From positions 242,762 to 306,761 of the forward strand of contig BLSF01000054.1 in the NCBI GenBank assembly GCA_012862575.1: a stretch of DNA of 64,000 nucleotides. Direction: 5' to 3'. The notes beneath the pieces were generated by a model, which worked only from the letters and a program-made list of their open reading frames with translations, was not told the origin of the DNA and did not search any database. Positions 1-64,000 of the stretch are shown in pieces. The position numbers and the translations under genes are program-made. The first letter of the stretch is position 1; every line of letters begins with the position of its first letter. The stretch comes from Parietichytrium sp. I65-24A. Its lineage: Eukaryota; Sar; Bigyra; Thraustochytrida; Thraustochytriidae.

Positions 1-1677
1 CATGGCGCCTTCGCTGCTCTCAAGCATGATGGCTCGCTACAGGTGTGGGGCAACCCCCATTACGGCGGCGACTCGAGTGAAGTGGATCTTGGATCCGGAT
101 GTCTGGCCTTGTTTGCGAACAAGTACCTTTTTTCAGTGCAAAAGGCGGATGGATTCACCGTGGCGTGGGGGTCGGGCCAGTTTCAATGGACGGACAAGAT
201 CGACCCCGTCAGTGTCGTCTCCGTTGTTGGTGTCTCTGGTGCCTTTGTCTCTAGTGCGGTAGCTGCAGTCCACCAGGATGGTAGAGTGACAACGTGGGGT
301 ACACCGGACGTGGTCGGAGAGAGTTGGCGTGTCGACTTTGAGAGTGGTGGTGGTGTTCAAGAAATTGTTGGGACTGCGACAAAGTTTGCAGCCTTGAAGC
401 GGGACGGCTCAGTGGTGACGTGGGGTGATAGTTTCTTGGATAATTTCTCGACAGACATCTCGGACGTTGACTTTCTCTCTGGAGGAGGGGTTGTCTCACT
501 CGCTGCGACGGACTATTCTTTTGCGGCTATAAAGCGTGACGGTTCTGTGGTCGCCTGGGGGTTTTTAAATTCTGGTGGGGACACTTCCTCAGTCGACTTG
601 CAGTCTGGTGGCGGCGCGGTCACTATCGCCTCCACATCAGAAAAATTTGCAGCTCTAATGAAAGATGGCTCAGTGGTGTGTTGGGGGGGGTATCCCCACT
701 CTGACGATAAACCAGTGAATCCTGCGGTTCCTTCAGGAGTCAAGGAATTGTTTGCAAATCGATATTTCTTTGCAGCCCTAAAACACGATGGGTCTGTCGC
801 GACATGGCGCGTTGTGGAAGACAGTACAAATGTGGACTTTTGGGCGGGTGGCGGAGTAAAAACCATCTACCCTTCAATCTATTTTTTTGCCGCGCACAAG
901 CATAACGGATCGGCGGTTGTTTGGGATCCACAATATCTCGACATGGTGGGATCTTATCCCTACGAAGGATCTTATGAGCCTTTGTACGTGGATAATGTAG
1001 TTTCAGTCGTGTGGAACGAGTATGCTTATGCTCTTTTGAAGGAGGATGGGTCGGTGGAGACATGGGGTTCCGACTTCTCTGGCGGAAACAGTGCTGGCTT
1101 GGACTTTTCATCTGGTGGCGGTGTGAAGAAGGTAGTTGCGGGCGGTGGATTCTTTGCTGCCCTGAAACATGATGGATCTTTGCTGGCCTGGGGCTATACA
1201 CATCGATGGGTTATCCCTGAAGTTGAATTTTCAGCTCGGGGAGGCGTCAAAGATCTCCATGCGACTGAGTGGAGCTTCGCTGCGCACATGAACGATGGCA
1301 GCATTTATAACGAGGCTACGCGCGAATTTTGGAATGCCACAGCTTTTGGTGGGATCCGGTCCATCTTAACAGACAGCAAGTCCACTGATGCAGTGGTTGT
1401 GATCGCTCGGGACGACTCTGTGCACTCGTGGAATTGCGGCCCACAGCCCGAATTCCCGAGACCGGCCAAGGAAATTTACCTCCTTGCTGGTGCATGCATC
1501 GCAGCTCTTGAGGACACCCCTTCGCCAACTGCTGCACCGACTTGGCCGACCAACACGCCCACTGCTGCACCGACCACTGTGAGCGCTGTGAGCACTGCTC
1601 CCGCGAGCACAGTTCCAATTATCGTTGGAGCAGCAGTCAGTGCTTTATCCGTGCTGTTGCAGCCGTCATTGGTCTGA
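1..1677 (+). CDS. RCC1-like repeat surface protein, copy A (5' end outside window)
   Basis: The frame is open from base 1 and ends at TGA 1675-1677, so this is the C-terminal 558 residues of a longer protein. It is built of repeats of about 40-45 residues with the pattern FAALK-DGSVV-TWG followed by GGDSS-VDL-SGGV, as in the RCC1/ATS1 beta-propeller superfamily. The C-terminus is Thr/Pro-rich (TAAPTWPTNTP) and then hydrophobic up to the stop, which fits a GPI-anchor signal. It is a tandem duplicate of the gene at 3149-6115 and aligns from that copy's base 4340 onward. Differences are a 15-bp in-frame insertion near 237, two fewer 60-bp units in the Thr/Pro tail, clustered codon changes at repeat tips, and a stop three codons earlier (TGA against TCA). 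No regulator-of-chromosome role should be assumed; a cell-surface role is inferred. Confidence 0.85.
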   Translation, partial: HGAFAALKHDGSLQVWGNPHYGGDSSEVDLGSGCLALFANKYLFSVQKADGFTVAWGSGQFQWTDKIDPVSVVSVVGVSGAFVSSAVAAVHQDGRVTTWGTPDVVGESWRVDFESGGGVQEIVGTATKFAALKRDGSVVTWGDSFLDNFSTDISDVDFLSGGGVVSLAATDYSFAAIKRDGSVVAWGFLNSGGDTSSVDLQSGGGAVTIASTSEKFAALMKDGSVVCWGGYPHSDDKPVNPAVPSGVKELFANRYFFAALKHDGSVATWRVVEDSTNVDFWAGGGVKTIYPSIYFFAAHKHNGSAVVWDPQYLDMVGSYPYEGSYEPLYVDNVVSVVWNEYAYALLKEDGSVETWGSDFSGGNSAGLDFSSGGGVKKVVAGGGFFAALKHDGSLLAWGYTHRWVIPEVEFSARGGVKDLHATEWSFAAHMNDGSIYNEATREFWNATAFGGIRSILTDSKSTDAVVVIARDDSVHSWNCGPQPEFPRPAKEIYLLAGACIAALEDTPSPTAAPTWPTNTPTAAPTTVSAVSTAPASTVPIIVGAAVSALSVLLQPSLV

Positions 1678-2158
1678 AGATGGTGAAGCGGAACCGCCTT
1701 GCCATGCTTGAGACAACCAGCATTTCCAGCGCCAACCCCAAGTACAAGCATCACGACCAAGTTTGAGTCGCGAGTGAGACTCTTCGTTGAGGTCATGTGT
1801 TATGTTTACTTCTGTTCTGGCTTGAATGCATGGATGCATGAATGCATGAACACGTGGATGCACTGCTCTCGATTGGAGCTCCTGTCCTTGGCACGTCCAA
1901 GCACGCATTGCATCCATTTCAATTAATTATTTCGATTTCAGTTGCAAGTCTCTCGAAACAATTCTTCTTTTCCCGGAACTGAGACGGAATTGGAGCCTCT
2001 TCGTTGTTGCAACTTGAAGCACGACAACGTTGAAAGAAACAATTTACCTAGATTCAGAAATCCTGTTCTGGAATTATTTATTGTGTTCTGATTCTGTTCT
2101 GTATCGGCTCTTCTCCACAGGTCAAAAAGCAACGAGTTGTTCTTCCATTGCCTCTTTT
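1..2158 (+). repeat. Tandem duplication, left unit
   Basis: This unit matches 4340-6566 and covers the C-terminal half of the RCC1-like gene and roughly 450 bp of 3' flank. The match ends just after the shared stretch around 2109-2143, where the two copies diverge. It probably continues left of the window. The unit offset is about 4.3-4.4 kb, consistent with duplication of one whole gene plus its flank. Confidence 0.9.
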
Positions 2159-3148
2159 CCTTCATATACCGGTACTTAGGTTTACGTGGATTTTATCAAT
2201 TACATATTTCGCAGGTGTTTTTCCTATCAGCCTTTTTGCTCAGAAGTGCAGACCCTTCTCCGCGTGAGGAACGAGTCGTTCCTTGTGGGTTTTCGTCGTC
2301 ATGTCATTTGTATTTCTCGTTCCGCAACTTTCTCAGTTGGCCCGCGAAAACACAGAGGCATGCTATGCTTACTTCACTCAAGATATATGTAGGTATCCGA
2401 GTGCACACCTGCTGAGGGCCTACCTGCAGCTACGCACGAGCTCAAGCGAAATGAGAAGCCAGCACGGAGAGAGGGAGAGGCGAAGGTCCTATTACTCCTA
2501 TTATCGGTACTTTAGCCTTTGCTGAATTCTGAATTCTGTTCTGATGTTTGTTCACCCCACTAAGATATGGCAGAGGTCACAGAAATTCGCATTCGCTGAG
2601 CAAAGGTGCTGTTTGGACTGTTTGTGCAGCTGTTCCATACTGGGGTGCCCCAGAAGGTATCAGAAGGTACTCATCATTACTACTCAGTTCTGTACTCACG
2701 GCCAGGACACCAGCAGCACGAGCTAGTCTAGAGAGGATTTGCTGTCAGTAAGAACGGCTAACCACTGTGGCAATACACCAAATGCACATGGTAAGTACTT
2801 AGCCTAAGGTGCTACCTATCATCGCATACACGGTGACTGAGAAAGGAAAGTATTGAGCCATGGGTTGCCAGCCGAGGATGCCACTGGCACAGTACAATAC
2901 AATTCAATTTTGAATGGGGTTGCCAATGTGTTGCCAGCCGTGATTACTCGGGTTCCAGCTGAAAGAGTTCTTGGTGTGCAGGGTAAACCAACCCTATCGG
3001 AAGGTTGGGTGGGTGCAGAAAGTGGGATGGATGCGAGATGATGCGAGTCTCCCGCAATCCTTGCAGACCCCAATTGAACTCTTCGGAGGAAGGACCGAGA
3101 GAGCGGCACGACAAGATAAAAAGAGGATTGGATAGGGCAAAATAGAAA
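1678..3148. other. Intergenic between RCC1-like copies
   Basis: The first 480 bp or so is the duplicated 3' flank and contains a TGCATGGATGCATGAATGC patch. From about 2160 to 3148 the sequence is unique and serves as the upstream region of copy B. I see no protein with recognisable features and no RNA gene. Confidence 0.6.
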
Positions 3149-6115
3149 ATGCGTGTTGCTGTTGCTATTGCTGTTGCGGCGCTCGTGGTGAGCGCGAGTG
3201 CGCAGCAGAGGCATGTTGCGCGCGACTTGGTGGTGTGGGGCACGGACCTGCGAACTGGCTCGCTGCCAGGACAACTCGGCACCGAGCCAGTGGCTAAAGT
3301 CGTTTCAACGGATTGGAATTTCTTGGCGCTCAAGAATGATAATACCTTTGTGTTGTGGGGATTGACGCCACATAATTATTATCCAAATACAAAAGGTGAA
3401 ATTGAATTCTTCAACGCGCGATTGGGCGAGATTGACAAGATGGCAGCAGCCGCCGATTCGTTTGCAGTTACCACGAGATACAAACCGGACGGGTCCGCGC
3501 GGGAACGCCATCTTTTGTATCGTTGGGGTGAAATTGGTCGAAAAGGAGCCTATCTCTACGACAGCCCTGTTCTTGACATGGAAATTCTCGCATCGTCAGA
3601 ATTATATGGAGTGCTTCATGAGGGTGGCGTACTCTCCGTTGTGAGTTACCGAGGTGATAGCGTTCATAGAAACACCTTCATCCATAACGTGAGTTCAGCG
3701 TATGCAAATGCCGCGGGGTTTGCAATAGTCCACACAGACGGAACTTTGTCCGTATACGGGGATTACGAAGGGGACAAGGAACGGGGTATGGACGTATCTG
3801 GTGTGACACTTCCCTCTGGAGCAGAGATACTGCACATTTACTCCAACGATTATTCCTTCGCAGCGCTCATGTCAGACGGCTCTGTGGTGACGTGGGGTGA
3901 CCAAGACAGGGGTGGCAACAGCGCCAGCGTCAACTTTTCAGGCGGCATTAGGACCATCTATTCAAACTCGCAAGCGTATGCCGCTGTCAAGAATGACGGT
4001 TCCGTGGTCACATGGGGGTCTCCTGCGTTTGGAGGAGACAGCTCGAGTGTTGACTTGATCGACGTCACCGCCGTGTTTTCCACCAAGAGGCACGACACTG
4101 CTGGAGCGTTTGCGGCTCTCAAGAGTGACGGATCTGTCGTGGCGTGGGGCAGCCTAGAGTCTGGAGGCGACAGCTCCAGCGCCGACCTTTCCGGTGGCGT
4201 GCAGGCCATCTTTGCGACGTCCGCAGCGTTCGCTGCGCTCAAGTCAGACGGGTCCGTGGTGACGTGGGGGGACCTTGAGCATGGAGCTCGCGACGCAGCC
4301 CAACCAAAAATCGAAAACGTCAAGACGCTGGCGTCAACGCATGGCGCCTTCGCTGCTCTCAAGCATGATGGCTCGCTACAGGTGTGGGGCAACCCCCATT
4401 ACGGCGGCGACTCGAGTGAAGTGGATCTTGGATCCGGATGTCTGGCCTTGTTTGCGAACAAGTACCTTTTTTCAGTGCAAAAGGCGGATGGGTTCACCGT
4501 GGCGTGGGGGGTGGGCCAGTTTCAATGGACGGACAAGATTGACCCCGTCAGTGTCGTCTCCGTTGTTGGTGTCTCTAGTGCGGTAGCTGCAGTCCACCAG
4601 GATGGTAGAGTGACAACGTGGGGTACACCGGACCTGGTCGGAGAGAGTTGGCGTGTCGACTTTGAGAGTGGTGGTGGTGTTCAAGAAATTGTTGGGACTG
4701 CGTCACATTTTGCTGCCTTGAAGCGGAACGGCTCAGTGGTGACGTGGGGTCATCATTTCTACAAATATCTCTCGAAAGAGACCTCGGAAGTTGACTTTCT
4801 CTCTGGAGGAGGGGTTGTCTCACTCGCTGCGACGGACGGGGCTTTTGCGGCTATAAAGCGTGACGGTTCTGTGGTCGCCTGGGGGAATTTAAATTCTGGT
4901 GGGGACACTTCCTCAGTCGACTTGCAGTCTGGTGGCGGCGCGGTCACTATCGCCTCCACATCAGAAAAATTTGCAGCTCTAATGAAAGATGGCTCAGTGT
5001 TGTGTTGGCCCAACTGGGGCGATAAAGCAGTGAACCCTGCGGTTCCTTCAGGGGTCAAGGAATTGTTTGCAACTCAATATTTCTTTGCAGCCCTAAAACA
5101 CGATGGGTCTGTTGTGACATGGCGCACTGCGACAGAGAGTACAAATGTGGACTTTTGGGCGGGTGGCGGAGTAAAAACCATCTACCCTTCAATGCATCAT
5201 ATTGCCGCGCACAAGCATAACGGATCGGCGGTTGTTTGGGATCCAAATTATCTCGACAAAGTGGGATCTTATCTCCACGAAGGATCTTATGAACCTTTGT
5301 ACGTGGATAATGTAGTTTCAGTTGTGTCGAACGAGTATGCTTGTGCCCTTTTGAAGGAGGATGGGTCGGTGGAGACATGGGGCTCCGACGACTATGGCGG
5401 AAACAGCGCTGGCTTGGACTTTTTATCCGGTGGTGGTGTGAAGAAGATAGTTGCGGGCCGTAGATTCTTTGCTGCCCTGAAACATGATGGATCTTTGCTG
5501 GCCTGGGGCGATGCACGGGTGATTCCTGAAGTTGAACTTTCAGCTCGGGGAGGCGTCAAAGATCTCTATGCGACTGTGCGGAGCTTCGCTGCGCTCATGA
5601 ACGATGGCAGCATGTATAACCAGGCTACGCGCGAATTTTGGGATCCCACAGCTTTTGGTGGGATCCGGTTCGTCTTAACAGACAGCAAGTCCAGTGATGC
5701 AGTGGTTGTGATCGCTCGGGACGACTCTGTGCACTCGTGGAATTGCGGCCCACAGCCCGAATTCCCGAGACCGGCCAAGGAAATTTACCTCCTTCCTGGT
5801 GCATGCATCGCAGCTCTTGAGGACACCCCTTCGCCAACTGCTGCACCGACTTGGCCGACCAACACGCCAACTGCTGCACCGACCAACACGCCAACAACTG
5901 CTGCACCGACTTGGCCGACCAACACGCCAACTGCTGCACCGACCAACACGCCAACAACTGCTGCACCGACTTGGCCGACCAACACGCCCACTGCTGCACC
6001 GACTACTGTGAGCGCTGTGAGCACTGCTCCTGCGAGCACAGTTCCAATTATCGTTGGAGCAGCAGTCAGTGCTTTATCGGTGCTCTTGCAGCCGTCATTG
6101 GTCTCAAGATGGTGA
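3149..6115 (+). CDS. RCC1-like repeat surface protein, copy B (full length)
   Basis: This is a complete 988-residue protein. Residues 1-19 form a classic signal peptide (hydrophobic core, cleavage expected after ASA). The body holds about 20 RCC1/ATS1-like repeats, each with a hydrophobic strand, a K-DGSVV turn, then TWG or AWG and a variable loop. The C-terminus has a Thr/Pro spacer made of 60-bp units (TWPTNTPTAAPTNTPTTAAP) and ends in a hydrophobic segment (VPIIVGAAVSALSVLL). That arrangement fits a secreted, GPI-anchored propeller-like protein. The start is supported by the signal peptide directly after ATG 3149. No intron is needed. Its second half is duplicated at 1-1677. Its ligand is unknown; adhesion or recognition is an inference from location and from the pattern of divergence. 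Confidence 0.88.
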   Translation: MRVAVAIAVAALVVSASAQQRHVARDLVVWGTDLRTGSLPGQLGTEPVAKVVSTDWNFLALKNDNTFVLWGLTPHNYYPNTKGEIEFFNARLGEIDKMAAAADSFAVTTRYKPDGSARERHLLYRWGEIGRKGAYLYDSPVLDMEILASSELYGVLHEGGVLSVVSYRGDSVHRNTFIHNVSSAYANAAGFAIVHTDGTLSVYGDYEGDKERGMDVSGVTLPSGAEILHIYSNDYSFAALMSDGSVVTWGDQDRGGNSASVNFSGGIRTIYSNSQAYAAVKNDGSVVTWGSPAFGGDSSSVDLIDVTAVFSTKRHDTAGAFAALKSDGSVVAWGSLESGGDSSSADLSGGVQAIFATSAAFAALKSDGSVVTWGDLEHGARDAAQPKIENVKTLASTHGAFAALKHDGSLQVWGNPHYGGDSSEVDLGSGCLALFANKYLFSVQKADGFTVAWGVGQFQWTDKIDPVSVVSVVGVSSAVAAVHQDGRVTTWGTPDLVGESWRVDFESGGGVQEIVGTASHFAALKRNGSVVTWGHHFYKYLSKETSEVDFLSGGGVVSLAATDGAFAAIKRDGSVVAWGNLNSGGDTSSVDLQSGGGAVTIASTSEKFAALMKDGSVLCWPNWGDKAVNPAVPSGVKELFATQYFFAALKHDGSVVTWRTATESTNVDFWAGGGVKTIYPSMHHIAAHKHNGSAVVWDPNYLDKVGSYLHEGSYEPLYVDNVVSVVSNEYACALLKEDGSVETWGSDDYGGNSAGLDFLSGGGVKKIVAGRRFFAALKHDGSLLAWGDARVIPEVELSARGGVKDLYATVRSFAALMNDGSMYNQATREFWDPTAFGGIRFVLTDSKSSDAVVVIARDDSVHSWNCGPQPEFPRPAKEIYLLPGACIAALEDTPSPTAAPTWPTNTPTAAPTNTPTTAAPTWPTNTPTAAPTNTPTTAAPTWPTNTPTAAPTTVSAVSTAPASTVPIIVGAAVSALSVLLQPSLVSRW

Positions 6116-6566
6116 AGCGGAACCGCCTTGCCATGCTTGAGACAACCAGTATTTCCAGCGCGAACCCCAAGTACAAGCATCACGACCAAGTTTGAGTCGC
6201 GAGTGAGACTCTTCGTTGAGGTCATGTGTTATGTCTACTTCTGTTCTGGCTTGAATGCATGGATGCATGAATGCATGAATACGTGGATGCACTGCTCTCG
6301 ATTGGAGCTCCTGTCCTTGGCACGTCCAAGCACGCATTGCATCCATTTCAATTAATTATTTCGATTTCAGTTGCAAGTCTCTCGAAACAATTCTTCTTTT
6401 CCCGGAACTGAGACGGAATTGGAGCCTCTTCGTTGTTGCAACTTGAAGCACGACAACGTTGAAAGAAACAATTTACCTAAATTCAGAAATCCTGTTCTGT
6501 TCTGAATCTGTTCTGTATCGGCTCTTCTCCACAGGTCAAAAAGCAACGAGTTGTTCATTGCCTCTA
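4340..6566 (+). repeat. Tandem duplication, right unit
   Basis: Partner of 1-2158. Over the first ~385 bp after the stop codon I count about five single-base differences between the copies, so the non-coding flank is very similar while parts of the coding region are not. Confidence 0.9.
5849..6004 (+). repeat. 60-bp coding minisatellite in the Thr/Pro stalk
   Basis: Two full 60-bp units (5849-5908, 5909-5968) are followed by a partial third unit. Each encodes 20 residues (TWPTNTPTAAPTNTPTTAAP). Copy A has only the partial unit, so the length of the stalk before the membrane anchor varies between copies by 40 residues. Confidence 0.9.
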
Positions 6567-6764
6567 CTAGTCATTTTTACTTGATGGGGGACTCGGATCA
6601 CTTCCGTTTACTGGTACCGGTACCGGTAATGTTGGTAATGTTCACTTTGTTCTTCCACTCCCGAACAACGAACGGCTCCTTACGGTGCTGGGTCGCGTTT
6701 GTCCGGTGAAAAGTTGGTTCGAGATCATCAGACTCGACCCAGGGCGGCGCGAGTTTCGTTCATT

Positions 6765-6846
6765 TGTGATATGTGATATGTGATATGTAATATGTGATAT
6801 GTGATATGTGATATGTGATATGTGATATGCGATATGCGATATGTGC
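6765..6846. repeat. Heptamer array, unit GTGATAT
   Basis: About eleven near-perfect copies of a 7-bp unit with a few single-base variants (GTAATAT, GCGATAT). Confidence 0.9.
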
Positions 6847-7026
6847 TAGGTGGGAGGAGAGGCGTTTAGGGAAAGGCCAATGTTTTCGGCTGTAATAGTA
6901 GAGAATGGCGATTGAAAATGCAAATGCGATTACAAATGCAAATGCCAAAGTTTTGAAAAGAAATTGGAAGAGACGTGGTCGCTGCCGCGCGTGGAGCCGG
7001 TAATAGCGCGGGGCTCTTCATTCATT

Positions 7027-7054
7027 GACTGACTGACTGACTGACTGACTGACT
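7027..7054. repeat. Tetranucleotide array (GACT)7
   Basis: Seven perfect GACT units, running directly into TGACTGTGAGTG, a motif that recurs upstream of other genes in the window. Confidence 0.9.
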
Positions 7055-7723
7055 GTGAGTGGCGCATGAGGGAGCCACAGTCGGCATTCTGTTTGTGTTT
7101 TCGGTAGTCGGCTGGGCATTTGAGCTCCACTGAAACCGATCTATTGCCTAAAAGTGGCTACGCTGACGTCAAGAAGGAAGGGGCGAGTCATATGCTATGC
7201 ATGTACAGCGAACTCTCCGGCGTGGCGGATTTGTCTGTTTTCTTTTCGTCCACTCACGCTCGAGTGGCTTTCCTTCTCCCCTCTCCCTCTCTCTTTGCAG
7301 TGAGTCAAATGCGAATACAAATTCGGACCGGGCCACACACACATACAATATTATCGAGTCCTGGCGGAGTCTAGATTGGCTGATACTTTGCTCCAAATTG
7401 TTTGGCCCTTTTGCAGTTTTGCCCTTTTGCACTTCGTAACGAACTGGAAGCCATCTCAGAGCCTGCCTGCCTGCCCATCCGAGACGCGACGCGACGCGAC
7501 GCGACGGCAGCGGCTTCGTGCCGAAGAGCAGAGCGCGAGAGCAGTTGGCATGAACGCGCGCTCATTGCAGCGTTCAGCAGAGTTCACCGGTCCGTGAGCG
7601 AGGTTGAGAGTTGCGGCGGGAGGAGGGAAGCGAGAAAACAGTGCAACGGGTCCGAAAGGGCCAGCCAGCTAGTTTCGCAGCTGCGCGCAGCGAGTTTGGC
7701 GTGCGAACAAGAGCAGCGCGAAA

Positions 7724-9403
7724 ATGCACAAATATAGGCTGATATCGAAGAAGGGCGAGGGCACCTTCTCGGAGGTGCTCAAAGCCCAGTCCATAAAGTC
7801 CAACAAGTACTTGGCGATCAAGTGCATGAAGAGCCACTTTGAGTCCATCGACCAGGTCAACAACCTGCGAGAAATCCAAGCGCTCAGACGACTCTCTCCG
7901 CACCCCGGCGTTATCAAGTTGTACGAGGTCTTGTACGATCAACCCACGGGAAGACTTGCGCTGGTCTTTGAGCTTATGGACATGAATGTGTACGAGCTCA
8001 TCAGGAACAGGCGCAACTACCTGCCCGAGACAAAGGTGAAGCAATACATGTATCAACTTGTCAAGTCGATGGATCATATGCATCGCAATGGGATCTTCCA
8101 TCGTGACATCAAACCGGAAAATATTCTCGTTTGCGACGATATATTAAAAGTCGCCGACTTTGGGTCCTGCAGGGGCATCTATTCAAAACCGCCATATACA
8201 GAGTACATTTCGACTCGGTAAGTTTTCGATTCCTTTTTGGAGTGGTGCAGGCCGAAGGACATCCTTGACACTGACTTTTCTTTCCTTATCAGATGGTATC
8301 GCGCACCAGAGTGCTTGTTGACAGATGGATATTATGGTTATAAAATGGACATGTGGGGTGTAGGTTGCGTCATGTTTGAAATTATTGCGCTGTTCCCTTT
8401 GTTTCCCGGCACCAACGAATTGGATCAAATCGAGCGAATCCACAATATCATTGGGACACCTCCGAAGGAAATCTTGAACAAATTCAAAAAGTACGCCACG
8501 CATATCGACTTCAACTTCGCAGACAAGACTGGAACTGGGATCGGAAAACTCATCCCACATGCAGACGAGATATGCATCGATCTTATCGTAAAACTTTTGG
8601 CCTACGACCCAGAGGACCGTCTCTCTGCAAGACAAGCACTGAGGCATCCTTATTTTAGCGAGCTCCGTCAGGCAGACAAGCGCGCTGAGAAAGAAAAGGC
8701 TCAGGCAAGTCGCAACGTCGACAAGTCTTCGCCGAACCGCGGCCAAGCCAAGCAAGCGGCGAACGGACAGCAAGGATACACCATCGAAGAGAAACGAAAC
8801 GCTGGAAACCACAATGACTCACACGAGCTGAAGAGTAAGAAAAGCCCCAAGAAACAGGTGTGGAAAGATTCGCCAGAACATCAGAGCCCGAAGAAAGCGG
8901 CTGGCAGTGGGAAGAACTCGGACTTTGTCTTACCAGTTATTGGGGTGGAGTCTCAGTCGCATTCGAAGAAAGCAAAGCCTCTGCGCGATGCCAGAGATCC
9001 AAACGCGCACAAGCGGGCTCAGCAAAGTCACCAGCGCTTGCTGCCGAACAAGTATGCCACGAAGAAGAACAACAACGACGAGAGCGAAAGCGAAATGGAC
9101 GAGGATTCCTTGGTGTTCCAGGCTAAAAAACAGGCAAGGGCACACGAGACAGAATCTATTTTAAGCCCAACCTCGCGCAAGAAGAAGCACGGGGAACATG
9201 GCTCGAAAAAGTACGCATCCCCCAAGGCATCGCAGAAGGGTTCAGCGATGTATGGGCGGAAAGTCGGGGCGCGACTGTACTTTGATCCACAAGGAGAGTC
9301 CTCCACCACCTCGTCAAACAGTGGCGTAACAAGGACGTTCAAGTCGTCTTATCAGAGCCCTTATTCACAAAAATACATTGCCAGGCAGCGGCAATTGTCT
9401 TGA
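7724..9403 (+). CDS. MOK: MOK-type ciliary CMGC kinase (two exons)
   Basis: Exons 7724-8217 and 8293-9403 give 534 residues. The kinase domain is complete: GEGTFSEV glycine loop (11-18), K33, E50, HRDIKPEN (126-133), DFG (145-147), an activation-loop TEY (159-161) and TRWYRAPE formed across the splice. Phrases such as ELMDMNVYELIR, HRNGIFHRDIKPENIL and YTEYISTR are typical of MOK (RAGE) in the RCK family (MAK, ICK/CILK1, MOK), which tunes cilium length and intraflagellar transport. The C-terminal ~230 residues are Lys/Ser-rich and low in complexity, as in other RCK kinases. The stop at 8219 lies inside the intron, so the gene is not broken. It ends tail to tail with the BolA gene. Confidence 0.93.
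8218..8292 (+). other. Intron, 75 bp (MOK)
   Basis: Donor GTAAGTT at 8218; CTGAC branch-like site and pyrimidine tract (CTTTCCTTATCAG) before the acceptor at 8291-8292. Splicing joins CG to A and restores TRWYRAPE. Confidence 0.95.
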
Positions 9404-9790
9404 ACAGCTCTGCTGGTGATACAATATTTTGTTACGCACGGGTTTTTAACCATTCGGTTCGTGTAAAACTGTGTTTTCTGTGTATACAAACGTAATCGTA
9501 ATCTGATTGATTGTTGCATTCTCCCCACTTCTGATCGTTTCCATTTTTCAAAAATAATTCTTTCGTGGCCTTTCTTTCCTTTACACATAAAAATTAATCA
9601 TTGTAAAGATTGGACCTTTTAGAAAGCCTTCTTGAATAGTGCCAAGTAAACGACAAGCGATGCTTGAGATCATCATGATGGCAGCACGCCAAATCATTAA
9701 AAACCCAACGCCTAAAAACGCTCTCAACCCTACACGGCCTGAGCCACATCCACATCCACACACAAGCATAGAAAGAGAACAAGGGTAGGC
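9404..9790. other. Shared 3' region between MOK and BolA
   Basis: AT-rich stretch between two convergent stop codons; presumably both 3' UTRs. No gene seen. Confidence 0.6.
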
Positions 9791-10042
9791 CTACTTCTTC
9801 GCCTCATACTGCTTGACGGTCCACGTCTTGAGTGTGAGCGCGTGTATCTCCTTGAGCGCCGGTCCCACCGCGTCGTGCACCATGCGGTGCCTCTCCAGCA
9901 GCGGCACCTTATCGAACGCGTCCGTCACGCACACGACCTCGAACTTGTCCCCGCATCCGTCCGACAGATCCTCCACGGACAAGTGCACTATACCCGACAC
10001 ATGCTCGCGCACGAGCGCCTCCACTTGCTCCGCGTTCACCAT
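9791..10042 (-). CDS. BOLA2: BolA-like protein (BOLA2/Fra2 type)
   Basis: An 83-residue protein, the usual length for cytosolic BolA. It carries the family pattern: a short helix-strand start, then DGCGDKFEVVCVTDAF, the LLERHRMVHDAV segment and the closing IHALTLKTWT. The Cys of DGCG and the His of RHR/IHAL sit where BolA2 proteins and monothiol glutaredoxins share a [2Fe-2S] cluster. The family works with glutaredoxin-3 in cytosolic iron sensing and iron-sulfur delivery. There is no targeting peptide, favouring the cytosolic form over the mitochondrial BOLA1/3. The ATG is preceded on this strand by a GAAA-repeat leader. Confidence 0.9.
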   Translation of the reverse strand: MVNAEQVEALVREHVSGIVHLSVEDLSDGCGDKFEVVCVTDAFDKVPLLERHRMVHDAVGPALKEIHALTLKTWTVKQYEAKK

Positions 10043-10059
10043 CTCCCACTCCCTTTCTC

Positions 10060-10060
<1 letters not shown>

Positions 10061-10099
<39 letters not shown>

Positions 10100-10100
10100 T
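10061..10100. repeat. Microsatellite (CTTT)10
   Basis: Ten perfect CTTT units just upstream of the BolA start codon, so probably in its 5' leader or core promoter. Confidence 0.92.
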
Positions 10101-11275
10101 GTCTCTCTCTCTTTCGTATACTCCTCGCGTTCACCGCTCTCTATGCCAACTCTTACTTTTTCGTTCTTCTCTCCCTCTTCAGAAGTTGGTGCCCTACTCA
10201 GCGCTGCGGACTAATGTAAGTTTGTGGCTGCGGGGGTGCGCGCTAGCAAAACGCCAGTGGTTATCGGTAGCGTTTCGTATGCCAGTGTGCGTCGCAAATT
10301 GGCGGCGACGTAAGAATAGCTACTGGGACAGGTAACAACCCTCTTATAAGAGTATTAAAGTTTGTAAATAATATCTGAAGAGCGAGAAGGGCTACCTACC
10401 TACATGTTTGCGAGGGTAGCGAATGTATTAACGAGTGAAGTAGGCGTTGAAATTGCGAAGAAATGGGCGGATTGATGTCCCAGTTTACACGCTCCCTGGG
10501 GATATCTTAATCCAAACGTTGATGCTAGAGTACACCACTCCGGAGCGAGTCAGAAACTGCACAAACCTCTTGCCGAGAATATCGCCTCGCGCTCTCCCGT
10601 CTCTCCCTGTCTCCTCGCATTCGGTTGGCGTCGTTAATCCTATCTAAGGTAAACCCTAACCAGGAAGGCGGTCGGCAAGGGTGGAAGTGCAATCCGGTGC
10701 TGAACAAAGGTCCTCGCTCGGCAAATTAAGGCGCTCAAGTACCGAACTTGCTAGCCCGCCATACCGGCAATAGTCCGCACGAGGGCCCGGGTCCGGTGAT
10801 CGGCGCGCCACCCGTCGTTGGAGTCAGTTGTCGGTCGGATTGAGCACACGCAGAGGCAGCAGCGTAGGTGTCTCTCTCTCTTCCTCTCTTCCCTCTCTTC
10901 TCTCTCCGCCTTGTATTGTCTCGCTGCCTTTTATTGTCTCTCATTCTCCCTCGTTCTGCCGCAGTTTTTGCCATTTGCATTTGCCAGTCAGTCCCTGTAT
11001 CTCTCTCTCTCTTTCAGGGGTTTTGGGATAGAGGGCAAGAGAGCTTGGGCGACGTTGCTAGCTCTAGAGCTGTAAAGTTGAAAGTTGAAAGTTGAACGGC
11101 AACGGAAGAAAGGAGAAGAAATAGTAGGAAAGAAGACTGGCAGTGGATTGCTCGGGCTTTTGATCATTCGATCATTTGGCGACGCGCGGGGAGTCCGCGA
11201 CCGTGGAGTTTGGGTCGACCTGAGACAGTTGAATTCGTCGGTGTGTGACACGTTGCATCATCATCGGCGGTGGAA
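10101..11275. other. Divergent intergenic region (BolA / zinc transporter)
   Basis: Holds the promoters of both flanking genes, with several CT-rich runs (10862-10920, 11000-11020). One CTAAGGTAAA site lies at 10644-10653. No gene supported. Confidence 0.55.
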
Positions 11276-12637
11276 ATGGCGGGAAGGAGTGTGCGGCTGC
11301 TGAGCTGCGTGTTTCTGTTCACGCTGGCGTTCAGCATCTCGGAGCTGGGAGCCGGCATCGGCGCGCACTCGCTGTTGCTTGTCGAGGAGAGCGTGCACAT
11401 GTTTGCAGACTGCGTGAGCTTTGGCATCAGCCTGTGGGCGGAGATGCTGGCGCACAAGTCCCCGCTAGCGGACTTAGTTGGGTCCGGTGTGAGTCTGGCG
11501 ACGCTCGCTTTCACCATGGTAGCTGTTCTGGTAGAAAGCATCAAGAGATTGGTGAACCTAAATACACACGGAGTTGTGGTGGACTCGGATGTGATGCTGG
11601 GCTTTGGGATAGTGCTGTGCACGTTCCACTTGAGCTGTCTGTGCATGTACTACGTTGGGTTTTCTGTGCACTCCCACGGTCACTCGCCCCACGCCCACGG
11701 GGACCACGGGGACCACGGCCACAGTCACGCTGGCGGACAAAGGTGCAGCCACGGCCATCATCGGCCTGGCTTGGAGCCCATCGGAGAGGAGTCGTCCGGC
11801 GTCGAGAAGGGACATCATCACCATCACGAAGTGAACTTGGAGGCCATCACGGTGGAGGACATTGAGCCCGCCGCCAAGAGAAGCGGTGGAGCTGCCGTGC
11901 GCCCTGTGCAAGAGTATGAGATGGTGGACCAGGGTTACGTTGATGAAAACCCGCAGTCAGATTTCCCTTCAATCCATAACCGCCGCGACACCCTGGAAAG
12001 CAATGCTTCGGAGGGCTTTGAGCAAATTGATTTGGGAGAGAGCAGCGCTGGTGTTCACGAGCGCCACGTGCACCATGGGCACGATAACTGCAAAGAACAC
12101 GGCCATGCACATGGTGACCATGGGTGCGAAGGTCATGATCACCATGGGCACAGTCATAGTACCGGCCACGGCCATTCGCACGGCCACGCCCACGAACATG
12201 CGCGTGGGCCGCAAACACAGCGGGCAGAGAGCCCCCGGAAATTCATGACTCGGAAGGCGAAGGACTCGGAACTCTATGATGACGACACGACCCTCTTGCA
12301 CACCGAAGAGGAAGAGTGCGGCGGGCACGGGCACTCCCACAATTGTTGCGGCTTGAGCCACACTTCGCTTAATATGGCGTCTGCGGTGTTCCATATATTC
12401 GTAGACTTTTTGCACTCGTTGTCTGTGGTAATAACTGCTCTCGTCCTTAAGGGTGTTGGGGCTGAATCGCCCCTCACTGGAACCATCGATGCGATTGCAT
12501 CGCTCTTTCTTGCTCTTGTCATTGGGGGTGGGGTTTTGGTCTTGGGGAAGGCGTTTATCGGGCAAATGAAAAGCTATTGCTATACCAGGGGCTATACCTC
12601 CTTTCCGGAGGAAGAAGGCCAAGCTCAGAAGCACTAA
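11276..12637 (+). CDS. Cation diffusion facilitator (ZnT-type), His-rich loop, no C-terminal domain
   Basis: A 453-residue membrane protein of the CDF/ZnT family, which exports Zn2+ from the cytosol into organelles in exchange for protons. The metal site is intact: H41-x3-D45 in TM2 (VHMFAD) and H373-x3-D377 in TM5 (FHIFVD). Between TM4 and TM5 is a very long hydrophilic loop (about residues 135-350) rich in His, with many HGH, HSH and HDH clusters (HGDHGDHGHSH), likely binding zinc. After TM6 only about 20 residues remain, so the usual cytosolic ferredoxin-like dimerisation domain is absent. The ATG at 11276 is used; the frame upstream has no ATG. Closest in style to the ZnT5/Msc2 or ZnT7 subgroup, but I cannot assign a subtype. 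Confidence 0.87.
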   Translation: MAGRSVRLLSCVFLFTLAFSISELGAGIGAHSLLLVEESVHMFADCVSFGISLWAEMLAHKSPLADLVGSGVSLATLAFTMVAVLVESIKRLVNLNTHGVVVDSDVMLGFGIVLCTFHLSCLCMYYVGFSVHSHGHSPHAHGDHGDHGHSHAGGQRCSHGHHRPGLEPIGEESSGVEKGHHHHHEVNLEAITVEDIEPAAKRSGGAAVRPVQEYEMVDQGYVDENPQSDFPSIHNRRDTLESNASEGFEQIDLGESSAGVHERHVHHGHDNCKEHGHAHGDHGCEGHDHHGHSHSTGHGHSHGHAHEHARGPQTQRAESPRKFMTRKAKDSELYDDDTTLLHTEEEECGGHGHSHNCCGLSHTSLNMASAVFHIFVDFLHSLSVVITALVLKGVGAESPLTGTIDAIASLFLALVIGGGVLVLGKAFIGQMKSYCYTRGYTSFPEEEGQAQKH

Positions 12638-15006
12638 GTGTATTTTTGGATCGCGCGCACTCACCCATCTATGGCAGAGGTCGCCGCTGCTCCTTGTCGT
12701 TCGTTCCGCTGGCGCAGCCCCGGTTTTCAGATTGTGTTGTATTGAAAATAACGAATCTGCGATTCATGGATGACATTAATCTGAATCTTGATAAAATAAC
12801 GTTCATGTTGCAAACCTTTTCGTCAATGCCAGATGACTTTAGTTATTAAACAAGGCATTGGTTCTTCTTGCTTGCCCACGCCACATTTACACGAAACCAA
12901 AACTCTCCTAAAAATGGGAAACCAAAACACCCACATGAACAATGCGAAGGTTCATTTGTTCCTGAATGTTCTTCTTTGTACACGAGCAAAAGAAGTGCTC
13001 GTTAGCCTTGTGTAGGACTTGTAGCTGATGCGAAAGTGTGCAAGATGTGCAAGAGGCGTGCGCTCAGCATTTTCACCTTTCCTTACCCATTCGCTTTGTG
13101 TTTCTTTTCTGCTTTTCTTTTTTACTTAGCCGCCATGATCATCGAAGCATCAGGGTGAAAGCGGCCTGCGCCACAAGACTCCCTCCCATTTCCTTCGTAT
13201 CTGCATTGTGTACCAGCTGTGGGGTTCGAGACCAAAAGCTGCGAGACTACTCCTCTCCGGTGCGTCCCGGGCGCTTTGTGCATTCACTCTTCCACAGCAC
13301 GCATTCGTTCGTTCCATATCGTTCCATATCGAATTAACTGTAAAGCCTTCTTTCCTTGCAGCTCGAGATAACAAGCTGCATGTGGCGGTGCGTGTTCATG
13401 GACGGCCATGGCACGCTCCCTTCGCTTCGCCTGCGAGTGAGACTTTGAATCTATGTAGAAGCTGTCACGCATCATCGATATCAACGATGAGCAACCAAAT
13501 TTCCGAGTGCATCGATGCCACTCTCGATACACTTGCATGCAATCGCGAGCCAAACAGGCAGGTAATGAGGTAATGGTGAATTCTCGACCACGGTTGCAGC
13601 GAGGGACCGCGAGCAAGCAAGCACTCCAAGACTCTTCACCCTCTTGCTCGAGAGCGCAGGGCAGAGTGCAGAGTGAAGTTGTCCCTCCAAAAAGAAAGCA
13701 CTGCATTTCATTGGAAACGGTCGTTGAAGGATGGAGATTTGCACAAGCTCCAAGCTCCTGCGACGCCAAGGCAAGTAGTGCCAATTGGCATCACAATGCT
13801 CTTGTCATGATGTGCCCACCTGACTGGTGATACCCAACCCAACAGCCCAGCTCAAAGAGTTCAAAGCCGCCGCGGACAGCAGTGCCCGAGGCTTCAGCGA
13901 CGTTTAGCTCCATCAGTTAGAGTCGCCTTCGGGCAAAACTGTGCTCGTGCCGTTTGCAGGCACATCACAGGTCGGTTGCTGTGGCATTTTTCCAAGGCGC
14001 TCTCGCATGCCATGCTTCCGTTGCTTTTCTGTTGCTTTTGACAGTGAGTATATCGTTGATCGCTCTCCTCATCTCTGCTCGTCGATGATGGAAAGAAAAC
14101 CTCGACTCAGAAATTGCATTCACAGTCAAATCAGTCAAGCATACTTGAACGCTGGTGAGTCCGGAGTCGAACTCCGTCAAAACGAAAAGCAAAATTCAAA
14201 AGATTTGGAATTAACAAATGTAACTCGGGCCATCTGACTGTGAGCGCCCGACCCATTGACTCGCCACAACGGGTCGCGTGCCCCATTACCCGATAGTCCT
14301 CATCTACTCCGCGCTAGCATTGTTCCCACGTATGCAGTGAACATCTTTCCAACTTGAACTCGGCCACATAAATCAGATAAAGCACATGATAACATGCATA
14401 TTCCTATGTAAATCACGCCAACCCCTCTCTCTCTCTCTGTTTCTCTCTTCTCTCGCTCCCTCTTCTCTGCATCACTCTCACTCTCTGTCTCTCATGCTCA
14501 CTCTCCCAGGCTTCCAACCTCCATTTCGTCGCGCTAGCTTATCTACGTTCCCTCCCTCACTTCTGCCTCGCCTACTACACGACTTGGTTATATGACAGTA
14601 GGACCCAAAGGTGTGTACTTGGTGGCTAAAATAAAACTTTGGAGAAAATCAAAAAAATGGGCTATGGGCTGCGTGTTTGAGATGTTTGGAAACGCAGGAC
14701 GGAGGGACGGGGTTATGGAAAGATGGTTGTTTGGTTGTTTGGGAAGTGGGTAGTGGATGGGCCCATGGCCACTTTGCGATATATATATGTGAGCGTGAGT
14801 GAGTGAGCTAGGGTATAGATGAAATCTGCGAGATGGATATGTGGGAGCGCTCTGTTGGTTTAGGAGTAGCTGGCTGGAGATGGAGAATGTGAGGGTCCAC
14901 TCTCGCCAGTGCGGCAGACCCGAAACTGAGAAAGCGGCACTCTTCGTCCTGCAATTTGTCGTCGAGCTCGAGTTCAGCCAGCAGCAAAAGACAACGCGAG
15001 GGAAGA
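12638..15006. other. Intergenic, 2.4 kb
   Basis: Between the zinc transporter and the epimerase. Several open frames up to 166 codons occur but none shows conserved motifs or biased composition. CT-rich runs lie around 14415-14500. A TGACTGTGAGC motif is at 14235-14245. Confidence 0.5.
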
Positions 15007-16215
15007 ATGTATTCAAGCATGCTGAAGTGGAAAAAGTCGGACAAGTCCGCTGCGAGCGAAAGCGGCGCAGTGCACTGGACTCTGCGCAGGAGCCTTACGA
15101 GAAAGAACAAGGCAGTCCCTCCGGCACCGGTTGTGGAAGAAGAAGAGACTAAGAAGGACGTCGATGTGAAACGCGCCTCCGTAAAGTCGAACCGCAAGTC
15201 TATCAAGGATACACTGAAATCTGCGATTGGCCTGAAGACCTCAACGGTTGTGGAGAGCAAGGATGAGGATGAGGGTACCATCACAGTGAAAAAGTCCACC
15301 GAAAACGGCGTCAAGATCCTGGAGGTGATCCAGAACGAGTCTGGTGCAAGAATCAAGGTCGCTATCCACGGAGGCAACCTCCTCTCGTACCGCGCAGCTG
15401 ACGGCAAAGAGAAGCTTTTCGTGAGCTCTGCCTCCAAGCTCCAGAAAGGCAAGGCAACTCGCGGCGGGGTTCCAGTCGTCTTTCCGCAGTTTGGTGCCGG
15501 TGATCTCCCAAACCACGGCATCGCTCGCACCGCACGATGGGAACTCTGCGATGGGCCTCTTGCGCCTCGTATGGAGGAGGGCCTTGTCCACGTCGCAATC
15601 AAGCTCACACACAGCAAAGAGACACTCAAGGTGTGGGACCAAAAGTTTGAGCTTTTGCACATGATCCGGTTCGGCAGTAACGAGTTGGAGACGAGCATGA
15701 ACATCACTAACAAAGGCGCCACCAAGTTTAGATTTCAAGGGCTTTTGCACACCTACTTTCGCGTCAAAGATATCTCCCAGGTGACTGTTGAAGGTCTCGA
15801 AGGCCTCCGGTTGATTGACAAACTTCAGTACGTGGACCCAACTGAAGGGCGTCAGATTTTTGTGGAGCACGCGCAGGCTCTCAAGATCAACTCTGAGATC
15901 GACAACATCTACATGGACGCAGGCAACAGAGAACCGATCGTGGTCACAAGTCCCGCCGACAATTCCATAGTAGAAATCAACTTTGCGCTTTGCCGTGGCG
16001 ACAAGGTGGAGGAGTGCGACGCCGTCGTATGGAACCCATGGAAGGCAAAGTCCAAGAGACTTGGCGACATGGGAGATGACGAGTACCGCAACATGCTTTG
16101 CATCGAGCCAGGTTGCGCAAGCAGGGAAGAGTTCTGCGAACCAAACGAGACGTGGACCATCACTCAAAACATGAGGTTCTCCCGCGTTTCCCGGTATGGC
16201 GTCCGCCCAACCTAA
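15007..16215 (+). CDS. Glucose-6-phosphate 1-epimerase (YeaD/aldose epimerase family)
   Basis: A 402-residue protein. Residues from about 110 to the end form the galactose-mutarotase-like beta-sandwich of hexose-6-phosphate mutarotases (EC 5.1.3.15), which equilibrate alpha- and beta-glucose 6-phosphate ahead of glycolysis and the pentose phosphate pathway. Visible landmarks are HGGNLLSY, RGGVPVVFPQFG, the catalytic His170 in PNHGIARTA, VWNPW and the catalytic Glu367 in LCIEPG. The first ~105 residues are basic, Ser/Lys-rich and not part of the fold; they may be a targeting or regulatory tail. The upstream frame reaches 14956 but has no ATG before 15007. Confidence 0.9.
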   Translation: MYSSMLKWKKSDKSAASESGAVHWTLRRSLTRKNKAVPPAPVVEEEETKKDVDVKRASVKSNRKSIKDTLKSAIGLKTSTVVESKDEDEGTITVKKSTENGVKILEVIQNESGARIKVAIHGGNLLSYRAADGKEKLFVSSASKLQKGKATRGGVPVVFPQFGAGDLPNHGIARTARWELCDGPLAPRMEEGLVHVAIKLTHSKETLKVWDQKFELLHMIRFGSNELETSMNITNKGATKFRFQGLLHTYFRVKDISQVTVEGLEGLRLIDKLQYVDPTEGRQIFVEHAQALKINSEIDNIYMDAGNREPIVVTSPADNSIVEINFALCRGDKVEECDAVVWNPWKAKSKRLGDMGDDEYRNMLCIEPGCASREEFCEPNETWTITQNMRFSRVSRYGVRPT

Positions 16216-16939
16216 GACCTCTCCTTGTACCCTGACAAAATTCTTCCCTTCCACTGTGCCTGCTGATGTCACCTTACCAATGAAGCGTCAGTCCATTGAC
16301 CGGATGTGACGATCGAATCTGCATCTAAAAATAACAAAGATGAAAAGTATACAAACCAGACCCTCAATCAATTTTTCTCTTTTTTATTGAATTTCCTAAT
16401 AGAAAGCGCTTTAGAAGAGGAGTGCCCAGCCGAGTTTTCATGTCCGTTTCACATTGACACCGGAACAGCAGAACATAATGAGAAGGAGATCAAAGTGTTT
16501 TTTCGTTTCATTAATTTAAAGGATGGCGAGAATCAGGAGTCACTTTTTCAAAGCTCTGTCAACACTCCCACTTCCCACTTCCCACTCCTTTCCTCCACCC
16601 TGCCTGCCTGCCTGCCTGCGCGGCTGGCAGAGGCTCACTTCCTAAGGATGAGCCTGGCCACCTCTCCGCCGCACAACCCCTTGTTGGTATTTGCCCCCGG
16701 AATCAACAAATTAGTTGAGCAAAGCTCACTTCTGCGTCTATCGCGCTTCACAACCAATACAAAATCAAACTGCTCCAAAGCCGCCGTTCCCATGGCCTCG
16801 CCTACGCTTTCCAAGTCCACAATCCCCAAATCTTCAGATCTGGCATCCCTATATCTCTTTCCAACCCACTAGTTGCCGCTGCTGCTCCACACCACACTCG
16901 ATATTCACTGCCCACAGAGCCCACAGACCCAGAAGCGCT
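16216..16939. other. Intergenic between convergent epimerase and SmD1 genes
   Basis: AT-rich start, then pyrimidine-rich sequence. The open frames here lack protein-like features. It presumably holds two 3' UTRs. Confidence 0.5.
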
Positions 16940-17317
16940 TTAAAACCTCCGTGGACCACCTCTGCCGCGGCCACCTCTGCCTCCTCCGCGGCCGCCTCTG
17001 CCCCGGCCTCTGCCTCCGCCTCTGCCGCCAGCAGCCGGCGCATTCTTCGGCTCCTTGTTCCGCGGGGTGTCGTCCACGAGGAGGTTCTGCACCTGCAAAC
17101 TGTCTGGGAGAATGACGAACCTAATGGTGTGTCCGCGCACGCTGAGCGAATCCAGCATGATGGGTGTGCGGCCTTTGATGGTCATCTTGACCGCCTTCAA
17201 GTGAGTGTTCATCGCCACGTCCACGCCGGTCACCGTGCCCACGATCACCGTGCCGTTCTTCAGCTCCACGGTCACCGTCTCGGCCGTCAGCCGCATCAGA
17301 AACCGCACGAGCTTCAT
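16940..17317 (-). CDS. SNRPD1: Small nuclear ribonucleoprotein Sm D1
   Basis: A 125-residue protein with both Sm motifs: Sm1 (about residues 5-40, [19 protein letters not shown] with MNTHLK) and Sm2 ([14 protein letters not shown]). The C-terminal 30 residues are an RG/GRG tail, the site of symmetric arginine dimethylation in SmD1. Length and order match SmD1 of other eukaryotes almost exactly. It is part of the seven-member ring around spliceosomal U snRNAs, consistent with the introns seen in this window. The ATG at 17317 directly precedes the conserved KLVRFLMRL start. Confidence 0.96.
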
Positions 17318-18314
17318 CTTCGCCGCTCCCCTGCTCCCTTGCTCTCCTGCGACTATTCACCACCGCAATATACCTATGTACCAATATACCAATCAATACA
17401 CCAACCTTTGCCAACGAAAGCACAAACGTGGGCTCGACACCTCCGACACTTCCGAAACCTCCCAGACTCCGCGAGGAGACGGCTGTGATGATGGATGATG
17501 CTGCCAACTGGCGTCTCGCAAACGTCCCACAGCGAAGCGTGGATAGTTTATTTGATGATGGATGATCTGTTGGTTTTTTTGATGATGGATGACCAGCCAC
17601 TGGCTTGACTGATTGATTCTCAGTCACAAACACGTATACGTACTCCGTCGCTCGCGCGCGCGCGTGCTCTGATCCTAAGGTAAATGCTATGTAGAGGACT
17701 AACACAAGCTGACAGCGAGTACCCGGTGCTCAGTGGACAGGGGTCCTCGCGCTGCGCTGTGCGATTAGATAGAAGGGTTTTGTTGTATTATAACCAACAG
17801 TAAGAACACGGCCGGGAACAAAATAGAACAATTCTGCGGGACCCGAAGGTGGTCACCGTCCATGTTCAAGTCAAGCATGTCCATCATGATCGCCATGTTC
17901 AATCATGTTCATGTCGATATGTTGATGGCGAACTTGCCCGACTGCGAGAACAGCTTTTCGATCAAAGGCGAAAGAAAGCAAAGAGGCAGTCATAGCTTGT
18001 CCAACGTCCAAAGTCCACGGTACTCGTGTGGAAATGCGACTTGCGCACAACAAAGAGCTGGGATGTGGGTTGTGAAAACCGCCTCTCTGGCCAAAGCGCT
18101 GAACAGAGCTCGTTACTCGCAGGTTTTTTTTGGGTTTAACTTGGTTTTAGCTAGGCTGAGGCGGGCGTTTTGCCTCCGTCGCAGATGATCAGTTCAGAAG
18201 AAAAGGAAAGAAAATTCAATTCTTGGCAGTGCTCGTGCGGCACTCCGTAGTCGCGAATCTCTTTAGAATTTGACAGCAGACTTGAGATATACAAGTTGCG
18301 ATGCTTTAATCATG
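17318..18314. other. Intergenic upstream of SmD1
   Basis: Contains a short CG-alternating run (17652-17664) and CTAAGGTAAA at 17675-17684. No gene supported. Confidence 0.5.
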
Positions 18315-19001
18315 TTACAATAGACGCTCCACGTCTCGGTCGGGCTGCACGCTCATCAGCCCGCTGGAAGCGGTGCTTGCGTGCTTACCATTTTGCCCGA
18401 AGGACTCGCCAAAGCCATAGAACGTGGAACCGCTCTCACGGTTCGAAACGAAAGTGCTTGCGCTTACAACGCGAGATGTCACGGCAGCGCCAGGTCCCCG
18501 CGTCCCAAGATTCTGGGGCTTTGCAACCGCAGTAGAGTGATCGTCTTCGCCGTCCCAAACGTTTGGTCCCGAACTGGGGGATGAAGGGGGAAGTGGCTCC
18601 AGCGGCTTCTTCCTCTCGCGCTTATAGGCAATGAAGGCTCCCCCGAACACCACCACGGAGGCACCAACAATGCCAAAGATCATTGGTCCGTCGGACTTGT
18701 CCGGAGTCGTCACGGTAAATGTTTCGCCTGAAGCCTCTCCATCATTATCAGTTGCATTTAGCGTGGACGATGACGTTGGGGAAATGGTTGGGAGCGAAGT
18801 TGGGACTGAACTCGAGCTTTCGTCTTCGAAGTCGTCGTCGTCTTCACCATCGTCACCATCTTCCTGTAAATATCGGAAGCTCTGATACTCTGCGTTCCCA
18901 ACAGCTACTGAAGCCCCGACCTTTGTGGCTGTAACTTGCGACACCCCAGACTCGCAAGAGGTTGCCAGGGCGCAAAGAACGACCAGCAATGAAGCACGCA
19001 T
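18315..19001 (-). CDS. Single-pass membrane protein of unknown function
   Basis: A 228-residue protein with type I topology. Residues 1-17 form a signal peptide (MRASLLVVLCALATSC). An acidic and Ser/Thr-rich lumenal or outer region follows (a run of Asp/Glu at 48-61, then STLNATDN with one likely N-glycosylation site). The membrane segment is at 106-126, followed by a KRERKK stop-transfer signal. The ~100-residue cytosolic tail is Ser/Gly/Pro-rich. I recognise no domain. The frame extends 18 codons further upstream without an ATG, so 19001 is chosen, and the signal peptide begins there. Confidence 0.7.
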   Translation of the reverse strand: MRASLLVVLCALATSCESGVSQVTATKVGASVAVGNAEYQSFRYLQEDGDDGEDDDDFEDESSSSVPTSLPTISPTSSSTLNATDNDGEASGETFTVTTPDKSDGPMIFGIVGASVVVFGGAFIAYKRERKKPLEPLPPSSPSSGPNVWDGEDDHSTAVAKPQNLGTRGPGAAVTSRVVSASTFVSNRESGSTFYGFGESFGQNGKHASTASSGLMSVQPDRDVERLL

Positions 19002-21883
19002 CCTTCGAGTGAACCCCAGGACGAACCGAAATGCTGCGAAAGCGTTGCCGAACACGACTCCAGCGACGGCCCCTCAACTCCTGCAGGGGCCAAACGCGAC
19101 TTGAAAGAAACACAAAGCAGTCAGCCGAGAAAGACGAGCCCGCACCGCGGTCTGCCTTTTCAAAGGTATTTGGCAGCGTGTTTGTGTGTGTTGTTTGTGT
19201 CAGCGCCGAGAACAGAGCAGTCTCTGTTGGCCCTTGTGGAATGGAACAATCGACCCGCTCTTGCGCTACTTTGGAGGCGCCAACTCACTGGTCCACTCCC
19301 GCTGAGGACGGCTGAGGGCTGGGTCAGTGGAGGAGAGCACACACGCCACTTTTGAGAGGTTGCAAGATTGATGTAGTGGAGTTCCCGACACTTTTTGCAG
19401 CGTCTGACCCGGTAAGACAAGGACAGATTGTACAATGCCGGGCTTCGCTTTAATCTCGCATCGGTCTCCCCAAGAGGAAAGTTTCTCGGGCAAACACGCT
19501 CAGTATGGATGCTTGTCCAATTTTGCACCTATGCCCGTGCTCTCCTTCCTTGCAACGAATAAGGCTTACGCAGGCAAATTAGAAAGCTTTGCGGAGTATG
19601 CTCCAGCAGTTCTGCTGTGTTTGGAGAAGTGACTTGCGAAAGTGTGAGTTCTCTCGAGTTGCAGCAGTCGTGCGAAAATTTGCATGTGGTAGAGTGATTA
19701 ATGCAGGTATGAAGTCAGCCCCTCCTCTTCTTTTGCTCGTCGGGCCACATATGCACTGCGCACGGAGAATAAACTTGAACCAGGAGAGGAGTTCACGGCC
19801 ATTTGATGTCGTCCATTGTCAAGAAGGCCTAATAGAGTGAGTTGTCTCGGCATACTTTCTCTTCTTGTAATTAAATAATGTGTGTCAAAAAGACGAAACG
19901 AGCTTGAATGCGATTGATCCAGCTTGTGAGTTTGGCGCATTTGCAGATCTTTGGGGAGCAGCAAGCGGCGATGTGTGCAGTTCAAAGTTTCAGAACATGG
20001 AGAGCAAGTATTCATTCAGCTTCATCGAAGAAACGTCGGCAGCCCAACAATAACGCTGAATCCCGTCCGACGATGTTTCACAATGCTAGCTAGGGAACAC
20101 ATCAAGCTACTGATCGTTGAGTCCAGAGCCGATGGCTTGGCTCTGTGTTGGCTTTTGAAGCCACTCGAAAGTGGTCGCGCGCCATCAGTAACCGTGGCCA
20201 TGCGAGACACTGCCACGCGCCACAATCAGGGCGGCGATCGTTCTCCTGTTCTTTATATCCGTCGCTACCGTACTATAATACAATTATATTCGCGTATTCG
20301 CTCGTATTATCTAGGTGAACCTTCTCTTATTCGTCCAGCTTCTACCCTGATTCTATAATGTGAAACGCTATGTGAAGGTTTCACACAACGACCAATTTCT
20401 ACCTCGAAGCATAGTACACCCATACCAATGTGTCTTATATGGCTTCTTAAACAGTTTCGTTAGGACTCCAGCCGTGTAATGATATCTACCTCACCTAGGT
20501 AGAACCCATTCGCCAGCGAGAATAACCCTTCTTAATAATAACCTTAATAATCCTGCTTTCCCCATGCACACAATGCACACGGTAGCAGCAGCATAATTGT
20601 ATTAGGACTCTCATTTAGCAACAACAGTAGTGCTTCATAAGGTCCCTAACCCTATCCAGTTTATTATCAAAAGGGTTAAGATTATTACAGTATTCATCAA
20701 TTAGTGCTTGACCACCTTTAGCAGCTGTCTACCCGAGCAACTAGGGGAAGTGTCTTACAGTGAGTTTGTGTGAATTTGGCATTTTTGCTTCTTGTACAGA
20801 AGACAACACACGCAGTCATGTTTTCATTTCACAGTCTTGACTTGATCAGAAGATTGACTGCATTCACTGTGAGGAAAGAAATCAGAATATACTGCTACAT
20901 TTAATCCAGAGTTCAGAACTCACAACTCACAGTTCAGAGCTGTGAGCCTTTATTCTCTGGCCTCGTTTCTCCAACCATCATATCCATATTTCAAAATCCA
21001 CTCATCCCAACCGATTAACTGACAGACGAACGAAAACGAACGAGCGAATGAATGAATGAATGCATGCATGAATGCAGAGGACTGCGTGTGAGACTGCTCA
21101 AGGCCATTCGCCCAGCTCTCGCGAGCTCATCCATATCATATGACCATCATGATCCATGATGATGATCCATGCACTCACTCACAACCGCCTTTTACATCAT
21201 TTACAACAAACACCATGGGGTACAGAGTACTCAGTACCAAGTACTCACAGTCAGTACCACTACCGTGTACACTCTCACATGCACTCACATGCTCTCCATC
21301 ACTGCCCACATCGCGGTCTCTCACACGCCTCTCTCGCCTCCACTCTTGCACATACTTGGCGGCACGCTTAGACTCAGACTCAGACTCAGACCCTCAGACC
21401 CTCGGAGACTGCGTGCCGGCGTGTCGGCTTGTCGGCTTGTTGGAGCGCTGGAGTCACGCGACAGGAAGAGTCAAAACTCATCTCCCTCGACCTCTCGCTC
21501 CATAGAAAGCAGCTCAGCCGCTCTATCGGTCGATAGCTCAATCGGTGCTGCAGAGGTGCAGCGGTGCAGCGGTGCAGTGGTGCAGTGGTGCAGTGGTGCA
21601 TCGGCGTGCGTTGGAAGGGGAAAGTAAGGGGCGACAGACTCGCTGCAGGCACATACTGACTCGACGGTTTTTTTTTGGGCCGAGCCGATACGACAACGGA
21701 AGAAGTAAGGGTCGAAGTGGGTCAAATGCCAGAGAAGAGGCGCTGACGTATCGCTCGAGTGCATCGCGGAGGTGAGGTCTGTTTGGTTTACCCGTTGACT
21801 GTGAGCCCCGGCGGTGCCCATTTTGAGACGACCAAGGAGTAGGAGGAGAGGCTTGGCTGGGGAGGTGGCAGCGGAGAGCCAAG
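19002..21883. other. Gene-poor stretch, 2.9 kb
   Basis: The longest stretch without a convincing gene. From about 20230 to 21140 it is AT-richer and has stops in all frames. Short arrays occur near 21040 (GAAT) and 21552-21600. The 3' part is the promoter and leader of the RS-rich gene, with TGACTGTGAGC at 21796-21806. A 65-codon ATG frame at 19435 is discussed under rejected items. Confidence 0.5.
21552..21600. repeat. 9-bp array, unit GGTGCAGYG
   Basis: About five copies of a nonamer in the upstream region of the RS-rich gene. Confidence 0.85.
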
Positions 21884-24229
21884 ATGGACAAGCCATGCAA
21901 GATGTACGAGCCCCACCCGATCTACGGGCTGGTGGGAAAGTGCAAGAACTGCACGTTCCAAGCCGCTGAGCATAAGCAAAAGGCGATTGTCAAAGGAGCC
22001 CGCGCTGCTCGCCCGCCGGAGAAGGAGGAAATTGTGGTTAGGAGCAGCTCCGTCGTGCGTGCCACTGACCCTCGCGACATTGCAAAGGCCCGCGACTACT
22101 TGAGTCATGTGACGACGAAGGAGACGAGGGCGCGAAAGCGATCCAAATCTCGGCCGCCCGAACCGAAACCCATCGAACCTGTCCTCGTGGCACCGAAAGG
22201 GAAAAAAAAGCCAAAGGCCCACTCTAGATCCCGAAGCGCCAGTCGCGCATCTCTGGCCCAGCCTCGTGCCCGCAGCAAGAGTCGTGAGGCTTCTGTGGTT
22301 GTAGTGGAGCGCCCACGGAGTAAGAGCAGGTCTGCAGGCTCTCGCAGCAAGCCTACAAAGTCCAGTGCGAAGAGCCAAGCGAAGATGGCCGCTGCTGCCA
22401 CAAACGATGTGAAGCCAGCCAAGCAAACCCGAAGCCGCTCTCGCTCCAAGGACAAGCACCGTGACAAGGAGCCCACTGCAAGCTTAGCCAAGCCAAAAAT
22501 TCGCTCCACCAGTCGTGCAAGATCCAAGAGCAAGAGTTTGAAAGCTTTAGAGAAGGACGCCAAAGAAGCTGAAGCGATGAAGATCGCCGAGATGGTTGCA
22601 GAGCGGGAGGAGCAGATTCGGAAAGCCAAAAAGCTGCTCCGAAAGAAAGCAAAGCAGTCGGAAGCTCGGGGAAGTGTGGCCCGTCGCTCGGACTCTGAGG
22701 AGTCCGATTCAGAGTCGTCTTCCTCGGGAGAGTCGGACGTGAGCGCAGAGCGCGATCGTCGCCCACCGTCAGAATCAGAGTCAGAATCAAGTGTAACTTC
22801 CGAATCAGAATCGCAATCTGAGTCTGAGTCTGAGTCTCAAACTTCCGAGTCAGAATCTGAATCTTCAGATGATGAACGCAAGAAGCGGATGCAGCTGCTA
22901 GCGAAACGCAAGGAGGAGCGAGCACGTGTCATCCGCAGGCTTTCTCAAATTGAAAAACGTAAGGCGGGAAGAAAAGAGTCCTCTTCCGAAAGCAGCAGTA
23001 GCAGTAGCGAGGAAAGCAGTGAAGATGACGGAAAGTCTTGTGGAGGAGGATCAGTGGCCTGGAATATCGTCGGCGGTATCGCGCGCACCATGTTGGGAGG
23101 CTTCACGTCGGGGAAAGAGGAATCAAGCGATTCTGACTCCGACAGCAGCTCCTCCTCGTCTTCCGACGACGGTGCTCGCGGTCGACGAAAGACTGCACAG
23201 GCGTCTCGCGCTCGTGGAGCCTCGACTGCATCGAGGCTCTCTGCTGCGAGAAAGGCTGCTTATGATCGAGCTGTTCGTCAACGTCAGCGAGAGCGAGCAG
23301 CCTCTCAAACAAGACGAGCCAGTGTGTCGTCAAAAGCCAGAGGTTCGAGCAAAGCAAGAGGCCGGCGCGAATCGACATCTTCGAGTTCATCAGCATCCTC
23401 TGAGTCTGATTCGTCCCAGTCATCCGTCTCGTCACCGGAAAGGCAAGTGCCCAAGGGCTCACCTCAACACCGATCAAACATACGAACAAAGTCCATTTTG
23501 AAGAAATCGCCAGGACAGCGCCAGCGTTCGCGATCACGTTCGCGATCAGCATCAAACTCACGAGCGAAAACAAGCTCTCGTCCGCGATCAAGGTCCAGAT
23601 CGCGCTCGAGATCGAGGTCGCGTTCTGCGAGCAGATCTCGCGCGCACAAGCATAAGGACAAGTCCAGATCCAGGGCTACTTCCCACCGCCGCAATGAAAG
23701 TAGCAGTAGCTCAGAATCCTCTGAAGAGGATATTCGGGCTCGGAAACGCTCGGCTTCTCGCCACTCCGTGAAAAAGAATACTGCTTCTACGAGGCGTAGG
23801 AGCAAATCTCGTCGCGTCTCCTCGTCGTCAGAAAGCGAGTCTTCGGCGTCAGACTCAGGCTCCGAAACTTCCGATATCGACTCTGACGACTCTGAAGTCA
23901 TCGCACAAGCGAAGAAGGAAGAAGCTGACGCATTGAAAACGAAGCTGCTCAAGGAGAAAATTAAGCGCCGCAAAAAGGACCTCAAGCGTAACGAAAAGCA
24001 GCGTAAGAAGATACTAAAGCTCGGGCGGGAGCACGAGAAGGAGAAGGCTGCTGCAGAGAAGGAAAAGCTGCACCGAGAAGACCGCTCGAAAGATCGCGAA
24101 CGCCGCAAGCAACGGGCACGCTCGCGCTCACGCTCTGTGGAGAAGGCGCTTGAGAGGACTCGCTCGGCATCCAGGGCTTCAAAGACCTCTCGAAAGCGTG
24201 GAAAGAGCAAGGTGAGATCGCGAAAGTAA
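21884..24229 (+). CDS. RS/SE-rich nuclear protein
   Basis: A 781-residue low-complexity protein. The N-terminus (residues 1-35) has a small Cys-containing segment (MDKPCKMYEPHPIYG, KCKNCTF). The rest alternates basic Arg/Ser blocks (repeated RSRS dipeptides around residues 110-230 and 540-600) with acidic Ser/Glu blocks (SESESESS around 265-330). Residues ~670-740 are Lys/Glu-rich and probably a long helix. RS domains of this kind are SR-kinase targets in splicing and nuclear-speckle proteins. No RNA-recognition motif is visible, so it is not a classical SR protein; it resembles SRRM or PRP38-tail scaffolds in composition only. The ATG at 21884 starts the conserved-looking Cys segment. Confidence 0.72.
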   Translation: MDKPCKMYEPHPIYGLVGKCKNCTFQAAEHKQKAIVKGARAARPPEKEEIVVRSSSVVRATDPRDIAKARDYLSHVTTKETRARKRSKSRPPEPKPIEPVLVAPKGKKKPKAHSRSRSASRASLAQPRARSKSREASVVVVERPRSKSRSAGSRSKPTKSSAKSQAKMAAAATNDVKPAKQTRSRSRSKDKHRDKEPTASLAKPKIRSTSRARSKSKSLKALEKDAKEAEAMKIAEMVAEREEQIRKAKKLLRKKAKQSEARGSVARRSDSEESDSESSSSGESDVSAERDRRPPSESESESSVTSESESQSESESESQTSESESESSDDERKKRMQLLAKRKEERARVIRRLSQIEKRKAGRKESSSESSSSSSEESSEDDGKSCGGGSVAWNIVGGIARTMLGGFTSGKEESSDSDSDSSSSSSSDDGARGRRKTAQASRARGASTASRLSAARKAAYDRAVRQRQRERAASQTRRASVSSKARGSSKARGRRESTSSSSSASSESDSSQSSVSSPERQVPKGSPQHRSNIRTKSILKKSPGQRQRSRSRSRSASNSRAKTSSRPRSRSRSRSRSRSRSASRSRAHKHKDKSRSRATSHRRNESSSSSESSEEDIRARKRSASRHSVKKNTASTRRRSKSRRVSSSSESESSASDSGSETSDIDSDDSEVIAQAKKEEADALKTKLLKEKIKRRKKDLKRNEKQRKKILKLGREHEKEKAAAEKEKLHREDRSKDRERRKQRARSRSRSVEKALERTRSASRASKTSRKRGKSKVRSRK

Positions 24230-24613
24230 ACTATTGTTTTAAACTTGACGCATAAGAATAATTAGAATATTTTGCATCCAGAAAATTTTCGCATCAGCGC
24301 TGCCCGACTCGGAAGCAACCAAGGAAGAAAACGAGAACTTTTGGACACCCCGTGAGACACTGGCGACTCTGAACAACTTGCAGGCGTGAAACAAAGCAAG
24401 TAAGAGTAAGCTATCGATACACCCCTGATTTTATTCGGCCTTGGTCTTCCTCCCTTCGCAGCAGAACGCAGGTTCACCAGAATTCAGGTTTGTTTAAAAT
24501 TGTTTTCACAGGAGAAAAGTTGGACGAAGAGCAGGCCGAACGGACTCTTCCACACAATGAGCAAACGCTCCGCCATGTATGAGTGTGCTGAGGATACATC
24601 AATCTTCCCGGTT
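24230..24613. other. 3' region between RS-rich gene and POC1
   Basis: Between two convergent stop codons. No gene seen. Confidence 0.55.
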
Positions 24614-26479
24614 TTAGCTTGGTACTGCAGGAGCTGGTCCCTGATTGGAGTGAAATGACTCACTGAGTTTGGACTGCGAAAGCCGAAGTTCTGCGACTGC
24701 ATCCTCGTTCATACGTAGCCTCTGCTCCAGATTTTGCACTGCTCGAGCCAGAGTATTGAGATGCTGACCTGCTTCCCCCCGAGGAACAGTTTGTTGCGAC
24801 GATGTGTCACTTTCCATCCCACCTTTGCGCCGCTGCATAGCAGCATGAATCGCAGCGCGTGTGTGCTCCCCGAGAGGCTCTGAGCCAGGCAAGGAGCTTC
24901 CCGGCCCGGCTCCGACGCTTTCGTCCTCGCGAACGAGTTCTAGCTCGTCCACAATGATCTCCCCTGTGGTTGGGCCATCGTCAGCTTCATCACTGAGCAC
25001 GCCATCTTTCTTGAGCTCCTGTTCGATTTCGCGAATCTTACGCAGCGCTTTGCTTGTCGTATGCCTTGTAGAGCTCTTTCTTCTATTTCTTGAGGAAGTT
25101 CGTGGCCGACTCTCGCCCACATCGCCCTCCACAGCTCTGGAAGACTTGCGGCTCTTGCTCCGTGTCCTCTTGACTTTCTTCTCTGTCTCTGAACCTGCGC
25201 GTCCTTCTATATCGTCTTCTTTATAGTGAATGTGAGCTTTCGTTTTCGAGGAACTCTTGTGGTGGCGATGTTTTCTTGATGTCGAGTGCTCGGACTTGGT
25301 TCTCCTACGGCTTCCTGACCGCCTTCTTCGCTCTTTTCGTGCATCCCCACCATCGTTGCCGTCTTCTTCCTCCTCTTCTTCGGACGCGGCTTGGCTGTTT
25401 TCAAGGTCATCCAAGAGCCCAGAAGTGGAGGTCGTCTTCGAATGTTTGCGGGTGGACTTCTTTTGCATTTCAACGGCTGCTGCATTCGGTTGGAGCTGCT
25501 GAAGTTGTACTTTGGGCGCCTCGGCAGAGCTCACTGGTTCAGTGTCGATGAGAGAAGAGCAGTTCCATGCGAGAACCATTGCATCATCAGAAGCTGTTGC
25601 AAAGTGCTGGCCATCAAGCGAGAACGCGCAGTCATTCACACTCCGGCCGTGAGCAGACACTGTATACAGGAGCCTGCCCTCGCGGAGATCCCAGACGCGG
25701 AGGGCGGCATCTTGGCTGGTCGACAACAAGTAGTTTCCGGACGGGTGGAAGCGAATTGACGTAAACGCTGCAGGCTTGGGCACGGCGTAGTGCTGTACAA
25801 CAAACTGTGTACGGATGTCCCAGAGATTTATCGTTCCATCCTCACCTGCAGAAGCCACACATACGCCACTGAGAGGGTCGAACTGCACGCTCCTTACGTT
25901 GTCGGTGTGGTCTTGAAAACTTGCTACTTGATCGCTCGTCTCCACATCCCAGACATTCACGAGCTTGTCGTCGCCTCCGGAGCAGACCCTGGTCGAGCTC
26001 TTGCTCATATCGACAGAGCGAACCCAGTTCCTGTGCCCGTGGATCGTCCACAGGAACCTGGGCCTCGAGCTGTCAATGGAAGACACATCCCACAGCTTGA
26101 TCATCTTGTCCATGGACGCCGTCAGCAGCAGTTGGGAGCTTGGCGAGAACTTGACGCAGTTCACGCCTCCTGAATGTGCCCTAAAGTCCTTGTACATGCC
26201 TCGAACCGACGGTTTCCAGATCCTCACGGTATGGTCTGCGGATCCTGACGCAAAGATCCGTTCATCCGGGGCCACATCTATCGAAAGCACTGCGCCTTTG
26301 TGCCCTCTCAGCCTGTACGCCCTGTGCTGCGGCTTGAAGTTCCACACCATCACAGACCCGTCCTGCGACCCGGACACCAGCTGCTGCATGCTCGGCGTGT
26401 ACGCCACGCATTTCACTGCGCTATTCTGCCCCTTGAACGTCCTCGCCAGCGCGATCGTCTCCAGGCCCAGCCCCTCCAT
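24614..26479 (-). CDS. POC1: Centriolar WD40 protein POC1
   Basis: A 621-residue protein. Residues ~10-300 form seven WD40 repeats with the POC1 signatures VSGSQDGSVMVWNFKPQ, RAYRLRGHKGAV, ASGSADHTVRIWKP, FRAHSGGVNCVKFSP and RLLYTVSAHG. The middle (about 320-520) is a charged Ser/Lys/Glu linker. The C-terminal ~50 residues contain the short coiled coil typical of POC1 (ARAVQNLEQRLRMNEDAVAE). POC1 builds and stabilises centriole and basal-body triplets, so the organism very probably makes flagella. The start is ATG 26479; the frame continues upstream for 110 codons as Pro/Phe-rich leader-like sequence with no family match and a GAATGAAT repeat. Confidence 0.94.
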   Translation of the reverse strand: MEGLGLETIALARTFKGQNSAVKCVAYTPSMQQLVSGSQDGSVMVWNFKPQHRAYRLRGHKGAVLSIDVAPDERIFASGSADHTVRIWKPSVRGMYKDFRAHSGGVNCVKFSPSSQLLLTASMDKMIKLWDVSSIDSSRPRFLWTIHGHRNWVRSVDMSKSSTRVCSGGDDKLVNVWDVETSDQVASFQDHTDNVRSVQFDPLSGVCVASAGEDGTINLWDIRTQFVVQHYAVPKPAAFTSIRFHPSGNYLLSTSQDAALRVWDLREGRLLYTVSAHGRSVNDCAFSLDGQHFATASDDAMVLAWNCSSLIDTEPVSSAEAPKVQLQQLQPNAAAVEMQKKSTRKHSKTTSTSGLLDDLENSQAASEEEEEEDGNDGGDARKERRRRSGSRRRTKSEHSTSRKHRHHKSSSKTKAHIHYKEDDIEGRAGSETEKKVKRTRSKSRKSSRAVEGDVGESRPRTSSRNRRKSSTRHTTSKALRKIREIEQELKKDGVLSDEADDGPTTGEIIVDELELVREDESVGAGPGSSLPGSEPLGEHTRAAIHAAMQRRKGGMESDTSSQQTVPRGEAGQHLNTLARAVQNLEQRLRMNEDAVAELRLSQSKLSESFHSNQGPAPAVPS

Positions 26480-27568
26480 CCTTTTAAAAAAAACGCGATG
26501 TACACTGCGATGTACGCGTCCCACCCGCTGTGTCCCCGGCCGTCCCACTGTCCCACTGCCAAAACGTATCTTGCCTGCTACTCGGTGCCAAACGCCCTTT
26601 GCCAACGCTACTGACGCTGCTAACACTACTGCTGCGGGGAGCGTACGCTGTCGGCTGCCAGCTGTGGGAGGAGACGGGAGGAGGAAGGAGCTGCCTGTCC
26701 TCGCGGGGTGTCCTCGGAACCAAAGGCGCAAGTGAATGAATGAGTGAATGAATGAATGAAAGGGAAAAAAAAAAGAAAGTGGACTTGGATAGCTAACTGT
26801 GGCGTTCAAATTTGTTCTTTATAGGCTCCCTTTGTTCGCGAGCAGTTAGGAGCAAATTGTGTTCCGAATCTTCCGCCGCTGTAACGGCTAGGTTTGCTTC
26901 AGCATTGTAAACAACATTGCAAAATTTGACAATGCGCCAAAAGAGCAACGTAGCAAAAAAAAGCGAAACAGCAAACGGCACAACAATAACGAGAGGGATG
27001 GCCAGCTAAACAGAACAATCCGTCGAGCGCCTGGGTTTCACATTTTCGGTTTTCCGCTTTGCGAAAGATGATTGTTGGTTTGGTTGACTGCAATACGGCA
27101 GCGTCCCTGCCCACATTCCTCGACGTTCTCCATTCTCGACGAGAAAATGGGGGTTGTCGACCCATCATCGATGTACTTGCCTACATCCTCCCAACTTCGT
27201 TCCGTAAAGCACATTGCAAATCAATTAGTGAATGTAAGAGACAGCCACCACTGCGTGAACGTCGCACGAAACTCTTTCAGGCTGAGTCTTGAGAGAAGCT
27301 ACTCGCACCATACCCGCTTGCGTAGGCCAAGGCGCCTGTGCGAGTCTTTCTTTGCAAGCCAAGTGAGAGAGGGAGTCAAGAGTTGTTGGCCTCACAATAT
27401 CTCACGACGGCGAGTGTGTCTTATACAAGAGTCTCGACGCCAGCTACCGGCTTGAATGGTACTACCATGCGAGCACCGAGTGAGCTCCCACGCAGGCCTT
27501 CTCGTTCACCGGCTCGCGTCTAAAGACCTGAGGCTGCGCCCCCGAAGCGCGAGGTCACAGAAGCCAAG
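26480..27568. other. Divergent intergenic region (POC1 / membrane protein)
   Basis: Includes a GAATGAAT repeat near 26733-26760 and an A-rich run after it. No gene supported. It holds both promoters. Confidence 0.5.
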
Positions 27569-29032
27569 ATGGTCGCCTCGTCCGCAGACACGCGGGCCCC
27601 AACGTCGCTCGCGGGTCTAGTGACGAGGGCATGCATCGCAACGCTCTGCGCGGTAGTGCTGGGGTTCGCCGGGTCGCAATTTGTGGTGCTCAGCATTCTA
27701 CCGATGAGATTCAGTGCCCTGCAGAGGGAGCTGAAGATCGATCCAATCACAAGGAACGAGACTATACAGGGCATTCAGTCGTATTGTGGTGCAATGCCGT
27801 CTGCGCTATCCACCTATGCATGCATACAGTTGCGAGCAGGGGTGATATCCGGAGATCTTCCTTTGTTTTTGACGTTCTTTGGATACCCCTATGCTGTGCT
27901 CTGCAAAGGAATGACACGAAATCTCCTCGGCATTCTCGCTTTGGTGCTATACTTTACACAGGCAACATTCATGACCCCCGCCGCTCTGCCCAACGCCCCA
28001 AACGCGTACTTGTACTCTTTCCTGGCATTCTCATGTTTGGCCTCCATCGCGCTCAGGATTCTCAGACCGCGAGAGTGCAAATTATGGCAATGCAACCTAC
28101 TGTGCGTATTTGCGGTCAATCTAGGCATCATCGTGATGACTCAGTCATCATCATTGGCAGAAGACAGGCTTCTGTTTTCCATCGTCATACTTCCAGTTTT
28201 CAGAGAGCTATTCCACGTTTGCAGTCGGTTTTTAACGAAATCGATACAGCATCAAGTGACGAAGGACAGTGCACGGCTTCATCACGCATATGCAGGTTTC
28301 TATTTAGTTGGGGGTCAAACCTTTATTGCCACGTGGACAAGAATGCTTATCGCGAGTTTTGATAGCTCGTCCTCCACGCTCATGGTATACCTTCTCATAT
28401 CAAGCATGACGGAGATTACGCTCCGACTCTCATTTGCGCAGCGGGATAAGTTCATCTCGAGAATGTTCGGAAAGGTGTCCAGCAGCCGCATTCGTCCCGC
28501 AGCCAGTGTGGGAAGTGAAAAATCAATCCAAAGTGTCGCCCCACCCAACGAGACTGAATATTATTGGAACTGCGAAGTAATATTTCATGAGATGACGACG
28601 GAGTACGTAGGGATCTTCGTCACAACTTCTTTTGTGTTGCTATTCGAGGATGCGAAGCTTGTGATGCCCCTCGAATATTACTCAAATATGGTCAGCTCTG
28701 AAGGACTTGGTGCACGCGTTGATGCCCGGGGGTTGATTCGCGCAGCACTATTTCAGGTATTGGCAGAATTTGCTGTAGATGTGTGCTGCATAGCGTACGA
28801 GATGCGAAAGTTGCGTGTCGATATTCTCTCGACGTGGTGGGCCAAGCAAAGCGTTCGCTCCATCGTTTTCAATTTGAGTGTCGGTTGCCTCAGTGGGGTA
28901 GCGGCGGCAAATCTGATGATTGGGGCGGCGACTTACTCGTGCGAGAAGGAGGATACAGACATCTGCAATTGCTGGCTGATGCCCGACAGCTATCTTGAAT
29001 TGTATTGTAAGAGCAATAATTTGACAATTTAA
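27569..29032 (+). CDS. Multi-pass membrane protein of unknown function
   Basis: A 487-residue hydrophobic protein with roughly ten predicted membrane segments, the first at about 15-45 (a long run from TRACIATLCAVVLG to SILPM) and the last near 435-455. Between the two halves is a hydrophilic loop (about 300-340) with Ser and basic residues. The C-terminal tail has a Cys cluster (SCEKEDTDICNCW). I recognise no transporter signature or domain; it may belong to a lineage-specific membrane family. Many Cys and aromatic residues, and codon use, look like the neighbouring genes. The ATG at 27569 is the first in frame. Confidence 0.7.
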   Translation: MVASSADTRAPTSLAGLVTRACIATLCAVVLGFAGSQFVVLSILPMRFSALQRELKIDPITRNETIQGIQSYCGAMPSALSTYACIQLRAGVISGDLPLFLTFFGYPYAVLCKGMTRNLLGILALVLYFTQATFMTPAALPNAPNAYLYSFLAFSCLASIALRILRPRECKLWQCNLLCVFAVNLGIIVMTQSSSLAEDRLLFSIVILPVFRELFHVCSRFLTKSIQHQVTKDSARLHHAYAGFYLVGGQTFIATWTRMLIASFDSSSSTLMVYLLISSMTEITLRLSFAQRDKFISRMFGKVSSSRIRPAASVGSEKSIQSVAPPNETEYYWNCEVIFHEMTTEYVGIFVTTSFVLLFEDAKLVMPLEYYSNMVSSEGLGARVDARGLIRAALFQVLAEFAVDVCCIAYEMRKLRVDILSTWWAKQSVRSIVFNLSVGCLSGVAAANLMIGAATYSCEKEDTDICNCWLMPDSYLELYCKSNNLTI

Positions 29033-29079
29033 ACTTGGATAGGAGGAAGAAACATATTGCTGTCTTAAGTTCGTCTCGC

Positions 29080-30226
29080 TCATTTGCATGCTTGAAACTG
29101 CAATCCGCGAAGCTTAAATACCTTCTCCCTTTTGATAGTAACAGGATTTGCCTTCCTCTTGCTAGACAAGAGGACCTCGCACAGGCCAACTTTGGGCTTG
29201 TCAGCTTCGACAACTGCAAACCTAGCTGCCTCCTGGTACCACACTGCAACAATCTCCATGGCGGGAATCGCCTTCTTCTTTTTCTCAGCTTCAACCATCT
29301 CGATGGATGCCTCTTCTTTTTCTTTTTCTTCTCTTTCTTCTCTTTCTTCTTTTTCGTCGCCGTCGTCACACCTCTCTGCCGTGTGGCTCTTGTCTTCTGA
29401 GCTCGTTTTAATTGCCTCAATCTCAGTGTTCCCGGCATGAGCTGGAGCCGCATCGTGCGTGGCACTCGCATTCAATGCTGCGAGCTCTCTCTTGCGTTCT
29501 TTCATGAGCTCCACAGCCATCACCGCCCGGAGCTGCTTCTCGACGATCCTTTTTTCCGAAGGCGGCAATGCCTCTCCCAGCACGGGAAAATGCACTGCAC
29601 AAGGCATTTTCACAGTGCAAATTTCGCATCTTCGCTTGGCATTTCCTGATGGCAACTCCCACACGATGTCCGCGCTCTGAGGATGGTCCCAGCGGCACCA
29701 GCCCAGCCGCTCTGATGCGCGGCAGACGCCAGACGACATGNGGAGCCGCATCGTGCGTGGCACTCGCATTCAATGCTGCGAGCTCTCTCTTGCGTTCTTT
29801 CATGAGCTCCACAGCCATCACCGCCCGGAGCTGCTTCTCGACGATCCTTTTTTCCGAAGGCGGCAATGCCTCTCCCAGCACGGGAAAATGCACTGCACAA
29901 GGCATTTTCACAGTGCAAATTTCGCATCTTCGCTTGGCATTTCCTGATGGCAACTCCCACACGATGTCCGCGCTCTGAGGATGGTCCCAGCGGCACCAGC
30001 CCAGCCGCTCTGATGCGCGGCAGACGCCAGACGACATGAACGCTGCGCAAGGTCTCTCTCCCGGCCGACTTGCGTACGCACTTCTTCGCGATTGCTCTCG
30101 AACATCAGCGCTCCGCTCTCCACAACACGAAGGCCGAGCGCTTTCACGCGGGGCCCAGTGCCCTGGCAAGCATCCGCAATGAGAGCACCTGGCGCGGTCA
30201 TGCGCAAGCAGGACGCGAGGGGCCAT
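29080..30226 (-). CDS. Zinc-finger protein, CCCH-like, split by an assembly join
   Basis: The open frame is interrupted by a duplicated block around a single N (29741). Reading each half shows one gene: 298 extra bases separate the halves, and removing the duplicate would leave one frame of about 282 residues. It has a cysteine-rich N-terminal part, a CCCH-like finger C-x8-C-x8-C-x3-H (CAAFMSSGVC then GWCRWDH; the second gap is longer than the usual x5), and soon after a C-x2-C-x5-C-x2-H cluster (CEICTVKMPCAVH). A Glu/Lys-rich helical region follows, then a basic tail ending FQACK. The start is uncertain: ATG 30226 is the first in frame, but the 60 residues before the finger look less protein-like. 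Function unknown; RNA binding is possible. Confidence 0.55.
29444..30038. repeat. Assembly artefact: 297-bp block duplicated around one N
   Basis: Bases 29444-29740 and 29742-30038 appear identical, separated by the single N at 29741. Two overlapping contig ends that were joined rather than merged explain this best. It shifts the reading frame of the zinc-finger gene by one base. Confidence 0.93.
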
Positions 30227-30930
30227 GGGGGGCAGTTGCAGAGATAGAAAAGGAAGGAAAGCACTTCTCCCCACCTTCCTGTCGCTCCAAAGATTCGGTC
30301 GCGCAGCTCAGCTAGGCAACGCTCGCTCCCAGGTAGCTCTCTGAAGTGGCTGCGAGAAAGGCACAGCCGCTGCGAGCGATTCACGTTGCCAAAGCGTTGC
30401 GAGCACGCCGCCGACAAGATCAGGTCGTCAACGCAGCACCTCGAGGGAGCTCCGAGGCGTCAGTCAACAACTCACAATGTCATGAACCTTTCTTTCCCTC
30501 TCCCGTGGGCAAACCAAACCAAACCAAACCTCGCGTTGAGAGAAGAAGGATCAAAAGGCGTGATTGAAAGTGCAACATAAGGGCCGCTGGGCAAGAGCGC
30601 GCTTTGACTTCGGGGCCACCAATAGCCGTGGGTCATCTCCCACTGCATACTGTGTACCGTCCACAGCGCATTTGCTGACGTAACGGCTAGGAAGGTGTGT
30701 ACTGGTAGTAGCTAGTCCCTGCAAGTGGCCATCATCGGCGGGACGAGATGTGAAGGAGGTTTGGTACTCGAGTACCGAGCAGGATTTGGAGGGAAAGTCT
30801 CTTCGACGGCGTGATTGGGGAGATGGGATTGACAGATTTGGGTTTTGCTTTGGGATTGTGATTTAACTTCTCATATGATATTATGTCAACGACGTGCCCC
30901 AAACTGAGCTAATAGGGAAGGGTGGCTCGG
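30227..30930. other. Intergenic upstream of the zinc-finger gene and downstream of PP2C
   Basis: A second open frame on the minus strand overlaps the first 190 bp (no ATG until about 30200) and was not accepted. Otherwise no gene seen. Confidence 0.45.
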
Positions 30931-32148
30931 TCATAACCAACGGCTGAGCGCGATGATCATGATGGAAGTGTCGTCTGAGCTGTGACCTTTACCTGCGGCG
31001 CGAGACGCAGACTCGTCCTCCAAGTCTTTGGCGACTTTGGCGAGCACATTGGAAAATTGCTCGGACGGTTCTTCGGCAGCCTTGGCCACGGCTTTACTAT
31101 GAACAAATGTGACAACTTCGTCGCAAGAAAAGTTGTCCCAAAGACCATCGCTGGCCGCCAGGACAAACAACATGGTGTCGTCCATGGGCACGCAATCCAC
31201 TGTCGGCTCGTGGAGCACAATGTTTTTGCGATGCAGAGGGACATCACCCAATGATCGTGTCAGCTGGAGCATCCCATCGACGTAGTCTCCTGCAACATGT
31301 CTTCCGAATACGGTGCCACCAGAGTCCTCCACACGCTTGAGCTCGTCAGGGTCGCTTGCAGCAATGTTGTGGTCTTTCGTGAGAGCCTGCGCGACTATCT
31401 TGTCATCTACCTTGCGGCACAGTACGGCGCGAGAGTCCCCGACGTAAGCTACGTACAACATTTGCGAATCTATCAAGAAGGTGGTCGCCGTGGTTCCTGA
31501 CCCCAGAGGCAGGGCTAGCTCTCCCATAGAAATATTTTGCGCGGCCTCCATCTCCTCTTTTAGCTTGGCGATCGGCCCAACGACGTCCCTCTCGAATTCT
31601 TTGTCAAGCCCGTCCTGTACATCGGCAAAGGACTTGATCAAGCACCGTTTTGCAACACTCTCGATCGAGTCCGAGGAAGAAGACGTGGAACCCGCTAGCG
31701 CCTCAAGCAGCGATTCGCGGAGAGCTTTTGGGAGCCTTTCCGCAACTGTTTCCGCCAAGATATCGCCATCGCGGCCATGTCCGTCGAAAATGCCCCCGAA
31801 GAATACCGAAGGAGACTTGATCAGCTGGGGAATGTAGAGAAACCTATCCTGATCCTTTTTATACCCCTGCACTACGCACGCCACGTGGATTCCTTCGTCA
31901 TCCAATTCAGCGTTGCTGCTCGCCCGCAGGCTACTGCTGCTATTGCTTGTACTCGAAGACTTCTTCTTATCCTCTTCTTCCCGGCGCCGCTTGCTGATAT
32001 CGATCCGAATATACGAGCTTCCTTGTTTCGCGGTTCCCCCAATGCCAGACTTTAGCACCTCGCTCCAATCCTTTGGCTCTGCAATCACCGAGTCCTTGCG
32101 AGACCTTTCGGTATCCTTCTTCGCCTTCGCGCTCGCCTGTGCGCCCAT
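30931..32148 (-). CDS. PP2C-type protein phosphatase, probably N-myristoylated
   Basis: A 405-residue PPM/PP2C Ser/Thr phosphatase. Metal-binding motifs are present in order: GGIFDGHGRDG (DGHG at 122-125), SGTTAT, YVGDSRAVL, LTKDH, ELKRVEDSGG, LTRSLGD, ASDGLWDN and the closing SDDTSIMIIAL. The N-terminus MGAQAS has Gly2 and Ser6, the classic N-myristoylation context, so it probably sits on membranes. Residues 10-85 are charged and Ser-rich. The frame runs 44 codons further upstream without ATG, which supports 32148 as the start. Its targets cannot be told from sequence. Confidence 0.92.
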   Translation of the reverse strand: MGAQASAKAKKDTERSRKDSVIAEPKDWSEVLKSGIGGTAKQGSSYIRIDISKRRREEEDKKKSSSTSNSSSSLRASSNAELDDEGIHVACVVQGYKKDQDRFLYIPQLIKSPSVFFGGIFDGHGRDGDILAETVAERLPKALRESLLEALAGSTSSSSDSIESVAKRCLIKSFADVQDGLDKEFERDVVGPIAKLKEEMEAAQNISMGELALPLGSGTTATTFLIDSQMLYVAYVGDSRAVLCRKVDDKIVAQALTKDHNIAASDPDELKRVEDSGGTVFGRHVAGDYVDGMLQLTRSLGDVPLHRKNIVLHEPTVDCVPMDDTMLFVLAASDGLWDNFSCDEVVTFVHSKAVAKAAEEPSEQFSNVLAKVAKDLEDESASRAAGKGHSSDDTSIMIIALSRWL

Positions 32149-32849
32149 CCTCTCCTCCCGCCGCTCGAGATATTTGAGATATTTGTTGTTTGTTGTGCAC
32201 AATAATAGGGCAGAGCAGATTACTTTTGAAGATTTGAAGATAAGGAGATTAGATCTCCTCTCTTCGCTCCTGTTCCCCACACTTGCCTCCGTACTTCAAG
32301 TAAGCTTGCCCGTCCTCGCTCTCTCCTTATCTCTCTCTCTCTCTTTTCTGTCTCTTTCTCTCTCTCTTTCTCTTTCTCTCTCTGGCTCTCGAGTGAGTCA
32401 TAGCGAGTCTCTGTGATAGGCTTATTCTAAATTCTACGAATTCAATAAGGCGAAGCATACAGAGGCTATGGTACTGAGTTCTACTGTCAGATGTTAGATA
32501 CCGGTGCAAGTACTATTAGCATGGTACTTGTACTGGTACTCATCTATTTTCCGTCGCAATTGATGATCTGATCTGTCTCTCATTCTCGCTCTCTCTGTTT
32601 ACTTTTTCTGAATTCTGACATTTTAGCTCTCCCAATGCCCAATGCCCAATGCCCAATGCCCAATGCCCAATGCCCAGTGCGATCATGCGAAGAAAACGAA
32701 CAGGCGGCTCCAAGCTCACCCTGAACGCTTGCGCTGGACTTGCAGCCAATGCCGCTGGGAACAACGTTCGTGAGAGACTATTAAAGCGTCTGCGATGAAT
32801 GCGCCAGTCTATTTCGTTTCTTTGGACTTGCTGCGAAGTGTGCTCTGTT
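32149..32849. other. Intergenic with simple repeats
   Basis: Contains a CT-rich run (about 32329-32393), just upstream of the PP2C gene, and the CCCAATG array. No gene supported. Confidence 0.5.
32631..32679. repeat. Heptamer array, unit CCCAATG
   Basis: Six perfect units and one with a single change (CCCAGTG). Confidence 0.95.
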
Positions 32850-33716
32850 TTAACAGCATTCTCCTTTTTCATGGACGGAGACGCGACTCTTTGCGTCCGC
32901 TTGCCAAGCAGCTTCGACGTCTTCTGCTTTGCATTCGACTCTGATTTGAGGCGATCGTGAGAAGGGCTTGCGGCAGATTGGGAAAGTTCCTGAATGTGTG
33001 TGAGTTTTTATTGAACCGACTGTGCCTCTCCGGGAAAATGGGCGAAGGAAGGCAACTGACTCACTCACTGTCAACTCGTTTGGCGAAGCAAATGGCCGCC
33101 GCAGGAGGGGACCTGTAGACACGCGTAAAGAAATGGGCCGACTTTCCGTTGAATTTTCGACTTTGCTATCGTTACCGGTACTGCTTCGCGCTGCTTCTTG
33201 GTCTGCAAGTGCCAGGATTCCCGTTGCAACGATTATCAAGGTATGCACTAAATGCACTGTACCAAAGGTGTACATCAGCAGCACATTGAAATTGTTCCAA
33301 CAGCGAGGCCACGCTGCGAGTGGGAGATGCTCTAATGTATAATTTAATTTTGGCTGCAGATGGCACTCGTAACGACTTGGTCCATGCACGGCACTCTCAG
33401 ATCCCCAAGGGCACCCCTCGCCACCTGCTGATTCCCAAAGTCTTATTAATAAAGAAACCCATCGGTCCAAACGCTCCTCATTTTCGCACGGCAAATTGAC
33501 TGCGAAAGCAAGACAGTGCATCGGAGGATTGGCAGTGTGAATTTTTTGCTGGCGTCTGGCGGTTGATTCCTTAGCTGAGAAGACGAAGTGTTGAAGTGTT
33601 TGGAGAAATTGGGGGGGAAGGGGAAAATTCTCATGCTCTCGCTGCACCAATTGGGGCAGCTCCGGCCTGCTTTCAAATTCTTGCAGAGTTGAATGAATCG
33701 ATTGTAATGACACCAT
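32850..33716 (-). CDS. Hypothetical ORF, weak
   Basis: A 288-residue open frame beginning at ATG 33716. It has one possible membrane segment (FGTVHLVHTLIIVATGILAL, about residues 150-170) and otherwise an irregular composition rich in Pro, Arg, His and Trp. No domain is recognised. It may be chance; transcript data would decide. Confidence 0.25.
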   Translation of the reverse strand: MVSLQSIHSTLQEFESRPELPQLVQREHENFPLPPQFLQTLQHFVFSAKESTARRQQKIHTANPPMHCLAFAVNLPCENEERLDRWVSLLIRLWESAGGEGCPWGSESAVHGPSRYECHLQPKLNYTLEHLPLAAWPRCWNNFNVLLMYTFGTVHLVHTLIIVATGILALADQEAARSSTGNDSKVENSTESRPISLRVSTGPLLRRPFASPNELTVSESVAFLRPFSRRGTVGSIKTHTHSGTFPICRKPFSRSPQIRVECKAEDVEAAWQADAKSRVSVHEKGECC

Positions 33717-34150
33717 CAACGCCCATCAACTCTCGATCAAGCTCATTGATTTCTCAAGGGTCATATTTATTCTTATTCTTGTCAAACGTAAACGAGACCG
33801 GCGGTGCTGCATACGAAGTCGGGGTGCAGAGATGAAGATTTCTTGAATTTTGCAAACGAAAGCATGTCCAATATGTTGTCAAAGTCCCATCACGATTTTG
33901 AACAAAAACTCAATCGCCCAGAAAACCTAGCTTAAAACAATGCTGTTCTCCTGGAAATAATAGCGGGGCTGGTCTTGAAGCTCGACCTTGCCGTAGTTCT
34001 TCGGGTCTGGAGTCTGGAGTCTCGAGCTCGCCGCAATATTTTCCCACAAATACGAACCTCGAAATACTTGCTGAATTCTGAAGATGCCATCAATTCTTTC
34101 TCCAACCCCACCATCAAGCCTCGCCCGCTCCCATCTTTGGGACCCCACCA
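33717..34150. other. Intergenic between two hypothetical ORFs
   Basis: Includes the first part of a 37-bp spaced direct repeat (34106-34172). No gene seen. Confidence 0.45.
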
Positions 34151-34172
34151 TCAAGCCTCGTCCGCTCCCATC
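34106..34172. repeat. Direct repeat, 30 bp with 37-bp period
   Basis: Bases 34106-34135 and 34143-34172 match at 29 of 30 positions. The second copy overlaps the 3' end of the acidic ORF. Confidence 0.85.
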
Positions 34173-34600
34173 ATCGGCCTCCCAAAGGTCATGAGGACTT
34201 GTATCTCTCCAAGGAACGCCTTCTTCCGCCTCCCTCCAATCGGGTTCTCACGCGCGCAGCGTTTTCTTCTCCGCGCTGGGCCAGTCGCTCTGGCCGCTTT
34301 CTTCGCCTTGGCGCTCCCGCCGCCAACGTCGGCCATGACTCGTAACGCGCCACTTTCATTTTCGTCAAAATCTCCTTCCTCCTCGCTGCTCGCCGTTTCG
34401 TCTGCGTCCAGCAGCGCCCCAGCAACCTGCAGCACCTGGCTGTCGCTGAAGTTCTTCGGCGGCGCACCAGCTACCAGAAACAGTGGGGACACCTCTTCGT
34501 CGTCCTCGTCCTCGTCCTTGTCCTCGGCGGAGGGCCCCTTCTTCACCGCGGAAGCAGCCACTTCCATCGGCTCATCCCGCTCATCCCGCTCTTCCTGCAT
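34151..34600 (-). CDS. Small acidic-basic hypothetical protein
   Basis: A 149-residue frame from ATG 34600. Residues 20-40 are very acidic (EDKDEDEDDEE). A hydrophobic patch follows (VSPLFLVAGAPPKNFSDS and QVLQVAGALLDAD), then a second acidic block, then a basic stretch (ARRRKRCARENP, GGRRKKAF). The layout suggests a nuclear protein with a basic localisation signal. I do not recognise the family. The composition and ATG start are plausible, and the opposite-strand frame here is Ser-rich as expected for a shadow of an Asp/Glu-rich gene. Confidence 0.45.
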   Translation of the reverse strand: MQEERDERDEPMEVAASAVKKGPSAEDKDEDEDDEEVSPLFLVAGAPPKNFSDSQVLQVAGALLDADETASSEEEGDFDENESGALRVMADVGGGSAKAKKAARATGPARRRKRCARENPIGGRRKKAFLGEIQVLMTFGRPMMGADEA

Positions 34601-34908
34601 GGCGAACGAACGAACGAATGCACGAACGAACGAACGAACTGTGCGCTCAGCTCACCACGCGAGGAACACTGCCGCAGGAAGCTCGCTCTCAAGCCGCGGA
34701 AGCTGTAGTGTGAAAGTGTGGAAGTGTGGGAATGTGGGAACTTGTGAACTTGGGAGGTGAGACCTTGGAACTTGGAACTGGACGAACTTGAAGGGGCGAG
34801 GGTGAAGGTACGAAGGACGGGGAATGGAATAGAGCTGCAAGCAAAGATTGGGATCGGACACGACAGATGCTGTTGGAAATTTTACGTACAAGAAGTTTTG
34901 CTGGAGGG
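34601..34908. other. Intergenic with CGAA repeats
   Basis: Short CGAACGAA arrays at about 34602-34640, upstream of the acidic ORF; the rest is the 3' side of the SulP gene. No gene seen. Confidence 0.5.
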
Positions 34909-37086
34909 CTAATCGAGTGTGACGGTGGTCATCTCTGTGTCTTTGGCGTGCTTTGCGGACGGCGACGCCGAGTTGGAGTGCGATGATGTAGCGCCTTCCG
35001 ATGGAGACGTGGAGTTCGACTCCACAGGCTTTTCATGGTGATGATGATGGTGGTGGTGTGGGACTGGCACATCTGGAGCTTGCCAGCGCGGAGCGAGCTC
35101 CATGGAGAGGAGTTCAGACTCGTTCAAATCGTCTGTTCGCTTCTTGTCGTAAACGAAGACAAGATGATGCGCCTTGCGGATCATGTTGATATCTTGGGAG
35201 GTGACCTTGCGCAGTAGCAGAGTCTTCTCCTCTGCTTCATACTTTCGAGCCACTTGATTGATGGCCACCAAGGCGGAGTAATCGGACAAAATGGCCTGAT
35301 CCAAGTACAAAATGACGCAATCTGGGTCTGTCTCAGGCTTGAACATCGCCATAAATTTTTGTGCAGATGCAAAAAACAGCGGGCCTCTCACCTGGTACAC
35401 CTTGACCTTTGTTGGGTCGACGCCATCAGGTAGTTCGGAACCAGGCTGTCCTGCTCCCACAGGGCTAGGCGGAGAGCCAAAACCCGTCTCCATGTCGAAA
35501 TCGGCGGTTCCGTTAAAAGGCTTGGTCTCGTCGACGTGGACAACTTGCAGCTGTTCCTCTTGGTCCCAAACAAAGACAAGTGCCGCGAGAACGATACCGA
35601 GCCCAACTGCGATGGCCAAATTAGCTGCAACGGCCACCACAGTGACCAAAATGATAATGAGCGCGTCTGTGCGCTTGATCTTGCGAAGCCACTTGAAACG
35701 CTGATCGGTGCGGACTTTTTCTGGAAGAAAGCTTGCAACTATGATTGGCAGAGAGTGCCACTCAAAGGTGCCGATCACGACCATAAACATAACTCCGGCG
35801 AGAGAGGCCATTGGCACCAGATTAATCAAAGGGTATGCAGCAAGAATGATGATGAGCAAGAAGGCAGCAGAAAATGCTGTGGAGATACGAGTCACACCTC
35901 CCGATTTCACGTTGATCATTGACTGTCCAATCATTGCACAACCTCCCATTCCGCCAAATATGCCAGTGATGATGTTTGCAGCCCCTTGAGCCATTGATTC
36001 TGCCCTTGGACTTGGCTTTCTGCCAGTAATCTCTCCCACCAGCTGCATCGTCATCAAGGATTCCACCAACCCGATGACCGCCATTGTAACAGAGATTGGC
36101 AAACAAACTCGATAGGTTTCCCAGTCTGCAAGCGACGGGATAGATGACTTGTATTCGTCGTCGAGCCAAACCGGTATTGGAAATGAGCCTTGCACGACTG
36201 CAATATCCCCCACTGTCGGAGTTTCGAAACCTGTTGTACGCACGATCGCAAACTCGATGATTGTTCCAATTGCGATGCCAGCAAGAGATGAAGGGATCGC
36301 CTTTGTAAGCTTGGGAAGCAGCCAGATAGTGGCCATCGTGACGACGACTTCTAATGCCTGCCACCCCGCCGTGGCACCGGTCGTCCACTGATCGCATTTG
36401 TAACTAAATTCGTCGGACTCTTCGCTAACCAAAGCACTAACGTTGAATTGATCAGAATCACATGGCACGCTGCTATACCCTGGCTCCTTGAACGAATGAA
36501 ACTGCGCAATTCCGATAACGATGGCCAACCCATTGCAGAAGCCGAGCATGACAGGGTGTCCGATAAATTTGACCAATCTACCACCTCCTAGCAGGCCGAA
36601 AATGGTTTGAATAATTCCCATGAAGAGAACCGCCACAAACAAGTACCCCAATCCATAAGTTTCTACAAAATTTGGAAGAACGACAGCGATCGCCCCAGTC
36701 GCTCCACTGACCATGCCCGGCGCGCCCCCGAAGAGCGCAGTGACCAAGCCGATGATCCAAGCTGCTTGCAGACCCACAATGGGTGGCACACCAGCAGTGA
36801 AACTGAAAGCCACCGCCTCGGGGACCTGAGCGAGGGACACGGTCAGGCCACTCAGTAGCTCGCGCAGCAACGCACGGCTTTTCGGCTTGGTCACCGGCAA
36901 GGAGAGGATCATCCTCCATGTATTGTAATACATCGGGTCATTCAGCTCCGAAAGCACGCTACTAGCCCTCCGCTTCTCCGACTCATTTCCGCCCGCTTCC
37001 GTCGCGTACGGCACATCGTTCCCATCTCCAGTCTCGTTGTCCATGTTGAAGCTAGGCTGAATGTCAGGCCTGTCCTGCTCGCCCAT
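34909..37086 (-). CDS. SulP-family anion transporter with STAS domain, bacterial type
   Basis: A 725-residue protein. After a hydrophilic N-terminus (1-75) come 12-14 membrane segments of the SulP/SLC26 fold, with QVPEAVAFSFTAGVPPIVGL in the first helices and GGAPGMVSGATGAIAVV in TM3. These phrases match bacterial SulP transporters of the sulfate/bicarbonate type more than plant SULTR or animal SLC26. A STAS domain follows (about 565-660: VYQVRGPLFFASAQKF, VILYLDQAILSDYSAL). The tail has eight His in a row (PHHHHHHHHEK) and is Ser-rich. Substrate could be sulfate or bicarbonate; sequence alone does not decide. The frame runs 39 codons upstream as a Cys run without ATG, caused by an ACA repeat in the leader. 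Confidence 0.9.
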   Translation of the reverse strand: MGEQDRPDIQPSFNMDNETGDGNDVPYATEAGGNESEKRRASSVLSELNDPMYYNTWRMILSLPVTKPKSRALLRELLSGLTVSLAQVPEAVAFSFTAGVPPIVGLQAAWIIGLVTALFGGAPGMVSGATGAIAVVLPNFVETYGLGYLFVAVLFMGIIQTIFGLLGGGRLVKFIGHPVMLGFCNGLAIVIGIAQFHSFKEPGYSSVPCDSDQFNVSALVSEESDEFSYKCDQWTTGATAGWQALEVVVTMATIWLLPKLTKAIPSSLAGIAIGTIIEFAIVRTTGFETPTVGDIAVVQGSFPIPVWLDDEYKSSIPSLADWETYRVCLPISVTMAVIGLVESLMTMQLVGEITGRKPSPRAESMAQGAANIITGIFGGMGGCAMIGQSMINVKSGGVTRISTAFSAAFLLIIILAAYPLINLVPMASLAGVMFMVVIGTFEWHSLPIIVASFLPEKVRTDQRFKWLRKIKRTDALIIILVTVVAVAANLAIAVGLGIVLAALVFVWDQEEQLQVVHVDETKPFNGTADFDMETGFGSPPSPVGAGQPGSELPDGVDPTKVKVYQVRGPLFFASAQKFMAMFKPETDPDCVILYLDQAILSDYSALVAINQVARKYEAEEKTLLLRKVTSQDINMIRKAHHLVFVYDKKRTDDLNESELLSMELAPRWQAPDVPVPHHHHHHHHEKPVESNSTSPSEGATSSHSNSASPSAKHAKDTEMTTVTLD

Positions 37087-37130
37087 TTCAAGCCAATACT
37101 TACACTCTCCTTTCCACTCGGCTTGGCTCC

Positions 37131-37155
37131 AACAACAACAACAACAACAACAATA
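37131..37155. repeat. Microsatellite (ACA)n in SulP leader
   Basis: About eight ACA units, read as a poly-Cys frame on the minus strand upstream of the SulP ATG. Confidence 0.85.
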
Positions 37156-37797
37156 ACGCACACTGTCTATTCCAGCAACAACAACGACACTCTTCGTCAA
37201 CAACGTGTACTGACAGTGAGTGCGCGCGGAATGAGTCAGTCAGCGGGTTGCCGCGGAACGCTTTTTTCCCGTATCTGCGCACGTACGCGCCGCTGTTTGC
37301 CTCTCTATGCCGCTATTGACGCCTCACAACCAACGCTTCATCTTCTGCTAAACTTACAAGCTAGTTGTCACTCTCCAAACACCCCCGCAGCTGCATTCCT
37401 AACCGCTGTCTACCACTTTCGATAGGATAAACGTAACGCCACAGCGACCTTAGGAGCACCTTAACGGTACCTTCAAGTAGGCTGGACTAGCACTTGGTTA
37501 AATAGATAGGAGCTACTGTATCGAGTTGCGCCTCGGTAAGGCAAGACTATGGTTGGCAGTAGAGTGTGAGCTCTTCAGCTGGAGTACGGGCTTTCAAGAG
37601 AGTCAAGAGATAACTGCAGTTTCTAGTAGATGGTTCATGTAGCCACCTAGTGTGCTGTGAATGTTGTATTAGTTGTATTGCCTTCACAACATTTCCACCA
37701 CAATGTGAAGGCCAAGTTAGCCCAAGTTATCATAAGTTGATTGAATGTTTGGCATGTTTGGCACTTGTCTTGGGTAAACGAGAGAGGAAGGAAGAGG

Positions 37798-37892
37798 AGC
37801 AGGAGCAGGAACAGGAACAGGAACAGGAACAGGAAAAGTTGCAAAGTTTCAAAGTTGCAAAGTGGCAAAGTTGCAAAATTGCAAAATTGCAC
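37798..37892. repeat. Short arrays AGGAAC and CAAAGTTG
   Basis: A hexamer array (37798-37836) runs into a degenerate octamer array (about 37838-37892), both ending close to the DPH6 start codon. Confidence 0.8.
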
Positions 37893-37915
37893 AGTGGCGA
37901 AAGTGACAAAGTGCC

Positions 37916-38746
37916 ATGGCCGAGACGAACAGCGAACGGGAGAGCGAGGGCGAGTTGCAGGTGGTGGCGGGAAAATGTGCGGTGGTTTCGTTCACGGGAG
38001 GGAAGGACTGCCATCTTGCGCTTGTCAGGGCCAAGCAGGCGGGCATGAATGTCGCTGCTCTCATCTCGTTCATGCCGCCTCGCAAACCGGGCGAAGACCC
38101 TTTCAAAGCGCACCCGCTCAAGCAGCAGAAGGAACAAGCAGCACTGCTTGGCCTGCCTTTGCTAGAGCTGGAGGTGGACGCCTCATCGGGGATCACCTAC
38201 AAAGAGGCTTATGCAGTGGCGCTCAGAAAACTCAAGTCGGAAATGTTTCCGAATCTGGAGTTCATTGTCACAGGGGACATTGACTTGATTGATGGGCAGA
38301 AACACAAGTCGCTACAGGAAATGTGCGAGAGCACTCGGCGAAGGATGAATTTTCTGGATCAAGTGTGCGAAAGCGCCCCAGATTTGGAACTTCAATGCTG
38401 GAAGCCGCTTTGGCAGCGGCCTCGCAAGGAGCTCCTGATGGAAATGGTTGCTGAAAACGGCTTCGAGATAGTGATGACCTGCGTGAAAGGACCACATTTG
38501 GACGAGACATGGCTTGGCCGGAAACTTGACCTTGATGCCATCAAGGAGCTGGAGACCCTGGAGCCCGCTGGGCTGGACATCTGCGGCGAAAACGGAGAGT
38601 ATCACACAATGGTTTGCCACGTCCCTTCTCTTCACGGCCCAGATAAGCGTTTCCAAATGCAACCCTTTGTCCCAAAAGAAATCGAAACACACGCCAACTG
38701 TGAGCGCACTTGGGTCATGGACGCCACCTCTTTAATCGAAGAGTAA
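37916..38746 (+). CDS. DPH6: Diphthine-ammonia ligase-like ATP-PPase
   Basis: A 276-residue protein of the Diphthami_syn_2 (PP-loop ATPase) family. The ATP-binding loop reads SFTGGKD (25-31), a variant of SGGKD. Later family marks are CWKPLWQRP, FEIVMTCVKGPHLDETWLGR, and DICGENGEYHTMV near the end. This enzyme amidates diphthine on eEF2, the last step of diphthamide synthesis. The protein lacks the C-terminal RidA-like domains of fungal DPH6 and is close to the single-domain archaeal length. The ATG at 37916 lies shortly before the PP-loop. The assignment to the family is firm; activity is by family only. Confidence 0.85.
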   Translation: MAETNSERESEGELQVVAGKCAVVSFTGGKDCHLALVRAKQAGMNVAALISFMPPRKPGEDPFKAHPLKQQKEQAALLGLPLLELEVDASSGITYKEAYAVALRKLKSEMFPNLEFIVTGDIDLIDGQKHKSLQEMCESTRRRMNFLDQVCESAPDLELQCWKPLWQRPRKELLMEMVAENGFEIVMTCVKGPHLDETWLGRKLDLDAIKELETLEPAGLDICGENGEYHTMVCHVPSLHGPDKRFQMQPFVPKEIETHANCERTWVMDATSLIEE

Positions 38747-39741
38747 CCTTTGTAACTCTAGTCCACGGGATTCTCCCTCTCGATTCTCACATTTGACCCT
38801 TGGTTGAGCAATAAAACAAGCGCTTTCGTTTACTATTCATGACCACAATTCTCTTGACCTGCTCCTTTCTTCCCTCCTGAAACAATAAACGCTCCATCGC
38901 AGCTCGAAAGATGCAAAGCACGGAGCCAAAGGTGCGAGGCGGATTCATGTTCTGGAGGAAACGCTTGATGCTAACCTAAATACCCAGCTTCATTCGCAGA
39001 AAAACCCAAACACAAGTACTCAGTATCACCGTGGCAGCCAACACGGCGGTGAACAAATCTCTCGAAAAAGCTATCGCGGAAACGATGGCAGTGTTGGTTT
39101 TCTTTGATTGATGATACAACAACATTCATCAGCCATCTGACCCACTGCCACTAAGCCCCACCACCACTTTACTACTCGATGTGTGAATAGTGTGTCTTCT
39201 ATAGCAACCTACAGAACCCAGCGGCTAATACCTGACTAAACCCTCCTACAAAGTCCAGTCCACCGTTAGCATCCATTTACCCGTCCTTAAGCTCAAGAAG
39301 ATTTTGTCGACCCAGCAACACCAGACACCAGACACCAGACACCCAAGCTGGTGATCCTGTAGTCCAATTAGGCTAAATGTGTAAGAATGTCTCAAACTAC
39401 CTACCTACCGGTCTCTCTGTGAAAATCCGCTCACTCACAGTCAATCCGCGAAAGTGTACGCGTCGCGGACTTGCGAACGAGGAACAGTTCGTGCGCATTG
39501 GTAGCGTAGACTAGCTCCGCGCGTGGGAAAAGCGGAGCACGGGGAACAGGGAACAAGGAACAGGGAACGTGAGCGAGCGTTTGTTTGTTTGTTTGAGAGA
39601 GAGCTTGAAGGGAACGAAGAGAAGTAGCGACTGTTCCCTTGTTGAACGTTTGTAACCAAGTTGAGGAAGCGTTCGAAGGTTGGAGCTGGAGAAGACATCT
39701 CGGAGCGAAATTAGTAGCTGTGGAGAGTACGAGAAGCGAAA
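38747..39741. other. Intergenic, 1 kb
   Basis: Between DPH6 and the EF-hand gene. Contains three ACACCAG heptamers near 39318 and CTCACAGTCAA at 39434-39444 (reverse of TTGACTGTGAG). No gene seen. Confidence 0.5.
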
Positions 39742-42700
39742 ATGCGCCCGGTGTCCGTCAAGTTTAATTGGAATGGGCTGTCCAAGTCGCTGTGGGTGAA
39801 CCCTGGCATGAGCCCAGACGACCTTGCGTCAACACTTTGCGCTTCGTTCGGGCTTCCAGAAGATGCCATCGAAGGCCTTTTCGTGGCAGAGACTGGGAAG
39901 AAGGTCGATTTGGAAAGGATCTGCGAGAGCCCGTCGCTGTTCGGATCATACGCTGGCATCCACATCATCCTCTCCGATGATGAAGACGATGACGACGATG
40001 ATGAAGACGATGATGATGATGATGATGATGATGACGATGATGATGATGATGAGTTGCTGAGCCCTACAGATTCCGCGGCGCTGGTTCCTACCGTGGATTC
40101 TACCGCGATGGAGCGCAACGCACAGGAAAAGACGAATCTAACCACCATCAGTCGTCTGCTGCACCTGGACGAGTGCAATGTAACAGACGTATTTGACGCC
40201 TTTGCAGACGCTGCGCACGATGGCACCCTCAATCTGAAACAGTTCCGAGATGCTTATTATGCGCTCATGAGAAGAAAAGGTCTCGCGGTGAGCAATGTCG
40301 ACACGCTTCTCGCAAAGCTCTTCGCGATTTTCGACCAAGACAACAACGATTTGGTGGATTTTGAAGAGCTTGGGTCTGGTGTCACAATCCTCACCGGCGG
40401 ATCCCGTGACGACAAAGTGCGCGCCGCATTTAGGTAAGTTTGCTGCGTTCCGGTGGACGAATCTGTGTTTGACCCTCACGCTGACTGGAATCTCTTTTTT
40501 GCTCCACAGTCTCTACGACTATAATAACGATGGGTACATCACCATCGACGAAATGATTAGCTACATGAGCTCAGTGTTCAAGCTTCTGTTTGCATCTTCA
40601 GACATTGAGTCGTCCATGGGCGTTGATAGTGATGAACTTGCAGAAATTACTGCCAAGCAGTGTTTTGAGGAGGCAGACTCTGATCAAGACGGTCGCCTCA
40701 CCTTTGAGGAGTTCCAAACCTGGTACTCCAAGCCGTCTTCGATGCGCCAAACTCAGATGTTTCCAGTGGGTAATCCTGCGGCCCCGCCGCCTCCTGCATC
40801 TCAGTCTGGAAGTGGCAAGAGACACACCGCCGCATCTGCAATCCCTGGCTCGCTGGCGTCGCAGGGGATCAGCCTTGACCGGGTGCGAAGTATCACCGGG
40901 GTGGCTTCTCTGGACATCTTCTCTGTGTTTGATCAGTTCGCCATGCGCGTCAACCGCGAAGGAACTTTGACATGGGAAGGGTTTCACGACGGCTTTGTTG
41001 CCATCCGGGACATGGCTGGCATTAAGCACACCACACGGGAGGAGATTGCTCTCTTTCAGACAATTATTCGTAGGCTATTCGATCTATTCGACTCGGACGG
41101 TAACGGGGTTGTGGACTTTGTTGAACTCTCCGCCGGCTTGTCCGTTCTTGCGCGATCGATGTCATCGCCGGACGAAAAGCTCAGGGCTGTGTTCAGCCTC
41201 TTAGACGTCAACGGTGATGGTTTCATCTCCGTGGTCGAGATGGAATCTATGCTGGAATCCATCTTCAAGACTCAGTACGAGATCTCTCCAGCAGCCATTG
41301 AAAAAGCGGGCGGACTGGACCCAGCTTCCCTCGCTCGCATCACCACATTGAGCATTTTCCAAGCTGGCGACCTAGACCGCGACCAGCGCTTGAGTTTCGG
41401 AGAGTTTGCACGCATCATGATGTCTGATGAGGGCAGGTTACTTACTGGTCCTCTCACTGGCCAAAAACCCGTGATCAACCTGAAAGCTGCCGCAGAGCTC
41501 TCTGGACTCGATAAGTTGTCCATCGAGGATCTCTTTGACCTTCTTTCAGAGTTTGTGGAGGCTGGCAAGGATGGCCTTTCTCGCCTCGGTTTCCAACGAG
41601 CGATTGCTTCCGTCGCGCCAAGGGGCATTGATCAGAGCGAGCTCAAGCAAGTTCTTTCCCACATCTTCGACTTGTACGACGAAGGGAACGGATTCGCAAA
41701 ATTTGAGATACTCGCATCAGGTCTCAGTTTGCTTTGCAAGGCTGATATGATGGATCGCGCAGAGGTCGCTTTTAACTTGTTTGATCTCGATGGCAACGGC
41801 GTCCTCTCACAAGACGAACTTATCGTCTACTTTATTGGAGTGTTCAGACTCATTTTCGGCTCTGACCCGACTGCTCAACAGCGCGCTGGCGTTGATGCAG
41901 ATAGCTTGGCTAAGGTTACGGTGCGCTCTATCTTTGAGGAGTTTGATATCAATAAAGACAATGTTCTGTCGTGGGAAGAGTTCCAGCACTGGGTTGCTAG
42001 AAGCAACGAGGGCAAGCCTCCGCCGGCCGTGGCGAGGCCTCCGTCCGCCCCTGGGGCACCGCGCCTCGCCCGGAACGATTCCTCGGCAGCGGTCGAGACC
42101 ATCCCATGGATGTCTCTTCGCGAGGTTCGTCGTCTTACGTGCCTCGATCAATACAACACGGAGGAGGCCTTCGATATTCTCGCTGACTTTGCGGACGAAG
42201 AAGGCTACCTTGATAAACAGTCATTCTTCAGATCATTCCATCGAATTATCGGTAACAAAGGTGGGCATGTAGACGAAGAGGACTTGGACCGTTTGCGTCT
42301 TGTTCTGCATCGCCTTTTCGACACCTTTGACACAGATGGCAATCAAATGGTCGATTTTAGTGAGCTGTCCAGCGGACTCAGCATTCTCTGTGCGGGTAGC
42401 GAGCATGACAAAGCCAAGGCTGCATTCCAGCTCTACGATGTCGACTCCGATGGCCGCATCTCGAAGCAGGAGCTCTGCAGGTATTTGACCTGTGTGTTCA
42501 AGGTCATGTACCAAACCCAACCCGGAACTAGGCAGCAGACAGGGTTCGTGTCTGCGGAGGAACTCGCCTGGAATACCACTCTCAAGGTGTTCGAGGAAGC
42601 GGACATGGATAAGGACGGATACATTGACCTTGAGGAGTTTAGGCGTTGGTACGGTCAGAGCACCGGGCAGCAGCTTAGTGTTGCTGCGGACCTCATTGCC

Positions 42701-45700
42701 CAGGACCCAGATTGGTTCAGCATTGAAGAAATCAGGCGGCTTACAGACCTCGACAAGTTTGACTCCAATGACTTGCTGCAGCTCTTCGCCGACGCCGCAA
42801 AGGAAGATTCAGCAGCCGCCAAAAAGGCTCCGGGCAGCCGCTTAGTAAAGCGCCAGTCCACATCAAACATGGTAATCAGCCGCGACTCATTCGACGCCGT
42901 CTTCCAGGATCTGGTCAATGAAGAGAACTGTGCTACGGAGGACGACTTTGTGCGTCTGACCTTCATCATGGATCGCCTTTACGACATGTTTGATATCAAT
43001 GGTGACGGGAAGGTGGACTTTTCCGAACTCTCTGTTGGGCTAAGTGCGCTCTGTAAGGGATCCAAGCAGCAAAAGCTGGAAGATGCCTTCCATTTGTTTG
43101 ATCGCAACGGCGACGGGAAAATCGACCGCTCTGAGATGCAGAGCCTTTTGGAATCCTTGTACAAGGTCATGTTTTCCACGCAGCCAAACCTGAGACTCAA
43201 GCTCGGCAACATCACCCCAGAAGACCTAGCCAAGGCCACCGCGGATGAAGCCTTCTCCCTCGCGGACTTGGATCGCGACAACCAGCTGACTTTCGAGGAG
43301 TACCGCAAATTCTTTTCGCAACCTTCCGGACAAGCACTCCAAAACATCGTTGAGAGTGCCCCTCCGTTCGTCTCGATGGACGAAGTACGCCGCTTGACCA
43401 AGATTAGCAATTTCTCTGCCGAGGATATTCGAGATCAAATCGAGTCCTTCTCCAACCCGAACGGGGAGATTACTCGTGACTCGTTCATCATGGCGATGAA
43501 GGAGATCGCAATTGAAGGAAACAACGGGCGCACCATGTCTCTCAACGAAGAGGGCCACTTCACTCAGGTGGTCCAGCGTCTCTTTGACATCTTTTGCTCG
43601 GAGGGCAAGACGGTGTTGAACAAGGCGGATTTGGTGGCTGGACTTTCAATCCTCGCGAGTGGCGACAAAGACAGCAAGGCGCGAATTGCCTTCGATGCTG
43701 TCGACTACGACAATAATGGGTCCATCTCCATTCACGAGATGGAGCGTTACCTTCTCTCGGTCTTCAAGCTGATGTTCCGCTGCCAGCCTGAGACCGCAAA
43801 GCAGATGGGAGATGTCACTCCGGAGATGCTTGCGCAAGCCACGGCGGACTCAATCTTCATCGAAGCGGATTTGGATGGAAGTGGTGAGCTTTCATTTGAA
43901 GAATTTCGAAAGTTCTACAACTCCCAGACCTCCTCGCAAGGCCCCGCATTTCGCGAAATCGTTGAGACTGTCCCAAATTGGGTGTCTCTTCCTGAGATCC
44001 GCCGCTTGACTCGCTTGGAGCACTATTCCCCGACTGACGTTTTTGAAATTTTCGCCAAGCAATCTACGGACGGAGAACTGGACCGAAACTCTTTTGAGCG
44101 CGCGTTCAGGGAAGTTGCGATTGGTTCGAACCACCCGCTGAATTCCACCGAGCTTGACAGACTCCATCTGGTCATCAATCGTCTCTTTGAGGCTTTCGAC
44201 GCAGGGTCTGGCAAGATCGAGTACATAGATCTCGTGGCTGGACTCTCCGTGCTCTGTGGTGGCTTCCAACGCGCTGAAGCCGCTTTTCAGCTCTACGACT
44301 TCAACAATGATGGATTCATCGACCGCGACGAAATGCAGTCCATGCTTGAGTCGGTCTTCAGGGTCATCTTTGAGCTGCAGCCAGGCACCCAGGAGCGCTT
44401 GAATGCGGAACCGCAGCAAGTCGCTGCAGCAACCTGTAGTGCCATCTTTGCGGAGGCCGACCTAAACGGCGACCAGCTTCTCTCCTTTTCCGAGTTCACC
44501 AAGTGGATGGGTTCGAACCAGGGTGGCCTTCCGGGAATGTCTCAGCCGCAGCAGCGTGCGAACAATGCTCCAGCGAGGGCCACCTCGTCAGAAGACCTCA
44601 TGTCAGTTGATGAGATCAAGAGAATTACCGGGTTGGAAAACTGGAATCAGTCTGACGTCTTTGAAGAGTTTGCCATTGCTGTAGATGACCAGGGCACTCT
44701 GGACGAAGTGCGCTTCCGCCGTGTCTTCTCCAAACTCATCGATGAGTCTCGTCTGAGTCCAGCGGACAGGCAGCGAGTTCCAATGGTCCTCTCTCGCCTC
44801 TTTGATATTATGGATTCAGACGGAAATAGGCGTATCGACTTTAGCGAACTCGGCGCGTGCCTAAGTATCTTGTGCAAGAACAATCGCGACGAAAAGGCAA
44901 GTGTCGCGTTCACAATGTTTGATGAAAATGGGGACGGCTTTGTCGATCGCAGTGAGATCGAGAGATACTTGGCCTCAGTCTTTCGTATGATGTACGAAAC
45001 TACACCTGGCGTTGCTGAGAGCGCGGACGGCCTGTCACCCGAGGAGCTTGCGGAAATTACAGCGGATGATATTCTCGTCCGCCACGCTGCTGGTCAGGAG
45101 CGCCTTAGTTTTGGACAGTTCAAGGCTTGGTACGATGAGTCTGATATACCGAGCGTCCGCTCGCCACCACGCGCTGCCTTTTCGGCAAGCCAAGAATATA
45201 AAGAGACTGCCGCCTCTCTGCCTCCTGCCCCGGGCATCATCAAAGCAGTACCCGTCGATGCAGAGACATCCCCCGACTGGCTCTCCATCGAGGAGGTGCG
45301 ACGATTGACGGGGCTGGATAAACATGAGCTCGATGTCGTGTTTGAGGAGGTCGCTTCGTTTTCGGACGACGGCGTGCTCGACAGGCAGGCGTTCAACACT
45401 GTGTTCTCAAGGCTGATCGGTAACAGAAGACTGAGTCCTGAGGACCAGCGCAAGCTTCAAGTTATTCAAGCCCGCTTGTTTGACATCTTCGACACCGACG
45501 GGAATGGTGTGGTAGACTTCGCGGAGCTCGCAAGCGGCCTAACTGTCCTTGCAGGCCAGAGCTCATCCAACAGCCTTGATTCCAAAGTGGACGCTCTGTT
45601 CACCCTGTACGATTTGAATGGTGATGGCTACATCACGTTCAAGGAGCTTGTGGGAAGCTTGTGTTCCATTTTCAAGGTCATGGTGGAGTGCGAGCCGGAT

Positions 45701-47260
45701 GCAGCTCGTAGGATCTCATCTGCTGGGTCTCCTGAAGATCTTGCTCATGCGACCGCGTTGAGCATCTTTGCCGAGGCCGATCTGAACGATGACAACAGAC
45801 TTTCCAAAGAAGAGTTTAAGCGATACATGGCGGCTTCGTCTAGCATGCCAAAGTCGCTGATGACGATCTCTAAACGCGCCGTACATAGCGAAGTTATCAC
45901 TCTGGATGTGGCGAAGCGCATAACTGGTCTTGGAGAGCTCAGCGCTGACACTCTATTCCAGGAGCTAGCAATTGTCACTGATTCGGAGGGTATGATCTCT
46001 CGCCACGAATTTTACATGCTTATGCATCGCATTTCCAGTCTCGCTCCAGAGCCGCTCGACTCGGCTGAAGAGCAGTCTATGCTGAACCTAACATTGGAGA
46101 GGCTTTTTAACGTGTTTTCGTCGGGCGATAAAGCAGATTTCATTGAAATCGCATCGGGGCTGTCGATCCTCACCCAGAACGGAGGGAGAGTGGCTGATGA
46201 AACCAGTGGAAATGCCAGCATGGCTGCATTTCAGCTGTACGACTTGAACGGTGATGGGTACATCTCCATGGACGAGATGCGCACCTTTCTGACAAGTCTC
46301 TTTCGCCTCTTGTTTGAGTTCATGCCTGGAACTGCAGAGAGAGCGGGGACGTCCGCCGAGGCTCTCGCAGCCGCAACTACCGAGCAATGCTTTGAGGACG
46401 CCGATCTGAACAAAGATGGCCGCTTGAGCGGTGAGGAGTTTTCGTTGTGGTTTTCGGAAGGCGGCATCCTTCCTGGGGTAGGGGCTGGCGACGCCAGGAA
46501 TGGGGCAGCTGAGTCTCATTTCAGAAAGACTGGGTTGGACAAAGTAGGTGAAGCTTCTGGCCCGATGTCTGGGCTGTCGGAGATCAAGAGACTGACCAAA
46601 CTTGGCAGCTTCGACGTTGATGAGGTGATGGAGTCAATTCAGTCTATTGCCGGCGATAAGCCGTTGGATTTTGCAACTTTTGTGAGCGTCTTCGAGGACC
46701 TCATCGAAGCTGGGGGCGGCCACGAGAGCTATCAGGACCAGGTTGCAGCAAGCTCCGTTGTGCGAGCCCTCTTCCACCTCTTTGACCAAGATGGAAACGG
46801 CTATGTAGACCCTCGGGAGCTTGCTGCTGGCCTCTCAGTACTGACAACAGGTAAGTGTGCTTTATCACCTCTCATCGCCTCGGACTTTTTTGAAAGGCTC
46901 ACAGCTCTCTTGCGTTTCAGGGTCCCGCGAAAGCAAAGTTCGTACTGCATTCCAGCTCTATGACTACGATGGGGATGGATACATTTGTAAGTTTTTTGGA
47001 TCTTGCCCGACAGGAAGAGTCGAGACGACAACACTGACCACTTTCATTCTATTGAAGCTTTGGATGAGATGGTGCGGTACCTCACAAGTGTTTTCAAGGT
47101 GCTCTATGCCGCCCAGCCAGAAACAGCCAACACATTTGGGGTCTCTGCTGAAGTGCTCGGGACAGTCACTGCCGAGCAGTGCTTCTTAGAGGCTGACACC
47201 GACAACGACGGAAGACTCAGCTTTGAGGAGTTCCAGGCTTGGTACGAGAAATCCCAGTAG
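39742..47260 (+). CDS. Giant EF-hand protein, eleven calcineurin-B/NCS-like modules
   Basis: Exons 39742-40433, 40510-46850, 46921-46986 and 47058-47260 give 2,433 residues. Residues 1-77 look like a ubiquitin- or PB1-like fold (inferred), followed by an Asp/Glu run (79-107). The rest is eleven modules of ~200-225 residues starting near 130, 351, 557, 763, 965, 1184, 1387, 1596, 1820, 2026 and 2249. Each has a lead helix (EIRRLTGLD-like), a cryptic EF-hand without a full loop (GxLDRxSF), then three EF loops such as FDTDGNGVVDFAE, YDLNGDGYITFKE and ADLNDDNRLSKEE. This is the four-hand layout of calcineurin B, CBL and NCS proteins. Of 33 loop positions I judge about 28 able to bind Ca2+. No enzyme domain, signal peptide or membrane segment is seen. 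Likely a cytosolic calcium-binding scaffold or buffer. Confidence 0.9.
39979..40050 (+). repeat. GAT/GAC triplet array coding for poly-Asp
   Basis: A run of mostly GAT and GAC codons encodes the acidic linker between the N-terminal domain and the first EF module. Such arrays are length-variable. Confidence 0.88.
40434..40509 (+). other. Intron 1, 76 bp (EF-hand gene)
   Basis: GTAAGTT donor, GCTGACT branch-like site, TTTTTTGCTCCACAG acceptor. Joins AG to T and restores AAFSLYDYNNDGYI, just before the second loop of module 1. Confidence 0.95.
46851..46920 (+). other. Intron 2, 70 bp (EF-hand gene)
   Basis: GTAAGTG donor and GCGTTTCAG acceptor. Restores TTGGSRESKVRTAFQLYDYD in module 11. Confidence 0.93.
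46987..47057 (+). other. Intron 3, 71 bp (EF-hand gene)
   Basis: GTAAGTT donor, ACTGACC branch-like site, CTATTGAAG acceptor. Leaves a 66-bp exon and restores DGDGYISLDEMVRYL. Confidence 0.93.
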
Positions 47261-47401
47261 GAGCAGAGGGGGGGGGGGATTTTAAAAATGCAAGAAGGTA
47301 TTTCATTTAAAGAGAAAATACAAAACACGAATTTCTACGTTCACGTTGTCACACTGAATAGAGAGGGAGAACCAGCCAACCTACTAATTTCACAGTAAAA
47401 G

Positions 47402-49739
47402 TCAATGGAAAGTGATGACCTGGACAGACCAGGCCAACAGAACAACAAGTGCAAATCCGCGCAAGGTCCACTTCGAAAACAGGAAATGGGGTTTCTCTAG
47501 GGGCCGTGCGCGCAGGGGGTGAGCGGAGTTTTCCATGAGCTGCTCATCCATTGAAGGGCTTACGGAAGACTGTGCCGCGGTAATCGAAGGAGGGTCGTCT
47601 GCTAACGACAGCTCAGTGAGATCAATATCAGTGGTGTGAAGTGCATAGTCTGGCTGCTGTTGCCAAGTCGGAGGACTGTCCATAAAATCATCAGAAACCG
47701 ATCTGCTGTGTCGCAATCGTACAGGTGAGGAAGATTCCGTGGTGGGGTGGCGGCGAAGCTCGATCTCTACGCGCCGGTTCTGGCCGGTATCGGAGTCATC
47801 CGTGGCAACCTCCTTCATTCCCCTGTGATAATACTCACCCATGAGTTCATCAAAGAGGGACCACCTATGCATCAGGGATCGCAGGTTTGGGTGTGCTTGG
47901 TCGTCCGTATCATCTCCGGCTCCCAGGGCAGCATAGCTTCTCGAGAAGAAGAACGAGAGTGCGAACAGGACAGCACTCCAGACCCAGAAAGAAATCGCTG
48001 CAAAGTGGAGAAAGTTGACGGACGTGAACCAGCCAAAGTACGCCCCGCGCTTGGACTGGATTGAATCGTTGGCTTCCTCGGCATCCGCGTCCTGCTCCAC
48101 AAGAATGGCGTCTTCCAACAGCTCTAAGACGAAGCGCAGGAGGCCGGAACCCAGGCCGAGGGTCAGCGTCCAATTCGCAGCCTTGCGCTTCGGTTTCGTG
48201 GATAGCATTCCCCAAATGTAGAGGCACAAGATTGGGGGAGCGAGATACGAGGGAGGTTTTTGGATGATGAGGAACAGGCTGCTTCCCAACAGGTGCATAA
48301 CAGGTAGCCAAAGCAAGCTCAGGCAGGCCATGACGACGACTGTAATCCGACCGACGTTTACCAGTTTGCGCTCAGAGGTCTCCGGGTAGAGGTCCTTCCA
48401 AATGTTTAGAGAGAAAAGTGTCGCACACGAGTTGAACGTGCTGGCCAGGGCAGACATGAGCGAAGAGAGCATGCTGGCAACAATCACGCCTCGCGCGTTG
48501 ATTGGCACGACATTGAGCACGAGCCAAGGGTATGCCTGATCGTAGCTAAACGCGACAAGATCCAGAGTCAGCGACACAATGAGAGCGAACCAACAACCAC
48601 TTCCTTTTCCCCAACACATGGCGCAGAGCACAAGCACAAGCAGCACTCGGCGGCCGTAATATCCAAAGCAAAGAAAATACTTACTCAAAGGTCTTAAGCT
48701 CCTCCTCGCTGAGCCTTGAGTTGACAATTACTCGCGCGCATAGCCCCGGCACGATCATCATGAAGAACGGTAGAAACTTGAGGCACGCCGCCACGATGCA
48801 GCCCAGCTGGCCGTGCGCCACATTCTTGGCCGCCAGCACGCGCTGCACGATGACCTGATCCACGCACCAATACCACGGCGCGATGACGTAGAACCCGAAC
48901 AGGAACCCTGTCCACGGGTACACCGGGTCGCTGCCATCCCTGAAGAAATGCATGTAGTCCTCCCCCACCCGCAGCTCCTCCGCCGTGTCATTTCCCGCGA
49001 GCCCTTCCAGCCCGCGCATGAGCCCTCCCCAGCCGTCCACTTCCGCCAGCGAGAACGAGATCACCATAATCCCGCCCACCAACAGCACCATAGTCTGCAG
49101 CGCCTCCGTGTAGATCACGGCCTCCAGCCCACCCAGCACCGTGTACACAGTAGTAAAGCACACGAGGATTACCACGGCGACCCACTTGTTCACGTGCACC
49201 AGCTGCACGAGGATGAGCTGCCCAGCGAAGAGCGTGGCGCTGACCCTGGTGAAGATGTACACCAGCAGGGACACCCAGACGATGAGGGTCCTGCAGTACT
49301 TGCTGTAGCGCTTCTCCAGGTAGTCCGGCGTGGTCTGCACGCCCGCGGTTAGGTAGATCGGTAAGAACAAGAACCCGGCCGCCAGAACCACGGGGATCGC
49401 GCCCACTTCGTACCACCCCACCGCGGTTCCGCTCTTCGCAGCGCTGCCCGCCAGCCCGATGAAGTGCTCGGAACCGATGTTGGACGCGAACAGCGACGCC
49501 GCCGCCGCCCACCAGCTCACGCTGCGTTCCGCAAGGAAGTAGCGCTCCGTTGCCGGAACGTTTCCCCCGCCGTTCGCGGAACGTTCCTCCACGGAGTCCC
49601 CGGAGTCCCCGGAGGTCCCGGAGGAGGTGGCATACGTCGCGGCCTGATGATGGTGGCGGCTCACCCACGCGGACACGCAGCAGAGGAGCACAAAGTACGC
49701 GCAGAGTACGCCCACGTCCACTGGGCCGAGCGCGGACAT
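47402..49739 (-). CDS. Sodium/solute symporter, SLC5/SGLT type (two exons)
   Basis: Exons 48685-49739 and 47402-48545 (minus strand) give 732 residues. The first half has the SSS-family core: NIGSEHFIGLAGSAAKSG (the SGLT TM1 signature with G-to-E in SGHF), FVPIY-like LFLPIYLTAGVQTTPDYLE, LLVYIFTRVSATLFAG and AVIYTEALQTMVLLVGG. The second exon continues with YDQAYPWLVLNVV and SSLMSALASTFNSCATLFSL, which carries the conserved Na2-site serines. Later there is a long cytosolic loop and a final hydrophobic helix near the C-terminus, as in SGLT proteins. Likely substrate is a sugar, inositol or similar solute; not decidable here. The gene ends 141 bp from the EF-hand gene, tail to tail. Confidence 0.92.
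48546..48684 (-). other. Intron, 139 bp (SLC5 gene)
   Basis: On the minus strand: GTAAGTA donor, GCTGACT branch-like site, GTCGCGTTTAG acceptor. Joins GA to C and gives TFDYDQAYP, matching the SLC5 family. Confidence 0.94.
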
Positions 49740-50787
49740 GCTGCGCGGACACTGTGGGGGGGAGGGGGAAAGGGTCCTCGCTGCGCCTCTCTCCGGAACT
49801 GACCTGTCCGCACTGTCTCTCACTTTGGAAAGCTTCCCGGCCGTACCTCCCCGAAAGAAAAGTGTCTCCGTAGGGAACGAGGTGCGAGTCCCGGAAAGCT
49901 CGAGACTTTTTCCACACGTTTTTGCCTTCGAACTGGCGCCAAAACTCGTGGAGCCGTCCCGTGGGAGCCGGCTAGGGACCTCTATCCAACATTAGGCCAT
50001 TCAGGCTTTTCCTCCTCCCGCTTGGCGGACATTTTTACGCGGTCTTTGCTGACAATCGGTCACCGGAAGGTGGGTCAAAGGAGTCTTACTCGACTCCCAC
50101 TGTGGTCCCACCGGTGCTCACCCTCCACCTAAGATCTACTACCGCGCCAACAGTTTCGCTAATCGAAAACCTAGTCCACCTTCCGTGGGGGTGCGTCGGT
50201 GCGGATGGCGCGGTACGAGTACCTTAGCGAAAAAGGTGGAAGATCGAGGACGGGGAGAGGTGTCCGCGCACGTAACGGTGGCACCCTGCGTTACCTGGCG
50301 GCGAAGAGAGGGCTTTGATGAGCCTGCTGAGCCTGCTGAGCCGCGGAAGCAGGTGTCTTGGGTAGTGAGAGCGATCCAAGTATATTTTATATTTTATATA
50401 TTTTCACACACGAGCGAGCGTGCGAGTACACAGAAAGAGCGACGATTTACCTGCTGCCTGTGGGGCTGTGGGGCTGTGGGCTGGACGTTGGTGTGGGTGA
50501 AAGAAAGTTCTATTCTTGAGGGGAAAGCTGGCGGTGAAACGCGACGAGGACGCTGAACGCTGAATTTAAAAATTAAGGTTTTGGTCGCACGCAAAGTGTT
50601 AAAGTGTTGGTTGCTATAGTCGAAGAGAGAGAGAAAGAGGTGCTCCGGTGCTGTTTTGCGGCGGACGATCGAGTGAGTGAAGGAGTTAGTGAAGTTTGTT
50701 GGCACAACTTCATCTGTGTCAGCGTTTGGGAGATTGTGATTCTAGTACTTTTTCCAGCGGTCTGCGTCTGCTCGATTGAGTTGAAGC
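49740..50787. other. Divergent intergenic region, 1 kb
   Basis: Promoters of the SLC5 gene and the small lipidated protein. An open frame at 50185-50556 has no supporting features. No gene accepted. Confidence 0.45.
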
Positions 50788-51084
50788 ATGGGGTGCGTAA
50801 CAAGCACGCCAGGGGATGTCACCCGCCACTTGCTGCCGTCGGACGACGGAGAGGTCGTAAAGTACTACGGGAGCGATCCCGCGAAAGTGCAAATGCTGCC
50901 GAAGACGTGGGATACATCGGGGAAGCGAGAAGCGAGGCAGCAGGTCTCAAGGTTTCCGTCAACGCCGGGCTACACTGGCCCGCGAATGAATAGTTCGCCA
51001 GAAAGAGGGCTGCGGTCTCAAGGGGAAAGTGGGAGCTCCAGGGCAGGCGCTAGCGACTCTTCGAGGGACGTGACAGTCTCTTGA
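50788..51084 (+). CDS. Small protein with myristoyl/palmitoyl N-terminus
   Basis: A 98-residue protein starting MGCVTSTP. Gly2 with Ser6 fits N-myristoylation and Cys3 fits palmitoylation, the dual-lipid signal of many membrane-anchored small proteins. The rest is hydrophilic, with KYYGSDPAKV and a Ser/Arg/Gly-rich tail, probably disordered. No domain recognised. The ATG choice rests on the lipidation motif. It could be a membrane adaptor; this is inference only. Confidence 0.55.
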   Translation: MGCVTSTPGDVTRHLLPSDDGEVVKYYGSDPAKVQMLPKTWDTSGKREARQQVSRFPSTPGYTGPRMNSSPERGLRSQGESGSSRAGASDSSRDVTVS

Positions 51085-51700
51085 TGCTTGAGGCTTGATG
51101 CTTGTGCGCGGCTGCTCTGCCGTTTTTGTTCATCCCTTTTTTTTATATTTCACTTGGACATGCGTGTACTGAGACCGTACATATTCCCTTGTCACCCTGT
51201 GTTGGGCTGCGCTGTACGCGCTGCCGCTTGCTTTACTACCCTGACACCTTTCCACCCTTCTCAAAAACCCTGTACCCTGCTAATTTACCCGTAACAAACG
51301 CACCTGAACTGTAATTGCCGCCTCGCGCGGAGTCGTATCCGTCTTTCTTTTTCAACTAATTTTCGGAATGATACAATATTTTTCATGAACAATTACGTTT
51401 TGAGTTTTCTCCTGAATGAAGAAGCCCTTTTTGCATGAAAACGAGAAATAAAAGTGTGACACAATTTGTATGTAAGACTCTAGACTAGCTAGCTAGTAAA
51501 CAGAAACACTCTTGCGGTACTGAGCAAGCGAGAATCGCCTTTGGCTTCCAGCATGCCTCTCTTATTCGTAAGGGGATTGCAAACGACACATCGGCTCAGA
51601 ACAAGAGCTAGCATAACTCACTGCGCTGCCCCCTCGCAGGCAGCGGTTGACACTGTTCACCTTGCGCTCCCTGCAAAGGCAACGCGAGCTGTCTATCACA
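51085..51700. other. 3' region between the small protein and WW protein
   Basis: T-rich and A-rich runs, a CTAGCTAGCTAG repeat near 51483. No gene seen. Confidence 0.5.
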
Positions 51701-52348
51701 TTACCGCCTCTTCTTCTTTTTGAGCTCGAAACCCACAAATGAAGGTTGCCCGCTACTTGTTTCAATAGGTTTACTTGGAGAAGACGATCTCGCCACACTA
51801 GGCTGCCCCACAGCGGCCGGGGCAACGACCTGACGTTGCGCGTTCTCCTCAAAAGAATCATCAATCGACGGCGGCGACCACTGCGTATGGCCGTCTTTTA
51901 TTCTCCAAAAGAACAACCGCCCAGTCGCCGGATCCTGTACCGTCTTCCATCCCATGGGCAGCGTTGCCCCAGAGACAAGCTCAGACGCATCTTTGCCCAT
52001 TTTTTCGTCCGGCCGCATCATCGTCGTGCAACCCGAAAACACATGTCGAAACACTGGCTTGCCATCATCGAGCTCAACTACTTGCCAGCCAGAAGGTAAT
52101 CGCAAAAGAGTTCCCGCATCTTCCCGCGCAATGGACTGTTGAGGCTGGGGTTGATTCTTGGCGTCCTGGGCCCCGCTCTTCTGTGCAAGTTCGCGCTCGC
52201 GGCGTTGGCGAATCAACTCCAGAGTGTTGTCGCCATCTTCACCGTCATCTTCGCCCAGATCAGCTTTCCTGCGCTCCGAGAGATATTTCTCTGCCTCTTT
52301 GCGTTGCTGCTCGGCCTTACGTTGCTCCTCCTCCCAGCGCCGCTTCAT
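51701..52348 (-). CDS. WW-domain protein, possibly splicing-related
   Basis: A 215-residue protein. Residues 1-55 form a charged helix (RRWEEEQRKAEQQRKEAEKY). A degenerate WW fold lies at 84-115 (LPSGWQVVELDDGKPVF, second Trp replaced by Met). A good WW domain is at 130-160 (LPMGWKTVQDPATGRLFFW, W134 and W157, then SPP). The tail ends with a basic KKKKRR signal, which suggests the nucleus. WW domains bind Pro-rich ligands; nuclear examples such as PQBP1 and FBP21 act in splicing, and the layout is similar though not diagnostic. The frame runs 26 codons upstream without ATG, so 52348 is used. Confidence 0.75.
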   Translation of the reverse strand: MKRRWEEEQRKAEQQRKEAEKYLSERRKADLGEDDGEDGDNTLELIRQRRERELAQKSGAQDAKNQPQPQQSIAREDAGTLLRLPSGWQVVELDDGKPVFRHVFSGCTTMMRPDEKMGKDASELVSGATLPMGWKTVQDPATGRLFFWRIKDGHTQWSPPSIDDSFEENAQRQVVAPAAVGQPSVARSSSPSKPIETSSGQPSFVGFELKKKKRR

Positions 52349-53031
52349 TCTTCTGCAATGAACGTTTCCCTGCGTTCCAAATGTAAGATGTGCACTTTCG
52401 TAGTTTCGTGTTGCAAGGCAGCCCAACCTGCGGGCCTGGCTAACAAATGATCTATCGACGTCTGCCCTGAAACTTAAACTTCACCTTGCCAAGCAAGCTT
52501 TTTATTTGCCAAGTTTTTGGTACCTCGCGCGTTACTGGCTGCTTCGCTGGCGAGCTGGCTAGCTAGCTAGCTAGAGAGCGCCAGATAATGCCAGCTATAG
52601 CGAGATGTCTTTCGCGCATTGAAGCGTACGTTAACGGAAACGCATATGTGTCCCCGCGTACCCACCCACCTTTCTTCCAACATCTTCCAACACTCAAAGA
52701 TTACTCAAAGAGTCAATGAGTGGCATCCTTACCCCCAACCCTTAGCCAAATTTTACAAGAGAACAAAAGAGCCTTCATGATCAGCTCCCTGTTCACCAAT
52801 TCTTCCCAAGCTTCAACAAATGCAGAAAAAGGATGGAAGTGGCTGCAGGCGAAGCGGACAACATTAGTAGGTTCTTACAGTCACGGCTAACTAGTCAGAT
52901 GAGGGTTCCGAACATGCTAAGTCCCCTGCCCCCCGCAAGTCCCGCAGCAAGCAAGTCTTGACTTTCAATAGTCCCAGTGCCGGCGCAGTACCTGTGCGCA
53001 CAGCAGGAGGGTGGCTGGGATAGTGGAGAGC
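52349..53031. other. Divergent intergenic region (WW protein / ferredoxin)
   Basis: Contains a GCTAGCTAGCTAG repeat near 52555-52573. No gene supported. Holds both promoters. Confidence 0.5.
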
Positions 53032-53655
53032 ATGTTGAGAAATCTCGCGTTGAAAAGCGGTGCGCGCACGTGCGCGTGGGCTGCGAAAGGGTGGCGGCGG
53101 GGACTGTCCGGTTCGAGCGTGCAAGACTGGCTGGCCCGCGAGCGCGGACTGAGCGCTGAGGAGAGCCGCGGCGTGGAAGAAGCGCTGAGAAATGGCGGGC
53201 TTAGTGGGACAGCGCTGGAGCAAGTCGCGAAAGAATTACCGGAAGAGACGCTCAGGTCGCTTCTGCGATCCATCGCACAAGAGACTGAGGAGAGGGGCGC
53301 GCGCGACAAGCTGGAAGATGTGAAATTGATGGTCAAGGTCCCTCGCGAAGGCCGCGAGTTTGAGATTGACGCCAAGGACGGAGACTCATTGTACGATCTC
53401 GTCAAGCAGGGCAGCGAACTGGCGAGTTATTTGGAGTGCGCGTGCTCCGGGAATATGAGCTGCTCGACATGCCATGTCTACGTCAATGAGGAAGCACTCA
53501 AGGAGATGGAGCCCCCGGAGGACGCAGAGATGGACATGCTGGACCTGGCGTGGGGTTACCAAGACAATTCGAGGCTCGGGTGCCAGCTCAAGTTGGACGC
53601 AAAGAAGCCTCCGTTGGTTGTCACGGTGCCAGACGAAGCGACCAACTACTTTTGA
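53032..53655 (+). CDS. Mitochondrial adrenodoxin-type [2Fe-2S] ferredoxin with extra N-terminal region
   Basis: A 207-residue protein. Residues 1-27 look like a mitochondrial presequence (basic, no acids: MLRNLALKSGARTCAWAAKG). The ferredoxin domain covers about 98-200, with cluster ligands C138, C144, C147 (C-x5-C-x2-C in CSGNMSCSTC) and C184 (RLGCQL). Typical adrenodoxin phrases follow: CHVYVNEEALKEMEPPEDAE and MLDLAWG. Such ferredoxins (Yah1/FDX2) donate electrons for iron-sulfur cluster and heme A synthesis. Unusual is a helical region of about 65 residues (30-95, rich in Glu, Leu and Arg) between presequence and ferredoxin. Start ATG 53032. Confidence 0.9.
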   Translation: MLRNLALKSGARTCAWAAKGWRRGLSGSSVQDWLARERGLSAEESRGVEEALRNGGLSGTALEQVAKELPEETLRSLLRSIAQETEERGARDKLEDVKLMVKVPREGREFEIDAKDGDSLYDLVKQGSELASYLECACSGNMSCSTCHVYVNEEALKEMEPPEDAEMDMLDLAWGYQDNSRLGCQLKLDAKKPPLVVTVPDEATNYF

Positions 53656-54130
53656 TACTCTGTCTAGCTCTGAATTGAGCAAAATTCGCTTCAAAACTAC
53701 GAGAAGCGCAGGTATGGAGATGATGCGGAAGGAGCGTTCTATTTTGGGCCCGGAAAAGCCCGCTCTTCCAAGTTGCTCTCGAACCAGGTATTTGCCTCAC
53801 CAATGTGTTGATACGAGAGCAAGCGGAAAAGCCTTGCGCCACCCGAAGACATCTTTTCTGTACCCCTGAACAGCAGATGTTTGCTGCAAGCAAGACAATA
53901 TGTTTCAAGTAAATGTCTCCTGCAAGTGGCAAGCTTGTCTGCCAAATCATGAGGGAAAAATCAAAAAAGGAAGGCGAGAGCTTCTGAAATAAATATCTCG
54001 TCTGAACATCACACATCAGTCGTCGTCATATATTTCCAAAACAAAACAAAAAAGATCTGAAAAAACAAAAACAAATGTCGAAAAAGTAGAATCTGTTGTG
54101 TAGCTAATTTCCGGCCATCTAAGTGCAAAT
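53656..54130. other. 3' region between ferredoxin and glutathione reductase
   Basis: Between two convergent stops, AT-rich toward the right. No gene seen. Confidence 0.55.
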
Positions 54131-55576
54131 TTAGAGGTTGGACTGTTTCTCTCCGTTCACGTATCTGTAAGATGGGGTGCGCATGAGGACCAGCTCCTCC
54201 GCGGAGGTGGGGTGAATGGCGATGCAAGCATCAAAGTCTGCCTTGGAAGCACCCATCTTCACAGCGATGGCAACGCCTTGCATCATCTCAGCAGCATGGT
54301 CCACGCAGAGGTGCACTCCAACAACGCGGTCAGTTTTGTCGTCCACAATGACCTTCATGAGCGCCTTGCGGTCCTGGCCAGTGAGAGTGTGAAGCATCGG
54401 CTTGAAAGTGCTCTTGTAGACGGTGATGTTCTTGAACTTCTTTGCGGCCTCCTCTTCAGTGAAACCAACCTGCGATATCTCCGGCTGAGAGAAGACTGCG
54501 GAAGCGACATACTCGTGGTCTGGCTTTCTATCCTTGCCTCCATACAAAGTATCTGCAAAGCAATGACCCTCGTAGAGAGCGACAGGGGTGAGCGCGATGC
54601 GGTCTGTGACATCTCCGACAGCGTAAATGTTGGAAACGTTCGTTTTCGAGTACTCGTCCACCTGAATAAATCCGTTGTCCGTTTTCACTCCAGCTTTCTC
54701 GAGGCCGAGCGTCTTGGTATTGGCTGCGCGACCGGTTGCGTAAAGAACTGCGTCACACTCGAATTCGTTCCCGCTCTCGGTGGTGACTTTGAAGGTGCCG
54801 TCCCCGTTCTTCTCGATCTTTGCAGGGTTCTCATTGAAGTGAATGTCGATGTCGCACTTTGACATCTCATTGTGGAGGTGCTCGCGAACGTCGTCGTCGA
54901 AGCCTCTGAGAAAGAGAGGGCCGCGGTACAACTGTGTTACCTTCGATCCAAAGCCCTTCAGGATGCATGCGAACTCCACGGCGATGTACCCGCCTCCAAC
55001 GACAAGCACGCGCTCTGGGCGTTCCTTCAAATAAAAGATTTCATTGGAGGTAATTGCGTGCTCAATGCCAGGAATCTCTGGCTTGAATGGCCAGCCTCCG
55101 ACGGCGATGAGGATGGTCTCCGCAGAGAGAGTTTGCTCCTCGCCATTGCTTCCGGTGACGACCACCTCGTGGTCCGACTTGAGCGCTCCGCGGCCCTCGA
55201 TGATCTCCACGTTGGCCTTCTTCAGAATTCCCGTGTAGATGTTATTGAGGCGCGAAATCTCCTTGTGCTTCTTCTCGATGAACACGCTCCAATCGTGCGT
55301 TGGATGCGCCTCAGACCACCCGTACTGGGCCCCTTCCTCGAATGCATGGCTAAATTTCGATCCGTACACCATGAGCTTTTTCGGCACGCACCCCACATTC
55401 ACGCAGGTGCCTCCGAGTGCCGCGTAGTTTGGCGGTCCGTGCGACATCTGCACCTCGATCAGGCCCACTTTCGCGCCATATCCGCCCGCGATGCGACTTG
55501 CGCGAACTCCGCCAGACCCGCCGCCGATCACCAGCAGATCGTACGCATACTTGCCGCTCTTCGAACCGCGCAACAT
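54131..55576 (-). CDS. GSR: Glutathione reductase
   Basis: A 481-residue flavoprotein disulfide reductase. The FAD motif is LLVIGGGSGGVRASR (14-28), the redox pair is C58/C63 in GGTCVNVGCVPKK, the NADPH motif is VVGGGYIAVEFA followed by an Arg-bearing LYRGPLFLRGFD, and the second FAD motif is NIYAVGDV. The catalytic His455 lies in HPTSAEE near the C-terminus. GGTCVNVGCVPKK and HPTSAEE separate it from dihydrolipoamide dehydrogenase. It reduces glutathione disulfide with NADPH, keeping reduced glutathione for redox balance and for glutaredoxins that pair with BolA. The start at ATG 55576 gives a short N-terminus; a longer frame upstream has no ATG, so cytosolic location is likely. Confidence 0.95.
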   Translation of the reverse strand: MLRGSKSGKYAYDLLVIGGGSGGVRASRIAGGYGAKVGLIEVQMSHGPPNYAALGGTCVNVGCVPKKLMVYGSKFSHAFEEGAQYGWSEAHPTHDWSVFIEKKHKEISRLNNIYTGILKKANVEIIEGRGALKSDHEVVVTGSNGEEQTLSAETILIAVGGWPFKPEIPGIEHAITSNEIFYLKERPERVLVVGGGYIAVEFACILKGFGSKVTQLYRGPLFLRGFDDDVREHLHNEMSKCDIDIHFNENPAKIEKNGDGTFKVTTESGNEFECDAVLYATGRAANTKTLGLEKAGVKTDNGFIQVDEYSKTNVSNIYAVGDVTDRIALTPVALYEGHCFADTLYGGKDRKPDHEYVASAVFSQPEISQVGFTEEEAAKKFKNITVYKSTFKPMLHTLTGQDRKALMKVIVDDKTDRVVGVHLCVDHAAEMMQGVAIAVKMGASKADFDACIAIHPTSAEELVLMRTPSYRYVNGEKQSNL

Positions 55577-56362
55577 CTTACCTGCTACCCTTATGTGGCT
55601 TACGCGCTCTCCTTCTCCTGTACTCGCCGAGGACACTTTCTTTCACTTTGCTCCTCTCTCTCTATCCCGTCCTTCGCTCCTCTGTCAAATCTGTCAAATC
55701 AATAACAAAAGCTCTTTGATCTATTTCTTTGATCTTTGATCCGTCAGATACTACCCTTTTGACTATACACACCGTACCCTCCCGCGAGGCTAAGCGAGGG
55801 TACCCTAAGGTAAATGGTAATACTAGTCGTCTCACTTGTATGAGCATCAGGACTAGGTCGTGACTATAGGGGAATCGATAGGCAGATCGGTAGCTTGGAG
55901 GATTTCCCCGCAGCGCGTTATGCCGACGTGAGGGGTGGAGCTCGGCGAAATGGTGGAATTGACGAGACGAAAGGCTGGGTTCTCTTGCGAAGCTCTTATT
56001 TGTTCGGTCAAGAACTGGACGGGTGCGGAGAACGTTGGAGAACCCGGGCCAGGTTTGCCTTTACCGGAATTGATTGATCGATCATGAAAAGCGAGCCTCG
56101 TTGGATTTGATGGCTGTCTAGAGCTAGATTCTCACATTGTAAACCATTAATTAAAAGATGGATCTCGCTGACAATGAGAAACGTTTTGACTTTCGTTTGA
56201 CGTGGCCTAGACAGTACAGAGCTTTAGAATGCAACAAGTTCCTCAGCAACCCACGTCTCAGTCGATCATTGATCGATCAACGACAAAAGCCACCACGTAT
56301 TCGCTCTTTCAGAGTTCCAATAAAACAAACCTAACCGGAACCAGCTACTAGAAGAGAAACAC

Positions 56363-56407
56363 AAAAGATATTCGCAATCGCATGCTACTAGAGTGCGAAT
56401 ATCTTTT
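56363..56407. repeat. Perfect 14-bp inverted repeat
   Basis: Arms AAAAGATATTCGCA (56363-56376) and TGCGAATATCTTTT (56394-56407) with a 17-base spacer. It could form a hairpin or be a dimer-binding site. Confidence 0.9.
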
Positions 56408-56860
56408 CGCACTTGCTTTCAGCGACCTTGCGCTTTTTATCATCCATCGTTTCCCTTCTTCACACTCTACTATTCTTTTTTTTTGCTTCAATCGAAAGCG
56501 ATGATCGAAAGCCGAAAGCCAAAAGCTAAAAGCTGAAAATCAAAAACACAATCATTCACAGTTGATCCCGCGAATTCGTCGCGGAACCCATCCTGCGGAA
56601 CCCAATCCAGTGGCCTCCCCTCCACACTACCTCTTCCGCTAGACGCTTCGCCTACCCTCCCAGCCAGTGAAACCTACGCTCTCCACGCACAGCCAGGCCT
56701 ATAAAACCGTATAGTATCCCGTAGCTCCGGGCCCACTCTCGCAGCCAACCACAGAGAGAAAAGTTGAGTCTTCAACAACTACAAGAAGAAGAAGAAGGTG
56801 GAACAGAGAGGAAGCGAAAAGTGTCCCCGCGTACACTTTTCAGCGTCTGCGAAGGCTCTC

Positions 56861-56932
56861 TCTCGGTCTCTCGGTCTCTCGGTCTCTCGGTCTCTCGGTC
56901 TCTCGGTCTCTCGGTCTCTCGGTCTCTCGGTC
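56861..56932. repeat. Octamer array (TCTCGGTC)9
   Basis: Nine perfect 8-bp units, about 225 bp before the Pol5 start codon. Confidence 0.97.
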
Positions 56933-57156
56933 GGCGGAACGCTTTTCCTCCTCCTTGCTTCCCTGCTTCCCTTCTTTGTCCTCGGGGAACCAATTGGGAC
57001 AGCATTCGGCGACTTGCAAGTGGGACACACAGAGAAAAAGAGAGAAAAAGAGAGAAAGAAAGAGAGAGGTGCGCGGACAGTGCTGGCGAAGAGGAGAGGG
57101 CGGACTCAGGAGCTTAGCTGAGCTGACTAAAAAGGACAAGAAAAGAAAAGAAAACA

Positions 57157-60100
57157 ATGGGCGAGTCGCGCGGGGAAGGAGTGCTGCAGGCGTTTTGGTC
57201 GCTGGCAGATACGGAGACAGATGTGCGGTTGGCCGCTGTGGACAGCCTTCTGGCGAATGGTTCGGTGGTGGAGGCAGGATCGGCCGACAATGAGTACGCG
57301 GTGAAGAGGTTGGTCCGCGGTTTGACCAGTTCGAGGGGGTTCGCGAGACAGGGATTCGCGGTGGCGCTGACTAGCTTGCTGAGGGAGTCCGAAGGAACAG
57401 AGCCGCGCAAAGTGTTCGAGTTGATCAAGGAGAATACGCAGCTGACGCAGACGCTGAGCGGGCAGGAGGTTCGCGAGTTCTACTTTGCCAAGCTGTTTGG
57501 GTTCATGGCGATGATTCAGAGCGGGAGATGCAATGGGGATGGCGCGATTCTGTCCGAAATTGTTCGCGAGGTCGTCAAGATCGCGTGGAAGAAGACCTGG
57601 ATCCAGGAACTCGCTGTTGAAACGATTGGCGACGCACTGGCTGCAGCCGACAAGGATGGGCTTAAGCAAATACTCGAGGATAACAAGATGTTCAACATCA
57701 ATGCAAAGACCTTCCAGGATCTGTCTGCTGGTCAGCTTGCACTCACAGCCACGATCGACAATGCAACGAGCGAAGATAAAAAGGCCCGCAAGGTGGTCAA
57801 GTCGTCCGATTCGCCCGTGCTGCTCCTTCTCAAACTGAAGGACAGCGCCGATCCTAAGGAAGCATTCAATGCACTTCTCCCGGCCCTCCGTGATGCCGCG
57901 CATGCTGCGCCGCGACTCCACTCTGTTTGGGAGAAGCTTTTTGTCGTGCTTCACAGGCAAGGGCTTGACGCTCTTACAAGCTTTTGGCACACCGTGGTGA
58001 GGGATTTCACCAAGGATGGTACAAACGAGTGTAAATTTACCCTTCTCAAGGCGTTGCAAAGGTACACGGTCCTCTTCATCCAGAATGGCCTGGCAGAGCA
58101 TTTGCAAAAAATTCTTTTCACCCGTGGTCTATTCAACATGATACGCTATTATGCCCAGGAGAGAAACTCCGTTTTGCACAAGATGACTCTCGCCACTTGC
58201 ACATACGTTGCTGACCAGGTCAAGGATCCGCGCATCGGACAAGTTCAACGACTGGAGATTCTGGAGCTCATTAGCAGCAAGATGAAAGCCAATGTCGTGG
58301 ACCTGAAGAAAGTAGTCTCGGAAGTGAACACTCCTAAAGATGCGGAGGAGGTAAGAGGCCACCTTGAGGCGCTCCAAGCAAAGGCCGAGGGATCGAAGAA
58401 CCCGTCATGGCTCGCCCACATTTACACCATCACGAAGCGCATTTCAGAACCAACGGAAAGGTACCAAGTGTGTCTAGAAGTGTCCAAATTCTTCTTTCAA
58501 GAAGGCTACCTCGCATCTGATGACGACGAAGGCGAAGGGAAAAAAGAAACGGAAGTGGACATTGATGATTATCGGCAACGCGCAAGAGCCGCTTTCGAAT
58601 CTGTCGTCCGCGACGCTCAGGCGATTGAACGTCAAGCATACACCAAGATCATGAAGCTTGGAGCCAAAGGCGATGAGAAACTGGAGACAGTGGCAACAAA
58701 GGAGTGGAAGGACTTCTCCTCTCTCTCCGAAGAAGGCGCTAATGGTGTCCAGTGTGGAAGGTGCATTCGCGAGGTTGTTTCTATGGCGTTGGACTTTACG
58801 AAATCCCCGGGCCACAAGCTTCTACAGCCCATCAGCGAAGGAGACGCGTCAGCCCAGGCAGATGCCATGGATCTGTGCAGGTCCATCTTGGAAGCTTTGA
58901 ATGGCGCATCAGACAAGAAACGGCGAACTCGTTCTAAAGCCAAAGACTCCAGCGCTGCTGACTCCTCCTCTTTGACCGTGCCGCAAGCAAAGCTTTCTCA
59001 TGGTCTTTGTTTGATTCTTGAGAATCTCACTCTCCAGGTGTTCCTTCTTTCTGATGCCGATGTACTTCGCTTCAACGTTGCGGAGACCATTTCGGATATC
59101 GTACAGAGCGCCAAGGAGCTGTGTGTTCTACACAATATTCTCGGAAGCGAGTCCGTGTCCAAAAATGGCAAAAAGGCTGCAGAGCCTGACAGCGAGGAAG
59201 ATGTTGAGAACCCAATGTCTGTGTTGGTGGACGCCACCGTCAGTATTTTGTCCCAGCCTTCGTTAGCTGTTCGCGAGATGGCATCCTTTGCTTTCAGCCT
59301 CATTGGAGGATATTTGACCTTGGAAAACTTTGATGTAGTGTTTGAGTTTCTGAGCACCTCCAACTTGATGGTGGAGACCAGCGCGGACGACGACGAGGAT
59401 GAGGACATGATGGACGACGAGGAAGACGAAGGTGATAGCAGTAGTGAGGACGGCGGCGAGGAGGAGGACGAGGACGAGTCTGAAGACAAAGACGCGAAGA
59501 TGTCTAATGCGGAGGATGCCAAGAGCGAAGGTAGCAAGGAAGAGAATGGCGGCGAAAGTTCGGACGAGGAGGACGAGAAGATAGACACCGAGGAAGAGAT
59601 GCGCAAGTACGACGAGAAGCTAGCGGCCATCGTTAGATTGCAGATTGATAAACGACGCAGCAACAGCGAAGCTGGAAAACGCGCGCTGGAGCTAGAGAGA
59701 GTGGGGCTCAAGATTAGAGTATTTGAGCTTGTCATGGCGGCTGCCCAATCTGTTGAGGACGGTGTCCTCTTGACCCTGCTTCCAATTTTGGCGGCGCGGT
59801 CGGCTCTCTTTTCATTTTTTCAGACTGGCAAAAGAGAGATCACCCCTGTTTCGGCCAACTTCGTGAAGCAAATTAGGACCTTTGTTGAGCAGACATTGCG
59901 CCAGAAGAAGGTTTCACTCCCGGCCCTGTCAACCCCCGTAAAGCTTCCCCAGGAGTCGGCCATTTTCGACTTGCTCGAGATTGGTGAAGCTGATGCCAAG
60001 TACGGAGCTACAGAGTTGGTCAAACTCGACGATGGCAAGTGCACGATTCGTGAGGTTTATCTCCGCATGGTGAACCTGTCCATGGCATCCATCTGCTCGG

Positions 60101-61032
60101 GAGTAAATTCTGACGTAACGTCCGCATTTTCCTCGATCCTCAGATTCGTTCTCGACAGACTGCGAGAAGCTGGCGAGCTCAAGGGAGCAATTGTTGACAG
60201 CCCTTTCACGTTTGCTCTTGAACTTGCGGGGAAGAACTCTTCGCACATGGAGATTACCTGGTTTTCAAAATTCATTCATACCACTTCAGCCCCTGTCGCG
60301 CTTCGTATTGGGATGAGCGCCGCCGAGGTGTTTGCTAAACCTCGGAGACCGTGGGTACACCTAAACGGTTTGGAGCTGTTGTGCTCTTGCTTAAAGAAGA
60401 GCGAAGCCGCCTCGGATGCCGAGAGCTTGTTTGAGTCGGGATGTGCAGCTTTTCATGTTTTCTTGTCTTCCGCCTCGCAACACTCTTTAAAGCCGAAGAT
60501 GGTGCGCGGCTATGTGAAAACTGTCAGAGAATTCTTGAGGGCCGCGAAGAAGAAGACTGGAACTTCTGTCTCGATGCAAAAGCACGCTGACTTTGTGTCG
60601 TCTCTGAAGAGCCTTCTGCAGCTCGACCCTCAGGACATGCCTCTGCACATCAAGCAAGAGGTGGCCAACTTGTTGAAAACCGAATTTGGTGTGAATGATC
60701 TGCCAGACTTTAAAAAGTCGCACGATGAGGCGCGCGCCAATGCCACCGAAAAGTCTAAGGAGGCAAAGCTGAAGAAGGAAGCCGAGCGGAAGAAAAGGAA
60801 AGCCGACGCTCTTGACTTTGAAGACCTCGAGGAAGGTGGAGGCGAGAAACAGACGTCTAAGAGCCCAGCGAAGAAGCAGAAACAAGACGATAAGAACAAG
60901 AACAAGACAAAGGCGGCAGGGAAAAAGAACGACAAGGAAGGTAAAACTGGACCAACTAAGAAGGAGAAGCGGACAATGGAAAAGAAGCAGAAGAAGCTGG
61001 AGAGGAAGAATGCAAAGAAACAAAAGATATAA
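57157..61032 (+). CDS. POL5: Pol5/MYBBP1A family nucleolar protein (DNA polymerase phi)
   Basis: A 1,291-residue helical-repeat protein. The N-terminus has the family start (LQAFWSLADTETDVRLAAVD, LVRGLTSSRGFARQGFAVAL), matching the DNA_pol_phi domain. Further family traits are HEAT-like helices through ~720, an acidic insert (about 742-815, runs of Asp, Glu and Ser), a second helical half beginning near 820 (YDEKLAAIVRLQIDKRR), and a strongly Lys-rich C-terminus (about 1190-1291) typical of nucleolar proteins. Despite the old name, Pol5 is not a working polymerase; it helps rRNA synthesis and ribosome assembly. The ATG at 57157 is followed at once by conserved sequence. No intron. Confidence 0.92.
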   Translation: MGESRGEGVLQAFWSLADTETDVRLAAVDSLLANGSVVEAGSADNEYAVKRLVRGLTSSRGFARQGFAVALTSLLRESEGTEPRKVFELIKENTQLTQTLSGQEVREFYFAKLFGFMAMIQSGRCNGDGAILSEIVREVVKIAWKKTWIQELAVETIGDALAAADKDGLKQILEDNKMFNINAKTFQDLSAGQLALTATIDNATSEDKKARKVVKSSDSPVLLLLKLKDSADPKEAFNALLPALRDAAHAAPRLHSVWEKLFVVLHRQGLDALTSFWHTVVRDFTKDGTNECKFTLLKALQRYTVLFIQNGLAEHLQKILFTRGLFNMIRYYAQERNSVLHKMTLATCTYVADQVKDPRIGQVQRLEILELISSKMKANVVDLKKVVSEVNTPKDAEEVRGHLEALQAKAEGSKNPSWLAHIYTITKRISEPTERYQVCLEVSKFFFQEGYLASDDDEGEGKKETEVDIDDYRQRARAAFESVVRDAQAIERQAYTKIMKLGAKGDEKLETVATKEWKDFSSLSEEGANGVQCGRCIREVVSMALDFTKSPGHKLLQPISEGDASAQADAMDLCRSILEALNGASDKKRRTRSKAKDSSAADSSSLTVPQAKLSHGLCLILENLTLQVFLLSDADVLRFNVAETISDIVQSAKELCVLHNILGSESVSKNGKKAAEPDSEEDVENPMSVLVDATVSILSQPSLAVREMASFAFSLIGGYLTLENFDVVFEFLSTSNLMVETSADDDEDEDMMDDEEDEGDSSSEDGGEEEDEDESEDKDAKMSNAEDAKSEGSKEENGGESSDEEDEKIDTEEEMRKYDEKLAAIVRLQIDKRRSNSEAGKRALELERVGLKIRVFELVMAAAQSVEDGVLLTLLPILAARSALFSFFQTGKREITPVSANFVKQIRTFVEQTLRQKKVSLPALSTPVKLPQESAIFDLLEIGEADAKYGATELVKLDDGKCTIREVYLRMVNLSMASICSGVNSDVTSAFSSILRFVLDRLREAGELKGAIVDSPFTFALELAGKNSSHMEITWFSKFIHTTSAPVALRIGMSAAEVFAKPRRPWVHLNGLELLCSCLKKSEAASDAESLFESGCAAFHVFLSSASQHSLKPKMVRGYVKTVREFLRAAKKKTGTSVSMQKHADFVSSLKSLLQLDPQDMPLHIKQEVANLLKTEFGVNDLPDFKKSHDEARANATEKSKEAKLKKEAERKKRKADALDFEDLEEGGGEKQTSKSPAKKQKQDDKNKNKTKAAGKKNDKEGKTGPTKKEKRTMEKKQKKLERKNAKKQKI

Positions 61033-61214
61033 ATTATCCTGTGATTAAAAAGCATAGTATTCGTTCATTTTGTTTCTCATTTTGCGGTTGGCATGCGCAG
61101 TGTCTGTGTCCGAGCGCCAATCACGGTTCTTGCGGTTGGTCTTGCTCAGTTCGACCTTATCTATCTTTCAAAAAAAAAGGCCCGAAAAACCTCGTCCTTC
61201 CTATCCCGCCTTTT

Positions 61215-62942
61215 CTACTGTGATGGAGACGAAATCCCGTTTGCTCTCATTTCCTCTTCGTGCACTGTGTTTTCGTGCTCTGCCAAAGATTCTACGAATC
61301 CCGATAGAAGATTTTCAAAAATAGAACTGCCAGTAACGGTTTGAAAAGCATGTCTCATGACTCGATTGCTCGCTAATTCTCGCTGCGGATTGGCTGCAGT
61401 CTGGACCATGTGAATCAGCCTCTTTGCAATTGCCTGTTGTAGAAAGGTGTCCATAGACTCTCTAAACGCGACACTCTCTCCTTTGGTAGCGACAGTCTCC
61501 ACAAGCTGCTCCACAATACACCGCTCAAGAACTCTATGTAGGAGGGCGGAAATGGTGTCATATTCTGCAAGTTTTTGGCGGCCCACCAGGACTTCGTTGG
61601 CCTCTTCCATGCACTCTTCGACAACTTCTTGCGCCTCCTTCTCCATGAAAGTGTTAATGATGTGATCTCCCAAAAGTTGTATCTCGTGGTCTCGAGCAGC
61701 CTCATTGACGATCAGGCGGATTTGAGGCATCAACAAAGAGTCCAGAAACACCTCAAATTGCTGATACAATAAAAAGTCATTGACCATCTCACTGAGAGAC
61801 TCCCGAACTACCTCAGCTGCCAGACTATCGACAGTTTCGTTGACGATGATTGTAACGCTGCGGTACATCGGGTCGTTCTCCTTTTTGGAAGTTTGAACTT
61901 GCAGAAAAGATTCCATAAAGTCCCGAAGAGCGTATCTCACTGCGCCTTTGATCTCGGAACCAACGACGGACTTGATGATGTTATCCGCAACTTCATAGCT
62001 AATTTGCTCTTCGAACGATACTGGCTCATACTCTTCTCTTCTGTGCGTGAGCACATCAATAATAACGTTAGGGATGAATTCCCCCTGGAGATAGTCTTCA
62101 AGCAAGGCATCCAACACCTCTCGGCTCAATCGATCAAAGAGGTCCTCGACGAGCTCCTTGCGAATTGCGTAGCCACGGTAGTTTTTCTGAATGACACATG
62201 CGCTCTCGGCAAGCTCGAGCTCCGATTGATTCGATCGCCGCCTTCTCCGAGCCTTCCTTTTTGCGGCGTGACTGCCACGGGCTCTCGACGAAGAGGAGGA
62301 CGATGCAGAAGATGGGGAGGATATACAAGACGACGACGACGACGAGGAAGACGAGGAGCTGGAATCAGACGAAGTATAAGATCCATCAGAGCTACTCTCT
62401 GACCTACGCCGACTTCTTCCTCGGTTCCTGCGTCTAGAATCTTTCTTATCTTGCCTTTTCCGAATCCTGTTGGATTTTTTATCTTTTGAAGATTTTTTCT
62501 CCCGCATCTTGCCTTTTCCAGACCTCTTTCTACTCTTCTGGTGCTTTTTCTTTATCTTCCTCTCCTTTGAATGAACGCGACTCGTCCCACCCGAGTAGAC
62601 CTTTATGCTGATAGGTCGGGCAGCTTCTGCAGCAAATGCCGAAGCAGCGGGAGACCACGGCACATTCCCCTTGGGACTACCACAAGAGACACATGTTGGC
62701 GCCCCAATCCCAATACCTCTGTTTTGCAAAATCGCTTCCTTTTCGCCATGAACTGCCACATCCTTTTCCGCCAAGCCCCTCTGCAGCGCAGGGCGCATGT
62801 CGACGCTATCACTATCGCTCTTGGCAGCAACAACGCCAATGTTTAGACTTGCCGATCGGTCTTTGCTGCTTCCCCGGAGCTGAACGCTCTCCAACAACAT
62901 TGCATTTTGAGCGGACGCCACCAAATGCTTCTGGTCCGACAT
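61215..62942 (-). CDS. IQ-motif protein with Ser/Arg-rich N-terminus
   Basis: A 575-residue protein. Residues 1-110 are mixed. Residues ~120-240 are basic and Ser-rich (KKKHQKSRKRSGKGK, a run of Ser near 195-225). An IQ motif lies near 247-262 (CVIQKNYRGYAIRKEL), a likely calmodulin or EF-hand protein binding site. From ~263 to the end it is almost wholly helical and acidic, with heptad-like spacing (LFDRLSREVLDALLEDYL, YEVADNIIKSVVGSEIKG). I do not recognise the family. IQ-helical proteins are common in flagella and cytoskeleton, which is a guess here. ATG 62942 is the first in frame. It ends 182 bp from Pol5, tail to tail. Confidence 0.7.
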   Translation of the reverse strand: MSDQKHLVASAQNAMLLESVQLRGSSKDRSASLNIGVVAAKSDSDSVDMRPALQRGLAEKDVAVHGEKEAILQNRGIGIGAPTCVSCGSPKGNVPWSPAASAFAAEAARPISIKVYSGGTSRVHSKERKIKKKHQKSRKRSGKGKMREKKSSKDKKSNRIRKRQDKKDSRRRNRGRSRRRSESSSDGSYTSSDSSSSSSSSSSSSCISSPSSASSSSSSRARGSHAAKRKARRRRRSNQSELELAESACVIQKNYRGYAIRKELVEDLFDRLSREVLDALLEDYLQGEFIPNVIIDVLTHRREEYEPVSFEEQISYEVADNIIKSVVGSEIKGAVRYALRDFMESFLQVQTSKKENDPMYRSVTIIVNETVDSLAAEVVRESLSEMVNDFLLYQQFEVFLDSLLMPQIRLIVNEAARDHEIQLLGDHIINTFMEKEAQEVVEECMEEANEVLVGRQKLAEYDTISALLHRVLERCIVEQLVETVATKGESVAFRESMDTFLQQAIAKRLIHMVQTAANPQRELASNRVMRHAFQTVTGSSIFENLLSGFVESLAEHENTVHEEEMRANGISSPSQ

Positions 62943-63593
62943 TCTCGAAAACTCTCAAAAATCTTACAAAACAAACGCACACACACGAACACGCGAACAA
63001 AGACAGAGACAGACACAGAGACCAGGACAAATGCATGCAACTGCTTTCAAATCACATACACATACACATACAAATACACATGCGCAAATGGACACTTTCG
63101 AGAACGGTGGCCAAGAAGCAATCAGATTTCACCAGCCCAAAGTCAAACAAGCTCAAGCTTCTTGGGCTCGAAGAGCAATCTCAAACAGTGTCTGTCTTCT
63201 CTGCAAAGCAATTAAAAGTATATTCCAGAGGATCGTGCCTGCACCTTCTCGTCTATTTCTTTCGCTTCTCACACTTGAATCTGCGCCACATCGTCTTACG
63301 TTGTGGCTCGGTTACCGCGATCCCAGTGTCCGAGGACACCTATTATTGCCGTTACGTATGTATTTTCCGAGTCGAAACGAGTTTCCCTTCGAGAGTGACT
63401 GACACTCGGGTTGGCGCTCGCTATGAATTCGGGTAGGGGTGGTATAACGATCAACGAAGCCTTCTCCGCGGAATTCTGAACGGTCAATGAACAATGAGCT
63501 GCTCCTTTTTCGGCTGGGCCATGGAACGCATCACGAATCGCGATCAAAAGGAGCCTTAAAGGAACAACCTGGCAGTGGTAGAGTGTACTATAG
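62943..63593. other. Intergenic upstream of the IQ-motif gene
   Basis: CA-rich run at about 63045-63085 (ACACATACACATACA). Open frames here have repetitive or irregular composition. No gene accepted. Confidence 0.45.
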
Positions 63594-63914
63594 TTTAACA
63601 GAATCAATAATTCAGAAGCTTTGTTGTCTATTAATACTTTTTATGGCTCGGCTGTTCGTGAGACGGTGTCGACGAGTGAGATGGTCAGGAAAGAGCTGGG
63701 GTCATTGTTTGAAGATAATGGCGCCAGAGGTGCTTTGATTGCGCTTGGATGGATGTCTCCTTCTCAAAATGCAACAACTTTCGCCAAGTTCAACGTGAAC
63801 CAGGGTATGGTTGATGCAGCGAGGAATTTCAAGATTCATTTTTATCAAGGATCGAAATATCGTTTTGCCGATCACGAATGTACGAACCCGGGGAACGATG
63901 TTTGCTGTTTGTAG
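63594..63914 (+). CDS. Possible terminal exon or gene fragment
   Basis: An open stretch of about 106 codons ends at TAG 63912-63914. From about 63612 on it reads like a real protein (NTFYGSAVRETVSTSEM, FEDNGARGALIALGWMSPS, KIHFYQGSKYRFADHEC) and ends in a Cys-containing tail (NPGNDVCCL). The only ATG in a sensible place is 63681, which would cut off part of this, so either an upstream exon is missing or it is a remnant. TATAG at 63589-63593 could be an acceptor. I recognise no family. It may be a truncated secreted protein. Confidence 0.35.
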   Translation, partial: FNRINNSEALLSINTFYGSAVRETVSTSEMVRKELGSLFEDNGARGALIALGWMSPSQNATTFAKFNVNQGMVDAARNFKIHFYQGSKYRFADHECTNPGNDVCCL

Positions 63915-64000
63915 GTTAGGTTAACTTCATTTTGAATCTCCAACAACAAACAAAAACTACAGCTCGGAAATAGAAAGTAAAGAAGGGAAATGGAGGCCTA
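63915..64000. other. Window end, no gene
   Basis: Short A-rich 3' sequence; nothing recognised. Confidence 0.4.

What the first reader, a model, noticed from the sequence alone, without database searches (positions are those of the whole stretch)
39742..47260. Eleven calcineurin-B/NCS-like units fused into one 2,433-residue protein
Seen: eleven modules of ~200-225 residues, each with a lead helix, one cryptic EF-hand and three loop-bearing EF-hands in the order and spacing of calcineurin B, CBL and NCS proteins. That makes 44 EF-hand positions, about 28 with good Ca2+ loops. Known: this fold normally occurs as a single ~170-220 residue protein that binds one partner helix. Inference: a chain of eleven could bind many partner helices at once and respond to calcium cooperatively, or act as a large calcium buffer. 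I know of no described protein with this architecture.
Basis: partly seen in the sequence, partly recalled or inferred. Interest (0 to 1): 0.88.

Follow-up and report, generated by a model that had tools for sequence, protein, structure and literature searches.

The report
Giant eleven-unit calcium-sensor chain protein
A gene from an unidentified eukaryote strings eleven calcium-sensor units, each like a whole neuronal-calcium-sensor protein, into one predicted 269 kDa chain that probably works as a calcium-tuned multi-site binder, but what it binds is unknown.

Summary
A four-exon gene (39742-47260, +) with three GT-AG introns encodes 2,433 residues without an internal stop. Eleven modules of 186-227 residues share 26-44% identity. 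Canonical Ca2+ loops: EF1 0 of 11, EF2 7, EF3 11, EF4 10; 28 of 44 positions. DNA matches between modules are short, so misassembly is unlikely. By profile the modules lie nearest NCS/KChIP proteins, ahead of calcineurin B and calmodulin; fold matches agree but superpose poorly. They are not NCS proteins proper: no Met-Gly start, no Cys-Pro in EF1. Best explanation: a Ca2+-modulated multivalent scaffold rather than a simple buffer, since five loops decayed while the modules persisted. Partner, transcript, organism and conservation are untested; no eukaryote collection was searchable. Closest described: oomycete proteins with 8 and 10 EF-hands (PMC5322657) and Tetrahymena CFAP115, a fourfold EF-hand fusion (PMC10105768). 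A new variant of a known kind, unusual in scale.

The parts
39742..39975 (+). N-terminal domain, residues 1-78, tentative beta-grasp (ubiquitin/PB1-like) fold
   Evidence: No Pfam match for residues 1-79 and only chance PDB sequence matches, best E 0.31. AlphaFold2 on residues 1-84 alone: mean pLDDT 74.4 for the best of five models, the others 48-57. Foldseek: PB1, ubiquitin, NEDD8, ISG15 and others; best E 0.011, none at or below 0.001; TM by query 0.45-0.64 in the top five.
39976..40053 (+). Acidic run, residues 79-104 (23 of 26 Asp)
40132..40861 (+). Module 1 (residues 131-348), split by intron 40434-40509; EF2, EF3, EF4 loops canonical
40434..40509 (+). Intron 1, 76 bases, GT-AG
40862..41467 (+). 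Module 2 (residues 349-550); EF2, EF3, EF4 loops canonical
41468..42103 (+). Module 3 (residues 551-762); EF2 loop broken by a one-residue deletion
42104..42709 (+). Module 4 (residues 763-964); EF2, EF3, EF4 loops canonical
   Evidence: AlphaFold2 of modules 4-5
42710..43363 (+). Module 5 (residues 965-1182); EF2, EF3, EF4 loops canonical, about 20-residue insert in EF1
43364..43975 (+). Module 6 (residues 1183-1386); EF2 loop degenerate
43976..44593 (+). Module 7 (residues 1387-1592); EF2 loop broken by a one-residue deletion
44594..45274 (+). Module 8 (residues 1593-1819); EF4 loop degenerate
45275..45886 (+). Module 9 (residues 1820-2023); EF2, EF3, EF4 loops canonical
45887..46558 (+). 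Module 10 (residues 2024-2247); EF2 loop broken by a two-residue deletion
46559..47257 (+). Module 11 (residues 2248-2433), split by introns 46851-46920 and 46987-47057; EF2, EF3, EF4 loops canonical; stop at 47258-47260
46851..46920 (+). Intron 2, 70 bases, GT-AG
46987..47057 (+). Intron 3, 71 bases, GT-AG

Best explanation
One soluble, acidic polypeptide of about 269 kDa made of eleven NCS-like four-EF-hand sensor units behind an N-terminal adaptor-type domain. Shown by sequence: eleven units, 28 canonical Ca2+ loops, EF3 intact in all eleven, no stretch hydrophobic enough to suggest a membrane helix. Inferred: each unit's EF3-EF4 lobe takes up Ca2+ and exposes or remodels a surface that holds a partner helix, while the EF1-EF2 lobe is Ca2+-binding in seven units and fixed in four. 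Fusion in one chain would give many weak contacts at once (avidity), suited to a partner with repeats, such as a cytoskeletal filament or a multi-helix or clustered membrane protein, with the N-terminal domain tying the chain to a further factor. Tandem fusion of an EF-hand unit that binds a periodic lattice is already known in Tetrahymena CFAP115, where four units give a 32 nm repeat in place of 8 nm (PMC10105768, passages). That this protein binds a filament is speculation.
For: Continuous reading frame and clean introns. EF-hand ligand residues are shared above background: EF3 positions 1 and 12 identical in 11 of 11, against mean column identity 0.32 outside ligand positions. Features that bind no Ca2+ are kept too: the lead-helix Thr (9 of 11), the last Leu of the GLSxL segment after EF2 (11 of 11), a Pro after EF3 (10 of 10 modules with a residue there), and the Thr of L-A-x-x-T before EF4 (11 of 11). 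Five of 33 EF2-EF4 loops have lost Ca2+ ligands while their modules stayed full length, which fits a binding scaffold better than a buffer. The PDB profile search puts NCS/KChIP proteins first; of 43 Foldseek matches with E <= 0.001 to the modules 4-5 model, 32 are NCS-family entries by my count, many of them repeat structures of NCS-1 and hippocalcin. Highest 19-residue hydropathy 1.49; pI 4.40.
Against: No partner, localisation, expression or Ca2+-binding data. The fold matches superpose badly: TM by target 0.36-0.47 and rmsd 9-13 A for 31 of the 32 NCS-family entries, the exception being apo NCS1p at 0.64 and 5.6 A, so a compact NCS shape with its groove is not demonstrated. The model came from four rows only (pLDDT 77.7, pTM 0.58) and the stretch joining modules 4 and 5 has pLDDT under 50, so no fixed geometry between units is supported. 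Linkers vary from 21 to 52 residues counted from the end of the EF4 loop, which does not suggest a strict ruler. Many positions outside the ligands are poorly kept; the EF1 region averages 0.24, which is not what a shared, conserved partner surface there would give. The 28 loops plus the acidic run would also suit a buffer.
Confidence: 0.5

Rival explanations
1. High-capacity Ca2+ buffer or store: many EF loops and an acidic run simply add up binding sites in one soluble protein.
For: 28 canonical loops, pI 4.40 and 23 Asp in a 26-residue run; no recognised partner-binding domain apart from a tentative N-terminal beta-grasp.
Against: Five loops lost while their modules stayed intact, and several non-ligand signature positions strongly kept. 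EF1 is loop-less in all eleven units, so a quarter of the EF-hand positions have no canonical Ca2+ loop.
Confidence: 0.22
2. Constitutive structural scaffold, for example an axonemal or cortical filament protein of the CFAP115 kind, in which EF-hands serve mainly as a fold and Ca2+ matters little.
For: Precedent: CFAP115 of Tetrahymena holds four EF-hand-pair domains against one in Chlamydomonas FAP115 and repeats every 32 nm instead of 8 nm (PMC10105768, passages); [quoted passage not shown]
Against: EF3 ligands are intact in 11 of 11 modules and EF4 in 10 of 11, more than a purely structural role needs. No chain named FAP115 was among the best 60 PDB sequences shown. Nothing here shows that this organism has flagella.
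Confidence: 0.2
3. Gene-model or assembly artefact: several single-module genes, or an array inflated by misassembly.
For: No transcript evidence. The three splice junctions rest on sequence reading and on fit to the module pattern.
Against: 0 stops in the coding frame of the 6.3 kb exon against 38-134 in the other five frames. Modules share 26-44% protein identity and only three DNA matches of 39-78 bases at E <= 1e-3, which argues against recent duplication or misassembly. Codon third-position GC is even along the gene, 0.56-0.67.
Confidence: 0.05

Closest known systems
Neuronal calcium sensor (NCS) family: NCS-1/frequenin, neurocalcin, hippocalcin, KChIP, GCAP, recoverin
   Same: Four EF-hands, EF1 without a Ca2+ loop (family trait recalled), Ca2+ loops in EF2-EF4, best profile score in the PDB among unfused chains.
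   Different: Eleven copies in one chain; no Met-Gly start for myristoylation; no Cys-Pro in EF1; seven more residues between EF3 and EF4 than neurocalcin; a lead region with no Pfam match in 8 of 8 modules tried and no good PDB match, the best being a calcium-dependent kinase at E 0.0004.
Calcineurin B and plant CBL
   Same: Four-EF-hand order and single-unit length near 170-220 residues (recalled).
   Different: Calcineurin B has four working loops (recalled) where the modules have at most three, and a shorter EF3-EF4 joint: 14 gap columns against the module profile in the calcineurin B part of chain 4il1_A. Lower profile score.
Phytophthora infestans PITG_10150 and PITG_04603 (8 and 10 EF-hands; PMC5322657, passages)
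   Same: Eukaryotic proteins whose only stated feature is an unusual number of EF-hands; orthologues said to be present in zoosporic and azoosporic oomycetes.
   Different: The passages give no module structure, and their sequences could not be fetched, so kinship with the window protein is untested. They hold fewer EF-hands.
Tetrahymena CFAP115 (PMC10105768 and PMC8742875, passages)
   Same: An EF-hand unit that is single in one species is fused into a tandem chain in another.
   Different: Four units, not eleven; a microtubule inner protein. Sequence kinship not tested; no chain of that name among the best 60 shown.
EF-hand proteins of highest hand number in a published table (eight and twelve: LpS1 and EF12; Table 1 of PMC4415241, passages)
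   Same: Multi-EF-hand proteins.
   Different: 44 EF-hand positions here, 28 with good loops.

Membership tests
NCS family | EF1 without a canonical Ca2+ loop (recalled feature) | tested here: met
   0 of 11 EF1 regions has a canonical loop (alignment and pattern)
NCS family | Ca2+ loops in EF2, EF3 and (often) EF4 (recalled feature) | tested here: met
   EF2 7 of 11, EF3 11 of 11, EF4 10 of 11
NCS family | Cys-Pro in EF1 (recalled feature) | tested here: not met
   No Cys-Pro in any of the 11 EF1 regions printed
NCS family | N-terminal myristoylation (Met-Gly start; not in every KChIP; recalled feature) | tested here: not met
   Protein starts Met-Arg; modules are internal
NCS family | Single-module protein of about 200 residues | tested here: not met
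   Eleven modules in one reading frame
NCS family | Compact two-lobe fold with a helix-binding groove | tested here: inconclusive
   Model pLDDT 77.7; NCS entries lead Foldseek but 31 of 32 with TM by target 0.36-0.47 and rmsd 9-13 A
Calcineurin B | Four canonical Ca2+ loops (recalled feature) | tested here: not met
   At most three per module
Calcineurin B | Binds the helix of calcineurin A | not testable with these tools
   No partner data
Calmodulin | Four canonical loops in two equal pairs and top sequence score | tested here: not met
   EF1 loop-less in 11 of 11; calmodulin scores below NCS with the nine-module profile, though mixed with NCS for module 9 alone
FAP115/CFAP115 | Sequence kinship to FAP115 | tested here: inconclusive
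   No chain of that name among the 60 shown of 197 or of 539 matching PDB sequences; the rest were not shown
FAP115/CFAP115 | Tandem fusion of an EF-hand unit | tested here: met
   Eleven tandem modules

The most novel reading that the evidence does not exclude
A Ca2+-gated multivalent ruler or clamp: eleven NCS-type sensors in one chain, each gripping one partner helix along a repeated structure, with six three-loop units and five two-loop units (EF2 lost in modules 3, 6, 7, 10; EF4 lost in module 8) responding at different Ca2+ levels, so the chain grips or releases stepwise. Such a graded, covalently linked array of NCS-type sensors is not known to me.
Probability: 0.2. Interest if true: 0.8.

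Novelty: new variant of a known kind. Interest (0 to 1): 0.5.

Why it matters
NCS-like sensors are known as single small proteins, each with one binding groove (recalled). A native chain of eleven, with some Ca2+ sites lost and at least two kept in every unit, would be a natural test of what avidity and graded Ca2+ response add to such a sensor, and goes well past the eight and twelve EF-hands in the published table of which I saw passages (PMC4415241). It also gives cell biologists working on protist Ca2+ signalling a single tractable candidate.

Tried and rejected
Relatives: one scan of viral contigs with the whole central exon gave none, one with module 4 none, and a pair alignment of modules 4 and 9 gave two loci. 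In both, L004 and L005, the matching stretch is the same letters, with the pattern hit but no EF-hand pair by eye, and the module profile finds nothing in reading frames of 40 or more residues of either (one search confirms that both were read). A degenerate DNA pattern gave 0 stretches in viral contigs and 3 in bacterial and archaeal genome contigs: two planctomycete proteins with scattered EF-hands and one EF-hand oxidase-like protein of a Polyangiaceae bacterium, none of them an array of such modules (Pfam on two of the three). Module 9 against the same genome contigs: none. Phage records: none for the end of module 1 to module 5. All these collections hold viruses or prokaryotes, so the misses say nothing about eukaryotes.

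An NCBIfam match (XopAW, 291.7 bits against a cut-off of 120) was rejected as the summed score of ten EF-hand stretches in a 2,113-residue repeat protein; no kinship to a bacterial effector is claimed.

Fixed spacing between modules: from the EF4 loop end to the next module there are 50, 21, 41, 24, 21, 24, 33, 52, 24 and 40 residues. Modules 4-7 are joined by similar stretches (24, 21, 24), but so are modules 2-3 and 9-10 (21, 24), and the model gives low confidence between modules 4 and 5, so I do not claim a rigid core.

Duplication history: the tree is star-like, with seven of eight inner branches open and none starred; only modules 1 and 11 group, at 89/88. Their introns sit at different places, so shared introns do not confirm the grouping.

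A three-module alignment was unusable because rows overlapped and aligned to themselves; a two-module alignment of non-overlapping pairs replaced it.
Full report
What is there. The region 39742-47260 on the + strand holds a gene of four exons (39742-40433, 40510-46850, 46921-46986, 47058-47260). The three introns are 76, 70 and 71 bases long, begin GTAAGT and end CAG, CAG and AAG. The central exon of 6.3 kb has no stop in the coding frame, against 38-134 in the other five. A convergent sodium:solute symporter-like reading frame ends at 47402 on the other strand, so little room is left for further 3' exons. Introns and gene content say eukaryote; no whole genome is held for this window and the lineage was not established.

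Modules. From residue 131 the protein is eleven modules of 186-227 residues, 26-44% identical in pairs. DNA matches between modules are limited to three stretches of 39-78 bases at 76-85% identity, so the array looks old rather than a product of misassembly. Codon third-position GC is even along the gene, 0.56-0.67, and close to five neighbouring reading frames, 0.54-0.69. A profile of the modules finds no copy elsewhere in the window.

EF-hands. By alignment, EF1 has no canonical Ca2+ loop in any module (0 of 11). EF2 has a good loop in 7 of 11 (lost in modules 3, 6, 7, 10), EF3 in 11 of 11, EF4 in 10 of 11 (lost in module 8). Total 28 of 44. The recalled PROSITE-type pattern also finds 28 sites; 1,000 shuffles of the protein averaged 0.03 and reached at most 1. 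Of the 28 loops 20 have Gly at position 6 and 8 do not (counted on the list). Pfam EF-hand models match strongly: EF-hand_1 E 2.4e-142 with 20 stretches in the central exon. EF3 ligand positions 1 and 12 are identical in all eleven modules, against a mean column identity of 0.32 outside ligand positions. Some residues that bind no Ca2+ are also kept: the last Leu of GLSxL 11 of 11, a Pro after EF3 10 of 10 where a residue is present, a Thr before EF4 11 of 11, the lead-helix Thr 9 of 11; the EF1 region as a whole is poorly kept, 0.24.

N-terminus. Residues 1-78 are not EF-hand. There is no Pfam match for residues 1-79 and only chance PDB sequence matches. A structure prediction for residues 1-84 alone gave beta-beta-alpha, short helices and a last strand, with mean pLDDT 74.4 in the best of five models, the other four at 48-57. 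Foldseek lists PB1, ubiquitin, ISG15 and NEDD8 among others, best E 0.011 and none at or below 0.001. I call it a tentative beta-grasp domain. Residues 79-104 are an acidic run with 23 Asp. The whole protein has a predicted mass of 269 kDa, pI 4.40 and a highest 19-residue hydropathy of 1.49, too low to suggest a membrane helix.

Kinship. A profile of nine of the eleven modules (2-10) against PDB sequences lists 539 at E <= 0.001, 60 shown. Leaving out the first row, a calmodulin-calcineurin fusion whose score sums several domains, the order is neurocalcin 86.7 bits, hippocalcin-like 1 86.3, calsenilin 82.6, then other NCS and KChIP proteins; best unfused calcineurin B 71.6; calmodulin 68.3. 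The joint between EF3 and EF4 is 7 residues longer than in neurocalcin, and 14 gap columns stand against the calcineurin B part of the fusion chain. Against this, with module 9 alone calmodulin (48.6) stands level with hippocalcin-like 1 (48.7), below the NCS-1 of entry 1fpw (54.7), so the NCS preference rests on the profile. The first 60 or so residues of the modules (8 of 11 used) match no Pfam family in 8 of 8 and no PDB sequence better than E 0.0004, a calcium-dependent kinase. A predicted structure of modules 4-5 (four-row alignment, pLDDT 77.7, pTM 0.58) shows in each module a lead helix and four helix-strand-helix units. Of 43 Foldseek matches at E <= 0.001, 32 are NCS-family entries, 3 calcineurin B, 2 CBL/SOS3, 2 secretagogin, 2 dystrophin or its complex and 2 PR70 (my count); many are repeat structures of one protein. 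Superpositions are poor (TM by target 0.36-0.47 and rmsd 9-13 A for 31 of the 32; apo NCS1p 0.64 and 5.6 A), so the compact NCS shape is not shown.

How it most likely works. The chain is best read as a soluble, Ca2+-modulated, multivalent binder: units of NCS type joined so that many weak contacts add up. Loss of ligands in five loops while the modules stay whole, and conservation of some residues that are not ligands, speak against a buffer, in which sites alone would matter. The universal EF3 and nearly universal EF4 loops speak against a purely structural role. Both rivals stay open. [quoted passage not shown] PMC8742875 (passages) describes two EF-hands in each of two domains of FAP115. 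Uneven linkers of 21-52 residues and low confidence between modules 4 and 5 argue against a rigid ruler here.

What is known. A published table of EF-hand classes goes up to proteins with eight and twelve hands (PMC4415241, passages). In Phytophthora infestans two proteins with 8 and 10 EF-hands are called remarkable and novel, with orthologues in zoosporic and azoosporic oomycetes, one induced more than 100-fold in sporangia (PMC5322657, passages); a search for their locus tags found only that paper. Whether they are relatives could not be tested. Nine literature searches gave no description of an array of NCS-like units of this length in the titles and abstract starts shown; several listed only part of what they found, and the library lacks most subscription papers. 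The twelve passages seen of PMC7016017 mention nothing of the kind.

Verdict. It is a new variant of a known kind: NCS-like units, which are normally single, in an eleven-fold covalent chain.

Noticed in passing
L002:2202-4211 (JABFRG010000225.1, Polyangiaceae MAG): A bacterial reading frame with N-terminal EF-hands followed by ferric reductase transmembrane, FAD-binding and NAD-binding domains (Pfam), laid out like EF-hand-regulated NADPH oxidases of eukaryotes (comparison recalled).
   Followed up: partly
L001:4854-6344 (+) and L003:176-2332 (-) (Planctomycetaceae MAGs): Two planctomycete proteins, alike by eye, with scattered EF-hands in Gly- and Arg-rich chains (Pfam run on L001 only).
   Followed up: partly
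window 43-1677 and 3149-6115, + strand: Two nearby RCC1-repeat reading frames, perhaps neighbours by duplication.
   Followed up: no
window 21884-24229, + strand: A 781-residue reading frame with no Pfam match at E 0.01, in a stretch with strong A-over-T skew (0.244 at 22001-24000).
   Followed up: no
window 61215-62942, - strand: A 575-residue reading frame with a weak, below-cut-off IQ calmodulin-binding motif.
   Followed up: no
window 40434-40509, 46851-46920, 46987-47057: Introns occur only in the first and last modules; the nine middle modules lie in one exon. Modules 1 and 11 are also the only pair that groups in the tree (89/88), yet their introns sit at different places.
   Followed up: partly
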